Part shown: positions 1 to 64,000 of the stretch, in pieces
Position numbering within the stretch: the stretch's first letter is position 1
Layout: each line of letters starts with the position of its first letter
Assembly (NCBI GenBank): GCA_001874305.1
Contig: MPCU01000006.1
Span: forward strand, 186,001-250,000
DNA length: 64,000 bases
DNA from: Bacteriovorax sp. MedPE-SWde
Lineage (GTDB): Bacteria > Bdellovibrionota > Bacteriovoracia > Bacteriovoracales > Bacteriovoracaceae
Direction of reading: 5' to 3'
Translations under genes and position numbers: made by a program
Notes under the pieces: model-generated
What the model saw: only the letters and a program-made list of their open reading frames with translations
Databases searched by the model: none
Told to the model about the DNA's origin: nothing

Positions 1-471
1 ATTTAAAAATCGTGATTCATCAAAATCAAATATTATTCGATTCTTATTACAGACTTCAATTGGAGAGAGTCCTTCATTTTTTGAATCATCCAGACAATGG
101 GCAGCAGTTGCAATAACATCCGGTCCCACAAGAAATGAACTGCACCTTGCACCTGTTCTTTGAGAATTTAAACTCGAATCACACATAAGATCTCCATGCG
201 CTAATCTCGTTCCAAAAAATGTTAATTCATCATCACTTCTATTTGAGTCTTTAAATAATCTCTTCTTTGAAACAATCGCTGCAACAGATTTAGAAATATC
301 TTGGAGATCACGATCTTCAACATCGCTAAGTTTATTAATATTATTTGCCCCATAAATAATTGCACTCGGTCCCTGAAAACAGGCCTTCTTTGTCTTTACA
401 ACATTTACTCTGGGATCTTTGACACAACTAAATAGAGTCGCAGCTATTAATAAAGTATAAATTTTATTCAT
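1..471 (-). CDS. Trypsin-like serine protease, lipoprotein (partial)
   Basis: The first 157 codons are present; the gene runs off the left edge of the window. The product starts with a short hydrophobic signal ending in a lipobox (LFSC, Cys16), so it is probably a lipoprotein. A block around residues 116-126 (GPDVIATAAHC) is the classic S1-family catalytic histidine motif, with His125 as the general base. The catalytic Asp and Ser would lie outside the window. The family cleaves peptide bonds in the periplasm or outside the cell, which would suit a predator or scavenger. The ATG is placed six bases after an extended -10 box and has no ribosome binding site. Confidence 0.85.
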   Translation of the reverse strand, partial: MNKIYTLLIAATLFSCVKDPRVNVVKTKKACFQGPSAIIYGANNINKLSDVEDRDLQDISKSVAAIVSKKRLFKDSNRSDDELTFFGTRLAHGDLMCDSSLNSQRTGARCSSFLVGPDVIATAAHCLDDSKNEGLSPIEVCNKNRIIFDFDESRFLN

Positions 472-486
472 ACAGAAAATATAGCA
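472..486 (-). promoter_or_regulatory. Extended -10 promoter, leaderless type
   Basis: On the minus strand TGC-TATATT is followed by six bases and then the protease ATG at 471. No clear -35 box is seen, but the TGn extension can compensate. Transcription would begin at or next to the start codon. Confidence 0.5.
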
Positions 487-629
487 TTTCAGATTGATCG
501 GGCCGCTTCTCTTGTAATTTATCTCTAGGATGTCTAAAACTTATACACCATAGAAAACATTACACTTTCAAGCACTTGGCCCGGTGGTCGTGATAAATTG
601 GCCAAAATACAATAAAAAAAGGAGACACA

Positions 630-1022
630 ATGAAGAAAATTGCACTACTACTTATACTTGCCTCTTCCCTATCTGCGAAGGTAATTTCAACACCATCTGA
701 CGGATGTACAAAGATACAAGTTGATAATGATTCTAAAGTAGAACATCGTGCAATAAAGGTTCTAAGTAAGAAAGTAAGTTACGGAATGTATCTCAACAAT
801 ATGGATATTAACTTTGACCAAAGGACTGCTGACTTTGATTTAAGGCAAGCAGTAACGCTAGGTTTTGATAGAAATATTACTAACCAAAAAATTTCCATAA
901 GTGAAGATCACCCAAGATTTAATGAATTTACAAACCTACTACAAAAAGACCTATTCTTTATCTCGGAGATATGTCTAACAAAAGACAATATGGTTAAAAC
1001 ATTTAAACTAAAAGCTGACTAA
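630..1022 (+). CDS. Small secreted protein of unknown function
   Basis: This 130-residue product begins with a typical signal peptide (MKKIALLLILASSLSA, cleavage expected near residue 16-18). The mature part has two cysteines (about residues 26 and 115), which could form one disulfide in the periplasm. I recognise no family. A strong Shine-Dalgarno sequence (AAAGGAG) precedes the ATG, and a terminator follows directly, so it appears to be a single-gene transcript. Secretion is inferred from the signal peptide only. Confidence 0.75.
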   Translation: MKKIALLLILASSLSAKVISTPSDGCTKIQVDNDSKVEHRAIKVLSKKVSYGMYLNNMDINFDQRTADFDLRQAVTLGFDRNITNQKISISEDHPRFNEFTNLLQKDLFFISEICLTKDNMVKTFKLKAD

Positions 1023-1032
1023 ATATAACGCG

Positions 1033-1065
1033 GCCAGTGGTTAATCCTACCACTGGCAGCTTTTG
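1033..1065 (+). terminator. Rho-independent terminator after the 630 gene
   Basis: GCCAGTGG at 1033-1040 pairs perfectly with CCACTGGC at 1050-1057 around a nine-base loop, and is followed by a short T run at 1061-1064. It begins 11 bases after the stop codon of the small secreted protein. Confidence 0.7.
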
Positions 1066-1120
1066 ACCCTTACAAGCAATGTCCTATCTTTGGTAAAATT
1101 ACTTATACAAAGGACATTAA

Positions 1121-1633
1121 ATGAAAAAAATCATTCTCATTCTCTTTCTTACTTATTCTGCTAAATCATTTGCATTAAACTTAAGTGATCTTCATGGTTG
1201 TTTCAAAACAATAGATATAAACGGAAAATCTGTTTCAAGTGGACCTGATCAATGGAGAAACCAATCTCTATTAGAAGATCTAGGAAGTCGTACTTATAAA
1301 GATACTGAAACTAATCAATCAATCGACATTTCAGTTCTTACATTATTTGAAGGTTATAAATCTCCTTATTATAAATATAATCCTTTTGTCATTTTACATG
1401 ATCATGGTGTTTTAATAGAAACAGAAGATACTCTCCAATACTTTGTAGATAAAGATGTCATGATGAGCTCTTATGGTATTTACAAGAAAGTAGATCACTA
1501 CCTTAATCTTCAAATTGTTAAATCTTCAAATGGAGATTTAACGGGTAAGGCCAGTTTTAAATCCAAAATAAGAAATCGTGATAGAACAGTTAACTTTACA
1601 ATTAAAAAAGAGAATTGCGTATCAAACGACTAG
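1121..1633 (+). CDS. Secreted protein of unknown function
   Basis: The product has 170 residues with an N-terminal signal peptide (hydrophobic core near residues 4-18, probable cleavage after SFA). The mature part contains two cysteines and alternating hydrophobic and polar stretches that suggest a beta-rich, possibly lipocalin-like barrel, but I cannot assign a family. AAAGGA is placed correctly before the ATG. The last 19 bases overlap the next gene, so the two are probably translated from the same mRNA. Confidence 0.7.
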   Translation: MKKIILILFLTYSAKSFALNLSDLHGCFKTIDINGKSVSSGPDQWRNQSLLEDLGSRTYKDTETNQSIDISVLTLFEGYKSPYYKYNPFVILHDHGVLIETEDTLQYFVDKDVMMSSYGIYKKVDHYLNLQIVKSSNGDLTGKASFKSKIRNRDRTVNFTIKKENCVSND

Positions 1634-2454
1634 TTAAAATATCTCTACTCCTATCTCTACCTACACTATCAATGGCCTGTAAAGACTTTGAAGATAAGGT
1701 GAATATTACTAAGAACAAGTTAAGTAAGAAGTATAATGGAAGGATGTTCAAAGAGGTTGATTTCACTAGATTAAAAAGTGAGTTCTCCACTCTCTCTCAA
1801 CAAACTCAAAGCTTAAGAAACTGTCAAAAACAAAACCAACAATTTCTCACTTCATGTAGATTTAAAGTAAAGCTTCTTCAAGAGCAGCACAGAAATATTG
1901 AAGTTGCTTATTCAGAAGCTGCAACTCTAGATGATTCAATGGGAACAAGCTGTAGTTTCTATTCAACAAAGAGATTTAAATTCTATAAAAATAGAGCTAC
2001 AGATAAAATTCTACTTACAGATATAAATGGTATCTTTGGTCTTCGCTCATATTTAGATTGTAGGCTAGACGATGAAACAGAAACCAATAGAAGAATTAAT
2101 ATCAGTTCAAAGTCTTCTACTAATAAGTATACAAAGCTAACAGTAATAGATGACTGGCTATACCCTGATACAAAACCAGATCAGTATGGTGACTATCCCC
2201 TAGGGATACAGGCCCTTATTAACAAAAATATTAGTATTGATATATTAGATGATTCTATTAGGTTATCAATTGGTAAGTACTTCATACAGATTGAAGCTGA
2301 ACTTGGAAAGATTACCAAATCAAACCTATTTACCGAGAACTTCTATGACAATGGAAGATGTCACTCAAAGATAGACCAAAGAACTCAGAAATTAATTCCA
2401 CATTTTAATTTCGTTAAAGGGACAAAATTTCCAACAAAAATTATCTCTTATTAA
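1615..2454 (+). CDS. Exported lipoprotein-like protein, unknown function
   Basis: A TTG start at 1615 lies inside the 3' end of the preceding gene, with an A/G-rich ribosome binding stretch just before it. The signal segment ends in SMAC (Cys22), which fits a lipobox or a disulfide-bearing mature N-terminus. The 279-residue product has a charged, possibly helical region at residues 25-100 and five further cysteines. No domain is recognised. The start is decided by the signal peptide, since no later start would preserve it. Confidence 0.65.
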   Translation: MRIKRLVKISLLLSLPTLSMACKDFEDKVNITKNKLSKKYNGRMFKEVDFTRLKSEFSTLSQQTQSLRNCQKQNQQFLTSCRFKVKLLQEQHRNIEVAYSEAATLDDSMGTSCSFYSTKRFKFYKNRATDKILLTDINGIFGLRSYLDCRLDDETETNRRINISSKSSTNKYTKLTVIDDWLYPDTKPDQYGDYPLGIQALINKNISIDILDDSIRLSIGKYFIQIEAELGKITKSNLFTENFYDNGRCHSKIDQRTQKLIPHFNFVKGTKFPTKIISY

Positions 2455-2492
2455 TTTTTTATAAAGTGGACTATTGTACCGATTAGTAGTTT

Positions 2493-2936
2493 ATGAAAAG
2501 ACTACTACTAGCGATATTTATACTTACTTCATGTTCAACACCACTTCCAAAGAGGAAGCCAAGCTCCAAAGAGCTAAAGCCCCAGACCTGGTTTGAAGCA
2601 TTAAACTCACCTAAGAAACTCTTTATCAAAGATGACTCTCACGAGTTTCTAGAAGAATTCAACGGATTACAAGTAAGACTAATCCAATCAAGCTTTGAGG
2701 CCCATAGTAGCTTGGCGCCAAAGTTTATCGATCTTAAATACGATCTTTTAGAATGTCCCGATATTGATGGCTTCCATGAAGTAATTAAGATAAACCATAG
2801 GGAAAATCAATATGATGCTGCCCAGGTACAATTTACTAATTTAAGGTTAGGCGGATGTGGATTAAACATAAGACTTAAAAGGCCATTTCTAGATCACCCT
2901 AGTATCTTTTCAGCATACACAGAGGAAAATGAGTAA
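2493..2936 (+). CDS. Small lipoprotein, unknown function
   Basis: The product has 147 residues. The N-terminus is a short lipoprotein signal with lipobox LTSC (Cys14), followed by a basic, proline-rich linker. Two later cysteines (in LECPD and GGCGL) may pair. No catalytic motif is seen. The stop codon overlaps the ATG of the next gene by one base (TAATG), which indicates translational coupling with the cysteine-protease-like protein. Confidence 0.7.
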   Translation: MKRLLLAIFILTSCSTPLPKRKPSSKELKPQTWFEALNSPKKLFIKDDSHEFLEEFNGLQVRLIQSSFEAHSSLAPKFIDLKYDLLECPDIDGFHEVIKINHRENQYDAAQVQFTNLRLGGCGLNIRLKRPFLDHPSIFSAYTEENE

Positions 2937-3919
2937 TGAGAATAAAACTTCTTCTTCTTTCTTCTCTAATTTATTCAAGTAGCACCTATGCTATTGAGTA
3001 TACACAAAAGAGTAATATAAAAATTGTAAAAAACTATAAGGGTGAATCTGGTGTCTATTTAAAAGGGCAAAGTTGTGCCAGCTTAAAAGAAGAAGCCGAA
3101 AATATTCGCCAATGGGCAGCAAGTATTGGAGAATCAACAACAGAGAAAGTAAGATGTGATTGCAATGCTATAGCAAAAACAAATTGTGTCCTAGATGTTA
3201 AGGACATTGCCCCAAAAATTCTTAAGCAATTTCAATTCAAAAGACCTGATATAAGTGGACCAAATTGTTGGAATACATCATTAGTAGCCGCTAAAATCCT
3301 TCCCCATGCGAGATATACAACACCAGAGGAGATGAATTACTGGATGAATTCTCCTCTTTGTAAAGAAAGAGACAGTATGGATGAAGTGAGGCCTGGAGAC
3401 GTCATTGCTATTAGAGATAAGGCCAATGGTGAAGTTCACGGATTCACTTACCTATCTAATAAAATGGCATTCTCTAAGAATGGTTTTCATAGGTCATCGC
3501 CATATACATTACAAGATACGAAAGGTGTTTTTGATGTTTATGGTGTCGCGCCAGAGTGTCAAAAAATAACGGGGACATCTGATTCTTGTAAAATGCGTGG
3601 AAATATTTATAAGTGTGAATCGTGGGATAGTTTTTGGGAAAAAAATAAAAAACATATGAGTAAAGATAGCTCTGTTGATAAAGTAATAGACCAAATGGCA
3701 TGTTACACATCTTCAGTACTCTTTAATGCTGACAAGAAGTCTATAAAAGGTATGGGCGTCGTTACTGATACAATTGATGCCATTCAAGAATTAGCATTAA
3801 GTAATCTCAATGAGGCCTCAACAGTTAGTGAAGCAGAAAAGATCTATTGGGAAAGAGCGCAATATAGAGTTGCGGCACTAAAAGTTCAGATCGAAGATAT
3901 TATTTTCTCACCATACTAA
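2936..3919 (+). CDS. Secreted cysteine-rich protein, papain-fold-like
   Basis: This 327-residue product has a signal peptide (cleavage near STYA) and about a dozen cysteines in the mature part. The region from residue 97 (GPNCWNTS) to a histidine segment near residue 167 (GEVHGFTYLS), with a PGDVI loop between them, matches the order Cys, loop, His seen in NlpC/P60 and CHAP papain-like hydrolases. Those enzymes cut peptidoglycan peptides or related amide bonds. The assignment is an inference from motif order, not a recognised family. The gene is coupled to the lipoprotein before it and meets the methyltransferase tail to tail with a one-base gap. Confidence 0.6.
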   Translation: MRIKLLLLSSLIYSSSTYAIEYTQKSNIKIVKNYKGESGVYLKGQSCASLKEEAENIRQWAASIGESTTEKVRCDCNAIAKTNCVLDVKDIAPKILKQFQFKRPDISGPNCWNTSLVAAKILPHARYTTPEEMNYWMNSPLCKERDSMDEVRPGDVIAIRDKANGEVHGFTYLSNKMAFSKNGFHRSSPYTLQDTKGVFDVYGVAPECQKITGTSDSCKMRGNIYKCESWDSFWEKNKKHMSKDSSVDKVIDQMACYTSSVLFNADKKSIKGMGVVTDTIDAIQELALSNLNEASTVSEAEKIYWERAQYRVAALKVQIEDIIFSPY

Positions 3920-3920
3920 A

Positions 3921-4727
3921 CTAGCGAATAGCTACTATATAGGCGTTCCAGTTTACAGAGTTCTCTTCTTCTTCTGTTGGATAAAACTCTCCATTACCAA
4001 AGCCTTCATCATCAAAGTCTTCCCAATAAACAATACTACGGGAGAATCCGGCCTCTTCAAAGAGGTCTCTTAGTTCAGTAATACTCCACATTCTAAAATG
4101 ATAGGTATAGGCGTCTACTAACTCAGTTCCATCCGGGTACTTAAAATGAATCCCATAATTTGCAAGACGAGTAACAGGATTAAAGTCTTTTCTCTCAAAC
4201 TCAAAAATAAAAGGAGTTATATACTCACAGTTATCGATATCTCTTTCTTGTACTTCAGGAATCTCACTATCACTGCCTCCGAAGATATCAATAATCATCA
4301 TCCCCTTCTCATTCAGAGATGCGTGACACTTTTTAAGGTAGTCCAGAAGTTCAGCTCTCTTATGGAGAAGACAATATGAAAAATTAAATGTAGCGATAAT
4401 ATCGACAGGAGATGTTTTAACAAGAGCATCACCTTCAATAACTTCCATTCGACTTTGTTCGTCATCAGACATATTAGCTAGGTAATTCTTCTTACCATAT
4501 TCAATCGTCTCATGATCAATATCAATAGAGATTGAACTTCTCTTGTCATTTGACTGCACCCAAGAACAGCTCAGGGCAAAGGTGCCACTAAAGTCTTCTC
4601 GAAAAGAAAGGGCCTCTCTACTAAAAAGCCCTTTGTAAATATATGAAACTCTTTCAACATCACTAACAGGGTCCTGAACGGATGCCAAATAAAGTGCATG
4701 CTTATCAGTTGTTTTAACTGGCTTCAT
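3921..4727 (-). CDS. Class I SAM-dependent methyltransferase
   Basis: The 268-residue product has a Rossmann methyltransferase layout: a motif I-like region (FREDFSGTFALSCSW, about residues 40-54), an acidic end of the second strand (SIDID), a GDAL segment, and a post-motif IV region (IIATFNFSYCLLHKR). The substrate cannot be told from the sequence. It is the last gene of the leftward kinase-regulator-fabI run and overlaps the gene before it by four bases (ATGA). AGGAAA precedes the start. No terminator is visible between it and the convergent gene. Confidence 0.75.
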   Translation of the reverse strand: MKPVKTTDKHALYLASVQDPVSDVERVSYIYKGLFSREALSFREDFSGTFALSCSWVQSNDKRSSISIDIDHETIEYGKKNYLANMSDDEQSRMEVIEGDALVKTSPVDIIATFNFSYCLLHKRAELLDYLKKCHASLNEKGMMIIDIFGGSDSEIPEVQERDIDNCEYITPFIFEFERKDFNPVTRLANYGIHFKYPDGTELVDAYTYHFRMWSITELRDLFEEAGFSRSIVYWEDFDDEGFGNGEFYPTEEEENSVNWNAYIVAIR

Positions 4728-5047
4728 AAGTTTCCTAATTCTAGTTCAACTATATCACCCATCCACATTGCATAATCAGTATGATCTAAAATATCATTTC
4801 CAGTAAGAGGATGGATAAAGACAGTAAGACCATCCCTATTCAACATAAGCCAATCTAGCGTTATCTTATATTTAGATGCCGGTATTAATAACTGACAACT
4901 CCACATTGGATGTGGACCAACAGGTCTCTCATGGATTCGTCCAATTGAGACACCATCGAGAACCTGGGCCTTTTCAATAACGGCCCGGGCCTTATCTAAC
5001 GTCTGCTCACTATAATAAAAGTGAGCATGGTATTCTTTAATATCCAT
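4724..5047 (-). CDS. DOPA 4,5-dioxygenase family protein
   Basis: The small product (107 residues from this start) carries the family's conserved blocks: YHAHFYY at the N-terminus, VGPHPMWSCQ in the middle, and a C-terminal segment with LNRDGLTVFIHP and HTDYAMWMG. In plants and fungi relatives cleave DOPA-type catechols; the role of bacterial members is mostly unknown. A GTG at 5059 would also be possible, but it overlaps the fabI stop. The ATG at 5047 follows AGGTG within the fabI tail and is preferred. Confidence 0.75.
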   Translation of the reverse strand: MDIKEYHAHFYYSEQTLDKARAVIEKAQVLDGVSIGRIHERPVGPHPMWSCQLLIPASKYKITLDWLMLNRDGLTVFIHPLTGNDILDHTDYAMWMGDIVELELGNL

Positions 5048-5051
5048 ATGA

Positions 5052-5816
5052 TTAAGCACCTAGAATAGATATACCTGAATCAACATAGAGAACCTGTCCA
5101 GTTACACCATTAGCTAACTGACTTCCAAGAAAACATGCAGCTCCACCAACATCTTGTTGAGTTACATTTCTTCTTAGAGGTGATTTCTCTTCAACGTCTT
5201 TTAAGAAACCTTTAAGACCTGGAACACCAGACGCAGCAAGAGTTCTTATTGGCCCCGCCGAAATACAGTTTACTCTAATCCCTTCTGGTCCTAAATCGTC
5301 AGCAAGATATCTCATACTAGATTCAAGAGATGCTTTTGCAACACCCATTACGTTATATCCTTTTAGGACTTTAACTGAACCATGGTATGAAAGTGCAATA
5401 ACTGAACAATCTTTTGCCATAACTTCTTTTAAGCTCTGACATACATTGATTAAAGAATATGCAGAGATATCCTGTGCCATTTTAAAACCGTCACGACTAG
5501 TTTCAAAGAAGCGACCTTTAAGATCTGTCTTATCAGCAAAAGCTAGAGAGTGAACGATAACATCAACTTCTCCCCATTTCTCTTTTACAATATCTTTCAT
5601 TTTATCAATATGATCTTGATTTGTTACATCTAACTCAAATGTAAACTCTCCACCAATCTCTTCACTTAGTGGCTCAACACGTTTTTGTAGTGCTTCGTTT
5701 AAATAAGAGAAAGCAAGCTTAGCGCCCTGTGCTTTCATTACTTCAGAAATTCCCCATGCAATTGACTTATCATTTGCTAAACCGAGAACTAAAACTCTTT
5801 TTCCTTCTAATAACAT
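5052..5816 (-). CDS. fabI: Enoyl-[acyl-carrier-protein] reductase (NADH)
   Basis: FabI performs the last step of each fatty acid elongation cycle, reducing trans-2-enoyl-ACP with NADH in the cytoplasm. The 254-residue length is typical. Visible family marks are the N-terminal nucleotide-binding stretch GLANDKSIAWGI, the SLAFA segment near residue 90, and the catalytic Tyr/Lys region YNVMGVAKASLE, with ISAGPIRTLAASG behind it. AAGGAG stands before the ATG. It begins only ten bases after the response regulator stop, so it probably shares the kinase-regulator transcript, which is an unusual setting for a housekeeping lipid gene. Confidence 0.95.
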   Translation of the reverse strand: MLLEGKRVLVLGLANDKSIAWGISEVMKAQGAKLAFSYLNEALQKRVEPLSEEIGGEFTFELDVTNQDHIDKMKDIVKEKWGEVDVIVHSLAFADKTDLKGRFFETSRDGFKMAQDISAYSLINVCQSLKEVMAKDCSVIALSYHGSVKVLKGYNVMGVAKASLESSMRYLADDLGPEGIRVNCISAGPIRTLAASGVPGLKGFLKDVEEKSPLRRNVTQQDVGGAACFLGSQLANGVTGQVLYVDSGISILGA

Positions 5817-5826
5817 ATATTTCTCC

Positions 5827-6537
5827 TTAATTTATATCTTCTCTTCCATTCTTAGAGAAAAGGTAGCCGACAGACCTCAAACTAATGAAGTGGCATGGCC
5901 CCTTTGGATTAATTTCAAAGTATTTTCTAAATCTTACTATGAAGTTGTCAATCGTTCTTGTCGATGTTTCTTCATTATAACCAAGTAGCTTTAATATATC
6001 TTTTCGGTTTAGGGCATCACCTTCATGCTCAAAGAAGTAATTTAAAAGCCTGCACTCCTGCTCTGTCAGGTCGATTTCACCATTGACACCCATCGCCTTA
6101 AAGGCTGAAAGCTCAACCCAATTCTCTCCAAAGAAATATTTTTCTTTTTCATTAACTGACCCTTGGTCGCTCCAAAGAGAGCGTTTTATGAGCCTTTCCA
6201 CCCTCATCATAAACTCTTCAAGGTCAAATGGCTTCGCTAAATAGTCATCTGTCCCCAGGCCAAAACAGTTAACCTTACTCTTTGCTGCGTCTTTTGCAGA
6301 AAGAATAAGAATTGGAAACTTCTCGTCAATTTTTCTAATTTCTTCTAAAACTTTCTCTCCTGGTAAACCAGGCAACATAAGATCGAGAACTAAAACATCA
6401 AAGCTCTCTTTCTTCCAAAGAGCAAGACCATCATCCCCTTTATCTACATGAGTAACTTTATGTCCTGCAAGTTCGAGGTTTAAAATAATACCCTTCGCAA
6501 TATTAATTTCATCTTCAATTAAAAGAATTTTACTCAT
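5827..6537 (-). CDS. OmpR-family response regulator
   Basis: The 236-residue product has a receiver domain (residues 1-120) with the acidic pair EDE near residue 8, the phosphoacceptor Asp in VLVLDLMLPG, and the switch Ser/Lys (LILSAKD, AKPFD). A winged-helix DNA-binding domain fills residues 135-230, with the typical LTEQECRLL and RTIDNFIVRFRKY segments. It overlaps the sensor kinase by four bases and is followed closely by fabI, so membrane lipid synthesis may be one of its regulatory outputs. That link is inference. Confidence 0.9.
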   Translation of the reverse strand: MSKILLIEDEINIAKGIILNLELAGHKVTHVDKGDDGLALWKKESFDVLVLDLMLPGLPGEKVLEEIRKIDEKFPILILSAKDAAKSKVNCFGLGTDDYLAKPFDLEEFMMRVERLIKRSLWSDQGSVNEKEKYFFGENWVELSAFKAMGVNGEIDLTEQECRLLNYFFEHEGDALNRKDILKLLGYNEETSTRTIDNFIVRFRKYFEINPKGPCHFISLRSVGYLFSKNGREDIN

Positions 6538-7478
6538 AGTGATTTTCCTTTTGAAGTGAAGAGTACATGAAATGAGCTACCTTCATTTATCCCTTCGCTG
6601 GTTGCCCATACTCTTCCCTTGTGAACCTTAAAAATCTGAGAAACCATATAGAGTCCAAGTCCACTTCCTTTAGCAGACTTACCTATTTGGAAGAATTTTT
6701 TAAATATATTCTTCAAATGATCTCTTTTTAGTCCTAGGCCATTATCCTTAAATACAACTTCAAGGTCATTACCTCTCTTATTAAAGAATATCGTAACTCT
6801 CTTTGTTGTATTGTTATTATAGCGAAATGCATTAGTAAGAAGATTCATAAACACAATATCTAATAGTTTTCGATCAAACCAATAGAGCTCATCTTGATCC
6901 ATAGTTCCGACAAGAATTTCCCCGTCACGAAACAAGTGCGCCTGCTTCTCTACAAAATCCTCTAGAGAATTTTTAATATTTATTTGGACTAACTCTGGCT
7001 TAAAATTACGATCTTCAATTTTTGCCAAATTAAGGATTTGTTCAACATTTTCTTGAAGACGGTCCGTATCGGTTTTCATCAATCCTAATAACTCAATTCT
7101 TTTATCTGGTGCCAGTTCATGCTTAACCATTGTGTCTATAAAAATTCTCAAACTCGCAATTGGAGTTTTAAGTTCATGAGTAAAACCATTGATAAAGTTT
7201 TGCTGCATACGATAGAGCATTATCACCTTTTGATAGTAAACAAATACAAGAGACATACCTGTTACAATTAGCCCTACAAGAATAGACAGAGTAAGAATCA
7301 TAACCCATGTCTCTGGTTCTTTAAATTGTCCCTTTGGTAGACCACTTCGATTTATAAAATCCCTAAGAGATTCATTTACACGAATATAAGAATCGATATA
7401 AAGATATAGCGAAGTTCCCAGCGCTAAGAGCGAGGTAATGAATATAGTGACAGGATGCAACAAAAAGTTCTTCTTCAT
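6534..7478 (-). CDS. Membrane sensor histidine kinase
   Basis: A compact kinase of about 314 residues with two transmembrane helices (roughly residues 9-27 and 60-81) that enclose a short external loop. The HisKA box is NGFTHELKTPIASLR, with the phosphorylated His followed by Glu. The ATPase domain shows the N box (LLTNAFRYNN), G1 (DNGLGL) and G2 (GSGLGLYMV). An upstream TTG at 7499 could also start translation, but the ATG at 7478 has TAGTAT five bases before it, which fits the leaderless pattern of this window. It is cotranscribed with its response regulator. Confidence 0.85.
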   Translation of the reverse strand: MKKNFLLHPVTIFITSLLALGTSLYLYIDSYIRVNESLRDFINRSGLPKGQFKEPETWVMILTLSILVGLIVTGMSLVFVYYQKVIMLYRMQQNFINGFTHELKTPIASLRIFIDTMVKHELAPDKRIELLGLMKTDTDRLQENVEQILNLAKIEDRNFKPELVQINIKNSLEDFVEKQAHLFRDGEILVGTMDQDELYWFDRKLLDIVFMNLLTNAFRYNNNTTKRVTIFFNKRGNDLEVVFKDNGLGLKRDHLKNIFKKFFQIGKSAKGSGLGLYMVSQIFKVHKGRVWATSEGINEGSSFHVLFTSKGKSL

Positions 7479-7536
7479 GGCCGATACTATCAGCTTCAAA
7501 GCTACTTGCCAGTAAGCACAGCGTTAGATCAATACT

Positions 7537-7565
7537 TTTACACTTCTTATCAGTGCTGTTAGTAT
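7537..7565 (+). promoter_or_regulatory. deoC promoter, leaderless type
   Basis: TTTACA (7537-7542), a 17-base spacer and TAGTAT (7560-7565) form a good sigma70-like promoter. The deoC ATG begins six bases after the -10 box, so transcription should start at or within a base of the start codon. There is no Shine-Dalgarno sequence. Confidence 0.65.
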
Positions 7566-7571
7566 TTTTAC

Positions 7572-8228
7572 ATGAATAAATATATCGACCACACTCTACT
7601 TAAGCCACAATCAACACAGTCAGAAATCGAATCTCTTTGTAAAGAGGCCATTGAATTTAGCTTTAAAAGTGTCTGTATTAATCCAACATGGGTTAGCTAT
7701 GCAGCTTCTCTTTTAAAGGATTCAGAGGTCCTAACATGTACAGTAATTGGATTTCCTCTGGGAGCGAGCTCAACAGCAGTCAAGGCCTTTGAAACAGCTC
7801 AAGCAGTCAAAGACGGCGCTAGTGAAATCGACATGGTTTTAAATATCGGTATGCTTAAATCACAGAAACTAGATGAACTAGAAAGTGATGTAAAAGCAGT
7901 TGTTGATTCAGCAAGTGGAAAGACTGTAAAAGTTATCCTAGAGACTTGCCTGCTTAGTGCAGAAGAAATTACTGCGGCCTCAAAGATTTGTGTAAAGGCC
8001 GGTGCTCACTTTGTTAAAACATCAACAGGCTTTTCAAATTCAGGAGCATCTCAAGAAGCTGTTGAGTTAATGGTTGCTGCAGTTGATGGAAAGGCAGAAA
8101 TAAAAGCTTCTGGAGGAATTAGATCTCTTGAGGATGCTAAGAAGTATATTGCTCTTGGCGCAACGAGACTTGGGACAAGCTCAGGTAAAGCAATTATGCA
8201 GGGAACGACTTCATCCTCTGCATATTAG
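7572..8228 (+). CDS. deoC: Deoxyribose-phosphate aldolase
   Basis: DeoC splits 2-deoxy-D-ribose 5-phosphate into glyceraldehyde 3-phosphate and acetaldehyde in nucleoside catabolism. The 218-residue length is normal. The order of motifs matches the family: IDHTLLKP at the N-terminus, CTVIGFPLG, EIDMVLNIGML, a VILETCLL strand, the Schiff-base lysine in FVKTSTGFS (about residue 155), and the second active-site lysine in AEIKASGGIR. Salvage of deoxyribose from degraded DNA would suit an organism feeding on other cells. It stands alone, tail to tail with the CpaF-like gene. Confidence 0.95.
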   Translation: MNKYIDHTLLKPQSTQSEIESLCKEAIEFSFKSVCINPTWVSYAASLLKDSEVLTCTVIGFPLGASSTAVKAFETAQAVKDGASEIDMVLNIGMLKSQKLDELESDVKAVVDSASGKTVKVILETCLLSAEEITAASKICVKAGAHFVKTSTGFSNSGASQEAVELMVAAVDGKAEIKASGGIRSLEDAKKYIALGATRLGTSSGKAIMQGTTSSSAY

Positions 8229-8234
8229 TGGAGA

Positions 8235-9263
8235 TTAGCTATTAAAGAAGTCTCTTGGTAGATCACCGTCAGTATTAAGCTCTGACATACACTCGGGAAC
8301 AACTCCAGTAGAAGTTAACTCACCATCAATGCTTTCTAAAATAGAAGACGTAAGAATATTATTTCCCTCTAAGCTGTTAATCTCAAGAACCTGTTGAACA
8401 ACTCTGCGCCCGCCAGGCCCACGACCGAGCTGAATAACAAAATCAACCGCCTGAGAGATATGCCTTCTTACAACGTGGTAAGGTATATCAAATCCGGCCA
8501 TCATGAAAAGAGTTTCAACACGAGAGAGACACTCAACAGGAGAATTGGAGTGAATAGAAGTCATACTTCCCTCGTGTCCAGTATTCATTGCCTGAAGTAA
8601 GTCAAAAACTTCACCTCCACGACACTCACCAATAATAATTCTGTCTGGTCTCATTCTTAAAGTATTCTTAACAAGATCTCTAATCGTTATTTTAGTCTCC
8701 CCACCTTCTAGTTTGCTTCCAGCTTCAAGCCTAACAGTATTTGGGTTTGTAATATTTAACTCTAGAGTATCTTCGATTGAAATGATTCTTTGATCAGGTG
8801 AAATTTCTTTTAAAAGCATATTCATAAATGTTGTTTTACCAACACCTGTTCCACCGGAAACTAAGATATTTCTTCTAGAGTGCACGAGCGCTTGAAAAAA
8901 CGGAACCCACTTTTCTTGAATTCCAAAACTCTGAGAATGCTCTACGAGATTAATATTAGTTCTCACGTACTTTCTAATCGTGATCGCAGCACCGTCACTT
9001 GTAAAAGGAGCAAGAACTACGTTTACACGTGATCCATCAGGAAGATTACCATCCATTATAGGATTTTCATGATCACATACTTTCTTATTAAAATCAGCGA
9101 TATCTTTTATAAATCCAAGAAGATCATTTTTCGTTAGACCAACATTTAGCCCAATAAACTCACCTGCTCTTTCAACAAATATATTCTTAGGACCGTTAAT
9201 AACAATCTCATTAATGCCTTTCTTAGTACCTAAGTCTTCTAACATTTTCCATACAGGGTTCAC
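8235..9263 (-). CDS. CpaF/TadA-type secretion ATPase, solitary
   Basis: This 342-residue product belongs to the CpaF/TadA branch of type II/IV secretion ATPases. It shows the family's N-terminal region (INEIVINGPKNIFVERAG), Walker A (GGTGVGKTTFMN, about residue 140), the acidic box (IISIEDTLEL), Walker B (RMRPDRIIIGECRG), and the His box (TGHEGSMTSIHSN). Members drive assembly of Tad or Flp pili. No pilin, secretin or platform protein of the Tad system is nearby, only the unknown gene upstream at 9272-9952. A GTG start follows TAGGAGA. Confidence 0.9.
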   Translation of the reverse strand: MNPVWKMLEDLGTKKGINEIVINGPKNIFVERAGEFIGLNVGLTKNDLLGFIKDIADFNKKVCDHENPIMDGNLPDGSRVNVVLAPFTSDGAAITIRKYVRTNINLVEHSQSFGIQEKWVPFFQALVHSRRNILVSGGTGVGKTTFMNMLLKEISPDQRIISIEDTLELNITNPNTVRLEAGSKLEGGETKITIRDLVKNTLRMRPDRIIIGECRGGEVFDLLQAMNTGHEGSMTSIHSNSPVECLSRVETLFMMAGFDIPYHVVRRHISQAVDFVIQLGRGPGGRRVVQQVLEINSLEGNNILTSSILESIDGELTSTGVVPECMSELNTDGDLPRDFFNS

Positions 9264-9271
9264 AATCTCTC

Positions 9272-9952
9272 CTAGACTAACTTTGAGGTGAATAAATCCT
9301 TTTCACCAATAGATGCACAGTAAGTTAGAAAGTTTGCACACATGGCCTCTTTCTGATCTTCCGACATTTTTAAATATAATGACTCAAACGAGAAGTTCCC
9401 ATCAATAAAGGAATCAAGTTTGTCCTCACCATTAAACTCAATCAAATGATGAATTAATATAATGAGGTAGTCGATACTAATTACTCTTTGAGTATTCTTA
9501 CTTAATATTCTTAAGATCTTCTCATTAGGATAGAGAGGATGATCTTTAATAGAAGATAATCCCTCTTCAATGGAAGATAGTTTAAGATAGAAACCATAAA
9601 GGGAGACTCTTGAATATCCAGAAACTGTAGAAAACCTTAAACTCTTCTCCATCTCAATAATGTCTTCAATAACTTCTAGTCTTACTTGTTGAACATGCTT
9701 TTTCTCGGCCGCAAAACTTACGTAGTATCCCATCATACGATCTCGAATTCCATGCCAACCTAATGTTTTAACATGTGAGTTGATGTCAATATCCTCACCT
9801 CTATTAAGAATTCTATTAAGGATCCCCTTTAAAGATGGGTTTTTGAAAACATAACTTTGTAGGCCAAGGTGATAACGGCTTGTACTTGTCATATCAACTC
9901 GAAGAAGTTGAGTGTAATCGTCTGGCATATCTACAAATGGAAATTCTATCAT
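9272..9952 (-). CDS. Protein of unknown function paired with CpaF-like ATPase
   Basis: The 226-residue product has no signal peptide or membrane segment and no motif that I recognise. It is predicted mostly helical, with a central part rich in Ile, Leu and Glu. The stop is eight bases before the CpaF-like start, so it is almost certainly cotranscribed with and perhaps a partner of that ATPase. The ATG stands six bases after a TAAAAT -10 box and lacks a ribosome binding site. Confidence 0.65.
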   Translation of the reverse strand: MIEFPFVDMPDDYTQLLRVDMTSTSRYHLGLQSYVFKNPSLKGILNRILNRGEDIDINSHVKTLGWHGIRDRMMGYYVSFAAEKKHVQQVRLEVIEDIIEMEKSLRFSTVSGYSRVSLYGFYLKLSSIEEGLSSIKDHPLYPNEKILRILSKNTQRVISIDYLIILIHHLIEFNGEDKLDSFIDGNFSFESLYLKMSEDQKEAMCANFLTYCASIGEKDLFTSKLV

Positions 9953-9958
9953 GAATCT

Positions 9959-9987
9959 ATTTTAATAAACTTTGGCGCTTGCTACAA
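9959..9987 (-). promoter_or_regulatory. Promoter of the 9952 gene, leaderless type
   Basis: On the minus strand TTGTAG, exactly 17 bases, TAAAAT, then six bases to the ATG at 9952. A 5' untranslated region of zero to one base is predicted. Confidence 0.6.
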
Positions 9988-10013
9988 CAAAAGATGATAG
10001 AGATTCACAATTT

Positions 10014-10022
10014 TGCTATACT
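10014..10022 (+). promoter_or_regulatory. Extended -10 promoter, leaderless type
   Basis: TG-C-TATACT is a near-ideal extended -10 element, and the ATG at 10029 follows after six bases (AGATAA). No Shine-Dalgarno sequence is present. With the 9959-9987 promoter it makes a divergent pair in a 76-base spacer. Confidence 0.6.
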
Positions 10023-10028
10023 AGATAA

Positions 10029-10517
10029 ATGAGAATACCTATTTTAGATGAAATCAAACTTACAACAATAGAAATGTCTTCTCTAAGAGACATATTCCTT
10101 AAGCAAAAAGTAGGAAAAACACCTGTTTATTCTGACCTATCACATCTTGGAAAAGATCGCTTAAATGAAGTTCTGACAACGATAGAGCTTGTTTTGAAGG
10201 ACATGAACATTCATGCTAAGTTCCCATTTCCCTACTATATTATTAGTCAACATACGGAAAACATCTCACAACTTCCTACTGTAAAAACTTATGAAGAAAT
10301 TCCTACTTACTTCAAAACAGAAGTTAAGCGTATGTCCAATAGAGAGCAAAAATTGCTCGATAAGATAGAAGTTATCTGCTCACAAATTGAAAATGAAAAT
10401 ATTGATCAAAGATTGCATGAATATAAAATGAATATCCTTCCGCAAAAATTTATAAAATCCCTTGCAAAGGAAGGTCTTTTCCTAGAAACGATCCTAAAAG
10501 AGATCAATGAGGACTAA
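10029..10517 (+). CDS. Unknown cytoplasmic protein
   Basis: The product has 162 residues, without signal peptide or transmembrane segment. It is charged and probably helical, with a Lys/Glu-rich C-terminal half (about residues 105-160). I recognise no family. Its stop overlaps the next ATG by one base (TAATG), so the two unknown proteins are translationally coupled and may act together. It diverges from the CpaF-associated pair. Confidence 0.6.
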   Translation: MRIPILDEIKLTTIEMSSLRDIFLKQKVGKTPVYSDLSHLGKDRLNEVLTTIELVLKDMNIHAKFPFPYYIISQHTENISQLPTVKTYEEIPTYFKTEVKRMSNREQKLLDKIEVICSQIENENIDQRLHEYKMNILPQKFIKSLAKEGLFLETILKEINED

Positions 10518-10894
10518 TGGTTAAGAAGAAATTAAAAGTACCAGAAAGTAAGAAAAAAGATATCCAAGGTTTTGAAGAACTTATGGAAGGCTTTCTTGAG
10601 GAGCAAGAAGAGGTCTTCTACAAGAAACAACTCGCAAATGATAAGAACTATGAGTCATATAAGACTTTCAATCATCTTGAGTTAGAACGAGAAAGAGTAC
10701 AAAAACTAAGCAGCATGCTAAGTAGAAAGATCCCCAATGTTATAGAACACAATCAATCTGGTGAACTTATCGAAAAGTTCACCGTTTATAACTATAATTT
10801 AAAAGAAGAGATCATTTCAGATGTAAAAAGATTTGACTCTATATTCTGTAAAAATATAAGATTACTATTCAATAAATCTTTTAGAGATAAATAA
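10517..10894 (+). CDS. Unknown charged cytoplasmic protein
   Basis: This 125-residue protein is strongly charged, with a basic N-terminus (residues 1-15) and a Glu-rich segment (about residues 20-37) that may form a coiled coil. There is no membrane segment and no recognised domain. It is coupled to the gene before it and is followed after 16 bases by the YtfJ-like gene, which has its own binding site (GAGAGAG), so all three probably lie on one mRNA. Confidence 0.6.
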   Translation: MVKKKLKVPESKKKDIQGFEELMEGFLEEQEEVFYKKQLANDKNYESYKTFNHLELERERVQKLSSMLSRKIPNVIEHNQSGELIEKFTVYNYNLKEEIISDVKRFDSIFCKNIRLLFNKSFRDK

Positions 10895-10910
10895 AGAGAG
10901 AGAGAAAATT

Positions 10911-11423
10911 ATGATAAGAAGTATTCTATTAGCAATAACACTAGTTTTTAACATTACTCTTCACGCCGAGATGCTTACAGCAGTTGAACTTAAGGGTGAC
11001 GATGGAGGAAGACTTGATGGTAAGTCCTGGTCAAGTAGTGAAATTAAAGAGAAAGTCTATGTACTCTTTTATGTAGATCCAGATGAGAAAGAGCTCAATG
11101 AACATGTAGGGCAAGCACTAAAGAAAGAAAAATTCCCTCTGACAAAATATAGCTCTATAGCTGTTATAAATATGGCCGCAACTTGGCTTCCAAACTTTGC
11201 CCTAGAGAGTGCACTAGAGAAGAAGCAAAAGATGTATCCTGATACACTCTATGTTAAAGACTTTAAGAAGGTCCTAGTAGAAAAGTGGAGTATGAAAGAT
11301 GACTCTTCTAATGTTCTCCTCTTTAACAAAAAAGGTGAACTGATCTACAGAATCGCAGGTAAGGCCAAGGACGAACAAGTAAAGCAATTAATAAAACTCG
11401 TAAGAACAAATCTTGATTCATAA
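10911..11423 (+). CDS. YtfJ-family thioredoxin-fold periplasmic protein
   Basis: The 170-residue product has a signal peptide (cleavage near LHA) and then the YtfJ-family pattern: a strand-turn segment VYVLFYVDPDEKELNEH, a central NMAATWLP block, and a C-terminal GELIYRIAGKA stretch typical of a thioredoxin-like fold. There is no CxxC motif, so redox activity is unlikely. The family's function is not settled. It is the last gene before a strong terminator. Confidence 0.8.
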   Translation: MIRSILLAITLVFNITLHAEMLTAVELKGDDGGRLDGKSWSSSEIKEKVYVLFYVDPDEKELNEHVGQALKKEKFPLTKYSSIAVINMAATWLPNFALESALEKKQKMYPDTLYVKDFKKVLVEKWSMKDDSSNVLLFNKKGELIYRIAGKAKDEQVKQLIKLVRTNLDS

Positions 11424-11428
11424 GAAAT

Positions 11429-11452
11429 GGCCCTCAACAGAGGGCCTTTTTT
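11429..11452 (+). terminator. Strong rho-independent terminator
   Basis: GGCCCTC (11429-11435) pairs with GAGGGCC (11440-11446) around the loop AACA and runs straight into six T residues. It closes the 10029-11423 transcript. Confidence 0.9.
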
Positions 11453-11470
11453 ATGCCATAATAAATACCT

Positions 11471-12682
11471 ATGACTAAAACAGTAACAATTATTGGTGGT
11501 GGTCCTGCAGGACTTTTCTGTGCATATATGCTCGTAAAAAATGGCATCCAAGTTGAACTATTTGAAGCGACAAGTGGCCTATGTAAGAAATTCCTTATAG
11601 CGGGAAGCAGTGGGCTCAATCTCACTCATAGTGAAGAACTTAATAAGTTCTCTAAGCGCTATGGTGTCAATAGTCAGTACTTTACATCATTATTAGAAGA
11701 CTTTAGTCCAAAGGATCTTCAAGATTGGTGTGCCGATCTCGATGTTGAGACTTTCACTGGGTCTAGCGGACGAATCTTCCCTACCAAGATGAGTGCGGCA
11801 TCAATGCTTAAGAATTGGAAGGCCCAATTAGATGAATCTCATCTCTTCACATTAAAGACTCAGCATAAGTTTTTAAAATTCATAACGCCCAACAAATTAC
11901 AATTCCTTAAAGCTGGAAAAGATCTAGTTGAAATTGATACTGAGACTACGGTCTTTGCAACAGGGGGATCAAGTTGGAAAAGCACTGGTTCTGACGGTAA
12001 CTGGGCAAATGCCTTTATTGAAAAAGGTATAAAGCTTATCCCATTCACACCTATGAATTGTGGATTTGAAAGGGAATGGTCACAAGAGTTTAAGAAGAAA
12101 ATAGATTCCTCTCCTTTAAAAAATGTTGTTATTCAAGCTGGAAATAGTTCAATAAGATCAGAAATGATGCTTACAATATATGGAGTTGAAGGGACAGGAA
12201 TATACGCCCTCAGCAACCATATAAGAGATGCCATCACTAATAGCGGAAGTACAACTATTTCTCTGGACCTAAGACCAGACTTAACAGAAGAAGAGATTCT
12301 AAAAAGACTTAACAAACCAAGAGGAAAAAACTCATTAACAAACTTTCTTAGAAAATCCCTTAAGGTAACGAATACCGAGTCAGTTCTATTAAGGGAACTA
12401 TTATCTAAAGAAGACTTCCAAGATATAGAAAAGCTCTCAAAAGCATTTAAGAAGTTAGATATTGAGCTTCTTCGGACAAGACCTATCGATGAAGCTATCT
12501 CTACATCAGGAGGAGTTAGCTTTAAAGAGCTAGATGAAAACCTCATGCTTAAACAGTATGAAGGTATTTACATCTGTGGTGAAATGATTGACTGGGACGC
12601 CCCAACGGGCGGTTATTTATTGCAGGGATGCTTTTCAACCGCCTTTAGAGTCGCACAGAGTATTCTTAATAACAAAAAGTGA
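11471..12682 (+). CDS. HI0933/BaiN-type flavoprotein
   Basis: This 403-residue FAD-dependent oxidoreductase begins with a dinucleotide-binding GGGPAGLFCAY motif (about residues 8-18) and has the family-specific LIAGSSGLNLTHSE block (about residues 46-59). The C-terminus carries the second FAD motif (GIYICGEMIDWDAPTGGYLLQGCF). The length and the SGR-IFPTKMSA block suggest the PP_4765-like subgroup, whose substrate is unknown. The ATG has no ribosome binding site; an AT-rich -10-like sequence ends six to eight bases before it. Confidence 0.9.
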   Translation: MTKTVTIIGGGPAGLFCAYMLVKNGIQVELFEATSGLCKKFLIAGSSGLNLTHSEELNKFSKRYGVNSQYFTSLLEDFSPKDLQDWCADLDVETFTGSSGRIFPTKMSAASMLKNWKAQLDESHLFTLKTQHKFLKFITPNKLQFLKAGKDLVEIDTETTVFATGGSSWKSTGSDGNWANAFIEKGIKLIPFTPMNCGFEREWSQEFKKKIDSSPLKNVVIQAGNSSIRSEMMLTIYGVEGTGIYALSNHIRDAITNSGSTTISLDLRPDLTEEEILKRLNKPRGKNSLTNFLRKSLKVTNTESVLLRELLSKEDFQDIEKLSKAFKKLDIELLRTRPIDEAISTSGGVSFKELDENLMLKQYEGIYICGEMIDWDAPTGGYLLQGCFSTAFRVAQSILNNKK

Positions 12683-12684
12683 GT

Positions 12685-12714
12685 AAGAGTAGCTAAGAAT
12701 AGCTAACGACTCTT
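12685..12714. terminator. Possible bidirectional terminator between convergent genes
   Basis: AAGAGT (12685-12690) and ACTCTT (12709-12714) are inverted, with a nested AGCTA/TAGCT arm inside. The hairpin spans the last codons of the leftward symporter and lies just after the flavoprotein stop. The minus-strand copy is followed by a T run. The imperfect stem makes this a tentative call. Confidence 0.35.
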
Positions 12715-14153
12715 CTTTGTTTCATAATCAAGATTGAAACCAGTGCAAAAACGATTGAGCTAATCATTGCGATGGAACTTGATACACTAGGGTTCTCAAC
12801 ACCACAAAAAAGATTCAATATTAAATGCCCAAAAAATCCAATTCCAGAGGCTCCTCCGATAATCCACACAGGTATTTTCCTTGAAAATAGAACACCAAAT
12901 AGTATTGGAACAAATGATGCTGCTGCAAGAGCATATATCCCCTTTTGAGCAAAGAGTCCTACAAGTTTTGGAGGATTCCATGCAAGAACAAATGAAAAGA
13001 GACCAATCAAAATCAATACAACACGTGAAAGCTTAAGTGCTCTGACCTTCTTATCCTCTTCATTGAGGTTCTTTCCAAAGTAGGGAAAATAAATATCATT
13101 AACAACCATTGCTGATAGAGAAACAAGAATACCATCTAATGTTGATAGACCTGCGGCCAAGAGAGTTAGAGTAATAAACACAAGAATATAAGGGCCGAAC
13201 CCACCAGTAGAGAATTCTTGTACTATGTACTCGGTAACAACCATATCCTGTCTAGTGACAACTAGCCCAGAAAGCTTAGCGTAGAAGCCCACAAATAACA
13301 TAAGTCCAAAAATAGTCCCGACTATAAATGTCGTCGAGATAAATTTTGTAACATCCTCATCTTTTTTTATGTAGAGGATTTTGCTAAATATATGTGGTTG
13401 AAACATAAGTGCGAATGTAATTAAGAAAGAGCTAATAAAAACTGAAAAGTAATCATAGTAGAGATTACTATCAGGATTCACAACTGACGCATAATTTAAA
13501 CTTACAGATTTTAATGAATCTATAAAACCACCATCAAAATACTTAAGGCCTGAAGCAAAGAGAAATAAGCTAATAATTACCATCAAGACACCTTGAAATG
13601 TATTTGTATACGCATGGGCATAAGTCCCCCCCATCAGTACATAACTAAATACAAAGAGGAGAGCTGAAATTAATGCAACCTTCTGTGAGATTGGAAATAA
13701 TGAACTTAATAAGATCGAACATCCAACTAAAATCAATACGACAAATGTAACACTTAAGAGATTAATTATTGCAAAAAATAGAGATAGCCCCCTACTTCCA
13801 TATCGATGAAATATCCAATCAGGTATTGTCAGACTTCCCTTTGAGGCCCCTAGTTTTCTAAAGCCTCGGGTAAGTAGAACGAAAGCGGTAATTATTCCAA
13901 AGCTTGCAGCAACTGCATAGTGCAAGTATGCCGATAGACCATGTGTGTAAACAAAACCCGGATTAATAACAAATGTAGCAGTAGATGAAATCGATGCTGC
14001 CATTGTGATACCAATTAAAATTGGACCCATATCTTTATTTCCAATAGCAAAACCTTTCAGATCTTTAGTCTTCTTCATTCCAATATAGGAAAGATAGAAA
14101 GTAAAGGCCACGAAACCAAAGGCTATGAGATATTTAAATATTACTGGATCCAT
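12693..14153 (-). CDS. Sodium:solute symporter (SSS family)
   Basis: The 486-residue protein has about 13 hydrophobic helices. It shows family sequence such as GISMAASISS-like GITMAASISSTATFV near residue 48 and the signature GGTYAHAYTNTFQG (about residues 170-183). The family takes up sugars, amino acids, carboxylates or other solutes with Na+. It is the last gene of a six-gene operon for acyl metabolism, nine bases after the acyl-CoA ligase, so a carboxylate such as acetate, a hydroxyacid or a short fatty acid is the likely cargo. The substrate is inference from context. Confidence 0.9.
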   Translation of the reverse strand: MDPVIFKYLIAFGFVAFTFYLSYIGMKKTKDLKGFAIGNKDMGPILIGITMAASISSTATFVINPGFVYTHGLSAYLHYAVAASFGIITAFVLLTRGFRKLGASKGSLTIPDWIFHRYGSRGLSLFFAIINLLSVTFVVLILVGCSILLSSLFPISQKVALISALLFVFSYVLMGGTYAHAYTNTFQGVLMVIISLFLFASGLKYFDGGFIDSLKSVSLNYASVVNPDSNLYYDYFSVFISSFLITFALMFQPHIFSKILYIKKDEDVTKFISTTFIVGTIFGLMLFVGFYAKLSGLVVTRQDMVVTEYIVQEFSTGGFGPYILVFITLTLLAAGLSTLDGILVSLSAMVVNDIYFPYFGKNLNEEDKKVRALKLSRVVLILIGLFSFVLAWNPPKLVGLFAQKGIYALAAASFVPILFGVLFSRKIPVWIIGGASGIGFFGHLILNLFCGVENPSVSSSIAMISSIVFALVSILIMKQRRVVSYS

Positions 14154-14162
14154 ATAATTCTC

Positions 14163-15668
14163 CTAATTACGATTTGCCATTTCTTTTAGTTGGGCCCTAT
14201 TGATTTTTCCATTAGCTAAAAGTGGAAATTCACTGAGACACTGCACACTCTGAGGTAGTTTATAACGAGATAATTTATCAAATAGCTTTTCACGAATACC
14301 TTCTACTGAGAAGTCAGTCTCCACATCACGACCAATTTGTAGATAGGCGTGTCCAACCTCTCCCCACTTTGAAGACTCTTTTGACACAACAACCGCATCT
14401 TCAATCCCATCAATAGTAAGTAGCTGCTTCTCAACTTCTCCAGGGTAGACATTTTCACCACCAGAAATATACATATCTTTTATTCGGCCAACGACAAAGA
14501 AAAACCCTTCATCATCAAATTGGACAAGATCACCTGTTTTAAAATATTTACCATCGCAGGCATCCTGAAATTTATCAGAGGCATTGAAATAACCACGACA
14601 GAGGTGATCACCTGAAATCATTAATTCTCCAGTTTCCCCTACCTCTACTAATTCTCCACTAGAGTTCTTAACTTGAACTTTGGAGTGAGACATTGGTCTT
14701 CCAATTGAGCCAACCTTACGTAAGGAATCCTTTGCACCAAGTAAGAAGCAGTTTGGTCCAACTTCAGTAAGTCCAAACCCTTGTTTAAAAGGAAGGTTCT
14801 TTTCTTGGTATCTCTCAATCAAATCAACAGGACATGCTGCACCACCTGAAACAAAGAAACGAATAGATGATAAATCATAACTATCAAAATTCTCATTTGT
14901 GGCCATCATTTGAAACATTGTTGGTACACCAAAGTATACTGAAACTCTATTGCCGCTAATTGTCTGTAATACGTTTTGAATATCAAATTTTTCTGCAAGA
15001 ATCACAGTTCCTCCTAAATAAAGAAGAGGAAGACAGAGGACGTTATAGCCACCAGTATGAAAGAATGGTGTCTCAACCATAGTGATATCATCACTTGTAA
15101 GCTTCCAATGATTACATGTCTCAATTTGATTTGTTCTTAACATTTTTCCATGCATCAAGACGCCCTTGGGCTCTCCAGTGCTACCTGAAGTAAATTGCAT
15201 TAGAATATCATCTTCAAGCTCTGCTGCAGTGGCCTCAAACCTCAAAGATAAATCCACATGCTGCATAGACAGTTCATTTATTTTTGTAATATCAAAACAA
15301 TTAAAATCAACATATTTACCAGTGAATTGATGAACAAGAATCCCTTCACTGAAAAGTATTTTTACTTGTACTCTTTTTAAAATACTATTTATTTCACCTA
15401 CAGATAATCTGAAGTTTAATGGAATTAGTATAGCACCAAGCCTTGCCGCAGCAAACATAAGAGACAGGTGCTCAAATCGATTTGAAGCAAGGATAGCTAT
15501 CCTGTCCCCTTTTTTGATACCAGACCTTTCTAAATAGACGGCCCACCCATTTGAAATATCAGAGAGGTCAGAATATGTATAACTACGATTAGTTCTCTGA
15601 TCTATAACAGCTATCTTCTGTGGAAAAGAAGCACTATTGATATCTAAAAAATTAATCCATTTCATCAA
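14163..15668 (-). CDS. AMP-forming acyl-CoA synthetase
   Basis: The 501-residue ANL-superfamily enzyme activates a carboxylate with ATP and CoA. Motifs in order are the P-loop (MQFTSGSTGEPKGV, about residue 165), FGLTEVGP, the TGDLVQFDDEGFFFVVGRIKD hinge region at the start of the C-terminal domain, GGENVYPGEVE, and the catalytic Lys in ANGKINR close to the C-terminus. Chain-length specificity cannot be read by eye. It overlaps the hydrolase gene upstream by four bases, and the symporter follows, so uptake and CoA activation of an acid are coupled. Confidence 0.9.
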   Translation of the reverse strand: MMKWINFLDINSASFPQKIAVIDQRTNRSYTYSDLSDISNGWAVYLERSGIKKGDRIAILASNRFEHLSLMFAAARLGAILIPLNFRLSVGEINSILKRVQVKILFSEGILVHQFTGKYVDFNCFDITKINELSMQHVDLSLRFEATAAELEDDILMQFTSGSTGEPKGVLMHGKMLRTNQIETCNHWKLTSDDITMVETPFFHTGGYNVLCLPLLYLGGTVILAEKFDIQNVLQTISGNRVSVYFGVPTMFQMMATNENFDSYDLSSIRFFVSGGAACPVDLIERYQEKNLPFKQGFGLTEVGPNCFLLGAKDSLRKVGSIGRPMSHSKVQVKNSSGELVEVGETGELMISGDHLCRGYFNASDKFQDACDGKYFKTGDLVQFDDEGFFFVVGRIKDMYISGGENVYPGEVEKQLLTIDGIEDAVVVSKESSKWGEVGHAYLQIGRDVETDFSVEGIREKLFDKLSRYKLPQSVQCLSEFPLLANGKINRAQLKEMANRN

Positions 15669-16474
15669 AGACTCCTCAAAAAGGGAACAATCTCAGTTTT
15701 CACCGTTTGTGGAAACTCTAAAATTGAAGCATGCCCACCGGCCACTATTCTTAATCGATGCTTATATAAACTCTCACGACATGAAGATAACATTTTTTCA
15801 TGAAGGTATGGAGGTGTAAGGACATCCTCTTTACCAGCGATAAAATATATAGGGCATTGAATATCTTCCAATCTAATGTCACCTTCCATTGCACCAAGGA
15901 CAAGGCCTCTTAATACCTTTTCTTCAAGTTCCTCTGCTCTTTCTCTATAGGCAGCGACAAGTTCAGGCCTCTTGTTTACTACTGTTTCTCCCCAGATCCA
16001 TGGAGTAGCAACATCAAAGCGATGATAGGCACCGCCCTCTTCAAAGGCCTTAAGCCAACTCTGTAATTTTAACTTTAATAACTCACTCGGCTTGTCATAG
16101 GTATCACATGCGACAACACCAGAAACACGTGCAGGATGTCTTCTAGAATACTCTAGCGCTATTCTTGCTCCGTTGCTGAGTCCAATCATGCTAAAATTTA
16201 TAATATCTAGTTCTTCAACGAGATCATGTAAATCAGTGACATGATTTTCCAAGCTATAAATACCTTCAGGCCTTGGGCTCTTTCCCTGACCTCGACAATC
16301 ATACCTAAGGATATGAAACTCATCGCCAAGCTGATGAACAACGTCATTATAGCTTTCTAGTGTTGCAAATAAACCATTCACAAGAATCAGCCAATTTGCT
16401 GACTCTTTTGTTGATTTTTGAATATGGTAGTTTAGTTCTAACCTAATACAACTCCCCCATCCACATTCATACAT
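15665..16474 (-). CDS. Alpha/beta hydrolase
   Basis: The product has 269 residues with the hydrolase fold: an oxyanion region NGLFATLESY, YDCRGQGKSPRP, the nucleophile elbow GLSNGAR (Ser near residue 99), the acid in AGKEDVLTPP, and the catalytic His in GGHASILE. The ATG used here overlaps the preceding SDR gene by 37 bases and has a weak binding site; a start nearer residue 14 would also be compatible with the fold. The substrate, probably an acyl ester or thioester, is unknown. Two such hydrolases are in this operon. Confidence 0.85.
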   Translation of the reverse strand: MYECGWGSCIRLELNYHIQKSTKESANWLILVNGLFATLESYNDVVHQLGDEFHILRYDCRGQGKSPRPEGIYSLENHVTDLHDLVEELDIINFSMIGLSNGARIALEYSRRHPARVSGVVACDTYDKPSELLKLKLQSWLKAFEEGGAYHRFDVATPWIWGETVVNKRPELVAAYRERAEELEEKVLRGLVLGAMEGDIRLEDIQCPIYFIAGKEDVLTPPYLHEKMLSSCRESLYKHRLRIVAGGHASILEFPQTVKTEIVPFLRSL

Positions 16475-17166
16475 GTTCCAGTTATAAAACTTGCATCTTC
16501 AGAAGCTAAGAACGCATATGCCGCAGCTATATCCTCAGGTTCCCCAAGTCTTCTAAGAGGTGCTTTTCCTTCCATCATTGTAATAACTTTTTCTGGCATT
16601 TTTCTCACCATTGGAGTTCCAATAAACCCTGGAGCAACAGCATTAACTCTAATACCATCCTTTCCAAGTTCCTTGGCCATTGTTTTTGTCATCGCAATAA
16701 CTCCGGCCTTTGTTGAAGTATAGTTTGCTTGTCCAAAGTTTCCATAATGGGCAACTACTGAAGCGGCATTAAGAATAACTCCGCTCTTTTGCTCTTTCAT
16801 TTTTACTGCACACATTCTAGACAGTTTAAATACAGCAGTTAAGTTTACTGCAATAACCTGATCCCATTGCTCATCAGTCATCTTATGAACAGTGGCATCT
16901 CTAGTAATACCTGCATTGTTGATAAAAACATCAACTCCACTATTAATCTCAGCTTGTATTGCTTCAAGCCCTTGTGGACTTGTTACATTTGCTTGAATAT
17001 AAGTCATTCTCTCAGGAAACATTGCTTTAAGTTCTGACTCTTGCTCAGTTGGCATATCAATAAGAACAAGTGTTGAACCTTCCTTATAAAATCTCTCTGC
17101 AGTTGCTCTTCCAATTCCAGATGCAGCACCAGTAATAATAACTTTCTTCGTATTTAAATCTTTCAT
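16438..17166 (-). CDS. FabG-like short-chain dehydrogenase/reductase
   Basis: This classical SDR of 242 residues has the cofactor motif TGAASGIG (near residue 12), NNAGITRD, the catalytic Ser in ILNAASVVAH, and the Tyr/Lys pair in YTSTKAG. The pattern is that of 3-oxoacyl-ACP or acetoacetyl-CoA reductases and 3-hydroxyacyl dehydrogenases. An ATG 27 bases upstream is in frame, but the ATG at 17166 has a perfect AAAGGAG before it and is preferred. It lies between the KAS III-like gene and a hydrolase, so reduction or oxidation of a 3-oxo/3-hydroxyacyl intermediate is likely. Confidence 0.9.
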   Translation of the reverse strand: MKDLNTKKVIITGAASGIGRATAERFYKEGSTLVLIDMPTEQESELKAMFPERMTYIQANVTSPQGLEAIQAEINSGVDVFINNAGITRDATVHKMTDEQWDQVIAVNLTAVFKLSRMCAVKMKEQKSGVILNAASVVAHYGNFGQANYTSTKAGVIAMTKTMAKELGKDGIRVNAVAPGFIGTPMVRKMPEKVITMMEGKAPLRRLGEPEDIAAAYAFLASEDASFITGTCMNVDGGVVLG

Positions 17167-17176
17167 ATATTCTCCT

Positions 17177-18202
17177 TTATTTAATTTCTTCAAAGTCTTC
17201 TAAATCAAAAGTATTCTCATCCCAACGAAGAGATATTGCCGACCATGTATAGCCGATTCCAGCTGAAGCAAGAACAACATGGTCACCTTTTTTAAGTTGT
17301 CCCCTCTTTTCCGCTAACCCAAGAGAAAGAACCTGATCTGGAGCACCAAAGTGTCCATAGTGATCCATATAGATACTCTGCTCTTCATTTAATTCGAGAT
17401 CGTTAACGATTGCATCGTGAGCAGATTTCTTCATATGAAGAAGAGCGAGATAGTCGATTGGTTTATGCATTGATCCCTGCGCTGCTTTCTTAATAACCTT
17501 TAAAAAATTTGATAGCGATCTATCTGCAAGCCTTTCTCTCATTCCGCCAATATCCGGACAAGTAAGATACATTTCATGTGATTCAGGTTTAGAAGATAAT
17601 GGTCTCTTCGTTCCACCAGCAGGAATAATCACGTCAAACGTAAAATCGCCATCTGTAATTATCGAACTTTCAAGAATAGGATTAGTCTCACCTCTTTCAA
17701 GAAGCATCGCTGATCCTCCATCACTTAGGTTGTATAAGAACCTAGACGTTGGATCTTTATAATTCACGAGATCACCAGTTTTATGACCTCCGCAAAGTAG
17801 AACTCTATTAACTTTCTTATCTGTTGCCATAAGAGACTTTGCAAGATGGAGTCCTAATACATTTGTGGAACATCTTGCAGATACATCAAAAGCATAAGCA
17901 TTCTTAAGTCCGAGTTCTCTTTGAACATAAATTCCGGCCGACCATACAGGGTGTTCCTTGAATTCAGACCCCGTCCAAATAATAAGATCGATACTAAGTG
18001 GATCAATTCCTTTTAATGCCTTTTTGGCCGCGTTAACCGCCATTTGTCCTGGATGTGTATCTTTATCCGCTCGACACTTTCTAACAATCCCCATTTTCTT
18101 TTCTATAACATCTTGAGGGATTCCTGATTGCTCTGAAATATATGCAGAGTCTTCATAACCTTTTGGTAGCCATACAGCGGCCTTCTTTAAACTAATTGTC
18201 AT
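17177..18202 (-). CDS. KAS III (FabH)-like condensing enzyme, variant active site
   Basis: The 341-residue protein has the thiolase-like fold of FabH. The nucleophile is Cys111 (SARCSTNV), and His256 (LLHMKKS) matches the FabH histidine. The position of the FabH asparagine in the YGN motif is His284 here (YGHFGAPDQ), giving a Cys-His-His triad as in KAS I/II, although the overall sequence is of the KAS III type. Members of this family condense acyl-CoA with malonyl-ACP or transfer acyl groups. Being in an operon with an SDR, ligase and hydrolases, it may act in a side pathway rather than bulk fatty acid synthesis. Confidence 0.85.
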   Translation of the reverse strand: MTISLKKAAVWLPKGYEDSAYISEQSGIPQDVIEKKMGIVRKCRADKDTHPGQMAVNAAKKALKGIDPLSIDLIIWTGSEFKEHPVWSAGIYVQRELGLKNAYAFDVSARCSTNVLGLHLAKSLMATDKKVNRVLLCGGHKTGDLVNYKDPTSRFLYNLSDGGSAMLLERGETNPILESSIITDGDFTFDVIIPAGGTKRPLSSKPESHEMYLTCPDIGGMRERLADRSLSNFLKVIKKAAQGSMHKPIDYLALLHMKKSAHDAIVNDLELNEEQSIYMDHYGHFGAPDQVLSLGLAEKRGQLKKGDHVVLASAGIGYTWSAISLRWDENTFDLEDFEEIK

Positions 18203-19011
18203 AGCTGTAATCCTAAGTATTGAGAGACTTCCTTTGCTGTCTCTATAGGTTTCTCTAAAAAGAAATGGTGGTCTGATTCTTTTATAAATTTAACTGTTGA
18301 ATTTGGTATTTTCTTTCCAAGAACATTTGCTGATTCAGGACTTACGAAACGATCCTCATCTCCAGTAATGACAAGTGTTGGACAAGTGATCTCTTCAAGG
18401 TCGACATTCTCTTCTAAGAACTTATCTACTGCTCTTTGCTGCAAAAGTACCTGATCAAGTTTTGGCATATTCTTAATTCTTAAATCTAAAATATCTTGAA
18501 AAATATCTGGTCGGTTCTTGATTATATTTGGATGGACTGTTGCTTGAGAAACAAGAAGATTATATGTTCTTGTATCAAGAGAAAATGAACGCCTAATAGA
18601 TTCTTCATCTAGTTTATTAAGTGCTGGAAAGTCACGACCTCCAGATGTCGTACAGGCCAAGACCAATGCTAAAACTTTACTCTTATCATAAAGAGCAACT
18701 TTTTGAGCAACAAAGCCACCCATACTTATTCCCATAACTGAGTACTTTGAGAAACCAAGAAAGCTCATGAGTTCAATGCCATCAAGAGCTAAATCGTCAA
18801 TTAAATAATCGTGAATAACAGAGGGAGACTTTCCCATCCCCCTGTTATCTACAAGTATCAAAGTATGGTCTTTGGATAGCTCATCTTTGATAAACTCAAA
18901 GTTATAGCTAGAACACCCAAAACCAGAGATACATAAGAGAGGACTCCCTTGTCCCAGAATCTCATAATGTATTTCAATATCTGATCTATTAAATTTCTTA
19001 TCATTACACAC
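18199..19011 (-). CDS. Alpha/beta hydrolase (first gene of operon)
   Basis: The product has 270 residues. It shows the oxyanion stretch CISGFGCSSYNF, VDNRGMGKSP, the nucleophile elbow GISMGG (Ser near residue 95), the acid in TGDEDRFV and the His in SDHHFFLEKP. The layout resembles ester or thioester hydrolases and C-C bond hydrolases. It starts with GTG and heads the six-gene operon, so it is nearest to the control region shared with the TetR gene. It overlaps the KAS III-like gene by four bases. The substrate is unknown. Confidence 0.85.
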   Translation of the reverse strand: MCNDKKFNRSDIEIHYEILGQGSPLLCISGFGCSSYNFEFIKDELSKDHTLILVDNRGMGKSPSVIHDYLIDDLALDGIELMSFLGFSKYSVMGISMGGFVAQKVALYDKSKVLALVLACTTSGGRDFPALNKLDEESIRRSFSLDTRTYNLLVSQATVHPNIIKNRPDIFQDILDLRIKNMPKLDQVLLQQRAVDKFLEENVDLEEITCPTLVITGDEDRFVSPESANVLGKKIPNSTVKFIKESDHHFFLEKPIETAKEVSQYLGLQL

Positions 19012-19036
19012 AGTTAGCTCATTTGTTTTCTATAAT

Positions 19037-19060
19037 CCTGATATTTTATTTAGTATCAGG
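19037..19060. promoter_or_regulatory. Inverted repeat, probable operator
   Basis: CCTGATA (19037-19043), a ten-base spacer and TATCAGG (19054-19060) form a perfect inverted repeat 25 bases upstream of the hydrolase start. It would overlap or adjoin the leftward promoter and is a good site for a dimeric repressor. Confidence 0.55.
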
Positions 19061-19101
19061 GGGTGAAACTCTCGCTCTAAATTTCTTTCATGTCAACTTT
19101 T

Positions 19102-19117
19102 TTGTACGCACGTACAA
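19102..19117. promoter_or_regulatory. Perfect palindrome, probable TetR operator
   Basis: TTGTACG-CA-CGTACAA is a perfect seven-base inverted repeat with a two-base centre. It lies in the 171-base spacer between the operon and the divergent TetR gene, 30 bases before the TetR -35 box. Short compact palindromes of this kind are typical TetR-family sites. Confidence 0.65.
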
Positions 19118-19146
19118 GAAAAACCTACATTGCGTATAAATATATT

Positions 19147-19175
19147 TTGAGTTGTTATATGTGATGTGCTAGTTT
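19147..19175 (+). promoter_or_regulatory. TetR gene promoter, leaderless type
   Basis: TTGAGT (19147-19152), 17 bases, TAGTTT (19170-19175), then seven bases to the ATG at 19183. No Shine-Dalgarno sequence is seen. Confidence 0.5.
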
Positions 19176-19182
19176 TTACTCT

Positions 19183-19821
19183 ATGCAAGAAAGCTCAAAA
19201 GAAATAACTAATATTGATCCTATTCTCTATGAACTCTTTGAGTTTAAACCAAGAAAAGGTGATTTAAAAAAGGTCGAAATAATGAAGGCGGCCATAGTAA
19301 GTCTCTCCACACTTGGTGTAGAAAAGACCTCATTTGAATCAATTGCAAAACTTATCGGAACCCGACGTGCCCATATCGCATATCACTTTAGTGAAAAGCA
19401 TGACATCTATAAAGGCGCGATAAAATATATCTTAGCAACATATCAACAAGTATTAATGGAGCAACTCTCTCATGCAAAAACAGGGATTGAGATGCTCGAG
19501 AGATATGTAAAAGCGGGTTTTTCTTGGGCAGAAAATAATCCAAATCAAGTATCTGTTTTACTTTTACTTGGATATTTTTGCAGTATCGATGAAGAATACT
19601 TAGAGCTTAATCATCTCGTAAAACAAAAGGGTCAGGAGAGAATTTATTTTATTCTTATGGATCAACTAGATAAAGAGATTAGCTCAAAAGATGCAAGATC
19701 TCTAAGTGTAACAATTCAAAATTTAACATCTTCTTCTATTCAAGATTGCTACACGACCAAGGGTCTAAGCCTTAAAGATACACAGAAGAATGTTCTTACT
19801 CTAATTAGGAAGATAATTTAA
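19183..19821 (+). CDS. TetR/AcrR-family transcriptional regulator
   Basis: The 212-residue protein has an N-terminal extension of about 25 residues and then a TetR helix-turn-helix (about residues 27-75: EIMKAAIVSLSTLGVEKTSF, then IAKLIGTRRAHIAYHFSEKHDIYKGA). The helical C-terminal half would bind the ligand, perhaps an acyl-CoA as in FadR-type TetR proteins. It is divergent from the six-gene operon and coupled by TAATG to a secreted esterase, so it probably controls both. Two palindromes in the spacer are candidate binding sites. Its ligand is unknown. Confidence 0.9.
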   Translation: MQESSKEITNIDPILYELFEFKPRKGDLKKVEIMKAAIVSLSTLGVEKTSFESIAKLIGTRRAHIAYHFSEKHDIYKGAIKYILATYQQVLMEQLSHAKTGIEMLERYVKAGFSWAENNPNQVSVLLLLGYFCSIDEEYLELNHLVKQKGQERIYFILMDQLDKEISSKDARSLSVTIQNLTSSSIQDCYTTKGLSLKDTQKNVLTLIRKII

Positions 19822-20798
19822 TGAAGCTTATATTCTGTAATATTTTCGCCATTCTCTTTTCTTTTTCTATTCAAGCAGGGACTTGGACAGAGGGCTCATA
19901 CTGGAGTATCTGGGGAACTCGTAATTATAAAGTCTACTTACCACATAACTATTCAACAGCACCTCAAAGTACAAAGCTACCTGTGATTGTTGCTCTTCAT
20001 GGATGTATGCAAAACCCGGAGGTCTTTGCAGGAGGCTCTCGTTTAAACGAGTGGGCCGACAAATTAGGCTTTGCCGTTATTTATCCAGAACAAACTAATA
20101 TGTACAACATCTACAATTGTTGGAATTGGTTCTTTCCACACAATCAAGCAAAGGGTTCAGGTGAAGCAGAGCTTGTGATGGGAAGTGTAGATCGTGTAAT
20201 AAAGCAATTTAGCTTTGATAAGAAAAGAGTATTCCTTCTAGGAATGAGTGCAGGTGGTGCTATGGCATCAATACTTAGCAACTGCTACCCAAAGAAATTT
20301 AATGCCGTAGGAACTCATCATGCAACAATGTACAAAGCAGCTGAAGATCCGTTTACTGCTGAGGATGTTGTTTATAACGGCTCTAAGCTCTCACCAGAGG
20401 TAGCTGCAATAAAAGGATATGCATGCTCAAGACTAACTCGTAAAAAAGAGCTACTTCCGGCCGTAATCATTCATGGATCTCGCGGTGCTGTTATGAAGGC
20501 CATTCACGCTACTCAAGTAGAGTCAGAACTTAGGGCCTTTAATGATCTACTGGACAATGGACGAAGAGATCACTCTCTAGATGACAATTTCTCAAAAGTA
20601 AGAATTGAGCCTAAAGATAAGTATGCTTATGATTTAGTAACTTGGTCTCATCAAGGAAAACCATATATCAAACGTTATATGATTGAAACTTTGGGTCACG
20701 CTTGGAGTGGCGGAGACAATCAATATGAGTTTAATGATCAAAATGGTCCTGATGCAACAAAGTTCATGTTAGACTTCTTTAAAGACTACGGCCTCTAA
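19821..20798 (+). CDS. Secreted PHB-depolymerase-family esterase
   Basis: The 325-residue product has a signal peptide (cleavage near IQAG). It matches the esterase/PHB depolymerase family: the HGCMQNPEVFA oxyanion block, a cysteine/tryptophan segment YNCWNWF, the lipase box GMSAGGA with Ser143, and the C-terminal His in TLGHAWSGG. Relatives cleave poly(3-hydroxybutyrate) or acetyl and feruloyl esters outside the cell. No substrate-binding domain is attached, so the polymer specificity is open. It shares a transcript with the TetR gene and ends in a CTAA overlap with the convergent esterase. Confidence 0.85.
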   Translation: MKLIFCNIFAILFSFSIQAGTWTEGSYWSIWGTRNYKVYLPHNYSTAPQSTKLPVIVALHGCMQNPEVFAGGSRLNEWADKLGFAVIYPEQTNMYNIYNCWNWFFPHNQAKGSGEAELVMGSVDRVIKQFSFDKKRVFLLGMSAGGAMASILSNCYPKKFNAVGTHHATMYKAAEDPFTAEDVVYNGSKLSPEVAAIKGYACSRLTRKKELLPAVIIHGSRGAVMKAIHATQVESELRAFNDLLDNGRRDHSLDDNFSKVRIEPKDKYAYDLVTWSHQGKPYIKRYMIETLGHAWSGGDNQYEFNDQNGPDATKFMLDFFKDYGL

Positions 20799-21796
20799 AG
20801 AAGGTCAATATCAGTAAGGTCCTGTATCATACGTGCAACAATTGATAGTTGTTGCCCTTTCTTTGTATGATATTCCGATCCACTATGACCCCACCAATCC
20901 CAGCAACCATATGGATTTCTTCCAGGAATAGTAGCTTTCTTCGCTTGAGGATAGAGAACGATAAGATTAAGTTTATCTGCGGCTTCATTAATTCCAGTAT
21001 TCATAACATACTGAGTTTCAATGTGATCAACTGTTTGAGAGCATCCATGAAAGGCCACATGAAAGTCACACTCTCCTCCATTCTCACAAAATTTTGGAAT
21101 ATAAATATAGGCAGACTCTTGCATTAAAGGTTTTCCAAGTCCCCTCTTAAAAAACTTAGTTTGATCTATCTTAAGTAACTCTCCCTTCTCAACATTCATT
21201 GACGAAGTCTTTTTAGGATAGAGATAAGATAGTGACTCATAAGCACCATCATAATTACAACTACTGATAAAAGGTGACTTCTTTGGCGTAGCACATGGAT
21301 TTCCATATGAAATTGTTGGATAAGTATGACCGGCCATCATATCATCAACCATTGATATAGATTCATTCTTTAAACCAAGAAGATGATATAAGCGCTTAAG
21401 CTGATACGGTACAGCAGAAGAGACGACAGTATCATTCATACCGGCAAAAATATAAACACGATCTTTTTTTATTTTATTTATTGCATCAACTCTATTTCTC
21501 TTAGCGAGTTTTTTAATCGATTCAAAAGACTCTGATGCTAGGTTGTAGGACTCTTTCCCATTCATACAACGCCCTAACGCCTTACTGCTACTTCCCTTTG
21601 CACAGTAGAAAGGACCTCCAGCAAACATCGCGGCCCCACTAACTTTTGAATTAAAGGCGATGTGAAACTGGTGAGCAAAGAATGCACCAGAAGAAATACC
21701 AGATACAGTTATATCTTTAGATCGAAGATTAAACTGAAAAGCATTTATAGATGTAGAAATAAAAAGGAAAGAAATGAAAATTATTTTCTTTATCAT
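20795..21796 (-). CDS. Second exported PHB-depolymerase-like esterase
   Basis: The 333-residue protein has a signal peptide (cleavage near SINA) and a lipase box GISSGAF with Ser35 very close to the mature N-terminus, as in the periplasmic type of short-chain PHA depolymerase. Further family marks are MFAGGPFYCAKGS, AGMNDTVV, HGCSQTVDHIE and NPYGCWDWWGHSG. It is not a close copy of the neighbour at 19821; the two belong to different subgroups. GGAG precedes the ATG. Degradation of PHA granules or oligomers, perhaps from prey, is a plausible role. Confidence 0.8.
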   Translation of the reverse strand: MIKKIIFISFLFISTSINAFQFNLRSKDITVSGISSGAFFAHQFHIAFNSKVSGAAMFAGGPFYCAKGSSSKALGRCMNGKESYNLASESFESIKKLAKRNRVDAINKIKKDRVYIFAGMNDTVVSSAVPYQLKRLYHLLGLKNESISMVDDMMAGHTYPTISYGNPCATPKKSPFISSCNYDGAYESLSYLYPKKTSSMNVEKGELLKIDQTKFFKRGLGKPLMQESAYIYIPKFCENGGECDFHVAFHGCSQTVDHIETQYVMNTGINEAADKLNLIVLYPQAKKATIPGRNPYGCWDWWGHSGSEYHTKKGQQLSIVARMIQDLTDIDLL

Positions 21797-21866
21797 GAGA
21801 ACTCCAATTAATTACCTTCATCATAATAGAGAAAATATAAATCGACACGATAAATTTACCAATAGT

Positions 21867-23555
21867 TTAATATTCAGAGATAATGGAATGACCCATGACA
21901 TTTTTAAAAGGAGGTTTGAAAGTTTGAATTACTTTCTTCTTATTTTTTTCAAATGGCCAATGAACTACGACTTCTTTTACTGAAGACTTTCCAAGACCAA
22001 AGTGAAGATACTGTGAATTCTGAGAAGGAAATGGTCCAGAGTTCACCTGATGCCATCGAGTTTGTTCTCGACCATCTTTAGTTCTTAACACAACTTTCGC
22101 GCCAATTGCATTCTTATTAGAGTTCTTACCTTCTAACTTCAAACTAATCCACTTTCCAGTTTGTGCGAGTCTATTTTCAAAGAGAAAGAGTTTCTTTTTT
22201 ATATTCTTATTTCTCACATCTGTTTGTGAAACAAGAATATCTAACTTTCCATCACCATTATAATCAAAATAAGTACTACCTATCGGGTTCATTACATCAA
22301 GCCCCATTTTCTTTGAGAAATCTACATAGGCATGATCCTTCTCTTGGACAAAGAGGATTAATCTTGTATGAGGAGGAAACCCACTATTTTCAACCATTAA
22401 GTCAATAAGACCATCATTATTTATATCAAGCCAATTAGCTCGTTGATCGCCCTGGTTCCAATTTTCCTTCCCTAGGTCAGAGATGTATTCATTTCGAATA
22501 AATGTTGGAGGAAAACCTAGTCCTTCTCCAGTTAGAATACTTGATCTATCACGGGTTTCTGAGTCATAAGAGTGAGAAATCTCACCAACAACTAAATCCA
22601 TAATCCCGTCATTATTATAATCAGCACAAAGAGAGTAAGTAGAGTTTCCACCACCCTTCGTTGTCATTTCACCTTCCTGATCTTGATCAAATCCTGAATC
22701 CTTGGCCCTGTCCCTAAACTTTAAAACCCCACTCTCCTTCTTCCCTATCCATAGCTTATTAGAGAATCCAGACGAAGAACTTGTGAGAATATCAGCTGTA
22801 CCATCTCCATCCAAGTCACAATGAGAAACACCATATGTTGGAGTTCGATTTGAACGTTTATTCTCACCAACAAGTGCACCAGAGATGTCATGAATCTTAT
22901 TATTTTTAAAAGTATATAATTTATCTGAAACTAGTTGCTCATGGGATTTCTTAGTTTTGTCATACCAATTACCAACATAGTAATCCAATTGCCCATCCTG
23001 ATCATAATCTAAGGTACTAATTGAAGTAACAGGGTTTCTTCCCTTAAAAACTCTCTTCTCATCAAGTTTGAATATGATATTTCCACGACTACGAACACCT
23101 CGATACATTTGTATTGGAGACTTTGTTAGCTCTGTTTTTTGATTATGTGCCGCCACGAGAATGTCAGGCAATCCATCCTTATCAAAATCATCAATATTCA
23201 AAAAAGAGGCTTTTACTGGAGACTCAAAGAAGATCTTCTTAGACTTTCTAAACCCACTTTTTGTTCTTACATAGATAACTGGTGTTGAGTAAAATTCGGG
23301 GAGAATGACTAGGTCCTCCCGGTCATCACCATTAAGATCATATATGTAAAACTTAGATGCCATTACATTGCCAAGTCCAGCAATATCAGAAATATCAGCA
23401 AAGTCAGAGCTTTCAATAGAAGGTCCTGACTTTAAAACTTTAAATGATTTCTTTATACGACTTGCTTTATTACTATATGAAGTAGTGGGACGCTTTTCTT
23501 TCGTCCCACAAGCTATAAGTACTGAAAGTAATAGTAAACTGGCAACTGGCTTCAT
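21867..23555 (-). CDS. FG-GAP repeat lipoprotein with ASPIC/UnbV domain
   Basis: The 562-residue product has a lipobox (LIAC, Cys16) and several FG-GAP/VCBS calcium-type repeats, seen as DLNGDDRED, DFDKDGLPD, DYDQDGQLD, DLDGDGTAD, DYNNDGIMD, DINNDGLID and DYNGDGKLD. These build a beta-propeller. The C-terminus (about residues 480-550) has the ASPIC/UnbV features NAIGAKVVLRTKDG and LHFGLGKSS. Members are extracellular proteins of unclear role, possibly in adhesion or binding. It follows the acyl-CoA dehydrogenase by seven bases. Confidence 0.9.
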   Translation of the reverse strand: MKPVASLLLLSVLIACGTKEKRPTTSYSNKASRIKKSFKVLKSGPSIESSDFADISDIAGLGNVMASKFYIYDLNGDDREDLVILPEFYSTPVIYVRTKSGFRKSKKIFFESPVKASFLNIDDFDKDGLPDILVAAHNQKTELTKSPIQMYRGVRSRGNIIFKLDEKRVFKGRNPVTSISTLDYDQDGQLDYYVGNWYDKTKKSHEQLVSDKLYTFKNNKIHDISGALVGENKRSNRTPTYGVSHCDLDGDGTADILTSSSSGFSNKLWIGKKESGVLKFRDRAKDSGFDQDQEGEMTTKGGGNSTYSLCADYNNDGIMDLVVGEISHSYDSETRDRSSILTGEGLGFPPTFIRNEYISDLGKENWNQGDQRANWLDINNDGLIDLMVENSGFPPHTRLILFVQEKDHAYVDFSKKMGLDVMNPIGSTYFDYNGDGKLDILVSQTDVRNKNIKKKLFLFENRLAQTGKWISLKLEGKNSNKNAIGAKVVLRTKDGREQTRWHQVNSGPFPSQNSQYLHFGLGKSSVKEVVVHWPFEKNKKKVIQTFKPPFKNVMGHSIISEY

Positions 23556-23562
23556 AACAACC

Positions 23563-25329
23563 TTAAAAATCTATAATATCTAAACCATATCCATCGTTGT
23601 CACAAACTTGCTTAGAAGTTTCAACAATTAACTTATCTTGGTTTGAAGTCATCTCTTTAAGATTTTTAACAAAGACTGCTCTTGCTTCTCTTAACGAAAC
23701 TTTTGCAAGGTTCATAACATAGTCTTTCTTTGCTTGATCAACATCATCTTTACCCATAATGGCTGTAGTTCTTGAGAGAACTGCAACGATTACATAAAGT
23801 TCAATAGCCATATTTGCGATTCTTTGCTGAGGTAACTCATGATGAATAATATTCTTACCATACTTCATTAAAGTATTTTCTACTTGGATAGCGAAACCAC
23901 CAAGCATTGAGTTAAAGTAACCCGCATATTCCTCAAGCTCAGGATGAACTTTAGTAATAGATCTTTGTCCAATTATTTTTGAAACTCTATTTTTTGCAAA
24001 GTTAGTTAAAACCCCAAGAGATTTAATAGGATCTTGTAACGCCTTAGAGACATCTGAAATCTTTCCAAGTTCTTTTAAGTTTTCAGATGGACCACGTACA
24101 CCTGAAAGAGCGAGGAAACATCTTAAGATTTCGTTCGTACCTTCAAAGATAAGGTTAATTCTTGTATCCCTCATGATTCTCTCATAAGGATACTCTTTCA
24201 TGTAACCATTTCCGGCCGCAATTTGCATACCAGTATCGACAACTTTCCAAAGAGATTCTGAACCGTAAATCTTACAAACGGCAGTTTCAAGGAAGTAGTC
24301 ATTAAGACCTTTACACATATTTCCTGTCGTCATGTAGACAATACTCTCTGTCGCATAACATCGAGCGGCCATCTCAGTAAGCTTTTCTTGAATCATTCCA
24401 AATTCAGAAATGGACATTCCAAATTGCTTTCTACCTTTAGCATGCTCAGTTGAAAGTTTAAGAATACTCTTCATACCTCCAACACATCCAGCACCTAAAG
24501 AGAGACGCCCTGAATTTAGAACATTCATTGCAATCTTAAAACCTTTACCAAGCTCACCTAAGATATTCTCTTTTGGAACAATAACCTTATCAAAGTAAAC
24601 GGCACGGGTCTCACTTGCACGAATCCCCATTTTATTTTCTTTTTCACCAAAAGATACACCTTCCATATCTTTTTCTACGATAAAGCATGAGATCTTTTCT
24701 TTAGTTTTACCGTCTACTTCATGGTCAGTTTTACAAAATACTGTGTAGAAACCGGCCATACCAGCATTGGTAATCCAAAGCTTCTGCCCATTTAATGTAT
24801 AAGTTCCATCACCGTTATCTACGGCCTTTGTCTTAATTGAATAAGCATCTGAACCCGAACCAGGCTCAGTAAGACAAAATGCGGCCATACACTCACCACT
24901 TGCAAGAAGAGGCAGCCATTTATTCTTTTGCTCATCATTTCCTTCATTTAATAGTGCTCTATAACCAATAGACTGGTGAGCACCAAGCATTGTGGCAACT
25001 GAACCATCAAAAGAAGCAACTTCAGCAAATAGCCTACTATATAATGAGTAGTCTAGCTCTAAACCTCCAAACTGCTCCTCTACCGCCATTCCACATAGCC
25101 CAAGTTCAGCAAGGCCTTTAAGAACGTCATCTGGAATTTTAGCTTCTTCATCCATCTTCTCGCCGTCAATTGAATCTTCACAATACTTTGAAACAGCATT
25201 AGTCATCTCTTTGGCAAACTCAACTTGTTCATCAGAGAAATGTGGATAAGGCATTACGTTATTTTCATCAATTTCACCGTAGAAGAACCCACCTACAATT
25301 GAGTCCATCATAGTCTTTTCATCAGACAT
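23563..25329 (-). CDS. Acyl-CoA dehydrogenase, long VLCAD-like form
   Basis: The flavoenzyme oxidises acyl-CoA to trans-2-enoyl-CoA, the first step of beta-oxidation. The 588-residue length, about 180 residues longer than the short-chain forms, resembles VLCAD/ACAD9, with an added C-terminal helical domain. Visible marks are AAFCLTEPGSGSDA, LWITNAGMA for FAD and substrate, GRKQFGMSISEF, and the catalytic Glu in IFEGTNEILR (about residue 405). GGAAG precedes the ATG. It is the first gene of a two-gene leftward unit and complements the acyl-CoA ligase encoded nearby. Confidence 0.93.
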   Translation of the reverse strand: MSDEKTMMDSIVGGFFYGEIDENNVMPYPHFSDEQVEFAKEMTNAVSKYCEDSIDGEKMDEEAKIPDDVLKGLAELGLCGMAVEEQFGGLELDYSLYSRLFAEVASFDGSVATMLGAHQSIGYRALLNEGNDEQKNKWLPLLASGECMAAFCLTEPGSGSDAYSIKTKAVDNGDGTYTLNGQKLWITNAGMAGFYTVFCKTDHEVDGKTKEKISCFIVEKDMEGVSFGEKENKMGIRASETRAVYFDKVIVPKENILGELGKGFKIAMNVLNSGRLSLGAGCVGGMKSILKLSTEHAKGRKQFGMSISEFGMIQEKLTEMAARCYATESIVYMTTGNMCKGLNDYFLETAVCKIYGSESLWKVVDTGMQIAAGNGYMKEYPYERIMRDTRINLIFEGTNEILRCFLALSGVRGPSENLKELGKISDVSKALQDPIKSLGVLTNFAKNRVSKIIGQRSITKVHPELEEYAGYFNSMLGGFAIQVENTLMKYGKNIIHHELPQQRIANMAIELYVIVAVLSRTTAIMGKDDVDQAKKDYVMNLAKVSLREARAVFVKNLKEMTSNQDKLIVETSKQVCDNDGYGLDIIDF

Positions 25330-25454
25330 TATTTCTTCCTTTTTAGTATTTTTACATTAGATATTCTAACACTCATTAGTAGACAGATACAGTATTTAAT
25401 AACCGACTATAGACATCGGGATAAAGTCGACAATTTTACCCTGTCATAACATTG

Positions 25455-25483
25455 TTGAAGCTTTACAACATATTGCCTAAAAT
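25455..25483 (+). promoter_or_regulatory. Promoter of the type II secretion operon
   Basis: TTGAAG (25455-25460), 17 bases and TAAAAT (25478-25483) lie upstream of gspC, leaving a leader of about 27 bases. The rest of the 187-base spacer up to the divergent acyl-CoA dehydrogenase contains no other clear element. Confidence 0.5.
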
Positions 25484-25516
25484 ATTACAAAGACGAGATT
25501 TAACCAAAGTTGATGC

Positions 25517-27091
25517 ATGACAAAGAAAAAGAACGGAATCTTTTCAAAAATTAAAAACAAGCTTCGTGGCGAAAACGTTGACGACGAAATCGAGACTGAT
25601 GTTGAAGATACATTGGACGATGACGAGTATGAATATGTTGACGAAGATGAAGAAGATGACGACGACGAATATGAGTACGTCGACGAAGACGATGATGAAG
25701 AGGAAGAAGACGAGGGAGAAAATGAGGATCAAGACGATGCTCCACAATCCCCTATCGAACAGCCTCAAGTTATGACAAGGTCTCAAGACGAAGATGAAGA
25801 TGAAGATGAAGATGAAGATGAAGACGAAGAAGAAATCGAATACGAAGACGACGACGAAATAGAAAGTGCCCTATCCGAGGGAACGATAGAGATTGAGATT
25901 GAAGTACCAGAGGAGCCAGGCTTTCTTCAAAAGATGAAGTCTAAATTCTCTAAGGACAAGAACGACGAAGATGAAGACGACTACTACGAGGACGAAGACG
26001 ACCTTGAAGAAGACGAAGACTCTCTAGACCTTCAAGCAAGTAACTCAAATAAGAATGCTATGCAATCAATGATTGATAGATTCAAAAAAATGAAACCTTC
26101 CTACTCTAATGAAAAAGAGTTTAAGGCCAGCTCATCTGATACAAAATTTAATGAGCTCTCACCAGAACAATGGCTACCACACCTACTTAGTGATCAAAAT
26201 AGAAAAGTTGTGCATAAATCCTTCATCACAGGATTAACGATTACAGGCTTCTTCTTTGCGGGGAAGTTTCTAGGTCTATGGTTAGGAAGCACATCTCAAT
26301 CAAAAGGCTTTTCTCCACAACGTAGTGTTGTTTCAACATACAATCCAAGAAAAGATGTTAACTCAATAAGAGACAATAACATCTTTAATGCTAAGGAGAG
26401 CCTTTCAGACAAACCAAGAAAGTCAAAAGAACCTAAGAAGCCCGTTGTAAAAGTATGTAAAGCGGCCAATAAGAAAAGTCGCCTACCTATTAAGCTAGTT
26501 AACACAATTGTCTTACAAGACTCAGTTAAAAGTGTTGCAAGTGTATCTAAACGAGGAAAGATTTTTAACTTTCGAGAAGGTGAAAAAATCGACAACCTCG
26601 CCGAGGTCGGAAAGATCAATAGATTAAAACTTGTCTTTAAAAACTTGAAATCTGGTAGTTGTGAGTATATTGAAAATGTAGACAAGAAAGCAAGACGAGC
26701 ATTTGCCAAAAAGAAACTTAATGTTGAAGCACCAAGAAAACTTGCCAAAAATGGTATCCAAGGAAAAGGAAATAAGTTTTCTATTAAAAAATCTGTAAGA
26801 GATCAACTACTCTCTAATATTGGAGAAGTTTTAACTCAGGCCAGAGCAATTCAAATTAAGAACCCTGATGGTACATTATCTTACAAAATGGCCGATGTAG
26901 TGCCAGGTAGTATCTACAGTCAGCTTAATATACAAAATGGCGACATTGTTACAGGAATCAACGGTAAAAAGATTACCAGCATGAATGAAATGATGTCGAT
27001 GTTTGGTAAACTTAAAGAGAATGACTCTTACGAAATAACAATTAGTAGAGATGGAAACGAACAAAATTTAAATTATAATTTTACAGAATAA
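25517..27091 (+). CDS. gspC: Type II secretion protein GspC with acidic cytoplasmic extension
   Basis: GspC links the inner membrane platform to the secretin. Residues 1-20 are basic and about 21-170 are extremely acidic, with long Asp/Glu runs and two DEYEYVDED copies. A single transmembrane helix lies at about 235-256, followed by a homology region (about 310-390, LPIKLVNTIVLQDSVKSVA) and a PDZ domain (about 425-520). The family is usually near 270-300 residues with a very short cytoplasmic tail, so the 230-residue acidic extension is unusual. It is the first gene of the operon and has no strong Shine-Dalgarno sequence. Confidence 0.9.
   Translation: MTKKKNGIFSKIKNKLRGENVDDEIETDVEDTLDDDEYEYVDEDEEDDDDEYEYVDEDDDEEEEDEGENEDQDDAPQSPIEQPQVMTRSQDEDEDEDEDEDEDEEEIEYEDDDEIESALSEGTIEIEIEVPEEPGFLQKMKSKFSKDKNDEDEDDYYEDEDDLEEDEDSLDLQASNSNKNAMQSMIDRFKKMKPSYSNEKEFKASSSDTKFNELSPEQWLPHLLSDQNRKVVHKSFITGLTITGFFFAGKFLGLWLGSTSQSKGFSPQRSVVSTYNPRKDVNSIRDNNIFNAKESLSDKPRKSKEPKKPVVKVCKAANKKSRLPIKLVNTIVLQDSVKSVASVSKRGKIFNFREGEKIDNLAEVGKINRLKLVFKNLKSGSCEYIENVDKKARRAFAKKKLNVEAPRKLAKNGIQGKGNKFSIKKSVRDQLLSNIGEVLTQARAIQIKNPDGTLSYKMADVVPGSIYSQLNIQNGDIVTGINGKKITSMNEMMSMFGKLKENDSYEITISRDGNEQNLNYNFTE
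25787..25828 (+). repeat. Hexanucleotide tandem repeat inside gspC
   Basis: Five exact GATGAA units (25793-25822) are flanked by GACGAA on each side. They are in frame and encode Asp-Glu repeats (residues 91-104). Gain or loss of units would change length by two residues without a frameshift. Confidence 0.85.
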
Positions 27092-27110
27092 TCCAAGGAT
27101 TGGTTTAACT

Positions 27111-29420
27111 ATGAAAAGCACATTATTAGGTCTATTAACATTGAGTTTACTTGCTTCTGCCCCTGCAACTCAGGCGCAATTCAAGAAATTTAAGTCTAAG
27201 GCTAACTTTAAAAGGTCATCAGAGCCTGTATCAAAACTAATTGATAATAAGCCAACTGGTACCAATGTATTTGGAAGATCTGCTCCCAAATTACCAAAGT
27301 CTGACGATAGTTATGTAAACCTCAATCCTGAAACGGCATTCGGCCCTGAAGTTATTACTAGTTTCGACTTCCCTAATACATCACTTCAAGATTTAACCAA
27401 GCATATGCAAAAACTTACAGGTTTAAATCTCATTATTGATAAAGACCTTAAAGGAAAGATTTCAATCTCCGCCCCAACTGCGATCACTGTTGGAGACGCT
27501 TGGAAAGCATTTCTTGCGGCCCTAAATATGAATGGTCTGACAATGGTTAAAAGTGGCGCATTCTATAAGATAGTTCAGGCCAGAGACATTAGGTATATTC
27601 CAACAAAGATCTATACAGGAAACTATGTTCCAGAGACAGAGAACTACCTAATGAAGATTATTGCTCTGAAGAATATCAACTCTACAGAGGTTTCAAGATC
27701 ATTTCGTCCGTTCATGTCAAGATATGGTCGTATTATTGAAATAAAACAAACTAATACAATTATCATTCAAGATACCGGTTCTAATATTAATCGTCTCATG
27801 AGATTAATTAAATTCATTGATGTTCCAGGACACGAAGAGACTCTTCAAATTATTCCTGTTAAGAACACTTCGGCTTCTGAGATAGCAAAACTATTAGATA
27901 AAATTTTAAAGAAGGATAGTTCTAAAAAGTTCTCATCGAAAAAGAAAGGTGGAGAAACAATCAGTAAACTAACTGCTGAACCAAGAACAAACTCTATTAT
28001 CGCCATGGCAAATGCTGATGGAGCAAGAAGATTAAGAGACCTTATAACTAAGCTAGATGTAAAGCTCGTTGCTGCTAACAATGAGCAAATCCATGTTTAT
28101 TACCTATTTCATGGCGACTCTGAAGAGCTTGCTAAGACACTATCGACTCTAGTTAGTAGCTCAGCTTCAAAGTCAAGAACATCTAGATCTTCAAGATTCT
28201 CAAGTAAGAAGTCTACTAGTTCAAACTCATTATTTAATGCAGAAGTTAGAGTTACAGCAGATAAGTCTAATAACGCTCTTGTAGTTACTGCCTCTCCTAC
28301 AGATTGGCTAACATTAGAAAAAGTTATTCAAAAGCTAGATGTACAAAAAGATCAGGTCTATGTAGAAGGTGTCATAATGGAGACATCAGTATCTAAGGCA
28401 AGAGATGTTGGTATTAGTATCGTTGGTGCTTATGGTACAGGTGGAGCAGATAAAGCGGGATTCCTTGGTGGAGAAAGTGGAAGTACTCTAACTCAACTCT
28501 TAACTAACCAATGGACAAGTATTGGTGGTCTATTTGCAGGAGCAGGACTTGGTAAATCATCGACAACAACAATTAATGGACAAGAAGTAAAAATAAACTC
28601 TGTAAATGCACTGATTTCAGCAGTTGCTAACAATGGAACAACAAATGTTCTAGCGACACCTCAACTACTCGTTCAAGATAACACAGAAGGTGTTTTTGAA
28701 GTTGGTGAAACAGTTCCAGTAGCAGAAAAAACAAATGCTTCAAACGGAAGCTCTACAACGTCTATTAAGCAACAGAAAATTACTCTAAAGTTGAAGATTA
28801 CTCCTTCGATTAATAAAGTAACAAGATATATCAAGCTAAAGATAGATCAAAAAGTAGATGACTTCTCAACAAGACAACTTCCTTCAGGTGTTGCAAGTGA
28901 AGGTGTTGGTACAAACACAAGATCGACAGTAACAACTGTTACAGTTAGAGATAGAGATACAATTGCAATGGGTGGTCTAATGAGAGACAAGTCTGTTGAG
29001 TCAGAAAGTAAAGTCCCTCTTCTTGGAGATATCCCAGTACTGGGTTGGTTATTTAAGAATAAGAGAAAGCAAGTTGAAAAAGTAAATATGCTTTTCTTCC
29101 TTACGCCTAAGATTTTATCTAACTACCAAAAAGATGTCGCTGATACTGTAAAAGATGGTCTAAACAGAAGAGCTGCTCACCTTAAAGATATTTATGGAGA
29201 AGAAGATCCTTTTGGAACAACTGCAAAAGGTCTTTATAATAAGGCCAAGAAGCAAGAAGAAGGACCTCTTTTCAATCAAGAAGATTCTGAGTTTTACAAG
29301 AAACAGAATAAGAAAGGAATTCAAGGAGGGTCAAATGAAGATGACCTCCTTGGATCAGCTCCTGACTATAAGAAAATTATTCAGCAAATTAAAATGAAAG
29401 AATCATCAGTTCAAAAATAA
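27111..29420 (+). CDS. gspD: Type II secretion secretin GspD
   Basis: The outer membrane channel of the T2SS, 769 residues. It has a signal peptide (cleavage near TQAQ), an N0 domain from about residue 83 (SFDFPNTSLQDLTKHM), N1-N3 repeats to about residue 400 with a Ser/Lys-rich insertion in N3, and the secretin core. The conserved signature VPLLGDIPVLGWLFKNK is near residue 640. About 100 charged residues follow the core and may be an S domain or a contact for other parts. No lipobox is seen. It starts 19 bases after gspC. Confidence 0.95.
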   Translation: MKSTLLGLLTLSLLASAPATQAQFKKFKSKANFKRSSEPVSKLIDNKPTGTNVFGRSAPKLPKSDDSYVNLNPETAFGPEVITSFDFPNTSLQDLTKHMQKLTGLNLIIDKDLKGKISISAPTAITVGDAWKAFLAALNMNGLTMVKSGAFYKIVQARDIRYIPTKIYTGNYVPETENYLMKIIALKNINSTEVSRSFRPFMSRYGRIIEIKQTNTIIIQDTGSNINRLMRLIKFIDVPGHEETLQIIPVKNTSASEIAKLLDKILKKDSSKKFSSKKKGGETISKLTAEPRTNSIIAMANADGARRLRDLITKLDVKLVAANNEQIHVYYLFHGDSEELAKTLSTLVSSSASKSRTSRSSRFSSKKSTSSNSLFNAEVRVTADKSNNALVVTASPTDWLTLEKVIQKLDVQKDQVYVEGVIMETSVSKARDVGISIVGAYGTGGADKAGFLGGESGSTLTQLLTNQWTSIGGLFAGAGLGKSSTTTINGQEVKINSVNALISAVANNGTTNVLATPQLLVQDNTEGVFEVGETVPVAEKTNASNGSSTTSIKQQKITLKLKITPSINKVTRYIKLKIDQKVDDFSTRQLPSGVASEGVGTNTRSTVTTVTVRDRDTIAMGGLMRDKSVESESKVPLLGDIPVLGWLFKNKRKQVEKVNMLFFLTPKILSNYQKDVADTVKDGLNRRAAHLKDIYGEEDPFGTTAKGLYNKAKKQEEGPLFNQEDSEFYKKQNKKGIQGGSNEDDLLGSAPDYKKIIQQIKMKESSVQK

Positions 29421-29430
29421 GGAACAGAAT

Positions 29431-31185
29431 TTGAAACTTACTGAAAACATGCTACATAAGGTTGAAGGACAAAAAGAGAAGATAGGGCAACTTCTTCTCA
29501 AGCACACTTCCCTTTCAGAAGATCAATTAAGTGAAGCTCTTGATATCCAAAGAGAGTCTGGGCTTTTAATTGGTGAGATTCTTCTTAAAAAGAACTACAT
29601 TCACCCACATGATATTGTAAAAGTTATTTGTCACCAGATAGACATTCCGTATATTCAAGATATTGATGTTGATGGCATAGACCCAGAGATCATTTTAAAT
29701 ATTCCTATTAATTATGCAAAAGTACATGAACTCATACCTATTCTTGAAACAGAAAAAACTATTTCTGTAGTTATGACTGATCCGTTTAACTTTGATGCAA
29801 TTAATGACCTTAGAGAGATCTTCAAGAAAGATGTCACAGTTATTGTCAGCTCACCGCTTAAAGTAAACGATGCCATAAATAGAGTATACGAGAAGGCCAA
29901 TAAGAATATTGTAGCGACACTAGAAGACGAATTCGATGAGTCGCTTGATCTTGATGGACCAATTGATATTTTAGATGCAGGAGCAGATGAAGCACCTGTA
30001 ATTAGATTTGTTAACTCAATTATCTTCAGAGCTGTAAAAGAGCGCGCAACAGATATACATATTGAGCCGTATGAAAAAGAATCGATCTACCGTTTCCGTA
30101 TTAATCGAGTAATGACCGAGGTTCTTAGACAGCCAATTAAAACTCACTCCGCTGTAGCTTCAAGAATAAAAGTTATGGCAAAACTCGATATCGCAGAAAA
30201 AAGACTTCCACAAGATGGTCGTATTCCTATTAAGATGGCCGGAAAAGATATTGATATACGTCTTTCAACTGTACCAGTACAAAATGGTGAAAGAATCGTT
30301 ATGAGGGTCCTTGAAAAGAGTAATAATATTCTAAGACTTGAGAACCTAGGCTTTCACGGTAAGGTACTTGCCGACCTTGACTCTCTAGCAGGTAGAAAAG
30401 ACGGTGTTGTCTACGTTTCAGGGCCTACTGGCCACGGTAAAACAACGACTCTCTTCGCTATGCTTGATAGAATTAATACTCCAGATAGGATGATCATTAC
30501 TGTTGAAGATCCTGTTGAGTATGAAGTTCAGGGTGTATCCCAAATCCAAGTTAATCACAAAATCGATCTTTCCTTTGCTAAGGCGCTAAGATCAATACTA
30601 AGACAAAACCCAGATGTTATTATGGTTGGGGAAACTAGGGATAAAGAGACTGCAGAGATGGCGGTCCAAGCATCCCTTACAGGTCACTTTGTACTGTCTA
30701 CAATTCACACTAATGATGCAGCAAGTGCCCCTAACCGATTAATTGATATGGGAGTGCAACCTTTTATGATTGCATCTTCTTTAGCAGGAGTATTGGCCCA
30801 AAGACTAATTAGAACTCTTTGTAATGAATGTAAGAAGCCGCACACAATAACACCATATGAGATGGAAATCTTGGGAATTAACTCAGTACCAGATGAAGCA
30901 ACTATCTTTGAGGCGGCAGGTTGTCCAAAATGTAATGGAAAGGGATACTCAGGAATGACAGTAGTATCCGAGTTATTAATGATTACTGATGAAATAAAGT
31001 CACTGATCATTAACAAGACAGACTCTGGAACATTAAAGAAAATGGCGCAATCTCAAGGAATGACAACTCTAAGAGATGATGCGATAGAAAAAGTGTTCAT
31101 GGGAATTACAGATATTGACGAGATGACAAGAGCAATCAACTCGGAAGATAATAGTAATGAAGAAAAGACTGAAGAGAAGCAATAA
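29431..31185 (+). CDS. gspE: Type II secretion ATPase GspE
   Basis: The cytoplasmic ATPase that powers pseudopilus assembly, 584 residues, starting with TTG after AAGGAACAG. It has an MshEN-type N-terminal domain (about residues 15-155), Walker A GPTGHGKT (331-338, with His in place of the common Ser), an Asp box (ITVEDPVEYE), Walker B (NPDVIMVGETRD), a His box (TGHFVLSTIHTNDA), and a zinc-binding tetracysteine (CNEC and CPKC). The stop overlaps the gspF ATG by one base. Confidence 0.96.
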   Translation: MKLTENMLHKVEGQKEKIGQLLLKHTSLSEDQLSEALDIQRESGLLIGEILLKKNYIHPHDIVKVICHQIDIPYIQDIDVDGIDPEIILNIPINYAKVHELIPILETEKTISVVMTDPFNFDAINDLREIFKKDVTVIVSSPLKVNDAINRVYEKANKNIVATLEDEFDESLDLDGPIDILDAGADEAPVIRFVNSIIFRAVKERATDIHIEPYEKESIYRFRINRVMTEVLRQPIKTHSAVASRIKVMAKLDIAEKRLPQDGRIPIKMAGKDIDIRLSTVPVQNGERIVMRVLEKSNNILRLENLGFHGKVLADLDSLAGRKDGVVYVSGPTGHGKTTTLFAMLDRINTPDRMIITVEDPVEYEVQGVSQIQVNHKIDLSFAKALRSILRQNPDVIMVGETRDKETAEMAVQASLTGHFVLSTIHTNDAASAPNRLIDMGVQPFMIASSLAGVLAQRLIRTLCNECKKPHTITPYEMEILGINSVPDEATIFEAAGCPKCNGKGYSGMTVVSELLMITDEIKSLIINKTDSGTLKKMAQSQGMTTLRDDAIEKVFMGITDIDEMTRAINSEDNSNEEKTEEKQ

Positions 31186-32390
31186 TGGCATTATATGCAT
31201 ATCATGGAATAGATAAAACCGGCGTCGAGAAAAAAGGCACCGTAACCGCAGAGAACGAAGTTTTTGCAAAACAAAAAATTCGCTCAAGTGGGATAATGCT
31301 AACTAAGATTAAAGAGCAAAAATCTGAAAATAAGGCCCAGGCCGCTGTTACTTTTGGAAATGCCATTAGTATTAACGACCTTTCTCTAATGACTAGACAG
31401 CTCGCAACACTTGTTAAGGCCAGAATACAAATTGTAGAGGCCTTCAATGCTCTCATAGAACAGTGTGAGAATCCAAAACTCAAAGTAATTCTTTCAGAAG
31501 TTCGTCAAAAAGTTAACGAAGGTAGCTCACTTGGAAACGCATTAGCTGACTACCCTAAAGTTTTTGATAATATTTATGTAAATATGGTTGAGGCAGGAGA
31601 ATCATCAGGAACACTACATATAGTTCTTATGCGACTTGCCGAATTTACAGAGGCGCAGGTAAAACTTAAAAATAAGGTTCGTGGTGCGATGATGTACCCG
31701 ATAATTATGCTAATTGTTGGTGCATCTGTAATGAGTATCATTCTCGTTTTAGTTATTCCGAAAATTACTAAAATATTCGTGACTTTAAAGAAAGATCTCC
31801 CTATACCTACTCAGATCTGTATTTGGCTTTCATCCTTCCTTAAAAGTTATTGGTGGGCAGTTATCTTGGGTGGCTTCGCTTCTGTATGGTTATTTAAGAA
31901 ATATATCGCTACAAAGAAAGGAAAATCACAGTGGGACACTTTCCTATTAAAGCTTCCAATAATTGGAAACCTTGTAACAATGGTAAATGTTAGTAGATTT
32001 TGTTCAACTCTAGGAACTCTTCTAAACTCAGGTGTTCCGATCCTTATGGCAATGAAGATTGTAAAAAACCTAATTTCCAATGTTCATATTCAGGCAGCAA
32101 TTGAAGATTCAAGAACCAGCATTACTGAAGGTTCCTCAATGTCAGGGCCACTTGCAAGTAGTAAGCTATTCCCTGTCATGGTGACACACATGATTAGCCT
32201 TGGTGAAAAGTCAGGTGAACTTGAACCTATGCTCAATATCATTGCAGAAAACTATGAAGATCAGGTTGAATCTAAACTAAATGGATTAACTTCTGTACTA
32301 GAGCCTATTATGATGGTTGGAATGGGTGGAGCCGTTGCTTTTATTGTAATGTCTGTTGTTGTACCTATGATGGAGCTAAACTCAATCTAA
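31185..32390 (+). CDS. gspF: Type II secretion inner membrane platform GspF
   Basis: The polytopic platform protein of 401 residues contacts GspE and GspL. It has two repeated cytoplasmic domains (about residues 65-190 and 265-390), each with a T2SSF pattern such as LSLMTRQLATLVKARIQIVEAF and RFCSTLGTLLNSGVPILMAMK, and three transmembrane helices near residues 165-190, 215-235 and 370-395. The length is typical. It is translationally coupled to gspE, and a 92-base gap follows. Confidence 0.95.
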   Translation: MALYAYHGIDKTGVEKKGTVTAENEVFAKQKIRSSGIMLTKIKEQKSENKAQAAVTFGNAISINDLSLMTRQLATLVKARIQIVEAFNALIEQCENPKLKVILSEVRQKVNEGSSLGNALADYPKVFDNIYVNMVEAGESSGTLHIVLMRLAEFTEAQVKLKNKVRGAMMYPIIMLIVGASVMSIILVLVIPKITKIFVTLKKDLPIPTQICIWLSSFLKSYWWAVILGGFASVWLFKKYIATKKGKSQWDTFLLKLPIIGNLVTMVNVSRFCSTLGTLLNSGVPILMAMKIVKNLISNVHIQAAIEDSRTSITEGSSMSGPLASSKLFPVMVTHMISLGEKSGELEPMLNIIAENYEDQVESKLNGLTSVLEPIMMVGMGGAVAFIVMSVVVPMMELNSI

Positions 32391-32444
32391 AAGAAAATAC
32401 CTAGTAATAATTTGCTGTGTCTTTACAAAATTCTGACAAAGTAT

Positions 32445-32461
32445 TTAACTGTTTAAGTTAA
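32445..32461. promoter_or_regulatory. Inverted repeat before gspG
   Basis: TTAACT-N5-AGTTAA lies in the 92-base gap before gspG, which is the largest spacing inside this otherwise tight operon. The gap also has AT-rich -10-like sequence at 32465-32470 and a strong AAGGAG. A separate promoter or regulator site for the abundant major pseudopilin is possible. Confidence 0.4.
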
Positions 32462-32482
32462 GTTTAAAATATATAAGGAGAA

Positions 32483-32962
32483 ATGATGACATCAGATCCA
32501 GAAAAAAATATTGAAACCATTGCCAAAGTCGTAAAAAACGAAAAAGGTATGACTTTAATTGAAATTCTAATCGCACTTACACTTATCAGTTTAATGGGTA
32601 CATTCATGGCCGGAAAAGTATTTGATATGCTTTATGAAGGTCAAGCAAAGTCTGCAAAAATCCAAATGAAAAACTTTGAGTCTCAACTTAAAGAGTTCAG
32701 AAGAAAGTGTGGATTCTACCCTACAACTGACCAAGGACTTGAGGCACTAATCTCAAAACCTTCTGGCGGTAGAGAATGTAAGAACTATCCACCAGATGGA
32801 TTTGTTGAAGCTGAAGAAATTCCTCTAGATCCATGGGATGGAGACTATGTTTACTCTTCTGATGGTAAGAAATTTGACATTATCTCTTATGGTCAAGATG
32901 GTGAAGAAGGCGGAGAGGACAAAGACGTCGACATTAGCTTAAGAAAGAAGAAAAAGAAATAG
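32483..32962 (+). CDS. gspG: Major pseudopilin GspG
   Basis: GspG forms the T2SS pseudopilus. The prepilin site is KG/MTLIEIL near residue 22, with the conserved Glu at mature position 5, followed by a hydrophobic helix. The C-terminal domain has the family pattern GFYPTTDQGLEAL, DPWDGDYVY and FDIISYGQDGEEGGED, which forms the calcium site. AAGGAG is spaced better to the second ATG at 32486. The protein is 159 residues, with a longer leader than usual and an odd basic tail of five lysines. gspH starts one base after the stop. Confidence 0.95.
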   Translation: MMTSDPEKNIETIAKVVKNEKGMTLIEILIALTLISLMGTFMAGKVFDMLYEGQAKSAKIQMKNFESQLKEFRRKCGFYPTTDQGLEALISKPSGGRECKNYPPDGFVEAEEIPLDPWDGDYVYSSDGKKFDIISYGQDGEEGGEDKDVDISLRKKKKK

Positions 32963-32963
32963 T

Positions 32964-33617
32964 ATGCGCAATAAGGGTCTTGGACAATCAGGATTTACTT
33001 TAATTGAAATCCTCGTGGCCCTGGCCCTTGTTGCTGTCGTACTCACAATGGTTACAGGTTCGACCTTCTCAAGTAGAAAGAACCTAGATGAACTCATGTC
33101 AAATATGGAGCGAACTATTCGCTTCTCCACAGATGAAGCCGCTTTAAAAAATCAATTTGTCAGACTTTCCATTACCCTTGATGGTGATGAACAAGCGCTA
33201 AAGCTTGAGTACTCTGATGACCCTAATCTTGTCATTGATACTGAAGTAAAAGATGATCAAGACCCCGATGATGAAAAGAAGAAAAAGAAAGATAATTTTC
33301 TTCCAATACCAGACTTCAACCCTGACGATATGAAGATCCCAATGGGCGTAAAAATCATTGGAGTAGCAACCGGTATTAGTAAAGACCTAGTAACCGAAGG
33401 TGATGCTCAAGTATATTTTTATCCCACAGGAGAAAAAGACTCTGCTATAATTATATTTGCAACAGATGATGAGATGGCCTTCATTGAAGCAGAGCCTTTT
33501 AAGCAAGTAATTGAAAGATCTTATGTTCCACATGAAGTCGAAATTACCGAAGAAAACTTTGCTGATAAAACTTTAGAAATGGCCCAAGACATGTTCAAAG
33601 AATGGCAAAGCAAATAA
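32964..33617 (+). CDS. gspH: Minor pseudopilin GspH
   Basis: The 217-residue protein has a short leader with prepilin cleavage at SG/FTLIEIL (about residue 10) and a hydrophobic helix. The middle carries an Asp/Lys-rich insertion (about residues 95-110) that may be disordered. Its place between gspG and gspI, and its size, support GspH, one of the tip or entry subunits of the pseudopilus. The 3' end overlaps gspI by 16 bases. Confidence 0.85.
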   Translation: MRNKGLGQSGFTLIEILVALALVAVVLTMVTGSTFSSRKNLDELMSNMERTIRFSTDEAALKNQFVRLSITLDGDEQALKLEYSDDPNLVIDTEVKDDQDPDDEKKKKKDNFLPIPDFNPDDMKIPMGVKIIGVATGISKDLVTEGDAQVYFYPTGEKDSAIIIFATDDEMAFIEAEPFKQVIERSYVPHEVEITEENFADKTLEMAQDMFKEWQSK

Positions 33618-34123
33618 AAGACAAAAACAGCAAACAACATGGATTCACTCTTATCGAGGTAATGATTGCTCTGGCAATCTTCGGTGTTTTTATTGTTTCT
33701 TTCATGTCAGGTCAAGGCTATAACGTGACTGATTCGGCCAGCCTAAGACGAGAACTACAGCTCAAAGAATATGCACAATTAAAAATAAATGAACTCCTCG
33801 TATCTCCCCCGGAATTAAAAGAAAGTCTTACTCTCAGACCAGAAACAGGTAAATTTGAAGAGAATGAGCAATTTAAATTTGAAGTTACATATAAGAGATT
33901 TAAAGTTCCTGATTATGAAAAACTAAAAGGAAATGAAGAATCACAAGAGGAAGACGCATCTTCCTCTCTTCAAAAGAAAATTTTTGAAACTGTAAAAAAG
34001 AATATGGAAGAAATGGTTTGGCAGATAGAAGTAACTGTTATTGATACTACAACTGACTACAGACATAGTGTTTCAACCTGGTTAACCAATGAGAAAATTG
34101 AAGTAAAACTGGATACTCTGTAG
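33602..34123 (+). CDS. gspI: Minor pseudopilin GspI
   Basis: The 173-residue product has cleavage site HG/FTLIEVMIAL near residue 14, and then the type IV pilin helix. GspI, GspJ and GspK form the tip complex that starts pseudopilus growth. A Glu/Ser-rich insertion (about residues 115-130) lengthens it compared with the usual 120-130 residues. Its stop TAG shares a base with the GTG start of gspJ. Confidence 0.85.
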   Translation: MAKQIKDKNSKQHGFTLIEVMIALAIFGVFIVSFMSGQGYNVTDSASLRRELQLKEYAQLKINELLVSPPELKESLTLRPETGKFEENEQFKFEVTYKRFKVPDYEKLKGNEESQEEDASSSLQKKIFETVKKNMEEMVWQIEVTVIDTTTDYRHSVSTWLTNEKIEVKLDTL

Positions 34124-35058
34124 TGCTTAAAGAAATCAAAACTCAAAACATTACAAATGAAGAAGGCTTTACACTACTAGAAGTTTTAATTGCCATTACT
34201 ATCCTCTCAATGCTCATGGTGTCGATCTACTCGATCATTGATAGTAGTACGACTACTAAAGATAAGGTTCTCTCTGAAGATAGAGAAAAAATGCAATTTG
34301 AAATGGGTATAACAAGACTAGAAACAGACTTTGAATTTATACACTCTCCGCTATATTTTGAAAGTACTGCAAATGACGACACACTCTATAAGAAAAAATC
34401 CTCTTCGACCTCTAGTGCAAACTCAACAGATAATAAAAATAACAGTAATGATAACTTCCTCGACTTGGAAGATGAAACAACTAATAAAATTTATGAACAA
34501 AATGAGAACTTTGAAGGTTTATCTGAATCTAACCGACCAATCCCTAAGCTTATAAATGACGAGAAAGGTTCTATCATTTTTATGTCATCAGCGGGAAGAA
34601 GGCTTCTAAAGAACTCTAAGCAATCAAACCTCATGTGGATCAGATACTCTGTTATTAACAACTCGGAGCCAGCAATAAAAGAGGCAAGCTTCGCTTTAAC
34701 AAGAACAGTTATTAAAGAAGATTTATATAAGTCACAACTTGATTGGGATGCCGCTAAAGAATATGTAGTTCTCGAGAATCTTCAATCTTTTGAATTTAAT
34801 TTTTGGGATCCTAAAAAAGAAAAGTATGTCGATTCTCTTAGAGAGTTAACTCAAGATAAACAGACACCTCGATTAATTAAAGTTAAATTAACTTATCTCA
34901 CAAAAACTAAAGAAGTTCATGATGTCATAAGAACATTTAGGCCAATATGGCCGAATTTTAATACAAAGAAAGCACTAGAAGAAAAATACAAAGCATCATC
35001 CTCAGACTCAGGTCCAACTGGTGGAATCTCTGGCGGTAGTGGGAATAGTACTAACTGA
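34123..35058 (+). CDS. gspJ: Minor pseudopilin GspJ
   Basis: The product has 311 residues, starts with GTG and has cleavage site EG/FTLLEVLIAI near residue 15. The globular part is interrupted by a Ser/Asn-rich low-complexity loop (about residues 90-112), and the C-terminus is Ser/Gly-rich. Typical GspJ proteins have about 200 residues, so both insertions are lineage-specific additions. It is coupled to gspK by a one-base overlap (TGATG). Confidence 0.85.
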   Translation: MLKEIKTQNITNEEGFTLLEVLIAITILSMLMVSIYSIIDSSTTTKDKVLSEDREKMQFEMGITRLETDFEFIHSPLYFESTANDDTLYKKKSSSTSSANSTDNKNNSNDNFLDLEDETTNKIYEQNENFEGLSESNRPIPKLINDEKGSIIFMSSAGRRLLKNSKQSNLMWIRYSVINNSEPAIKEASFALTRTVIKEDLYKSQLDWDAAKEYVVLENLQSFEFNFWDPKKEKYVDSLRELTQDKQTPRLIKVKLTYLTKTKEVHDVIRTFRPIWPNFNTKKALEEKYKASSSDSGPTGGISGGSGNSTN

Positions 35059-36431
35059 TGAAGAACTTAATAAAGAAATTTAATTCTAATGAAAGTGGTA
35101 TGGCCATTATAATGGTTACAACTGCTGTTGCCGTACTAACTCTCGTTCTCGTTGAGTTTACCTTTGAAACAAAACTAAATAAGATAAGAGTTGAGAACCA
35201 AGTTGATAGGTTTCAAGCGAAACTTAATGCAGAAGCAGGACTGAGATTCGCCTTGGCAAAGTTAAAAATTTATAAAGAGGCATGGAATACTCTTGAAGAT
35301 AATGAATCTCTTAAAAAAACGGTATCTCCTAGTGATGCTGAGAAAGTTGTCATTCAGCCATTTATGTACCCTATTCCTATTCCGGCCAGTGCAAGTGCTC
35401 AGCAAAAGAGTGCATTGGCAGAGTTTGAAAAAGATAACCTATTAAAAGGTGAACTCATCGTAACAATGAGCCCTGTAACCGGATTTTTAAATCCAAATTC
35501 TTTAAGAGTTATTAAGGAAAAAACCCAAGGAAATAACGAAGACGATAACTCGCAAAGTGATGATGACGGAGAAACAGCTTTAAAGGGTTATCAATTCATG
35601 GAGAAAACTTTTATTGATACAATCGATGAGATAGTAAAAGATAAAATTACTAACGATGAAGACTTTGCCATTAAATATTCTAATATAAATGTTGAATTAC
35701 TTGTTAAAGAGCTTAAATACTATGTGAATAATCCCAAAGATTATGATGAGCCAGAAAAAGCAGATATAGATAAAATATACTCTCAAGCAGATAAGACTCC
35801 AAAACATGCTGCATTTGAATCAATTGATGAACTTTATATGCTAGAAGGCTGGGATGACACTTTAGTAAATCTCATTAAAGATAGATTAAGTGTTCATCAG
35901 GTTTCTGTTATTAATATAAACGAAATTACTGAGAATCAATTAAAAGTACTCTTTCCTTCTATGACTCCATTCCAACTTGAAACATTTTTTAAGTATAGAG
36001 ATGGTGATCAAGAGTTAAATACAGACCCAAAAGAATTCAAAGATATTGAAGACTTTAAGAAGTATCTTACTGACCAAATCGGCGCCATTGATACTTCAGA
36101 TTTTGACAAGAGAATCGCAGAGTTCCAAAAATCAAGTATATCTCTAGGTGTAGCTGCAAAATTATTTAAAGTTATATCTAAGGGTAAGTTTGGAAGAACA
36201 GGGTATCAACTAACCGCCTTTGTAGATTTACCAGTAAAGCCGACACCTGAAAAAGAAGATAAGAACAATACAACCAACACAAATACTGATAAGAATACTA
36301 CCGAAAATACTGATCAAACCAATTCAGATAATACAAATAATAATGACGACAACAACTCGGATGAAGATAAGAAGAACGAAATAAAAACTTACCTCCTATC
36401 CCCAAGAATTGTAGAAATAAGAAGTTTCTGA
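35058..36431 (+). CDS. gspK: Minor pseudopilin GspK
   Basis: The 457-residue protein is the largest pseudopilin and caps the pseudopilus tip. The prepilin cleavage site is SG/MAIIMV near residue 14; it lacks Glu5, as expected for GspK. The alpha-helical insert domain includes a helix-hairpin-helix-like segment (HQVSVININEITENQLKVLF, about residue 276). A long Asn/Thr/Asp linker (about residues 395-445) precedes a short conserved end. This linker is low complexity and probably disordered. Confidence 0.88.
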   Translation: MKNLIKKFNSNESGMAIIMVTTAVAVLTLVLVEFTFETKLNKIRVENQVDRFQAKLNAEAGLRFALAKLKIYKEAWNTLEDNESLKKTVSPSDAEKVVIQPFMYPIPIPASASAQQKSALAEFEKDNLLKGELIVTMSPVTGFLNPNSLRVIKEKTQGNNEDDNSQSDDDGETALKGYQFMEKTFIDTIDEIVKDKITNDEDFAIKYSNINVELLVKELKYYVNNPKDYDEPEKADIDKIYSQADKTPKHAAFESIDELYMLEGWDDTLVNLIKDRLSVHQVSVININEITENQLKVLFPSMTPFQLETFFKYRDGDQELNTDPKEFKDIEDFKKYLTDQIGAIDTSDFDKRIAEFQKSSISLGVAAKLFKVISKGKFGRTGYQLTAFVDLPVKPTPEKEDKNNTTNTNTDKNTTENTDQTNSDNTNNNDDNNSDEDKKNEIKTYLLSPRIVEIRSF

Positions 36432-36503
36432 CTATCTTAATCAGGAAATATATACCGAAGAAAAAGTTTACGCAAAGACACACTTATTTGGTAGAATTTT
36501 ACT

Positions 36504-38081
36504 ATGAGCACATTAATCATAGATTGCGGAAGCTATAGCGTAAAATTCCTTGAAGGAAAATTTCAAAAGAAGAACTTTCAAATTGACGGTATTGATGAAG
36601 TACTCATTGATGACGTTAGAGATGAAAATGATCTAGAAATAACTCTTGAAGAATATCAACAGAAAATTATTCGTCAATATATAGAACAAACTGGATTCAC
36701 TGGAAAAGTAATATCCCAACTTCCGAATGATTTCCTAACTTCAAGGTATCTCGACTTACCAGTAAATAATAAGAAGAAAGCAGATATGATGATCCCTTTT
36801 CAATTAGATGAAGAGCTTCCATTCTCTACTGCAGAATCACACTTTATTTCAAATTATCATAAAACAAGTAATGGCCAATTCTCAGCAATTGTACAAATTA
36901 CTGAAGACCAGGTTTTTAACTCATATCATAGCTTCTTACAAACCAACCATACCCTACCGTCAATTTTAACTTCAGAACTTGGAGTCTATCAAAGTTTTGT
37001 TAGCGATAGAAAGTTTGGTGGTCATATTTGTATTCTAGATATAGGTCATAAAACGACGAAGGCATACTTTGCTTACAATGATAAAATTGTTTCAAATCAT
37101 ACATCATCAGTTGCAGGACAAACGATTGATGAGATTATCTCACAAACTTATGAGATTACTTCAGAAGAAGCACGAATCTATAAGCATGAAAACGCATTTA
37201 TTCTGACAGAGGGACAAATTGATCAAGTCTCACCTGATCAAAAAGAGTTCGCTATCCTAATGAGACAGAGCTTCTCACCTCTTGTTCAGCAAGTTCAAAG
37301 ATGGCTTCTTGGATATAGAATTAAAACAGGCTTTAGCATTGAAAAAATATATATAACAGGTGGAACTTCTGGAATTAATAATATTGAGAACTTTCTAACA
37401 GAAAAACTCGAAGCACCAGTAGAGCACCTCAAAATACTATCTTTGGATTCTCAGCTCGAAGAACAGGAAGGGCCATCTAAGACCCTGCCTTACCTTATGG
37501 CGCAATCTCAAAAGTTTAAAACACCACCTTTAAGTTTTCTTACTAAGTCATATGCCTCAGGTTTAAGTAATGGCATAAAAATGGAGAACACTTCATTTAC
37601 ACTATATAGAGAAGCCATTATCGCGGCGTTAATCATACTTGGACTTTCAATTGAAACTTTTGTTTTCATAAATAAAGATATCACTAAGCACAACAGATCA
37701 ATTACAAAGTTGTTAAAATCTAGAGAGCTAAAACTCTCTAACAAACAGATTAAGTCATATAGAAGAAAACCTAAAAAAGTAAGTAAGAATCTTTCTAAGA
37801 AAGAGAGAGTTATTAATTCTGATATCAAAATATTAGAAAAAAGAAGTGATGATAATGCACTAAGACCCCTGGCATTTCTAAGCAAGAAGATAAAAAAGAA
37901 CGAAAGAATATCTCTTATTAGTTATAAGGGTGATACCTTAAATTCTAAGGCCGTATTCTTAGGCGACTCGAAAAGAGATATTACTCAACTTAAGGATCTC
38001 GTTAAAACAATGGGTCTAGACGGGTTATCGTTTAAAAGTATAGATGAAAAGAAACTAGAAGTAAGTTTTTCAGGATTTTAA
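36504..38081 (+). CDS. gspL: Type II secretion protein GspL (PilM-like)
   Basis: GspL recruits GspE to the membrane. The 525-residue protein begins with an actin-like PilM-type domain (LIIDCGSYSVKFLEG at the N-terminus, CILDIGHKTTKAYF near residue 177 and a TGGTSGINNIENF phosphate segment near residue 288), followed by one transmembrane helix (about residues 372-392) and a periplasmic domain. A TAGAAT box ends six bases before the ATG and there is no Shine-Dalgarno sequence, so an internal leaderless promoter is possible in the 72-base gap after gspK. Confidence 0.85.
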   Translation: MSTLIIDCGSYSVKFLEGKFQKKNFQIDGIDEVLIDDVRDENDLEITLEEYQQKIIRQYIEQTGFTGKVISQLPNDFLTSRYLDLPVNNKKKADMMIPFQLDEELPFSTAESHFISNYHKTSNGQFSAIVQITEDQVFNSYHSFLQTNHTLPSILTSELGVYQSFVSDRKFGGHICILDIGHKTTKAYFAYNDKIVSNHTSSVAGQTIDEIISQTYEITSEEARIYKHENAFILTEGQIDQVSPDQKEFAILMRQSFSPLVQQVQRWLLGYRIKTGFSIEKIYITGGTSGINNIENFLTEKLEAPVEHLKILSLDSQLEEQEGPSKTLPYLMAQSQKFKTPPLSFLTKSYASGLSNGIKMENTSFTLYREAIIAALIILGLSIETFVFINKDITKHNRSITKLLKSRELKLSNKQIKSYRRKPKKVSKNLSKKERVINSDIKILEKRSDDNALRPLAFLSKKIKKNERISLISYKGDTLNSKAVFLGDSKRDITQLKDLVKTMGLDGLSFKSIDEKKLEVSFSGF

Positions 38082-38086
38082 ATATT

Positions 38087-38713
38087 ATGGAATCAAATTC
38101 AAAAGATGGAATTTTTAAAAGTATTGATGGAGCAATCTTTCAACAAATTAAAGTAATGAGAGGATCATCTCATTTTGAAAAGATATCAGAAGGCTTAAGA
38201 TCTTTAACAGAAAAAGAACAACTTATTGTTAATCAAATTCTAAGCGCTCTTTCTCTTCTCATTCCAGTAGTTGCTATTGCCGCGATTCTTATAGTTCGAT
38301 TCAATCTAAACTCAGATTTAGAGCTCAGACAAAAAATTCAAAAACAAATTATATCAATAAAAGAAAATAGCATTAAACTGAAGTCACTTGAAAATGCTGT
38401 TGTATCAAGGTCCCCTATTAATGCCAAAAGAGACCTTGTTAACAAAATTAACACTATCTCAAGTAGAAAGAAAATAGATAAGAAAAATATTATTCTGGAT
38501 AACTTCAGTGACTCATCTCTTGGTGGAACTATCAGCAAGATTGAGGCAACTGCGAAGTTTAAAGACTTAACAACAGTTAATTTCTCAAACTTCTTACTAG
38601 AATTACAAAAGAACCTAAAGGCCAATATTAATAATATTGAAGTTTCTAAAAATCAAAAGGATCTCCTAGTAGGAAAGATCAATTTCGTTATGTTTTCAAA
38701 GGTAAATCAATGA
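38087..38713 (+). CDS. gspM: Type II secretion protein GspM
   Basis: The 208-residue bitopic membrane protein has one helix near residues 58-78 and a periplasmic ferredoxin-like domain. Sequence conservation in GspM is low; the call rests on its topology and its place between gspL and gspN. The cytoplasmic N-terminus of about 55 residues is longer than usual. It partners with GspL in the inner membrane platform. It overlaps gspN by four bases. Confidence 0.75.
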   Translation: MESNSKDGIFKSIDGAIFQQIKVMRGSSHFEKISEGLRSLTEKEQLIVNQILSALSLLIPVVAIAAILIVRFNLNSDLELRQKIQKQIISIKENSIKLKSLENAVVSRSPINAKRDLVNKINTISSRKKIDKKNIILDNFSDSSLGGTISKIEATAKFKDLTTVNFSNFLLELQKNLKANINNIEVSKNQKDLLVGKINFVMFSKVNQ

Positions 38714-39642
38714 GCACTCTTGGAAATCAGAATCAAGAAGTTGAAAGTAGTATATATAGCGTAAACAAAGGATTAATTCTTTCTCTAATATTCCTCTCGT
38801 TTGCTTCATTCTCAATAGGCTTCCTTTTTAACTTCTCTTTTGAGGATAAAATAATAGGGTTCATTGAAAAGAATGTGAAATACAATAGAAAGTGCCCTAC
38901 CAGTTATAGAAAACTATCTTTAGACTACATTTTCCCTAAAATTAAAATGTTTGACGTTAATCTTAATTCAAGATGTATAGGAACATCAAAAAACTTAAAG
39001 ATTAAACGTCTAGAGAGCTCACTTGGTTTCCCAAGTATCTCACCTCTAGGACTTGGTCTGAACACGACAGTTCAAGACAAGTTCTCTAAGATAGATATTT
39101 CATCTGCACATTCTCCTTCAGTTAATCACTTTAATATAGAGAGTAAGGATTTAGACGCCAAGTCTCTTGCTCCTCTACTGAAGAATTTTGACCTATCTGG
39201 TAACTTCACACTCAATTCAAATATTGCAATGACACGTAAGAATCTTTCAGATTTAAAGTTAAAAATAGAGTCTACAAACTTTGAAATACCGGCTCAGAAT
39301 GTTTCAGGGTTTGACGTACCAAAACTTAAACTTGGCTCGCTTCTTGTGAAAGCAAAAATGAAAGGCAAGAAAAAGCTAATAATAGAAGAAGTTATAGTTG
39401 GACAAGAGTTATCACCAATTAGAGCAAGTATTTCTGGTACTATAGATATGGATAAATATAACTTCTCAAGGTCAAAACTAAGTCTGCTAGCAACAGTAAA
39501 GTTCTCAAGTGCATTCATTGAGTCATTCCCTATTCTAAACCTACTACTAGATCCTACAAAGCAGGACCCACAAGGCTTTTATAAAATTAGGCTAAAAGGT
39601 ACTGTTTCCAATCCAGGTAAACCACAGATATTAAACCCATAA
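38710..39642 (+). CDS. gspN: Type II secretion protein GspN
   Basis: The 310-residue protein has one N-terminal transmembrane helix (about residues 22-42) and a beta-rich periplasmic part related to the AsmA-like GspN family of delta-type proteobacteria. A cysteine pair near residues 57 and 92 could form a disulfide. GspN is accessory and its function is poorly defined. It is the last gene of the operon; no GspO prepilin peptidase follows, so that enzyme must be encoded elsewhere. Confidence 0.8.
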   Translation: MSTLGNQNQEVESSIYSVNKGLILSLIFLSFASFSIGFLFNFSFEDKIIGFIEKNVKYNRKCPTSYRKLSLDYIFPKIKMFDVNLNSRCIGTSKNLKIKRLESSLGFPSISPLGLGLNTTVQDKFSKIDISSAHSPSVNHFNIESKDLDAKSLAPLLKNFDLSGNFTLNSNIAMTRKNLSDLKLKIESTNFEIPAQNVSGFDVPKLKLGSLLVKAKMKGKKKLIIEEVIVGQELSPIRASISGTIDMDKYNFSRSKLSLLATVKFSSAFIESFPILNLLLDPTKQDPQGFYKIRLKGTVSNPGKPQILNP

Positions 39643-39646
39643 GAAA

Positions 39647-39675
39647 TTGACAATTTAGTCCCATTAAAGCATTAA
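39647..39675 (+). promoter_or_regulatory. Polyprenyl synthase promoter, leaderless type
   Basis: A consensus TTGACA (39647-39652), a 17-base spacer and CATTAA (or ATTAAT one base later) precede the ATG at 39682 by six bases. No Shine-Dalgarno sequence is seen. Confidence 0.55.
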
Positions 39676-39681
39676 TTTCTT

Positions 39682-40623
39682 ATGGAAATTAAAACTATAA
39701 TTGAAGAACTATCTGATAACCTCAAGCGTCATATTTCAACAGAAGTATACGATGACTTTTTTTCAGATGCCTACAATTACTCACTATTTCCCGCAGGTAA
39801 ATTATTTCGACCTTTACTCGTATGGTCTATTGCACAAGATTTTTCAAAAGACGCTAATTTCTCTGAAGATCATGCAAGGCTGGCCTCATTTGTTGAGTCA
39901 CATCACACTTATACTCTTATACATGACGATATGCCATGCATGGACGATGATGATATGCGAAGAGGAAGATTATCAACCCATAAGAAATTTGGTCAGTGGC
40001 AAGCTCTCCTTGCCGGAGACGGCCTCTTAAATGCTAGCTACTCCATACTATCAAAACTAGAGTCAAATAACTTTAAACATGTTTTAAATTACTCTACTTG
40101 GGCACTAGGTCCAAAGGGTCTCATACTAGGCCAAGCACTTGATCTATCAGGTAAGATGACTGAATCATTCACAGATTTAGTTCTTACTCACAAGTTAAAA
40201 ACGGCAAGACTCATTCAGACGTCTCTTGTTTGTTCTTTCTTACTTATTGACGAAGAATCGATCAAGATTAAAAGTGATTTAAAAACGTTAAAAGAGCTAC
40301 ACAAACTTGGTGAACACATGGGTGTTGCATTTCAACTACTTGATGATCTTTGCGAGTTAGTTGATGAGCAATTAAGTGAACATGAGCAAGAAGTTAATCC
40401 ATGGCCACGATTTACACAAGAATGTTTAAACACACTTAGCTTTGCGCTTAATTATATTGAAAATTATTTTAATGAAAAAGAAACAGCGAACCTTCGCTTT
40501 ATCTACGGACTTTATTTGAAAAAAATAAAGACCCTGATAGCAGGGTCTGAATTAAATATTGAAAATCATATCAAATCAGACTTAGGCCCAATTTTGAGCA
40601 CTTTGGACAGTCTCAGTAGCTAA
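39682..40623 (+). CDS. ispA: Polyprenyl (farnesyl/geranyl) diphosphate synthase
   Basis: This 313-residue enzyme adds isopentenyl units to allylic diphosphates. The first Asp-rich motif is clear (HDDMPCMDDDDMRRGR, about residues 92-107), with the FARM-side AGKLFRPLL near residue 33 and the LAGDGLL block. The second motif, usually DDxxD, is DDLCE here (FQLLDDLCELVDE), which keeps only part of the magnesium ligands. The size and motif spacing fit IspA. The 3' end overlaps the convergent merR gene by 42 bases and contains that strand's terminator. Confidence 0.85.
   Translation: MEIKTIIEELSDNLKRHISTEVYDDFFSDAYNYSLFPAGKLFRPLLVWSIAQDFSKDANFSEDHARLASFVESHHTYTLIHDDMPCMDDDDMRRGRLSTHKKFGQWQALLAGDGLLNASYSILSKLESNNFKHVLNYSTWALGPKGLILGQALDLSGKMTESFTDLVLTHKLKTARLIQTSLVCSFLLIDEESIKIKSDLKTLKELHKLGEHMGVAFQLLDDLCELVDEQLSEHEQEVNPWPRFTQECLNTLSFALNYIENYFNEKETANLRFIYGLYLKKIKTLIAGSELNIENHIKSDLGPILSTLDSLSS
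40518..40548 (-). terminator. Terminator of ihfA-merR, embedded in ispA
   Basis: AGACCCTG (40529-40536) and CAGGGTCT (40541-40548) form a perfect eight-base stem with a four-base loop. On the minus strand the stem is followed by a T-rich run (opposite 40518-40528). It lies about 34 bases after the merR stop and inside the ispA coding region. Confidence 0.8.
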
Positions 40624-41034
40624 GATAATATCTTTTAATAATATCTTTGCTTCCGATAGCTTTTCCATCTCTGAGCGATCTAATGAATTACTTACTTGTT
40701 CCATGGAAGCTTCAATAGACTTTTCCGTCTCTGAAGTTTTCTGCGAAGAATCTAAATCTAGATCCAAATCAGAATCCTTTGCATAAAACTTATCTAACTC
40801 AAAGCGTGCTTGTTCAATTGTCATTTTCTTTTCAAAGAGAAAATCTTTAATCAAGATAACGGCATCTATATCACTGTGCTCAAATAGTTTTTGACCAGTG
40901 GAAGATAAAATTGGACTTACCTGTTCAAACTCACTTTCCCAAAAGCGAAGAACATATGGCTTAACACCAGTAAGTGTACAAACTTCGTCTAATTTAAATA
41001 ATGATTTATTTGGAATTCTAATTTCATTCTGCAT
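40582..41034 (-). CDS. MerR-family transcriptional regulator
   Basis: The 150-residue protein has an N-terminal MerR winged helix (about residues 12-80: FKLDEVCTLTGVKPYVLRFWE, then LFEHSDIDAVILIKDFLFEKKMTIEQAR). The C-terminal half is acidic and Ser-rich with no metal-binding cysteines. A MerR-type gene directly after ihfA is a common arrangement in proteobacteria. It starts three bases after the ihfA stop. Confidence 0.88.
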   Translation of the reverse strand: MQNEIRIPNKSLFKLDEVCTLTGVKPYVLRFWESEFEQVSPILSSTGQKLFEHSDIDAVILIKDFLFEKKMTIEQARFELDKFYAKDSDLDLDLDSSQKTSETEKSIEASMEQVSNSLDRSEMEKLSEAKILLKDIILATETVQSAQNWA

Positions 41035-41037
41035 TTA

Positions 41038-41445
41038 TTAATCTTCCATATTATCTAGACTTTCATCAACGTTGTTTAGGAAAGAACTTAACGCCTTAGG
41101 TACTCCGTCCTTCACTGCTAGTGAAGTATCTTCTTTACCTTTGTCATCAATTCTGTGTCCAAAACGTTGAGTAACATCTTCTTTTAAAACTTGTGATGGC
41201 TTAAAAGTTAAAACTCTTCTTGCAGAGATTTCCATAGCTTCACCAGTTTGTGGATTTCTACCAACTCTAGTTGCTTTGTCTCTGATTGAAAAGTTACCAA
41301 ACCCAGAGATTTTAACTTTCTCTCCACGGGCCAAAGTGTCTTTAATCACCTTAAATACTAGGTCTACAAGGTCTGCCGCTTCTTTTTTAGAAAAGCCAGC
41401 TTCTTTATAAACTCTCTCTACAATATCAGCTTTGGTTAAGCTCAT
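41038..41445 (-). CDS. ihfA: Integration host factor alpha subunit
   Basis: The DNA-bending protein is recognisable from TKADIVERVYKEAGFSKKEA, GEKVKISGFGNFSI, and the DNA-intercalating arm with Pro in GRNPQTGEAMEISARRVLTFKPS. The core is about 95 residues; the 135-residue product has an additional C-terminal segment (about residues 96-135) that is charged and ends acidic. The arm sequence favours the alpha subunit over HU. GGAGG precedes the ATG, and a promoter at 41480-41507 lies in the spacer. Confidence 0.9.
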   Translation of the reverse strand: MSLTKADIVERVYKEAGFSKKEAADLVDLVFKVIKDTLARGEKVKISGFGNFSIRDKATRVGRNPQTGEAMEISARRVLTFKPSQVLKEDVTQRFGHRIDDKGKEDTSLAVKDGVPKALSSFLNNVDESLDNMED

Positions 41446-41479
41446 TATTTTCCTCCATGAATCTAATAAGAACCTTTTT

Positions 41480-41507
41480 ATATTAATAGGTTAGCAGGAA
41501 AGCTCAA
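41480..41507 (-). promoter_or_regulatory. ihfA promoter
   Basis: On the minus strand TTGAGC (opposite 41502-41507), 16 bases and TAATAT (opposite 41480-41485) give a start near 41473 and a leader of about 28 bases with a normal GGAGG. Confidence 0.5.
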
Positions 41508-41514
41508 GCTTTAC

Positions 41515-41536
41515 AAAAATTATTTTCTAGGAAAAT
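41515..41536 (-). terminator. Weak AT-rich terminator after the receiver gene
   Basis: ATTTTC (41522-41527) and GAAAAT (41531-41536) form a short stem around three bases, followed on the minus strand by AATTTTT. It lies just after the single receiver gene and before the ihfA promoter. Confidence 0.35.
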
Positions 41537-41540
41537 ATTT

Positions 41541-41927
41541 TTATTTTTGAGCAATTTCCTCAACTTTAGTCTTAATCTCATCAAAGTCAAAAGGCTTTAC
41601 GAAGAAACCCTTCGCGCCTTTGTCAGTCGCCTTGTCGATATAATCCTTAGAGCCATAAGCACTAATCATAAAGACAGGTATTGCAGGATATTTCTCTTTC
41701 ATTATGTCGAGAAACTCAAATCCATTCATTTCTGGCATATTTATATCAGATAATATCAGTTGTACGCTTTCACCTGAATCTAAAATATCTAAACATTTTG
41801 ATGCTAAACTAACATATGATATTTTCATTTCCTGAGAAGATATCTCTGCATCAAAGAAGGCCTTAAATAACATTTCGATTGCCTGCTCATCATCTACAAC
41901 AACGATATGAAATTGTTTATCTGACAT
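41541..41927 (-). CDS. Single-domain response regulator (CheY-like)
   Basis: The 128-residue protein is a receiver only: acidic pair in VVVDDEQA, phosphoacceptor Asp in LILSDINMPEMNG, Ser in MISAYGS and Lys in FVKPFDF. It has no output domain, so it probably passes on the signal of the kinase directly upstream (nine-base gap) by protein contact. GGGGA precedes the ATG. Confidence 0.9.
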   Translation of the reverse strand: MSDKQFHIVVVDDEQAIEMLFKAFFDAEISSQEMKISYVSLASKCLDILDSGESVQLILSDINMPEMNGFEFLDIMKEKYPAIPVFMISAYGSKDYIDKATDKGAKGFFVKPFDFDEIKTKVEEIAQK

Positions 41928-41936
41928 AATTATCCC

Positions 41937-43601
41937 CTACGCACTAACTGGCACAATAACTGTAAATTCTGTAAATTCACCTTCTTTACTATCGACAGAG
42001 ATTTCTCCGCCATGACCATTTGAAATTATATCATGACACATAGACATTCCAAGGCCTGTACCTTCACCCGTAGGCTTAGTTGTAAAGAAAGGGTTAAAAA
42101 TTTTATCCCTAACTTCTTTAGAGATACCTGTTCCATTATCCCTAACTTTTAGATGTATTTTATTATGCCTGTAGGCAACTTTTATTGTCAAACGAGGGTT
42201 ATATTCCACATCATTCATCTCTCGCTTCTTTTCTATCGCATAGAGAGAATTATTAAATAAGTTTAAAAGTACGCGTTCAAAATCTTGCTTCACCACTTGA
42301 ACTAGAGGTAATGTTGGGTCATATTGCTTATCAATTGTAACGCTTCCCATTTCTCCCTTCGATTTAAATCCATGCATGGCCAGCTTTAAATAATCCTCAA
42401 CTAGTATTTTTAAATTAACAACTTCTTTCTCTCCAGAAGTACCCCGTGCATGGCTAAGCATACTTTTAACAATACTGGTCGCTCTGTGACCATTTTGATA
42501 AATCATATCAAGAGATGAGTTTATTATTTTAATCTGTCGGGCGGCATCCTCATCTTCAGAAAGTTCTTCACTAAATTTATCGCAAATTTTTTCGAAAGAT
42601 CTCTTCGATAGAGTCGCACCATTTATAACAAAATTAAGTGGATTATTAATCTCGTGCGCTATACCTGCAACAACTTCACCTAGAGATGCCAGTTTTTCCT
42701 GCTGAATAAGAATCTGCTGCATTCTCTCATTAGCTTTAAGAGTGTCATGAAGAGTCGAGTTCTTCTCTCTCAAGTCCTCTGACTTTAGAACAAGCTCATC
42801 TGTTCTTTCTTTAACAATTTTCTCTAGGTTTCTATTTAAGCTTTGGATATCATCATAAAAGTTACCAAGAGACATATTCATATAATTGAAGTCTTTAGCA
42901 AGTAATTCAAACTCTGTAGATGACTTTAAATTGATTTCTGCAGAGAAGTCTTTCTCCTTGGCCACATCTTTAACTTTCTTAGATAATACCTGTAGTGGAG
43001 CAACAACAATACGAGATATAAGTAAGTAGAAAAGTGGAACTAGAACAACAACAATAAGAGCTAAGAGATAAACAACTTTTCGAACAATATTGCCAATGTA
43101 TGAATCTATCACCTGCTTCTTTGTTCCAACATGTATTCGTCCAACAAATTGCCCTTTTTGGATTATTGGAACAAGTGCTTCATAGAACTGATCTTTTTCA
43201 TAATATTCATAATCAATTTCAAATTGAATATTGTCTTTTAGTTTTGAATAAAAAGTAACCTTATTAGAATTTATATTCTTATTAGGGTCAAACTTATAAA
43301 GAACGACACCTGTGTTAGACGTAAGGTAGATATATTCAATTTCCTCATTCTCTAGAGAAACATTTTTCAACGTACTCGTCATATCATTCAAGTCGTCTAC
43401 TAAGAAATACTTTAGCTGTCCTTTAATCAGTGAACGTACACTAATTCCCACGGCCTTCTTCTGACCAAGAAGAGAGGACTTCATATGTCCCTTAAAGTTA
43501 TTTAAGACCTGATAAGAAACAAGTAAAGAGAAGCTTATAACGACAACAAAGATCGAAAAAAATAGCTTGGCCTTAATACTTTTGAAGAAATTAAAAGACA
43601 T
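41937..43601 (-). CDS. Membrane sensor histidine kinase with HAMP domain
   Basis: The 554-residue kinase has transmembrane helices near residues 10-30 and 175-197 that enclose a sensor domain of about 140 residues, which could be Cache-like. A HAMP domain follows (about 198-250), then a coiled coil (about 255-305), HisKA (GEVVAGIAHEINNPLNF) and an ATPase domain with N box (LLNLFNNSLYAIE), G1 (DNGTGI) and G2 (GEGTGLGMSM). The HEINNPL box is typical of NtrB-like orphan kinases. TATACT ends eight bases before the ATG. Confidence 0.9.
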   Translation of the reverse strand: MSFNFFKSIKAKLFFSIFVVVISFSLLVSYQVLNNFKGHMKSSLLGQKKAVGISVRSLIKGQLKYFLVDDLNDMTSTLKNVSLENEEIEYIYLTSNTGVVLYKFDPNKNINSNKVTFYSKLKDNIQFEIDYEYYEKDQFYEALVPIIQKGQFVGRIHVGTKKQVIDSYIGNIVRKVVYLLALIVVVLVPLFYLLISRIVVAPLQVLSKKVKDVAKEKDFSAEINLKSSTEFELLAKDFNYMNMSLGNFYDDIQSLNRNLEKIVKERTDELVLKSEDLREKNSTLHDTLKANERMQQILIQQEKLASLGEVVAGIAHEINNPLNFVINGATLSKRSFEKICDKFSEELSEDEDAARQIKIINSSLDMIYQNGHRATSIVKSMLSHARGTSGEKEVVNLKILVEDYLKLAMHGFKSKGEMGSVTIDKQYDPTLPLVQVVKQDFERVLLNLFNNSLYAIEKKREMNDVEYNPRLTIKVAYRHNKIHLKVRDNGTGISKEVRDKIFNPFFTTKPTGEGTGLGMSMCHDIISNGHGGEISVDSKEGEFTEFTVIVPVSA

Positions 43602-43644
43602 GCATTAATAGTATAGAGAATAGTATTGTACGGCAAAGAAATTT

Positions 43645-43674
43645 GTTTAAAAAAAGGGCAACTAATGTTGCCCT
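43645..43674 (-). terminator. Terminator of the topoisomerase operon
   Basis: AGGGCAAC and GTTGCCCT (43655-43662 and 43667-43674) form a perfect stem with a four-base loop. On the minus strand it runs into seven T residues. It begins seven bases after the topoisomerase A-subunit stop. Confidence 0.9.
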
Positions 43675-43680
43675 CTTATC

Positions 43681-45174
43681 TTACTTTCTTTTTACTGCTT
43701 TTTTCTTTGTTTTCTTTTTGGCCTTTTTTGCTAATTTGTCGGCCTTCTTCTTACCAAGCTTATCTTGCTCTTTTTCGATCTTCTTTAGTAACTTTTGTTT
43801 TTCTTTATCTCTTTTAGTTATCCAGTCAGTTAGCTTTACATCAACATCTTCTAACTCTTCTATAAGCTTCTTAGCAACAAGACGTGGACTCTTAGCAATT
43901 TTTTCATACTCGGATAGCTTCTTCTTATCTTCTTTAACCATTAGTTGACGTTTAGCAACCTCTTCCTTAGTCATTCGATAAATCGGCATATCTGCTAAGT
44001 AATCTGCATAGACATACTTCTTCTTACTTAAGTACTCAACAAATGTCTTTCTGTTCTTTGACTTCGTTGCTACTTCGTATTCTTTATTTCTAATGAACTT
44101 GATAATTTCATTATTTTGCTGAATCTTATCCTTTAAATCAACACAACGTAGCTCGTATCTTCTACGTACTACCTTTAGTCTCTCGTCAGTAAAGATTTCA
44201 ATAATAGATTCGGCCTTCTTAAAGATCCTAACCCCTCTCTCGCTAATTAGAGTATAGTTTGGAACCTGTGAAGAAGTTGCGCCCATTTCTTTTTCAACTT
44301 CTTTTACTGTTGGTTTTTCACCTTTCTTGAAAATTAGCTCAATCTTTACATCATTATCAACAGAAGAGTCTGTAAAGTCCTTAAGGAATCCACTCTCCAT
44401 GTAGTTACCGAGATAGCGATACACTTTCTTTGCATCATATCCTCTTGGTAGCTCAGTTATAAAAATACTCTCACCAATTTTTTCAAATCGCATATTAAAG
44501 AGTAGTTTTCCTTTTGGATCGATATCAATATCAAGGTCATAACCATGAACATATGGTTTTACTTTTCTCGCCTTTCCGTTCTTTATGTGAAAAATCATAG
44601 ATTTGATAATATCTCTATGATGAAAACTTGGGATACTTGAAGAGAACCCCGTTCCAATACCTTCAGCACCATTAAGTAACATAATCGGAAGCTTTGGTAG
44701 TAGCCCAACTGGCTCCATTGTTCTCTCATCATAGTTAGGAACCATTTCAACTTGGTTCATATCATCAAAGAGAATTATATCTGCAACCTTACCAAGCTTA
44801 CACTCAATATACCTTGAGGCAGCGGCTTGCGTCTCCATCCTTTCACCAAAATAACCCTTCTTATCAATAAGTGGGTAATTATTAGAGAAAGTATAATCCT
44901 GTGCCATATTTACAATCGCAGACTCTACAGAAGCAGGCCCATGAGGATGTAAAGTAAGAACCAGCCCCGTCGCAGATGAAACCTTCATCAGACCTTTTGA
45001 TTGGTTCTTCCAAAGAGTATATAAAATCCTTCTTTGTCCTGGCTTTAGCCCATCCTGTAAATAAGGAATGGCACGATCCATAAGTGTATATATTTGATAT
45101 GTTCTATATTCTTCTCTTACAATCTCATCTAATGGGATGGATTCAAGTGAATGTAAAAAGATCTCTTGTGTCAT
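43681..45174 (-). CDS. Type IIA topoisomerase A subunit, short with basic tail
   Basis: The DNA-cleaving subunit passes one duplex through another. The 497-residue product has DGLKPGQRRILYT, a LHPHGPAS block, and the catalytic Tyr122 in AAASRYIECKL. Other segments, such as NGAEGIGTGFSSSIPSF, are closer to eukaryotic and phage topoisomerase II than to GyrA or ParC. It has no C-terminal beta-pinwheel, normally about 250-300 residues, and ends in a basic tail (about residues 455-497) rich in AKKAKKK units. It follows the B subunit by 16 bases. I would call it ParC-like, without being certain of orthology. Confidence 0.85.
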   Translation of the reverse strand: MTQEIFLHSLESIPLDEIVREEYRTYQIYTLMDRAIPYLQDGLKPGQRRILYTLWKNQSKGLMKVSSATGLVLTLHPHGPASVESAIVNMAQDYTFSNNYPLIDKKGYFGERMETQAAASRYIECKLGKVADIILFDDMNQVEMVPNYDERTMEPVGLLPKLPIMLLNGAEGIGTGFSSSIPSFHHRDIIKSMIFHIKNGKARKVKPYVHGYDLDIDIDPKGKLLFNMRFEKIGESIFITELPRGYDAKKVYRYLGNYMESGFLKDFTDSSVDNDVKIELIFKKGEKPTVKEVEKEMGATSSQVPNYTLISERGVRIFKKAESIIEIFTDERLKVVRRRYELRCVDLKDKIQQNNEIIKFIRNKEYEVATKSKNRKTFVEYLSKKKYVYADYLADMPIYRMTKEEVAKRQLMVKEDKKKLSEYEKIAKSPRLVAKKLIEELEDVDVKLTDWITKRDKEKQKLLKKIEKEQDKLGKKKADKLAKKAKKKTKKKAVKRK

Positions 45175-45190
45175 GATCTAGTCCTAATCC

Positions 45191-47413
45191 TTAGTCTATA
45201 TAATTAATCATATCTGCCAATTTTCCAGAAACTTTCTTCTTGGCCTTTTTCTTTGTTTTCTTAGCAACTTTCTTGCTAGTCTTCTTAACTGGTGCCGCTT
45301 TCTTAGAGACTTTCTTGCCCGCCTTCTTCTTAGCAGAAGAAGTAGCAACTTTTTTAGCAACCTTCTTCACGACTTTCTTTTTGGCAACTTTCTTCGCCTT
45401 CTTTACAGGGGCCTTGAAATTACCTTCATCCTTACCAAGAGTTACAGAAGTTTCTTCACCTTCATTAACATCCATAAGAAGTTCTTTTCTTAAGTTAGTA
45501 TCTTTACCAAAGCAAATATTTAACATTTCCTTAGCTCTACCAGCATCGGCAGCAGTGATTTCGGTATACTTTTCTTTTGAAAGAACAAATTTCCAGGCCT
45601 CAGGAGACATTTCCCCTAACCCTTTATTTCGATGAATTTCTCTAATTTTTTCAGCCGTAGTATCTCTAAAGCCTTCAAGTTCTTTATCAGATTCAAAATA
45701 GTGTGTTTTCTTATCTGTAATCACCTCAAAGAGTGGTGCTTTGGCAATTTGAATACAGCCCATTTCAAATAACTCTGGCCAAAACTGGTAGAAGAAATTT
45801 GTTAGTAGAGTATTAATATGTCCACCATCAACATCTGAATCGGCAAGGAATACGACTTTCGAATATCTCATTTTTGCTAACTCAGCTTCTTGCCCAAGAG
45901 CAAGACCAACTGACGCCATAATATCGGAGAATTCTTGATTATTTAAAATATCCTTAATACCGGCCTGGGCAACATTCATAGGCTTACCACGAAGAGCGAT
46001 ACCACCTTGATGCAGCTTATTCCTAGCAGATCTAAGTCCACCAATTGCAGAATCCCCCTCGCAAATGAATAGCGAGCAAAGTTCTCTCTTCTTTCTTTCG
46101 TTAGCATCAAGGAGCTTTTCAACTCTTTGTCTTTTTTGCTTACGGGCAGTCTTAGCTGCATCTTTGAGATCTTGATACTTATGTCTTGATTTAGCTCTTT
46201 CTAAAATAACTTCTAAGTAATCCTTATTCTTTCTAAGGAACTTATCAACATTCTTAGACATGAACTCATCAAGTCCTTTTTCTAAGAATAGGTCTCTAAC
46301 GAGTTTTCTCTTTGTTTGGGATTCAAAACGAGGATTTGGCATCGTAATACCAAGTACAAAAGTTAGACCCATTAAAATATCATTATCAACGACTTTTACT
46401 TTTTCTTTTTTAGCAGCTCTTTCTAACTTGTCTTTAATTGAGTTAATAAAGGCCCTTCTAATCTTATCGTGGTGGAACCCACCATCATAAGTAGGAGTAG
46501 AGTTTACAAAAGAGATATACTTCTCTCTTTCTTCACTAGCTTTATGAATTGAGAAAGAAAGAGACATGTCTATCATACCCTTAACTTTCTTTTTCTTCGT
46601 ATTTATAGTCTCGTATACATAACTATAATCACCAAAGTGTTGAGCATGTAATTCATCAATTCGATGTGCTAGCTCAAACAGTCCCTTTTGGTAGTGATAC
46701 TTATCTCCGTTGAAATAGAAAGCAAGACCAGGATTATTATACGCAAGATCAATGATTCTCTTTCTAAGAAGATCCTCATCAATAATAGGATTTTTATAAA
46801 CCTCTTTTGACAAAGTAACCGATACAGTTACGCCAGAGTGACCACTAAAGGCCTTAGGCTTAGTCTTCTTAACTTTTAAAGCACCATCTATAAATGTATA
46901 TGTTTGTTCTTTCTTAGAGTTATAGTGTCTAACACTAACTTTAAACTCATCAGCAGTTAGACAAGTTGCTGCAGCACCTAGACCATTCTGCCCGAGTGTT
47001 CTGTGCAGGAAGCCCTTCTTATCTGTTTCTTCATCCTTGAACTTAGAACCTGTCCTAAACTCAGAGTAAACCTGTGGAATTTTCGCAAGAGGAAAACCAA
47101 TACCGTTATCTGAAACAGTTACTGTTTTTCCGTCTTCAGTTAGTGTCGTGTGAATCTCTGTAACGTGACCACGATAGAACTCATCAATACAGTTATCGAG
47201 AATCTCCTCAACCGCCTTACTCTTGGCCTGATGGAAATTAACAGTTTTAAACTTTACGCTATGTTCTTCATAAATATATGTATCGAGTTCTTCGATATCA
47301 TTACTTCCAAATACTAACGTAATACGATTACGACAATGCCAACGTTGATCTTTACTCTCGATGACGGCGTCCTTCGCCTTACCTTTTCTTTTGACTGACT
47401 CAATGCGTCCCAT
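45191..47413 (-). CDS. Type IIA topoisomerase B subunit with lysine-rich tail
   Basis: The ATPase subunit, 740 residues. It has GHKL motifs (EEILDNCIDEF near 70, DNGIGF near 102, GQNGLGAAAT 141-150), the QTK loop (366-368), and a TOPRIM domain with EGDSAIGG (452-459) and DSDVDGGH (525-532). Canonical GyrB/ParE have EGDSAGGS and DADVDGSH. The GQNGLGA block resembles the GRNGYGA of eukaryotic topoisomerase II. Residues 668-728 form a histone-H1-like tail of KKVAKK-type repeats. The function in decatenation or relaxation is inferred. Confidence 0.88.
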   Translation of the reverse strand: MGRIESVKRKGKAKDAVIESKDQRWHCRNRITLVFGSNDIEELDTYIYEEHSVKFKTVNFHQAKSKAVEEILDNCIDEFYRGHVTEIHTTLTEDGKTVTVSDNGIGFPLAKIPQVYSEFRTGSKFKDEETDKKGFLHRTLGQNGLGAAATCLTADEFKVSVRHYNSKKEQTYTFIDGALKVKKTKPKAFSGHSGVTVSVTLSKEVYKNPIIDEDLLRKRIIDLAYNNPGLAFYFNGDKYHYQKGLFELAHRIDELHAQHFGDYSYVYETINTKKKKVKGMIDMSLSFSIHKASEEREKYISFVNSTPTYDGGFHHDKIRRAFINSIKDKLERAAKKEKVKVVDNDILMGLTFVLGITMPNPRFESQTKRKLVRDLFLEKGLDEFMSKNVDKFLRKNKDYLEVILERAKSRHKYQDLKDAAKTARKQKRQRVEKLLDANERKKRELCSLFICEGDSAIGGLRSARNKLHQGGIALRGKPMNVAQAGIKDILNNQEFSDIMASVGLALGQEAELAKMRYSKVVFLADSDVDGGHINTLLTNFFYQFWPELFEMGCIQIAKAPLFEVITDKKTHYFESDKELEGFRDTTAEKIREIHRNKGLGEMSPEAWKFVLSKEKYTEITAADAGRAKEMLNICFGKDTNLRKELLMDVNEGEETSVTLGKDEGNFKAPVKKAKKVAKKKVVKKVAKKVATSSAKKKAGKKVSKKAAPVKKTSKKVAKKTKKKAKKKVSGKLADMINYID

Positions 47414-47499
47414 GCTTTGATTTCCTTGTCTTTTTAGTCGTGATACACTTGTGTTTACTAATAAGCATAAGGGAAGTTTTATGCTACTGGAAAGAAACT

Positions 47500-48087
47500 A
47501 TGCGTTATCTTGCTAAAATCATACAAGTTTTTTTACCTCTTCTAATCATTGAAGCCTCGATGGCGAACGCTTATGAAGGAATTGAAAAAAAAATTGTAAA
47601 AATTATTAAAAAGGGAGAAATATATCGCTCCGCACATGTCGACAGTGACGATAAACTACAAAGCCTGGACTATAAAATCTTTGGTCTACATCCTAATAAG
47701 TGTAAATATGCACTAAAGAAACTATCTAAGTACGAAAGATTCCACGAATATCTCGATATAGTTAAGCTTTCTGGCTACGACAAAAAAAAGAAGCTTATCT
47801 ATCTATACCTTGATTCAACGATACTTCCCTTTCCAATGGTTCTTAATTTCAAGATCGAGAGAATCGAAGGACCAGGTCTCTATAAATTCTCCTTTGATAA
47901 AGGATTTCTCAAAGGGCTAAAAGGTAATATTATCGTCAAAGAAGATGGTGATAAATGCTTATTTCATGCAAACTCATACTGGAAGGGCCAAAAATCAAGT
48001 ATTCCAGACACAATCTTTGAAATATTCAGTGAAACTGTTGGCGAGCTAGCGATGAAGAACCTCTTTCGAGTTTCTAAACAAATCTGA
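47500..48087 (+). CDS. Exported protein, possibly START/SRPBCC-like
   Basis: A longer in-frame start lies at 47440, but the ATG at 47500 follows GGAAAG and begins a proper signal peptide (cleavage near SMANA), so it is preferred and gives 195 residues. The mature part is beta-rich with a final helix, which resembles the polyketide cyclase/START-like fold, but the match is loose. It is divergent from the topoisomerase operon and probably monocistronic. Confidence 0.65.
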   Translation: MRYLAKIIQVFLPLLIIEASMANAYEGIEKKIVKIIKKGEIYRSAHVDSDDKLQSLDYKIFGLHPNKCKYALKKLSKYERFHEYLDIVKLSGYDKKKKLIYLYLDSTILPFPMVLNFKIERIEGPGLYKFSFDKGFLKGLKGNIIVKEDGDKCLFHANSYWKGQKSSIPDTIFEIFSETVGELAMKNLFRVSKQI

Positions 48088-48103
48088 GTAAATCACTAAA
48101 CTA

Positions 48104-48131
48104 TTGCGATGCACATGACATATCACATAAT
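48104..48131 (+). promoter_or_regulatory. Promoter of the GNAT gene
   Basis: TTGCGA (48104-48109), 16 bases and CATAAT (48126-48131) precede the TTG start by 35 bases, leaving a normal leader with GGGGAG. Confidence 0.4.
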
Positions 48132-48166
48132 CTCTGCTAACTAATATAGGTTCGGGGAGACACATT

Positions 48167-48604
48167 TTGGAAGTTAAAAGAATTAGTGCTAATGACACAT
48201 ATCAAATAAGACAGATGATGCTACGCCAAGGCAAGCCTATCACTAGCTGTCACTTTGACTCTGACGAAGATGAGCAAACTTTTCACCTTGGTGCTTTTAC
48301 AGATGGAAAACTTGTTTCTGTCGCTTCTTTCTTCTTTAAAAATAACAATTCATTTGAAATAGAGAACCAATATCAATTAAGAGGCATGGCAACTTTGGAG
48401 AATTTTCAAAGAAAAGGCCTAAGCCGTGAGCTTCTCAATGTAGCATTTCCTGTAATTAAGCAAAATTTTTGCGACCTTCTTTGGTGTAATGCAAGGATTG
48501 AAGCACGTCCCTTCTATGAGACAGTAGGCTTTAAGGCCGTTGGTGAAGTGTTTGAAATTGAAGGTGTTGGGCCTCATATCCTCATGCAAAAAGAAATAAG
48601 CTAA
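48167..48604 (+). CDS. GNAT-family acetyltransferase
   Basis: The 145-residue product has the GNAT acetyl-CoA-binding pattern: RGMATLENFQRKGLSRELL (about residues 67-85) contains the Q/RxxGxG/A-like loop, and the C-terminal strand has FYETVGFKAVGE. The substrate may be a small molecule or protein amine; nothing shows which. It starts with TTG after a clear GGGGAG at 48154-48159. Its stop is nested with that of the convergent gene (CTAA). Confidence 0.85.
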   Translation: MEVKRISANDTYQIRQMMLRQGKPITSCHFDSDEDEQTFHLGAFTDGKLVSVASFFFKNNNSFEIENQYQLRGMATLENFQRKGLSRELLNVAFPVIKQNFCDLLWCNARIEARPFYETVGFKAVGEVFEIEGVGPHILMQKEIS

Positions 48605-48960
48605 TTCTTACAAAAGTTTTCCATACTTGTCTTTTGACTGACCTTATACTGAGCAGTAAAACAGCTGGCCTGATCCTTAAAGGTTCTTATAGGACGACAT
48701 GACTGTCCTTCCTGCTTAAATTCTTTAGAGTTTCTTCTCTTATTTGCACAGAGTTTGAAACTTTCCTTGTTTACACAAGCAAAATGCTTTAAATCACAGT
48801 TGTAGATAAGGAACTCTCCACGTCTAAACTCATTAGTAATATAAACTTCTTCCATAAACTTCTTATAAATAGCGACATCAAAAATCGCCTCTTTTGCTGC
48901 ATTAACAGACAAAGAGAGAAAGATTGAGAGATAAATAAGTTTCTTTACATATAAGGCCAT
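48601..48960 (-). CDS. Small secreted cysteine-rich protein
   Basis: From the ATG at 48960 the product has 119 residues with a signal peptide (cleavage near VNA). An in-frame ATG at 48975 is also possible, but it would lengthen the signal by five residues and has no better binding site. The mature part of about 100 residues has six cysteines, which suggests three disulfides. I recognise no family. Confidence 0.6.
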   Translation of the reverse strand: MALYVKKLIYLSIFLSLSVNAAKEAIFDVAIYKKFMEEVYITNEFRRGEFLIYNCDLKHFACVNKESFKLCANKRRNSKEFKQEGQSCRPIRTFKDQASCFTAQYKVSQKTSMENFCKN

Positions 48961-49045
48961 GATTTTACTCAACATATTGCATTAATTAGTCTATTATGAC
49001 ACGAAAGCTAGATATGGGATAAGACCTGTAAAAAAGAGGAAAAAA

Positions 49046-50800
49046 ATGACATTAGAACACAACCTAATTTTAAAGCATATAACTGACCTACTTGAGACTG
49101 CAATTACATCAGCATTTCCTGATACAACTCTAGACAGGACGGCCATTTACGCAGGAATTAGTGAAACTCCTAATATCAAAATGGGACACTTTGCATTTCC
49201 ATGTTTTCCACTAGCGAAAGCTCTTAAGAAAGCACCTGTTCAAATAGCCACAATAATTAAAGAAAATATGCCAGAGAGTGATTCCATTACAGAGGTTTTA
49301 CTCCAAGGGCCATATGTTAACTTCAAACTATCACCTAAGGGCTTCGGAAAAAACCTCATCTCTGATGTGCTTTCTGGAAAGTTCTTTGATAGAGAGCTAA
49401 CTTCTCACAAACCAAAAACAATGATTGAGTACTCACAGCCAAATACACACAAAGAGATGCATGTAGGACATATGAGAAACCTTTGTCTTGGTAATGCTCT
49501 TGTAAATATTAAAAAGTATTGTAAGCAAGATGTTGTTCCTGTTACGTACCCAGGGGATAGTGGAACTCACGTTGCTAAGTGTCTTTGGTATTTAAAATTT
49601 CATAACAAAGACAAAATGCCTACAGAGGCCAAGGGTGAATGGCTTGGAAGAATCTATTCTACAGCAAACTTAAAGCTTGAAGATGAGTTAGGTACAGACA
49701 ATGAAGATACAAATAGAGCCCAGTTAACAGAGATACTACGTCAGCTTCATTCAGAAGAGGGTGAATTCTTTGAGCTGTGGAAGGAAACAAGACAATGGTC
49801 TCTAGATCTTATGCAAAAGACTTATGACTGGGCCGATGTAAAGTTTGATAGATGGTTCTTTGAATCAGAAATGGATCAACCCTCAATTGATATTTGTAAT
49901 AAGTATTATGAAAAGGGCCTATTTGTAAAAGATGACGGCGCTATAGGAATGGACCTTAAAGAAGACAAACTAGGATTTTGTATTCTCATTAAATCTGATG
50001 GAACTGGTCTTTATGCAACTAAAGACGTTGCCCTAGCTATTCAAAAGTTCGAAGAATTTGGTGTAGAAAATAATATCTACATTGTAGATTCAAGACAAGC
50101 ATTTCACTTCAAGCAAGTTTTTAAAGTTCTCGATAAAATTGGATTTGAACAAGCTAAAGACTGCTTCCACCTTCCATATGAAATGGTTGAGCTTCCAGGT
50201 GGAGCAATGAGTTCAAGAAAAGGAAATGTTGTCGCACTCTCTGAGCTAGTTAATAGTATGGAATCAACAATCGTTGAAAACTATCTAGAGAAGTATCGTG
50301 GAGATTGGTCAGATGATGAAATAAAATCAACTGCCCACATGATTGCAAATGGTGCGATTAAGTACGGAATGGTGAGAATGGACAATAACAGAAAGATTGT
50401 TTTTGATATGAAAGAGTGGCTAAAACTCGATGGAGAAACTGGTCCTTACCTTCAATATGTTTATGCTCGTATAAACTCACTCTTAAATAAGCAAGGATAT
50501 AATGCTGATTCAACAGTAGACTATACAAATCTCTCATCAGATACAGAGCTAGCACTAATGCTAAAAATGAGCTTCTTTAACGATATCGCATTAAAGGCCC
50601 ATGAGCAGAATAAAACAAATATTATAACTTCGTACCTATTTGAGCTTGGAAAGTTATTTAACTCATTCTACGCAGAATGCCCGATTGGTAAGGCAGAAAA
50701 TGATGTAAAAGAGGCCAGACTAGCTCTTGCAAAGTCTTGCTCACAGATAATATCTAAAGGTCTTGAGCTAATTGGAGTTCAAGTTCCATCAAGAATGTAA
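49046..50800 (+). CDS. argS: Arginyl-tRNA synthetase
   Basis: ArgS charges tRNA-Arg. The 584-residue class I enzyme shows an N-terminal additional domain (about residues 1-110), the HIGH motif as HVGHMRN near residue 138, the SQPNTHKEMH segment before it, and a KMSKS-equivalent MSSRKGN near residue 391. The C-terminal anticodon-binding domain has the usual LKLDGETGPYLQYVYAR start. AAGAGGA precedes the ATG. A strong terminator follows. Confidence 0.96.
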   Translation: MTLEHNLILKHITDLLETAITSAFPDTTLDRTAIYAGISETPNIKMGHFAFPCFPLAKALKKAPVQIATIIKENMPESDSITEVLLQGPYVNFKLSPKGFGKNLISDVLSGKFFDRELTSHKPKTMIEYSQPNTHKEMHVGHMRNLCLGNALVNIKKYCKQDVVPVTYPGDSGTHVAKCLWYLKFHNKDKMPTEAKGEWLGRIYSTANLKLEDELGTDNEDTNRAQLTEILRQLHSEEGEFFELWKETRQWSLDLMQKTYDWADVKFDRWFFESEMDQPSIDICNKYYEKGLFVKDDGAIGMDLKEDKLGFCILIKSDGTGLYATKDVALAIQKFEEFGVENNIYIVDSRQAFHFKQVFKVLDKIGFEQAKDCFHLPYEMVELPGGAMSSRKGNVVALSELVNSMESTIVENYLEKYRGDWSDDEIKSTAHMIANGAIKYGMVRMDNNRKIVFDMKEWLKLDGETGPYLQYVYARINSLLNKQGYNADSTVDYTNLSSDTELALMLKMSFFNDIALKAHEQNKTNIITSYLFELGKLFNSFYAECPIGKAENDVKEARLALAKSCSQIISKGLELIGVQVPSRM

Positions 50801-50807
50801 TAATTTC

Positions 50808-50848
50808 ACATGAACACTGCCTTAAACAGTGTTCATGTATATTTTTTT
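50808..50848 (+). terminator. Strong terminator after argS
   Basis: ACATGAACACTG (50808-50819) pairs perfectly over 12 bases with CAGTGTTCATGT (50827-50838), followed by an AT step and seven T residues. Confidence 0.92.
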
Positions 50849-50895
50849 CACACCACCTTACCAAAGAATATACTCGGCATTAATATCCCCGAGCT

Positions 50896-51264
50896 ATGAA
50901 AAAGACATTAATATCACTACTTTTAACATTCATTTTTACTAATCAAATCGCTAATGGTTTTACTAAGAACCCACAGGCAGAAATGGTAGAGTTATATACA
51001 CGTGACGCCCTTATTCAAGTGCTGCCAATGTGGCTTAGCGAAAATGGAATAGAGCTTGAAAAATCAAGTGTTGAAGGTGTTTACGAAAGAATTTTAGATT
51101 TTGAATTTGAGTTTATTGATACAAATCTACCAAGATTTCACAGTGTAAAATATGTCGATGGAAAAATAACTATTACAACAAGCTTAAACTACGCTCCATC
51201 TTATATTAATGAGTATTTTATTATTAGACTCTTAGATAGAGTATCAGACGATATCATCCTTTAG
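50896..51264 (+). CDS. Small exported protein of unknown function
   Basis: The 122-residue product has a signal peptide (cleavage near ANG). The mature part is acidic, cysteine-free and mixed alpha/beta, and I recognise no family. There is no Shine-Dalgarno sequence; TATACT with a possible TTCACA -35 16 bases upstream gives a short leader. The 3' end overlaps the convergent DUF3820 gene by 21 bases. Confidence 0.6.
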   Translation: MKKTLISLLLTFIFTNQIANGFTKNPQAEMVELYTRDALIQVLPMWLSENGIELEKSSVEGVYERILDFEFEFIDTNLPRFHSVKYVDGKITITTSLNYAPSYINEYFIIRLLDRVSDDIIL

Positions 51265-51477
51265 AGGATGAACAAGAGACTCAAGACCATTTAATTGAAT
51301 CTCATAAAGTAGGCCTAAGAGCTTTCCCATTTCACCAGGAGGAAAACCCTTATTATAAAACCAAATCACATAATCATCCGGTAAATCAATAAGCACTCGC
51401 CCCTGATACTTCCCAAATGGCATTCTCTGTCTCGCAAGCTTTACAAGCCATTCTTTATTTAACTCAGGAATATCCAT
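51244..51477 (-). CDS. DUF3820 family protein
   Basis: The 77-residue protein shows the DUF3820 core: MPFGKYQGRVLIDLPDDYVIW followed by a short helix. Members are small proteins found across proteobacteria, described as putative quorum-sensing-regulated factors, without a known reaction. Its start overlaps the stop of the DUF938 methyltransferase by one base, so the two are cotranscribed. Confidence 0.85.
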   Translation of the reverse strand: MDIPELNKEWLVKLARQRMPFGKYQGRVLIDLPDDYVIWFYNKGFPPGEMGKLLGLLYEIQLNGLESLVHPLKDDIV

Positions 51478-52094
51478 TACGACTTCTCAAAAACTAATAT
51501 ACGATTATTAGCTGGCATTTCATGATCATCTTTTAATAGAAAACCATTCTTAACCATGGCATTTGTGACATCAACGAATGCTCGAATTCCCATAGAGCTA
51601 TTTCTTGATTTCAAAGACTGATCAAAGGCCCTATTACTTTCACTTGTAAAGTCACCATGGTAATTAAAAGGACCATAGAAAACAACAGTAGCATTACTTT
51701 CTAAAGACTTGCCCAGGTTTCTCATCAGTGTCTTACATATTTTCCAGCCCATTATATGTAGAATATTGGCCGCATAAACAATATCAAATGGTCCTTCAGC
51801 AATAGCGTCTTTACCGACTTCATAGCTTATAGGCATATTAATATTCTGGTTGTCACAATCCTTAATCCAAGACTTAATTCCACTATGATTAGATTTAACA
51901 TCTGAAGGTGTCCAAACAACTTCAGCTAGTTCATCAGCAAAGAATCTTGCATGTTGACCTGTGCCACTTCCAACTTCAAGGACTTGTACTTCCCTATCAC
52001 CAATTCGAGTCTTGGTTTCGGATACAATAGTATTAAGGATTCTAAGAATCGGTGCTTTATTTCTTTCACATGAGGGTGCATTCGGCTTTTCCAT
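51477..52094 (-). CDS. DUF938 family SAM-dependent methyltransferase
   Basis: The 205-residue protein has the family N-terminus (NAPSCERNKAPIL), motif I VLEVGSGTGQHARFFA, WTPSD, the ANILHIMGW segment and the FYGPFNYHGDFTS block typical of DUF938. The substrate is unknown. The ATG follows a perfect TATAAT by six bases with no Shine-Dalgarno sequence. Confidence 0.9.
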   Translation of the reverse strand: MEKPNAPSCERNKAPILRILNTIVSETKTRIGDREVQVLEVGSGTGQHARFFADELAEVVWTPSDVKSNHSGIKSWIKDCDNQNINMPISYEVGKDAIAEGPFDIVYAANILHIMGWKICKTLMRNLGKSLESNATVVFYGPFNYHGDFTSESNRAFDQSLKSRNSSMGIRAFVDVTNAMVKNGFLLKDDHEMPANNRILVFEKS

Positions 52095-52100
52095 AGAGGT

Positions 52101-52115
52101 ATTATAATATATATT
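52101..52115. promoter_or_regulatory. Back-to-back -10 boxes in a 27-bp divergent spacer
   Basis: Minus-strand TATAAT (opposite 52101-52106) lies six bases before the DUF938 ATG at 52094. Plus-strand TATATT (52110-52115) lies six bases before the GTG at 52122. Each -35 region would fall inside the coding sequence of the opposite gene. Confidence 0.6.
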
Positions 52116-52121
52116 GAAACG

Positions 52122-53432
52122 GTGACGAAAGAGATTAAATCAATAAATATTCGATTAGACGTAAAAGATATCCTCTTTGAAGATGATAACTATATTGCAG
52201 TCAATAAAAAGAGTGGTCACCCAGTTCACCAGACTCTCGACCCTAATAGGCCAAACCTATTCAATGCATTAAAGAGCTATATTAAACAAAGAGATAAACT
52301 AGAATCAGATCCCTATTTAGCTCTTCACCATAGACTCGATGTTAATACATCCGGGATTGTACTATTTGCAAAAACAAAGAAGGCCAATCCAGTCCTGTCC
52401 GAAGTCTTTAAAGATAGAAAGGCCACGAAACTCTATAGAGCAATCTGTGTGGGAAAACCCCCACAGAATCATGCAACTATCGAGCATTTTTTAAAGAAAG
52501 AACGCATCAAGCGAATTGAGAAGATGGTTCCTGTTAAATCAGGTGGTCAAAAAACAATTACAGAATATAAGTTGATCGAGTCAAATGACGGCTTAAGTAT
52601 CGTTGAGTTCAAACTTATAACAGGAAGAATGCATCAAATAAGAGTTCAATCTGCTTTGAATGGATTTCCATGCCTTGGTGATAACTTATACGGAGAAACT
52701 TCAGTAAATAAGAAATACAACCAAGAAGGCCAAGTCCTTCACGCTTATTACTTTAAATTCTTTGACCCTATATCAGATACAGATATTGAGATCAGTTCTC
52801 CATTTAATTACAAGCTAGATAGCTTTATAGAAAATAGTTCTAACTCTAATAACAGAGGAAAGAAGCAATACTATATTTTCAATAAACCATACAATGTCCT
52901 TTGTCAGTTCACCAAACAGACACAAGAAGAATTGGCACTTTGTGACTACGACCTTCCAAAAGAGATCTATCCAGCGGGACGACTCGACAAAGACAGTGAA
53001 GGTCTTCTCTTTCTTACAAATGATGGTGAACTAATAAATAGAATTGCTTCTCCTAAGTTTAATAAAGAAAAAACTTACTGGGTTCAAGTCGAGCGAGTTC
53101 CAACGACAAATGCTCTAAACGAACTAAAACGTGGCGTTGTTATAAAGGGTGGTCATAAAACAAGACCTTGCAAGGCCAGAGTTCTAAGTGAGAAAGAAAC
53201 TGCTAAAATAGCTGACAGAGTTCCCCCTATTCGTGAAAGACAGACAGTTCCGACTTGCTGGCTTGAGATTAAAATAACGGAGGGAAAAAATAGACAGGTC
53301 CGTCGCATGACCGCCAAAATCGGACACCCTACACTTCGTCTTATAAGAAAGGCCATAGGTAGTATTTCAATGCAAGATGACTTGATTCCAGGAACTTTTA
53401 AACAAGTTTCAAAAGATCAATTTAAGTTCTAA
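52122..53432 (+). CDS. Double pseudouridine synthase (RluA-like fused to RluE-like)
   Basis: The 436-residue protein joins two complete synthase domains that isomerise uridine in RNA. Residues 15-210 are RluA-like, with the catalytic Asp in HHRLDVNTSG and the end motif GRMHQIRVQ. Residues 250-430 are of the RsuA/RluE type, with FNKPYNVLCQFT, catalytic Asp in AGRLDKDSEGLLFLT and GKNRQVRRM. No S4 domain is seen in either half. It starts with GTG. One enzyme may thus modify two sites, one probably equivalent to an RluE site in 23S rRNA. Confidence 0.92.
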   Translation: MTKEIKSINIRLDVKDILFEDDNYIAVNKKSGHPVHQTLDPNRPNLFNALKSYIKQRDKLESDPYLALHHRLDVNTSGIVLFAKTKKANPVLSEVFKDRKATKLYRAICVGKPPQNHATIEHFLKKERIKRIEKMVPVKSGGQKTITEYKLIESNDGLSIVEFKLITGRMHQIRVQSALNGFPCLGDNLYGETSVNKKYNQEGQVLHAYYFKFFDPISDTDIEISSPFNYKLDSFIENSSNSNNRGKKQYYIFNKPYNVLCQFTKQTQEELALCDYDLPKEIYPAGRLDKDSEGLLFLTNDGELINRIASPKFNKEKTYWVQVERVPTTNALNELKRGVVIKGGHKTRPCKARVLSEKETAKIADRVPPIRERQTVPTCWLEIKITEGKNRQVRRMTAKIGHPTLRLIRKAIGSISMQDDLIPGTFKQVSKDQFKF

Positions 53433-53482
53433 ATCATCAAAGAAAATTAACCATCATTCAGAATTTATTCATAACATGGGTA

Positions 53483-53488
53483 TAGAAT
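53483..53488 (+). promoter_or_regulatory. -10 box of the 53495 gene, leaderless type
   Basis: TAGAAT ends six bases before the ATG at 53495, and no Shine-Dalgarno sequence is present. The -35 region is poor. Confidence 0.4.
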
Positions 53489-53494
53489 AAACCC

Positions 53495-53809
53495 ATGAAA
53501 TACATTAGAAGCTTAATCATCATTATTATCGCCGCTGGCCTCACTGCTCCTGGAGTAGTTCTGTCAAAGGTGCTTGTTAAGTGTGATCAGATAGGTGGCA
53601 AGTGGGCTCCAATCTATGTAAATTGCCACAAAGTAAAAGATACGGCTGCACCTAAAGTTATGAAGTCCACTGCAATTCAGCCAGTCTACTTCACTCCAAA
53701 AGAGTTGATTTATCAAAATATGAGCTACGGAAACTTTCCAATTCAGCCAGATCTCTCTTCAAGTACAAATGAAAAAAGAGCTCCCGCTTCGGCCAGTCAA
53801 GCGGAATGA
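53495..53809 (+). CDS. Small exported protein of unknown function
   Basis: The 104-residue product has an N-terminal hydrophobic signal (about residues 5-22, IIIIIAAGLTAPGVVLS), two cysteines close together (about residues 29 and 43), and a Pro/Ser/Ala-rich end that looks disordered. I recognise no family. It overlaps the convergent rhomboid gene by 13 bases. Confidence 0.55.
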   Translation: MKYIRSLIIIIIAAGLTAPGVVLSKVLVKCDQIGGKWAPIYVNCHKVKDTAAPKVMKSTAIQPVYFTPKELIYQNMSYGNFPIQPDLSSSTNEKRAPASASQAE

Positions 53810-54636
53810 CTATTACTTGTATTCTTATCTTTTAATCCCATAAATAGTCCAAAGAGCATTCCCATGACAAGTCCACCACCATGTGCCCAGTTTGCAACAC
53901 CAAATGGAAAAATATCAAAGAGACATAGAATAAACCAACCTATCATAAGAACTACATCGGCCTTAGGAAGCCCAAACTTTGCAGATGGGTAAATATACTT
54001 ATAAATCCACAAATAACCTAAGAGAGCATATACAACACCTGATAGTCCTCCAAAATTTGGTCCAACCATATAGGCCTGTAAAAGATTTGATGAAATAGCT
54101 GTCGTTATTAAGAAGAAGCCAAGAAATACTGCACCCTTTGTATTTTCTAAAATATTAGCGAGGTCCTTCCACCACAATAAATTGAAAAGAACGTGCATAA
54201 ATCCAAAATGAATGAACGCCGGAGTCAATAATCGCCAGAACTCTCCACTTTGTATAAATGAGAATGTGAGCTCCTTTTGCTTCGGTCCAAACATTAGAGC
54301 ATCATAGAGCCACTTCTCTTTCATTAACCAACCAACACCGAAGGCCACAATACAAATTGCTAGTATTGCAAAAGTAAAGTGACCCATTGGAAGTTTCTTA
54401 ATCTCTTGCCACTCTTCTGGTACATCCATTTTTGGGGGTTCACCTATTGCAACTCTAAAATAGTCTACCGCCATTTCGAGATCTTTCTCATTGAGTATGT
54501 AGAGATGATTCATTCCCTTAAGATCTGTCTCAAAACCAGAGCTAATTCCTCTGGAATTTAATGATTTAGCAATTTTGTCGGCCATATTTTTATCAGCAAG
54601 TGAAGCATATATAATTTTTGTATTGCTATTATCCAA
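53797..54636 (-). CDS. Rhomboid intramembrane serine protease
   Basis: The 279-residue protein has a cytoplasmic N-terminal domain (about residues 1-85) like that of GlpG, and six membrane helices. Family marks are EFWRLLTPAFIHFGFMHVLFN, the catalytic Ser in GGLSGVVYALLGY, and the catalytic His in ANWAHGGGLVMG. It cleaves transmembrane segments inside the inner membrane. It starts with TTG, supported by GGGGAG seven bases upstream. Confidence 0.92.
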   Translation of the reverse strand: MDNSNTKIIYASLADKNMADKIAKSLNSRGISSGFETDLKGMNHLYILNEKDLEMAVDYFRVAIGEPPKMDVPEEWQEIKKLPMGHFTFAILAICIVAFGVGWLMKEKWLYDALMFGPKQKELTFSFIQSGEFWRLLTPAFIHFGFMHVLFNLLWWKDLANILENTKGAVFLGFFLITTAISSNLLQAYMVGPNFGGLSGVVYALLGYLWIYKYIYPSAKFGLPKADVVLMIGWFILCLFDIFPFGVANWAHGGGLVMGMLFGLFMGLKDKNTSNSHSA

Positions 54637-54663
54637 TACTTATCTCCCCGTAAGCGAATTATT

Positions 54664-54675
54664 GTATTATAATAC
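54664..54675. promoter_or_regulatory. Symmetric bidirectional -10 region
   Basis: The perfect palindrome GTATTATAATAC contains TATAAT on both strands and lies between the divergent rhomboid gene and the 54741 gene. One element could serve both promoters. Confidence 0.45.
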
Positions 54676-54690
54676 TATACCTATTCTTAA

Positions 54691-54710
54691 CGGAATAATC
54701 TAATATTCCG
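54691..54710 (+). promoter_or_regulatory. Stem-loop in the leader of the 54741 gene
   Basis: CGGAATA (54691-54697), six bases and TATTCCG (54704-54710) form a perfect inverted repeat. If transcription starts near 54680 it would be in the 5' leader, just before a strong AGGAGG; it could also be a protein binding site. Confidence 0.45.
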
Positions 54711-54740
54711 ATACGCCTAAGCAGGACGCAGGAGGTACAA

Positions 54741-54971
54741 ATGAATTCTAGAGTACTAGAAAGAGTCGAACAACTATTAGACTCAAAAAATGTTGAGAGT
54801 GATTGGCAAATGCTTACTTGGCTACAAAAAGAGCAAGCCCCGTGGTTATCTAAAGATGAAATAGAAGATTGCGTGATATTTTCACTAGTTAAATACTATG
54901 GAGATCATCAATTAAGTTGGCTATGGTGGCAAAATAAGTCACAAGCTATTAGCGAGTCACTTGCGGCGTAA
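54741..54971 (+). CDS. Small unknown protein, Trp-rich
   Basis: The 76-residue protein is soluble, acidic and unusually rich in tryptophan (six residues), with a predicted helical fold. No family is recognised. It has the strongest ribosome binding site in the window (AGGAGG) and a structured leader, which suggests high or regulated expression. The end overlaps the convergent hydroxylase-type gene by 15 bases. Confidence 0.65.
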   Translation: MNSRVLERVEQLLDSKNVESDWQMLTWLQKEQAPWLSKDEIEDCVIFSLVKYYGDHQLSWLWWQNKSQAISESLAA

Positions 54972-55730
54972 AGGCCACAACAAAAGAAAGATCAAGGAAT
55001 TGGCGTCTTCTGGGGAAACACCCTTAAGGCCAATTTCAAGATTTTCCTTTACCCTCTTATATTCCTTATAAGTTCCAAATACCCTATCCCAAATAACAAT
55101 ATTAAATCCAAAGTTTGAATTTGTTTCATCAACCTTATTACTATGATGGACCTGATGTACATTTGGAGTAACAATAAAGTATGAGAGATAAGTATCGATA
55201 GTATTATTTATTTTTATATTAGAATGATTAAAAAGAGCGAATCCCGTAAGAATAACTTCAAACATTAAAAAATCAGAACTACTTATTCCTATTAGCATTA
55301 TTAGCAATAGTTTATAAAACATTGAAAGAATGATCTCAATAGGATGAAATCTTAAACCAGATGAAGTATCTAAAAATGTATCACAGTGATGTACCTTATG
55401 AAGTCTCCACAGAATTGGAATGTGGTGAGAGGCCACATGCTGTAGCCAAATAAAAAAATCAAAAAATATTATACTGAGAACTGTAGCTGAGGGACCACTT
55501 AGCTTCAAAATACTCATAAGAGAGTACTTAAAACTATAGACATCAATTGAATAGTAAGTAATTGCTAAAGTGACTATCCTTATAAAAAAACTACCAAAGA
55601 AGATAAGACCCAGGTTTGTTAGCCCATGAATAAGTGACATTTTTTCAAATAGCTTCCTCTTTCTCAAAGGCAGTATTATCTCATATATATAAAGTAAAAG
55701 AATAAGTGACGTCAATAATACTAGTTTCAA
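54957..55730 (-). CDS. Fatty acid hydroxylase / sterol desaturase family protein
   Basis: The 257-residue integral membrane protein has about four to five helices and the diiron histidine clusters of the family: QHVASHH (about residues 92-98), HKVHH (about 106-110), NHSN and HQVHHS. Members hydroxylate or desaturate lipids with oxygen. The substrate could be a membrane lipid or sterol-like compound. It starts with TTG; the binding site AAGGTAG overlaps the stop of the HD-GYP-like gene, so translation is coupled. Confidence 0.88.
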   Translation of the reverse strand: MKLVLLTSLILLLYIYEIILPLRKRKLFEKMSLIHGLTNLGLIFFGSFFIRIVTLAITYYSIDVYSFKYSLMSILKLSGPSATVLSIIFFDFFIWLQHVASHHIPILWRLHKVHHCDTFLDTSSGLRFHPIEIILSMFYKLLLIMLIGISSSDFLMFEVILTGFALFNHSNIKINNTIDTYLSYFIVTPNVHQVHHSNKVDETNSNFGFNIVIWDRVFGTYKEYKRVKENLEIGLKGVSPEDANSLIFLLLWPLRRK

Positions 55731-55734
55731 GTAA

Positions 55735-56910
55735 CTACCTTAGCTCATCTAAACACTTAAAAACTTTTCTAAAGTGAGGACCTTTTTGTAAGTGCTTATA
55801 TTTTAAAATAAACTTATCTGCAGACCATTTTGGATTATCAATAATATAATCCGTAAGTAAATGTGCGACAATAAATATTGAAGATAAAGGAGTTATTCTC
55901 TTATGATCGAGACCTGCAGGAAACCCCTTTCCATCGGGTAATTCGTGATGCTGCTCAACAATAGTGAAAACATCTTGTGGTATTTCTCTTCGGTTTTCAA
56001 TAAGAGTCTTACTGGCAGTCGCATGTAGTTGAACTAAACGAGACTCTTCCTTAGAAAGGTCCATATTATTTTCCCACTTATCACGTGTTGCTAACTTCGC
56101 AAGTTTAGTATTATCTCCGAGAGCAAGATCATGAAGATATGATGCAAAAATAAACTTTTCTAACGTCTGATCAGAGCCCCAATCCATTTGTTTAGAAATA
56201 CCTGTCGTAATATTTATTAAAAGACCTATATGAGTCATCATATAAGGATCATTCGGATCGACTTTAATTTTCTTAAATAAATCTTTAAGTTTAGAGTTTT
56301 GTTGAATCTTCTTTTTTAAGATTCCACTGACCTTCTTATTTAAGTTTTCTAATTTAAATGGAGAATTAACGGCCGGGTCATATATATCAACTTCAATCTT
56401 TTCATCTTCAAATTCAATTTCAATTTTCTTATCAGGAGCTTTCTTCTTAGCCGGGTCTTGTGTACTATCACTATTTTGATCTTGTGAGTTTTCACTTACA
56501 AGATTTAAATTCTCATTGCCCTTTACCGATCTCTTTGAGTTCCCTAATGCAATAAGAAGTGTTGCTTGAAGATCCCCAGACTTAAAAGGCTTTGGAAGTA
56601 TTCCCGCAAACTTATCTTTAAACTTCTTTTTGAATTGATCATTAATAAGGCCACTCATAACGACAATGGGTGTTTCGTGATTCTCACAAGGCTTCCAGTC
56701 ATTAATATATTTAATGAGCTCAGCACCATTTCCATCGGTAAGATCAATGTCAACCAAGATAGCATCATACATTTTCTGCATTAGCTTATCTTTAGCCTCT
56801 TCAATATTCTTTGCTTTAACGACCTCACTAAAGTCATCTTCAACACATTGTTCAACAAGATCTAAAAATATAGATTCATCATCAACTACTAATAAAGATT
56901 TTTCATTCAT
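55735..56910 (-). CDS. Response regulator with HD-GYP-like output domain
   Basis: The 391-residue protein has a receiver (residues 1-125, DDES, phosphoacceptor in ILVDIDLTDGNG, Lys in PKPF), a charged linker (about 130-190) and a C-terminal HD-GYP-like domain. There the HD pair is kept (YLHDLAL), but HDxGK has lost its lysine, GYP is GFP (HHELPDGKGFPAGL), and the later VAD motif is VAH. Canonical members degrade cyclic di-GMP. Activity here is doubtful, and binding or signalling is as likely. The promoter is of the leaderless type. Confidence 0.85.
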   Translation of the reverse strand: MNEKSLLVVDDESIFLDLVEQCVEDDFSEVVKAKNIEEAKDKLMQKMYDAILVDIDLTDGNGAELIKYINDWKPCENHETPIVVMSGLINDQFKKKFKDKFAGILPKPFKSGDLQATLLIALGNSKRSVKGNENLNLVSENSQDQNSDSTQDPAKKKAPDKKIEIEFEDEKIEVDIYDPAVNSPFKLENLNKKVSGILKKKIQQNSKLKDLFKKIKVDPNDPYMMTHIGLLINITTGISKQMDWGSDQTLEKFIFASYLHDLALGDNTKLAKLATRDKWENNMDLSKEESRLVQLHATASKTLIENRREIPQDVFTIVEQHHELPDGKGFPAGLDHKRITPLSSIFIVAHLLTDYIIDNPKWSADKFILKYKHLQKGPHFRKVFKCLDELR

Positions 56911-56916
56911 AGCAAT

Positions 56917-56945
56917 ATTTTAACTCCATATTAGAATTTCAACAA
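56917..56945 (-). promoter_or_regulatory. Promoter of the 56910 gene, leaderless type
   Basis: On the minus strand TTGTTG, exactly 17 bases, TAAAAT, then six bases (ATTGCT) to the ATG at 56910. GGAG occurs 15 bases before the ATG, too far to serve as a ribosome binding site. Confidence 0.65.
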
Positions 56946-57013
56946 CTTGACAGATTTTCCTAAACGGATACTTTGTGGACCTAAGTTTAACAAAATCTAT
57001 TAATATTTCCCCT

Positions 57014-57031
57014 CCTCTAGAGGTGTATACT
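57014..57031 (+). promoter_or_regulatory. Palindrome and -10 box before the single receiver gene
   Basis: The perfect palindrome CCTCTAGAGG (57014-57023) is followed three bases later by TATACT (57026-57031). A dimeric regulator at the palindrome would contact the promoter spacer. Confidence 0.4.
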
Positions 57032-57058
57032 GTTCATAATCATCGAGAGGACAGATAC

Positions 57059-57433
57059 ATGAAAAAACATATTCTTGTCGTAGACGACTGTGAAGATGTA
57101 CGGTTTCTACTTTCCTTAAAGCTCAATAACCTGGGCCTGGAAGTCAGCGAAGCCTGCGATGGTCTTGACGCCATTGAGATTCTAGAAAATGATGAAGTCG
57201 ACATCCTATTACTTGACGTAATCATGCCAAAGGTTTCCGGTCGGGAACTAATTCAGGAAATCCATAAGAATGAAAAAATAAATAGGCCGATTATTATATG
57301 TATTACTGCTCACTATGATGATGAATTGTCAGATGCACTTATTAAGTTAGGAGCAGACGGAGTACTAACCAAGCCAATAAAGGGAGATATACTCAATAGT
57401 AAAATTCAAGAATTTTTAAAGAAAACTGCATAA
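57059..57433 (+). CDS. Single-domain response regulator (CheY-like)
   Basis: The receiver has 124 residues with VVDDCEDVR, the phosphoacceptor Asp in ILLLDVIMPKVSG, and a Thr/Lys switch (CITAHYD, LTKPIKG). An in-frame ATG at 56975 exists, but GAGAGG at 57045-57050 and the family's usual N-terminus fix the start at 57059. It precedes a membrane protein on the same transcript and lies between two HD-GYP-like genes, which may be its partners. Confidence 0.88.
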   Translation: MKKHILVVDDCEDVRFLLSLKLNNLGLEVSEACDGLDAIEILENDEVDILLLDVIMPKVSGRELIQEIHKNEKINRPIIICITAHYDDELSDALIKLGADGVLTKPIKGDILNSKIQEFLKKTA

Positions 57434-57454
57434 GTATATATTTAAGAGAGAGAA

Positions 57455-58993
57455 ATGCTAAAGATTAAAAGATCTTCTACAAAGCTATTATTCCTTGCAA
57501 TTGTTCTATCTGTTGCGATTGGACTGCTTGGTCTTGTTCTCTGGGTAGATAACGACTTTTCAATTAGTGGAATTAGCTCTCTTGCTGCAACAAATAGATC
57601 TGTGAATGCTTATTTTGGTGCTCTTATTACGGCAATGGCACTAATTATAACTCTTACTTCAAATCTCTACAGTCCCAGATTAGCGAGAGTATTTGTAACA
57701 CATCCATTAACAATTCTAGGTGTCGGCTATATTCTACTAACGAACTTCTTTATAATTATTTCGCACTTAATCAGTGTGACACATCCTTGGTTTCAAATAG
57801 TTTCATTCATTTCTTTTTCTCTAACGATCGTTGCAATGCTTGGGATAATCCCCTTTCTCTATGCAATTAGCAGATTCGTTAAACCTTCATACTTTATTCC
57901 ACTTATAGGAGTCTATGCAACAGAAAATTTAAATGAGCTACATAGAACAGGTATTTCCAAAGTAAAGATTGAAAAAGAATCCAAGAACTTCTTTTCACTG
58001 ATAGATGTTATTACTAATATGGCGACAACTGCTCTCCAAAGAAAAGACCGTCTAGTTATGTCCATCGTGACCGTAGAACTATTCAAGTTACTTAAAGTTC
58101 TTATCTCCTATCGAAATGACATCTCTAAAGATCAAAAATGGAGAAGACGTTCCCAATCATTTACTCAAGGGATGTCTGAAGAGGGAAAATATTATTTAAA
58201 AAGAGATAAAATATGGCCTGAGGCTTATATATTATCCAAGGTTTTAGAAAATACAAATATTCTTACCAGAAGCGATAATGAACTAGTGCCATTAATATGT
58301 AGAGAATTAACAAACTCCCATGATCTCGCTATAAATCATAGTGACAAGAAAATAGTAAAGCTTCATTTAATGATTCTAAACTCTATTCTGAGGGAGGCAT
58401 TAGATAGTAGAAATGAACATAAATTCTCTTCTGTAATCTACTACTATAGAATGAATATAGAGTTATTAATTGGCCACTACGACCTCTGTGAACAAGCAAT
58501 CTCTCACTTTATTTTCTATGGAACTTGTGCAAAGAATTTAGATGAGCCTTTAGCTGTAAAAAGCTTTCTATTTGATCTCAGCAGAATCCTCAACTATCTA
58601 TCATTTGAAAGCGAGAAGCTCTCTTTAAAGCTCTACGAAAAAGAAGTAAAGAGAACATGGATGCAATTTATTAAACTTGGAGGTAACTACAAAAAATATA
58701 CAACGATGTCCATTATCAAAACCTTCTGGAACCTCTACTCTCAGAACTACCATCAACTAACATCGCTTCTTAGAAGAGACTTTTTAAACGATAGTTTCGA
58801 ACATGCTGTAATTTTAAAAGAAATGTTACAGAATGAAGACCCTTTAGAAAAAGAATATTCTGATTTTTTAGTATGCCCTGAGTATCTTTCAGGTATGGCC
58901 CTATCTCTTGCAAGTGACTTCTTAAGCGATTTTATAGAGGTACTAGAAAAGGAAGATAAAGATCAAGATGAAGAAACAGAAGAGGCCGTTTAG
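57455..58993 (+). CDS. Membrane protein, DUF2254-like N-terminal half
   Basis: The 512-residue protein has four transmembrane helices in its first 150 residues (about 10-32, 50-70, 85-108, 118-145). The segment ALIITLTSNLYSPRLARVFV resembles DUF2254 membrane proteins, whose role is unknown. Residues 160-512 are a helical cytoplasmic domain without a recognised family and with a very acidic end. It follows the receiver gene by 21 bases. It may be a signalling or channel-like protein. Confidence 0.7.
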   Translation: MLKIKRSSTKLLFLAIVLSVAIGLLGLVLWVDNDFSISGISSLAATNRSVNAYFGALITAMALIITLTSNLYSPRLARVFVTHPLTILGVGYILLTNFFIIISHLISVTHPWFQIVSFISFSLTIVAMLGIIPFLYAISRFVKPSYFIPLIGVYATENLNELHRTGISKVKIEKESKNFFSLIDVITNMATTALQRKDRLVMSIVTVELFKLLKVLISYRNDISKDQKWRRRSQSFTQGMSEEGKYYLKRDKIWPEAYILSKVLENTNILTRSDNELVPLICRELTNSHDLAINHSDKKIVKLHLMILNSILREALDSRNEHKFSSVIYYYRMNIELLIGHYDLCEQAISHFIFYGTCAKNLDEPLAVKSFLFDLSRILNYLSFESEKLSLKLYEKEVKRTWMQFIKLGGNYKKYTTMSIIKTFWNLYSQNYHQLTSLLRRDFLNDSFEHAVILKEMLQNEDPLEKEYSDFLVCPEYLSGMALSLASDFLSDFIEVLEKEDKDQDEETEEAV

Positions 58994-60342
58994 ATCTTCA
59001 GCTCAGAGATCTTTCGCATAATCTTATTAAAGTTTGCGCCTGAATAATTTTCTCGTGACTGCTCAACAAATTCAGGCATAGACCACTTTGGAGTTTTTAA
59101 AATATAATTTACAAGATCATGTGAAATGATAAACAAGGCCGACATTGGAAGAAGTCGACTTGATTTATGACCAAAAGGAAATCCACTTCCGTCGGATCTC
59201 TCATGGTGTTGAAGAATAATAATATCAGCATCAACTGGTGCTTCAGACATTTTCTTTACCAGCTCTGAAATCTCTTCAGGGTGCCTTAGAAACATCGCTC
59301 TTTCCTCATCTGATATCTCATCAGAGATGCTATTGAGATCATCTTTCGTTTGTAATTTAGCGAGATGTGGATACCCAGCAAGAGAAATATCATGCATATA
59401 AGCGACAAAGATAAGTTTTTCAATTGTTGAGGACTGTCTCCACTCCAACAAATGGCAAAGGGCCGTAAGTATTTTACAAAGTAAATTTACATGAACCTTA
59501 TAGTAATTATCTTTATTTCTATTTACATCAACTTTCTTTAGAAATTTCGCAAGAGTAGGAACTTTCCTAATGCATGACATAGTTTTCTTTATCTTTTCAT
59601 TAACTTCTCTTTCCATTTGTTTATCAAATAGGAAAACGTCCTCAATCTTCTTATCAAGATCCTCACTTTCACCTAAAGAGGAAGTTGCAGTTGGACGAGG
59701 TGGCTCCGGAGAAATCTTAATATCCTCATTCGACTCTATTGCATTAACAACTTTTTCGATATTTTTATTTATAGACTTTAGAAGCCAGTTACATATGGCC
59801 TTTTTTAAGTATAGTGAGTGGACACCTTTCTTTGCATATCTTTTGACATCATCTTCTCTAACATCATCACCTTCTGAAAATATCTTTAGGTACCTACCAC
59901 TAATTAATTGGATATACACATCAGACTCAATACCTTCAAATACAGTCAGGACCGAAAACTTTACTTCACAAAACTCTTTTGGCTTTTCGGACGTATCCTC
60001 AACAAAGAACTTCTGAACTTCACTACTTAGATTTTCTAGTAAGTTCTCTTTATTAATAATAGCTTGTACTAAATCACTATTATCCATGCTCTCAATAGCT
60101 TTCTTAGGAGCGCCTAAAGCAAAAACAGGGACTTCGTTCTTAGAATCGACTACACCCTTTAGCATATTTGAAAAAACTTGCTTTCCAATTTTATAGTCAA
60201 TGACAACAAGACTAAATTCCGCCTCACTCTCAAAGAACTCAATAGCTCCAAAAATATTAGAAAATGATACTATTTCAAAATTGAAATTTGTTTGAAACGA
60301 GAAGCTTATTAAATCAAGCATCCTCGAATTATTCCCAATCAA
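58990..60342 (-). CDS. Pseudo-receiver protein with HD-GYP-like domain
   Basis: From the TTG at 60342 the product has 450 residues. The N-terminal receiver lacks the acidic pair (GNNSRM) but keeps an Asp in VVIDYK; phosphorylation is unlikely. A DUF3391-like segment follows (about 135-185: YIQLISGRYLKIF, YAKKGVHSLYL), then an HD-GYP-like domain with HDISL, HHERSDGSGFPFG and ISH in place of VAD. The reading frame extends upstream to an ATA codon at 60366 with GGAG in the ideal place; that start would restore the first receiver strand (KILLIG). It is a paralogue of the 55735 gene. Confidence 0.8.
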   Translation of the reverse strand: MIGNNSRMLDLISFSFQTNFNFEIVSFSNIFGAIEFFESEAEFSLVVIDYKIGKQVFSNMLKGVVDSKNEVPVFALGAPKKAIESMDNSDLVQAIINKENLLENLSSEVQKFFVEDTSEKPKEFCEVKFSVLTVFEGIESDVYIQLISGRYLKIFSEGDDVREDDVKRYAKKGVHSLYLKKAICNWLLKSINKNIEKVVNAIESNEDIKISPEPPRPTATSSLGESEDLDKKIEDVFLFDKQMEREVNEKIKKTMSCIRKVPTLAKFLKKVDVNRNKDNYYKVHVNLLCKILTALCHLLEWRQSSTIEKLIFVAYMHDISLAGYPHLAKLQTKDDLNSISDEISDEERAMFLRHPEEISELVKKMSEAPVDADIIILQHHERSDGSGFPFGHKSSRLLPMSALFIISHDLVNYILKTPKWSMPEFVEQSRENYSGANFNKIMRKISELKI

Positions 60343-60503
60343 TAGAATCTTTGTTTTAGGCTTTATAGTGATTACTCCAATTGAATTATTAACTATTTAT
60401 AAATTTTACCAAACTGTTCATTTTTGTACTAGTTGGCCATTACTACCAAAGAAACACCTGTAATATTAAAACCTTAATATAGGGTATTTTTTAGCTTATT
60501 TTA

Positions 60504-60512
60504 TGATATAGT
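60504..60512 (+). promoter_or_regulatory. Extended -10 promoter of the suf operon
   Basis: TG-A-TATAGT at 60504-60512 is an extended -10 box without a recognisable -35. Transcription would start near 60519, right before the inverted repeats. The rest of the 255-base spacer up to 60343 is AT-rich and holds the upstream start region of the leftward gene. Confidence 0.5.
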
Positions 60513-60520
60513 TTACAGAA

Positions 60521-60557
60521 ATAGGTTTATTTTTAACCTATTTTAAGGTATAAACCT
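60521..60557. promoter_or_regulatory. Tandem inverted repeats, probable Rrf2 operator
   Basis: ATAGGTT-N7-AACCTAT (60521-60541) is a perfect inverted repeat. A second, AGGT-ATAA-ACCT (60546-60557), lies five bases on. The half-sites are all variants of AGGTTTA. The position just after the promoter fits repression by the Rrf2 protein encoded next. Confidence 0.6.
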
Positions 60558-60597
60558 GACAAAAGAGATTTACTACCACCAAATGAGGTGTAAAGTG

Positions 60598-61038
60598 TTG
60601 AAAATAAACAAAAAAGTTGAGTATGCACTCATGGCCCTTAAGTATATGGCCGAACGCCAAGAAAGTGGCGAAGGTAAACTTACGACTGCTCGCGAAATTT
60701 GTGATGAGTTTCAAACTCCATTCGACACAGTAGCGAAGGTAATGCAATCCCTCAACAGTAACAATATCCTAAATTCAGTCAAAGGAATCAAGGGTGGTTA
60801 CGAACTTAAGTCTAATCTAGAAGAACTAACATATAAACAAATTGAAAATATTATTGAAGGCAAATGTAGTGAAAATATCTGTGAAAGTAGAAAGGGTCTA
60901 TGTGACCTCTATCACTCTTGCAATATTAAAGGCCCTGTAGACAAACTAAATGCACAGGTTAATCACTTTCTCTCTAATCTCACTTTAAAAGAATTGTTTT
61001 TAGAAAAGGCCAACGATCATCATGGAGAACTGAAATGA
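60598..61038 (+). CDS. Rrf2-family Fe-S regulator of the suf operon
   Basis: The protein is of the IscR/SufR-like Rrf2 type. The TTG at 60598 is chosen because GAGGTG (60585-60590) is seven bases before it and the product then begins [19 protein letters not shown], the usual family start; an ATG at 60583 overlaps that binding site. It has a winged helix (about residues 1-75) and a cysteine cluster ([19 protein letters not shown], about 88-106) that can hold an Fe-S cluster. It overlaps sufB by four bases and likely represses suf when iron-sulfur supply is enough. Confidence 0.9.
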
Positions 61039-62468
61039 GCGAAACTCAACTTCCAAGCTCTGAATACAAGTATGGTTTCTATACTGATATTGAAACAGAG
61101 GATTTCCCTAAGGGTCTCAATGAAGATATCATTAGGAGAATTTCTGCCATTAAAGAAGAGCCTGAATGGCTTCTCGAATTTAGACTAAAGTCATATGCTC
61201 TTTGGCAAACACTTGAAGAGCCTAATTGGGCGAAGCTTGAGATTCCAAAGATCAATCTCCAGGACCTCTACTACTATTCTGCACCAAAGAAGAAAGAAGA
61301 TGGCCCACAAAGCTTAGACGAAATTGATCCTGAGTTACTCGCAACATTCGAAAAACTAGGAATCCCACTTACTGAGCAAAAAAGAATTACTGGTGTAGCA
61401 GTTGATGCGGTATTTGATTCAGTTTCAGTTGGTACAACATATAAGAAAGAACTTGAAGAAGTTGGAGTAATTTTCTGCTCAATTTCTGAAGCAGTTAAAG
61501 ATTACCCAGAACTTGTAAAGAAGTATCTAGGTACAGTAGTTCCAGCAGCAGACAACTACTATGCAGCACTTAATTCGGCAGTATTCTCAGATGGATCATT
61601 TGTATATATTCCAAAAGGTGTTACTTGTCCCCTAGACCTCTCTACTTACTTTAGAATAAACGCTAAAGAAACGGGACAATTTGAAAGAACACTAGTGGTT
61701 GCAGATGAAGGAAGTTACGTTAACTATCTTGAAGGTTGTACAGCACCACAAAGAGATGAAAATCAACTTCACGCGGCGATCGTAGAGTTAGTTACTCTTG
61801 ATGACGCTGAAATTAAATACTCAACAGTTCAAAACTGGTACGCAGGTAACAAAGAAGGAAAAGGTGGTATCTACAATTTCGTAACGAAGAGAGGAAATTG
61901 TATTGGTCGTAATTCTAAAATATCTTGGACACAAGTAGAGGCCGGTTCAGCTATCACATGGAAGTACCCAAGTTGTGTTCTTCTAGGAGATAACTCTCAA
62001 GGTGCTTTCTACTCAGTAGCGTTAACAAATAACCTAATGCAAGCTGATACTGGTACTAAGATGATCCATGTTGGGAAGAATACAAAATCAACAATTATCT
62101 CTAAGGGTATCTCAGCAGAAAAATCAGAGAATAACTACAGAGGCCTTGTAAAAGTTATGCCTTCAGCAACAGGAGCAAGAAACTACTCACAATGTGACAG
62201 TATGCTTGTTGGTGATAAGTGTTCAGCAAATACATTTCCATATATAGATGTAAAAAATAATACAGCAACAGTAGAGCACGAGGCCTCAACATCAAAAATC
62301 AGTGAAGACCAACTCTTCTATCTCCAACAAAGAGGAATGGATATGGAAAAGTGTATATCAATGATTGTTAATGGGTTCTGCTCAGATGTATTCAAAGAAC
62401 TACCACTAGAGTTCTCTGTTGAAGCAGTTAAGCTTATAGAAATGAAGCTTGAAAACTCAATTGGATAA
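61035..62468 (+). CDS. sufB: Fe-S cluster scaffold protein SufB
   Basis: SufB, with SufC and SufD, forms the scaffold on which Fe-S clusters are built. The 477-residue length is typical. Marks include [57 protein letters not shown], the [18 protein letters not shown] block and the C-terminal [18 protein letters not shown]. It is coupled to the Rrf2 gene and followed after 52 bases by sufC. Confidence 0.96.
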
Positions 62469-62520
62469 AAACGTAACTAATAATTTAATACATAAAGAAG
62501 TAAAGGTATAAGGTATAAAG

Positions 62521-63273
62521 ATGATTCAAGTAGTAGATCTCCACGCCAAAGTAGAAGACAAAGAAATCCTAAAAGGTATTAATTTAACAATTAAGCCTGG
62601 TGAAGTTCATGCAATCATGGGCCCTAACGGATCAGGAAAGAGTACTCTTTCAAAAGTTATCGCAGGACACCCTGCATTCGAAGTCACTAAAGGTTCAATC
62701 TCATATAATATAAATGGAAAAGAATCAGACCTTCTTGAATTAGAAGCAGACGAAAGATCAAAGAATGGAATTTTCTTAGGCTTTCAATACCCTATTGAGA
62801 TTCCAGGTGTAACTAACTTTAACTTTCTTCATGAGTCATTCAATGAAGTTTCAAAAGCACAAGGTGCTGGTGAAATGGATGAAAAGTCTTTTAGAGAATT
62901 TCTTACTCCAAAATTAGAACTTTTAGAAATGAGAGAAGAGTTTCTAGACAGACCAGTTAACACAGGTTTCTCTGGAGGAGAAAAGAAGAAGAACGAAATT
63001 CTACAAATGGCAGTTTTAAATCCAAGACTTTCTCTTTTAGATGAAACTGACTCGGGTCTAGATATTGATGCACTTAAGATCGTAGCAAAAGGTGTAAATG
63101 CTATAAAAAGTAGATTTAATTCAGTAGTTCTCGTAACACACTACCAAAGGCTTCTCGACTACATAGTGCCAGATCATGTTCACGTACTATTCGAAGGAAA
63201 GATCATAAAGTCAGGTGGAAAAGAACTTGCTCTTGAACTAGAAGCAAAAGGTTACGACTGGTTAATTAAGTAA
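62521..63273 (+). CDS. sufC: Fe-S assembly ATPase SufC
   Basis: This ABC-type ATPase of 250 residues drives changes in the SufBCD scaffold. It has Walker A (MGPNGSGKSTLSK, about residues 34-46), the Q-loop region FLGFQYPIEIPGV typical of SufC, the signature FSGGEKKKNEIL, and Walker B LSLLDETDSGLD with the His switch in VTHYQRLL. SufC has no membrane partner. AAAGGTATAAGG-like sequence precedes the ATG. sufD follows after 12 bases. Confidence 0.96.
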   Translation: MIQVVDLHAKVEDKEILKGINLTIKPGEVHAIMGPNGSGKSTLSKVIAGHPAFEVTKGSISYNINGKESDLLELEADERSKNGIFLGFQYPIEIPGVTNFNFLHESFNEVSKAQGAGEMDEKSFREFLTPKLELLEMREEFLDRPVNTGFSGGEKKKNEILQMAVLNPRLSLLDETDSGLDIDALKIVAKGVNAIKSRFNSVVLVTHYQRLLDYIVPDHVHVLFEGKIIKSGGKELALELEAKGYDWLIK

Positions 63274-63285
63274 TTAGGACAAATT

Positions 63286-64000
63286 ATGAATATCAAAACG
63301 CTTACAGAAAATTACAGCAATGATATTGGACCTATGATTGGTACAGAGGCCCAAAAAAGTGCATTTTCTAGTTTTAAGACACGTGGTCTTCCTCATACAA
63401 AAATGGAAGATTGGCTATATACTAAAACGCACGACATCCTACCTTTAAACTTTGAAAAAGTTTCTGAAAAAGGACTTTTAAAAAGTGTTAAAGTTGCTGG
63501 TAAATATCAAATTGTATTCCTTAATGGAAAGTACTCAAAAGTAGACTCATTCTTCCCTGAAGAGATTAGTGTTGAACTTGTTTATGAAGACAACCTTCAA
63601 CTAGATGAATACAAAGAGTCAAAAGACGATATCTTTGCAATGCTTAATGCATCGGCATCATCAGAACTAATTCATATACAAGTTCCTAAGAACTTTAAGG
63701 CCGATGACAATATCACAATTGTGCATCTCTCAAGCTTTGAAAGTTCATTTGCAACTCCAAGAATACATATTGAAGTTGATAAGTTTGCAGAAGTAGACTT
63801 TGTTGAATATTTCACTGGTGATGATAATAAAGCTTATAATAATATCTCAGTAACAACTTTTGAGTTAGCAACGGGTGCACACTCAAAGCATATTAAAGTT
63901 CAAGCTGAAGGTAATAAGGCGTTCCATGTAGGAAGTCTTTATGCAAATATTGCAAAAGATGCAAATTTTAAAAGCTTCACATTCAACACGGGAGCTTTAA
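63286..64000 (+). CDS. sufD: Fe-S cluster assembly protein SufD (partial)
   Basis: The first 238 codons are present; the gene runs off the right edge. The N-terminus has the pattern of SufD (FKTRGLPHTKMEDWLYTK, about residues 31-48), and then LNGKY, ELIHIQVP and a beta-helical region (TPRIHIEVDKFAEVDFVEYF). SufD is the non-catalytic partner of SufB and is thought to help with iron entry. The gene order Rrf2-sufB-sufC-sufD is common in bacteria with a SUF system only; a SufS cysteine desulfurase would be expected next. Confidence 0.93.
   Translation, partial: MNIKTLTENYSNDIGPMIGTEAQKSAFSSFKTRGLPHTKMEDWLYTKTHDILPLNFEKVSEKGLLKSVKVAGKYQIVFLNGKYSKVDSFFPEEISVELVYEDNLQLDEYKESKDDIFAMLNASASSELIHIQVPKNFKADDNITIVHLSSFESSFATPRIHIEVDKFAEVDFVEYFTGDDNKAYNNISVTTFELATGAHSKHIKVQAEGNKAFHVGSLYANIAKDANFKSFTFNTGAL

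Follow-up and report, generated by a model that had tools for sequence, protein, structure and literature searches.

A two-gene type IIA topoisomerase of the Bacteriovorax group carries lysine-rich tails and may branch near the split between bacterial and phage/eukaryotic enzymes

Two neighbouring genes on the minus strand of the window (the whole stretch of 64,000 nucleotides analysed) encode a type IIA topoisomerase pair. The B subunit comes first, followed by the A subunit after a gap of 16 bp. Both open reading frames were found where the original prediction had put such a pair (43681-47413), and Pfam showed the catalytic part to be whole. The features discussed below are as follows.

45191..47413, minus strand: B subunit, 740 aa, with GHKL ATPase, transducer, TOPRIM, C-terminal part and lysine-rich tail (Pfam)
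45194..45412, minus strand: B tail, about residues 668-740, lysine-rich, predicted disordered, with the acidic tip LADMINYID at its end
43681..45174, minus strand: A subunit, 497 aa, with winged helix carrying Arg121-Tyr122, tower, C-gate coiled coil and short basic C-terminus, without pinwheel (Pfam)
43684..43812, minus strand: lysine-rich C-terminus of A, about residues 455-497
41038..41445, minus strand: IHF/HU-like DNA-binding protein, assigned from its sequence, a neighbour kept in part of the family and lying outside the enzyme

The B subunit matched HATPase_c, DNA_gyraseB and Toprim in Pfam, and DNA_gyraseB_C weakly. In the A subunit, PF00521 covered residues 34-441 of 497. Pfam found no beta-pinwheel repeats in the roughly 55 residues that remain after this match, which bears out the expectation that A has no room for a pinwheel. 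Arg121-Tyr122 of A was invariant among 14 relatives. The same was true in B of E70, N74 and D102 of the ATP site, of Lys368 of the QTK loop, and of E452, D525, D527 and D529 of TOPRIM, roles that are well established for this enzyme family. With a GHKL ATPase, a TOPRIM domain, a winged-helix catalytic tyrosine, a coiled-coil gate and intact catalytic residues, the pair qualifies as a type IIA topoisomerase.

The predicted motif GQNGLGA was present in the B subunit, and the A subunit further contained NGAEGIGTGF and SNN. SQTK had been named as a eukaryotic or phage marker; the QTK loop is common to type IIA enzymes in general, so we rejected it as a marker of lineage. The two-gene organisation does not mark the pair as bacterial either, since the large phages L118 and L056 have an identical B-A layout. 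At B residues 26-37 (HCRNRITLVFGS) the RPGMYIG motif of the ATPase N-terminus was decayed, with the catalytic residues of the ATP site retained, and the motif was likewise decayed in the jumbo-phage relatives (HVRLRTQIYLGN). The predicted structures of the subunits reached a mean pLDDT of 65-68, a moderate quality, and Foldseek on these models did not discriminate among the candidate relatives.

The original prediction had called for a check of the canonical genes. In addition to the pair, the host genome (3.76 Mb) has one canonical gyrA and one canonical gyrB as separate genes, and one type IA enzyme (TopA); neither ParC/ParE nor a second type IA enzyme was found in it. A family profile run on 241 Bdellovibrionota genomes detected the A subunit in about 79 of the 83 genomes of its own family (counted by eye from the table) and in 0 of 158 genomes from elsewhere in the phylum. 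The four family genomes without a match were 85-91% complete, and one of them (G019) keeps a fragment. The nearest relatives belonged to Bacteriovorax sp. DB6_IX, whose A subunit is 90% identical, and to Halobacteriovorax, which makes the host a predatory member of the Bacteriovorax group. A prokaryote-wide scan of one genome per species, with patterns reaching close relatives only, found none outside the Bacteriovorax group. In most other Bdellovibrionota families gyrase is seemingly the sole type IIA topoisomerase, GyrA standing alone, and one family of the phylum (f2, L026) has a ParC-like protein of 778 aa.

On one flank of the pair, genes for ArgRS, GNAT and START-like proteins were present almost throughout the family, and on the other flank IHF-like, MerR-like and prenyl-synthase genes in part of it (names assigned by eye). 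The conserved gene order indicates that the locus is old and vertically inherited. A recent mobile origin was rejected because synteny is conserved and the GC content is ordinary.

Scores against known families gave no clear affiliation. The best NCBIfam match to any model was 188 of 654 bits for A and 304 of 740 bits for B, and the pair scored far below all GyrA, ParC, GyrB and ParE cut-offs. It thus falls short of the curated gyrase cut-offs, and A lacks the pinwheel of GyrA. The PDB matches of A were yeast Top2 (132 bits), T6 (122) and ParC (121), all within about 15 bits; with such near ties, we set the best PDB match aside as a sole guide. The pair also matched PHROG 543 and 551 with 361 and 475 bits. 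Bacterial ParE/ParC and gyrase controls matched these equally well or better, so we dropped the PHROG matches as proof of phage origin.

Since these scores were ambiguous, we built trees under a site-heterogeneous mixture model from 12-13 family members together with large phages, viral contigs, bacterial gyrases and topo IV, and eukaryotic Top2. The trees are unrooted, hold one to three eukaryotic rows and leave out Bacteroidota, Chlamydia and spirochaete ParC as well as giant-virus Top2. Bacteroidota ParC was not found in the plasmid collection. The eukaryotic reference was a yeast TOP2 sequence; over the aligned part compared with PDB chain 4gfh it differed by a single substitution.

The A tree, over 443 columns, recovered the Bacteriovorax-group family as monophyletic (100/100). 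A split of 100/100 set it apart from every bacterial GyrA/ParC and from the phage enzymes of bacterial-like type, and the phage/eukaryote clade excluded it (98/93). Over 597 columns, the tree of B separated the family from the bacterial side with 100/100 and joined it weakly to a jumbo-phage group (66/25); an alternative order with respect to the two phage groups was not rejected (p 0.41). When A and B were joined, the phage/eukaryote clade excluding the family received 97/96, and with wider sampling the family was set apart from the bacterial side with 100/100 and from the phage/eukaryote side with 95/79. The three-way split was retained when the alignment was cut to its slowest 65% and to its slowest 40% of sites, and on slow sites the split from the bacterial side had support of 99-100. 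Judged from these alignments, both subunits look like a third deep lineage, attached to the stem that links the bacterial clade with the T4-phage/eukaryote clade. Firm nesting inside ordinary ParC/ParE, which would have spoken against the original prediction, was not obtained in the A, B or joined trees. The family did not nest with eukaryotic Top2 in the A or the B tree either, and it has two genes, not a single fused chain.

With about 1.2-1.3 changes per site the family branch is long, and long-branch effects may still bear on the deep placement. Such a branch would be expected if the pair were an ordinary, fast-evolving ParC/ParE that lost its pinwheel and that long-branch attraction drew towards the phage/eukaryote enzymes. 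A short bacterial topo IV A-subunit model does exist (PRK09630, 479 aa), and forcing B to be the sister of Bacteroidota ParE cost 34 log units with p 0.055, which is the weakest point of our case. However, grouping the family with gammaproteobacterial ParC cost 78 log units and was rejected (p 1e-7). The full support for the split from bacteria in A, B and joined trees, its persistence on slow sites and the low scores with every NCBIfam ParC/ParE model also speak against this origin, which we regard as improbable.

We then compared the columns that are differentially conserved between the bacterial and the phage/eukaryote enzymes. The family was phage/eukaryote-like in 11 of these columns, bacterial-like in 11 and neither in one, and the two sides were interspersed within single domains. 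The NN after AQD[YF]TF[SA] (A 98-99) was seen in every sampled family member and, with one exception, in every phage/eukaryote row, but in no row of the bacterial side. At B 143, the N of GQNG is likewise of the phage/eukaryote type, and HPHG and KGLGEM are bacterial-type. Residues of both kinds do lie side by side, as had been noticed. The bacterial-like half of the columns is what a derived ParC/ParE would show, but the NN and the N of GQNG are specific phage/eukaryote residues and not random changes.

The term "mosaic", which the original prediction had used, suggests recombination, and this was not supported. Trees built domain by domain showed no clean conflict, although the transducer and tower parts leaned to jumbo phages. 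Given the interspersed residues and the unrooted tree, branching near the split fits better than domain swapping.

One close known system is the topo II of T4-type and jumbo phages (gp39/gp60 + gp52; PHROG 543/551). It too has separate B and A subunits, an A without pinwheel (435-490 aa in the phages), and the NN and GxNG residues, and its large-phage members share about 31-35% identity with our pair. The best relatives outside the family were viral contigs (237 bits for A, 353 for B), compared with 165 and 252 bits for the best bacterial sequences. The ancestor of the family might thus have captured a T4-like or jumbo-phage enzyme, which became a decatenase and gained its basic tails later. 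The shared architecture and gene order, the leaning of the B tree and of the transducer and tower parts to jumbo phages, and the viral best matches all point this way. However, the family lay outside the phage/eukaryote clade in the A and joined trees, and half of its diagnostic residues are bacterial-like. Unlike the phage enzymes, the pair is chromosomal, vertically inherited and basic-tailed. Across a long stretch, even the closest phage sequences were only 31-35% identical. Patterns specific to the family found no relative of A in the viral contigs, and with patterns common to family and phages no long match there exceeded 35% identity. We consider phage capture possible but less likely than not. 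In one viral contig (L110, 4997-10192) B was divided between two ORFs of 608 and 242 aa that are separated by intervening DNA, which may reflect an insertion or a T4-like split gene.

The pair resembles bacterial topo IV in having two subunits beside gyrase and likely does the same decatenation job; it differs from it in lying outside the ParC/ParE clade, in lacking the pinwheel and in its scores far under the NCBIfam cut-offs. With eukaryotic Top2 it shares the NGAEGIGTG and SNN motifs, the missing pinwheel and a basic disordered C-terminal tail. The eukaryotic enzyme is one chain and has a tail of unrelated sequence, and the pair does not nest with it.

Lysine-rich C-terminal tails had been predicted on both subunits, and the counts agree. 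Of the 60 C-terminal residues, 25 are K/R in A and 24 are K in B; these counts top all 62 genes of the window, the next being 13. In the models the B tail had a pLDDT below 50 from residue 632 onward, that is, it is predicted to be disordered, and the A tail continued the C-gate helix. A search for other K-rich tails of the same kind in the host genome gave none at E 0.01, a result in which composition correction could hide some. The tip of the B tail (45194-45220; also L004-L009, L051, L055, L149) followed LADM[IV][DN]Y[ILMV]D within the genus and its near relatives, and L[LV]GHLEY in another group. This conserved tip is perhaps a docking or self-clamping peptide.

Among 51 loci of relatives the B tail was longer than 35 aa in 39 (up to 140 aa), 11-35 aa long in seven and absent in five. 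Every A subunit with a readable end had a basic C-terminus of 21-52 residues with 9-27 K/R. The pinwheel was absent in all 51, with or without a B tail. The tails are therefore common yet not fixed, and the absence of the pinwheel does not track them.

The original prediction had proposed that the tails may replace the pinwheel as DNA-binding or wrapping elements. On this reading they would wrap or bend DNA and so let the enzyme supercoil or select crossings. A pinwheel-less enzyme tailed on both subunits invites this reading, as does the basic C-terminus that every A with a readable end keeps. However, the B tail is missing in five and short in seven of the 51 relatives, phage enzymes manage with neither pinwheel nor tails, and we know of no case of chiral wrapping by disordered or helical basic tails. 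The proposal is weak, and we think it very improbable.

Other enzymes offer closer parallels for tail action. In Streptomyces TopA, lysine repeats stabilise the DNA complex and raise processivity; they have been likened to histone H1 and are followed by acidic residues (PMC7398561). Actinobacterial TopA is a type IA and otherwise unrelated enzyme, and its repeats at the end of the chain are likely a parallel for how the tails act. In eukaryotic Top2, DNA condensation and duplex bridging are driven by a disordered tail that T4 topo II lacks (PMC9674351). By analogy with these two enzymes, the tails probably hold or bridge DNA. Their main effect could be to condense the enzyme with DNA, by phase separation and duplex bridging as in eukaryotic Top2, as opposed to processivity on a single duplex. 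The lysine-rich composition, the predicted disorder of the B tail and the Top2 precedent fit with this, but many relatives have short or missing tails, and we find condensation as the main role unlikely. Most likely, to go by these analogues, the tails hold DNA electrostatically, for processivity or duplex pairing, as a lineage-specific tuning that is not obligatory.

The catalytic parts suggest how the enzyme would work. The B subunit would capture a DNA duplex in its ATP-closed gate, a second duplex would be cut by Tyr122 of A with the TOPRIM metal site of B, and the captured duplex would leave through the coiled-coil gate of A. Because there is no pinwheel, no chiral wrapping is expected, and the enzyme would relax and decatenate DNA rather than supercoil it, like T4 and eukaryotic topo II. 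Since gyrase and a single TopA were the only other topoisomerases found, the pair is likely the main decatenase. We infer from its sequence that it would fill the topo IV role by ATP-driven strand passage. The possible link of the enzyme to growth as filaments with several chromosomes, which the original prediction had suggested, is plausible.

GyrA Ser83 and Asp87 are quinolone-binding positions. In our A subunit residues 79-85 read GPASVES, which appears to put Ala81 and Ser85 at these positions (alignment by eye) and predicts natural quinolone insensitivity of the enzyme. In the literature on Halobacteriovorax and Bacteriovorax topoisomerases we found no published description of the enzyme, and an antibiotic-resistance study there discusses gyrA only.

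Taken as a whole, the pair is probably a second type IIA enzyme of B2A2 form, from a lineage near the split between the bacterial and the T4-phage/eukaryotic enzymes, vertically inherited, likely a decatenase and equipped with DNA-holding tails. The usual classification of type IIA topoisomerases has bacterial gyrase and topo IV on one side and a phage, virus and eukaryote group on the other, and Guglielmini et al. 2022 (Virus Evolution) reportedly describe the bacterial enzymes as one group. Tentatively, and at not quite even chances, we propose that the pair represents a previously unrecognised third deep lineage near this split, cellular and not viral, which serves as the decatenase of one predator family.

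Placed on the stem that joins both groups, a cellular enzyme breaks a long branch and is relevant to the proposal that eukaryotic Top2 came from viruses. If it is a third cellular lineage, it would be a key outgroup for where eukaryotic Top2 originated. Since relatives with and without a B tail exist, the family also provides a natural test of the roles of the pinwheel and the basic tails. For the predators of the Bacteriovorax group themselves, it would mean that their chromosome-separating enzyme differs from that of model bacteria.
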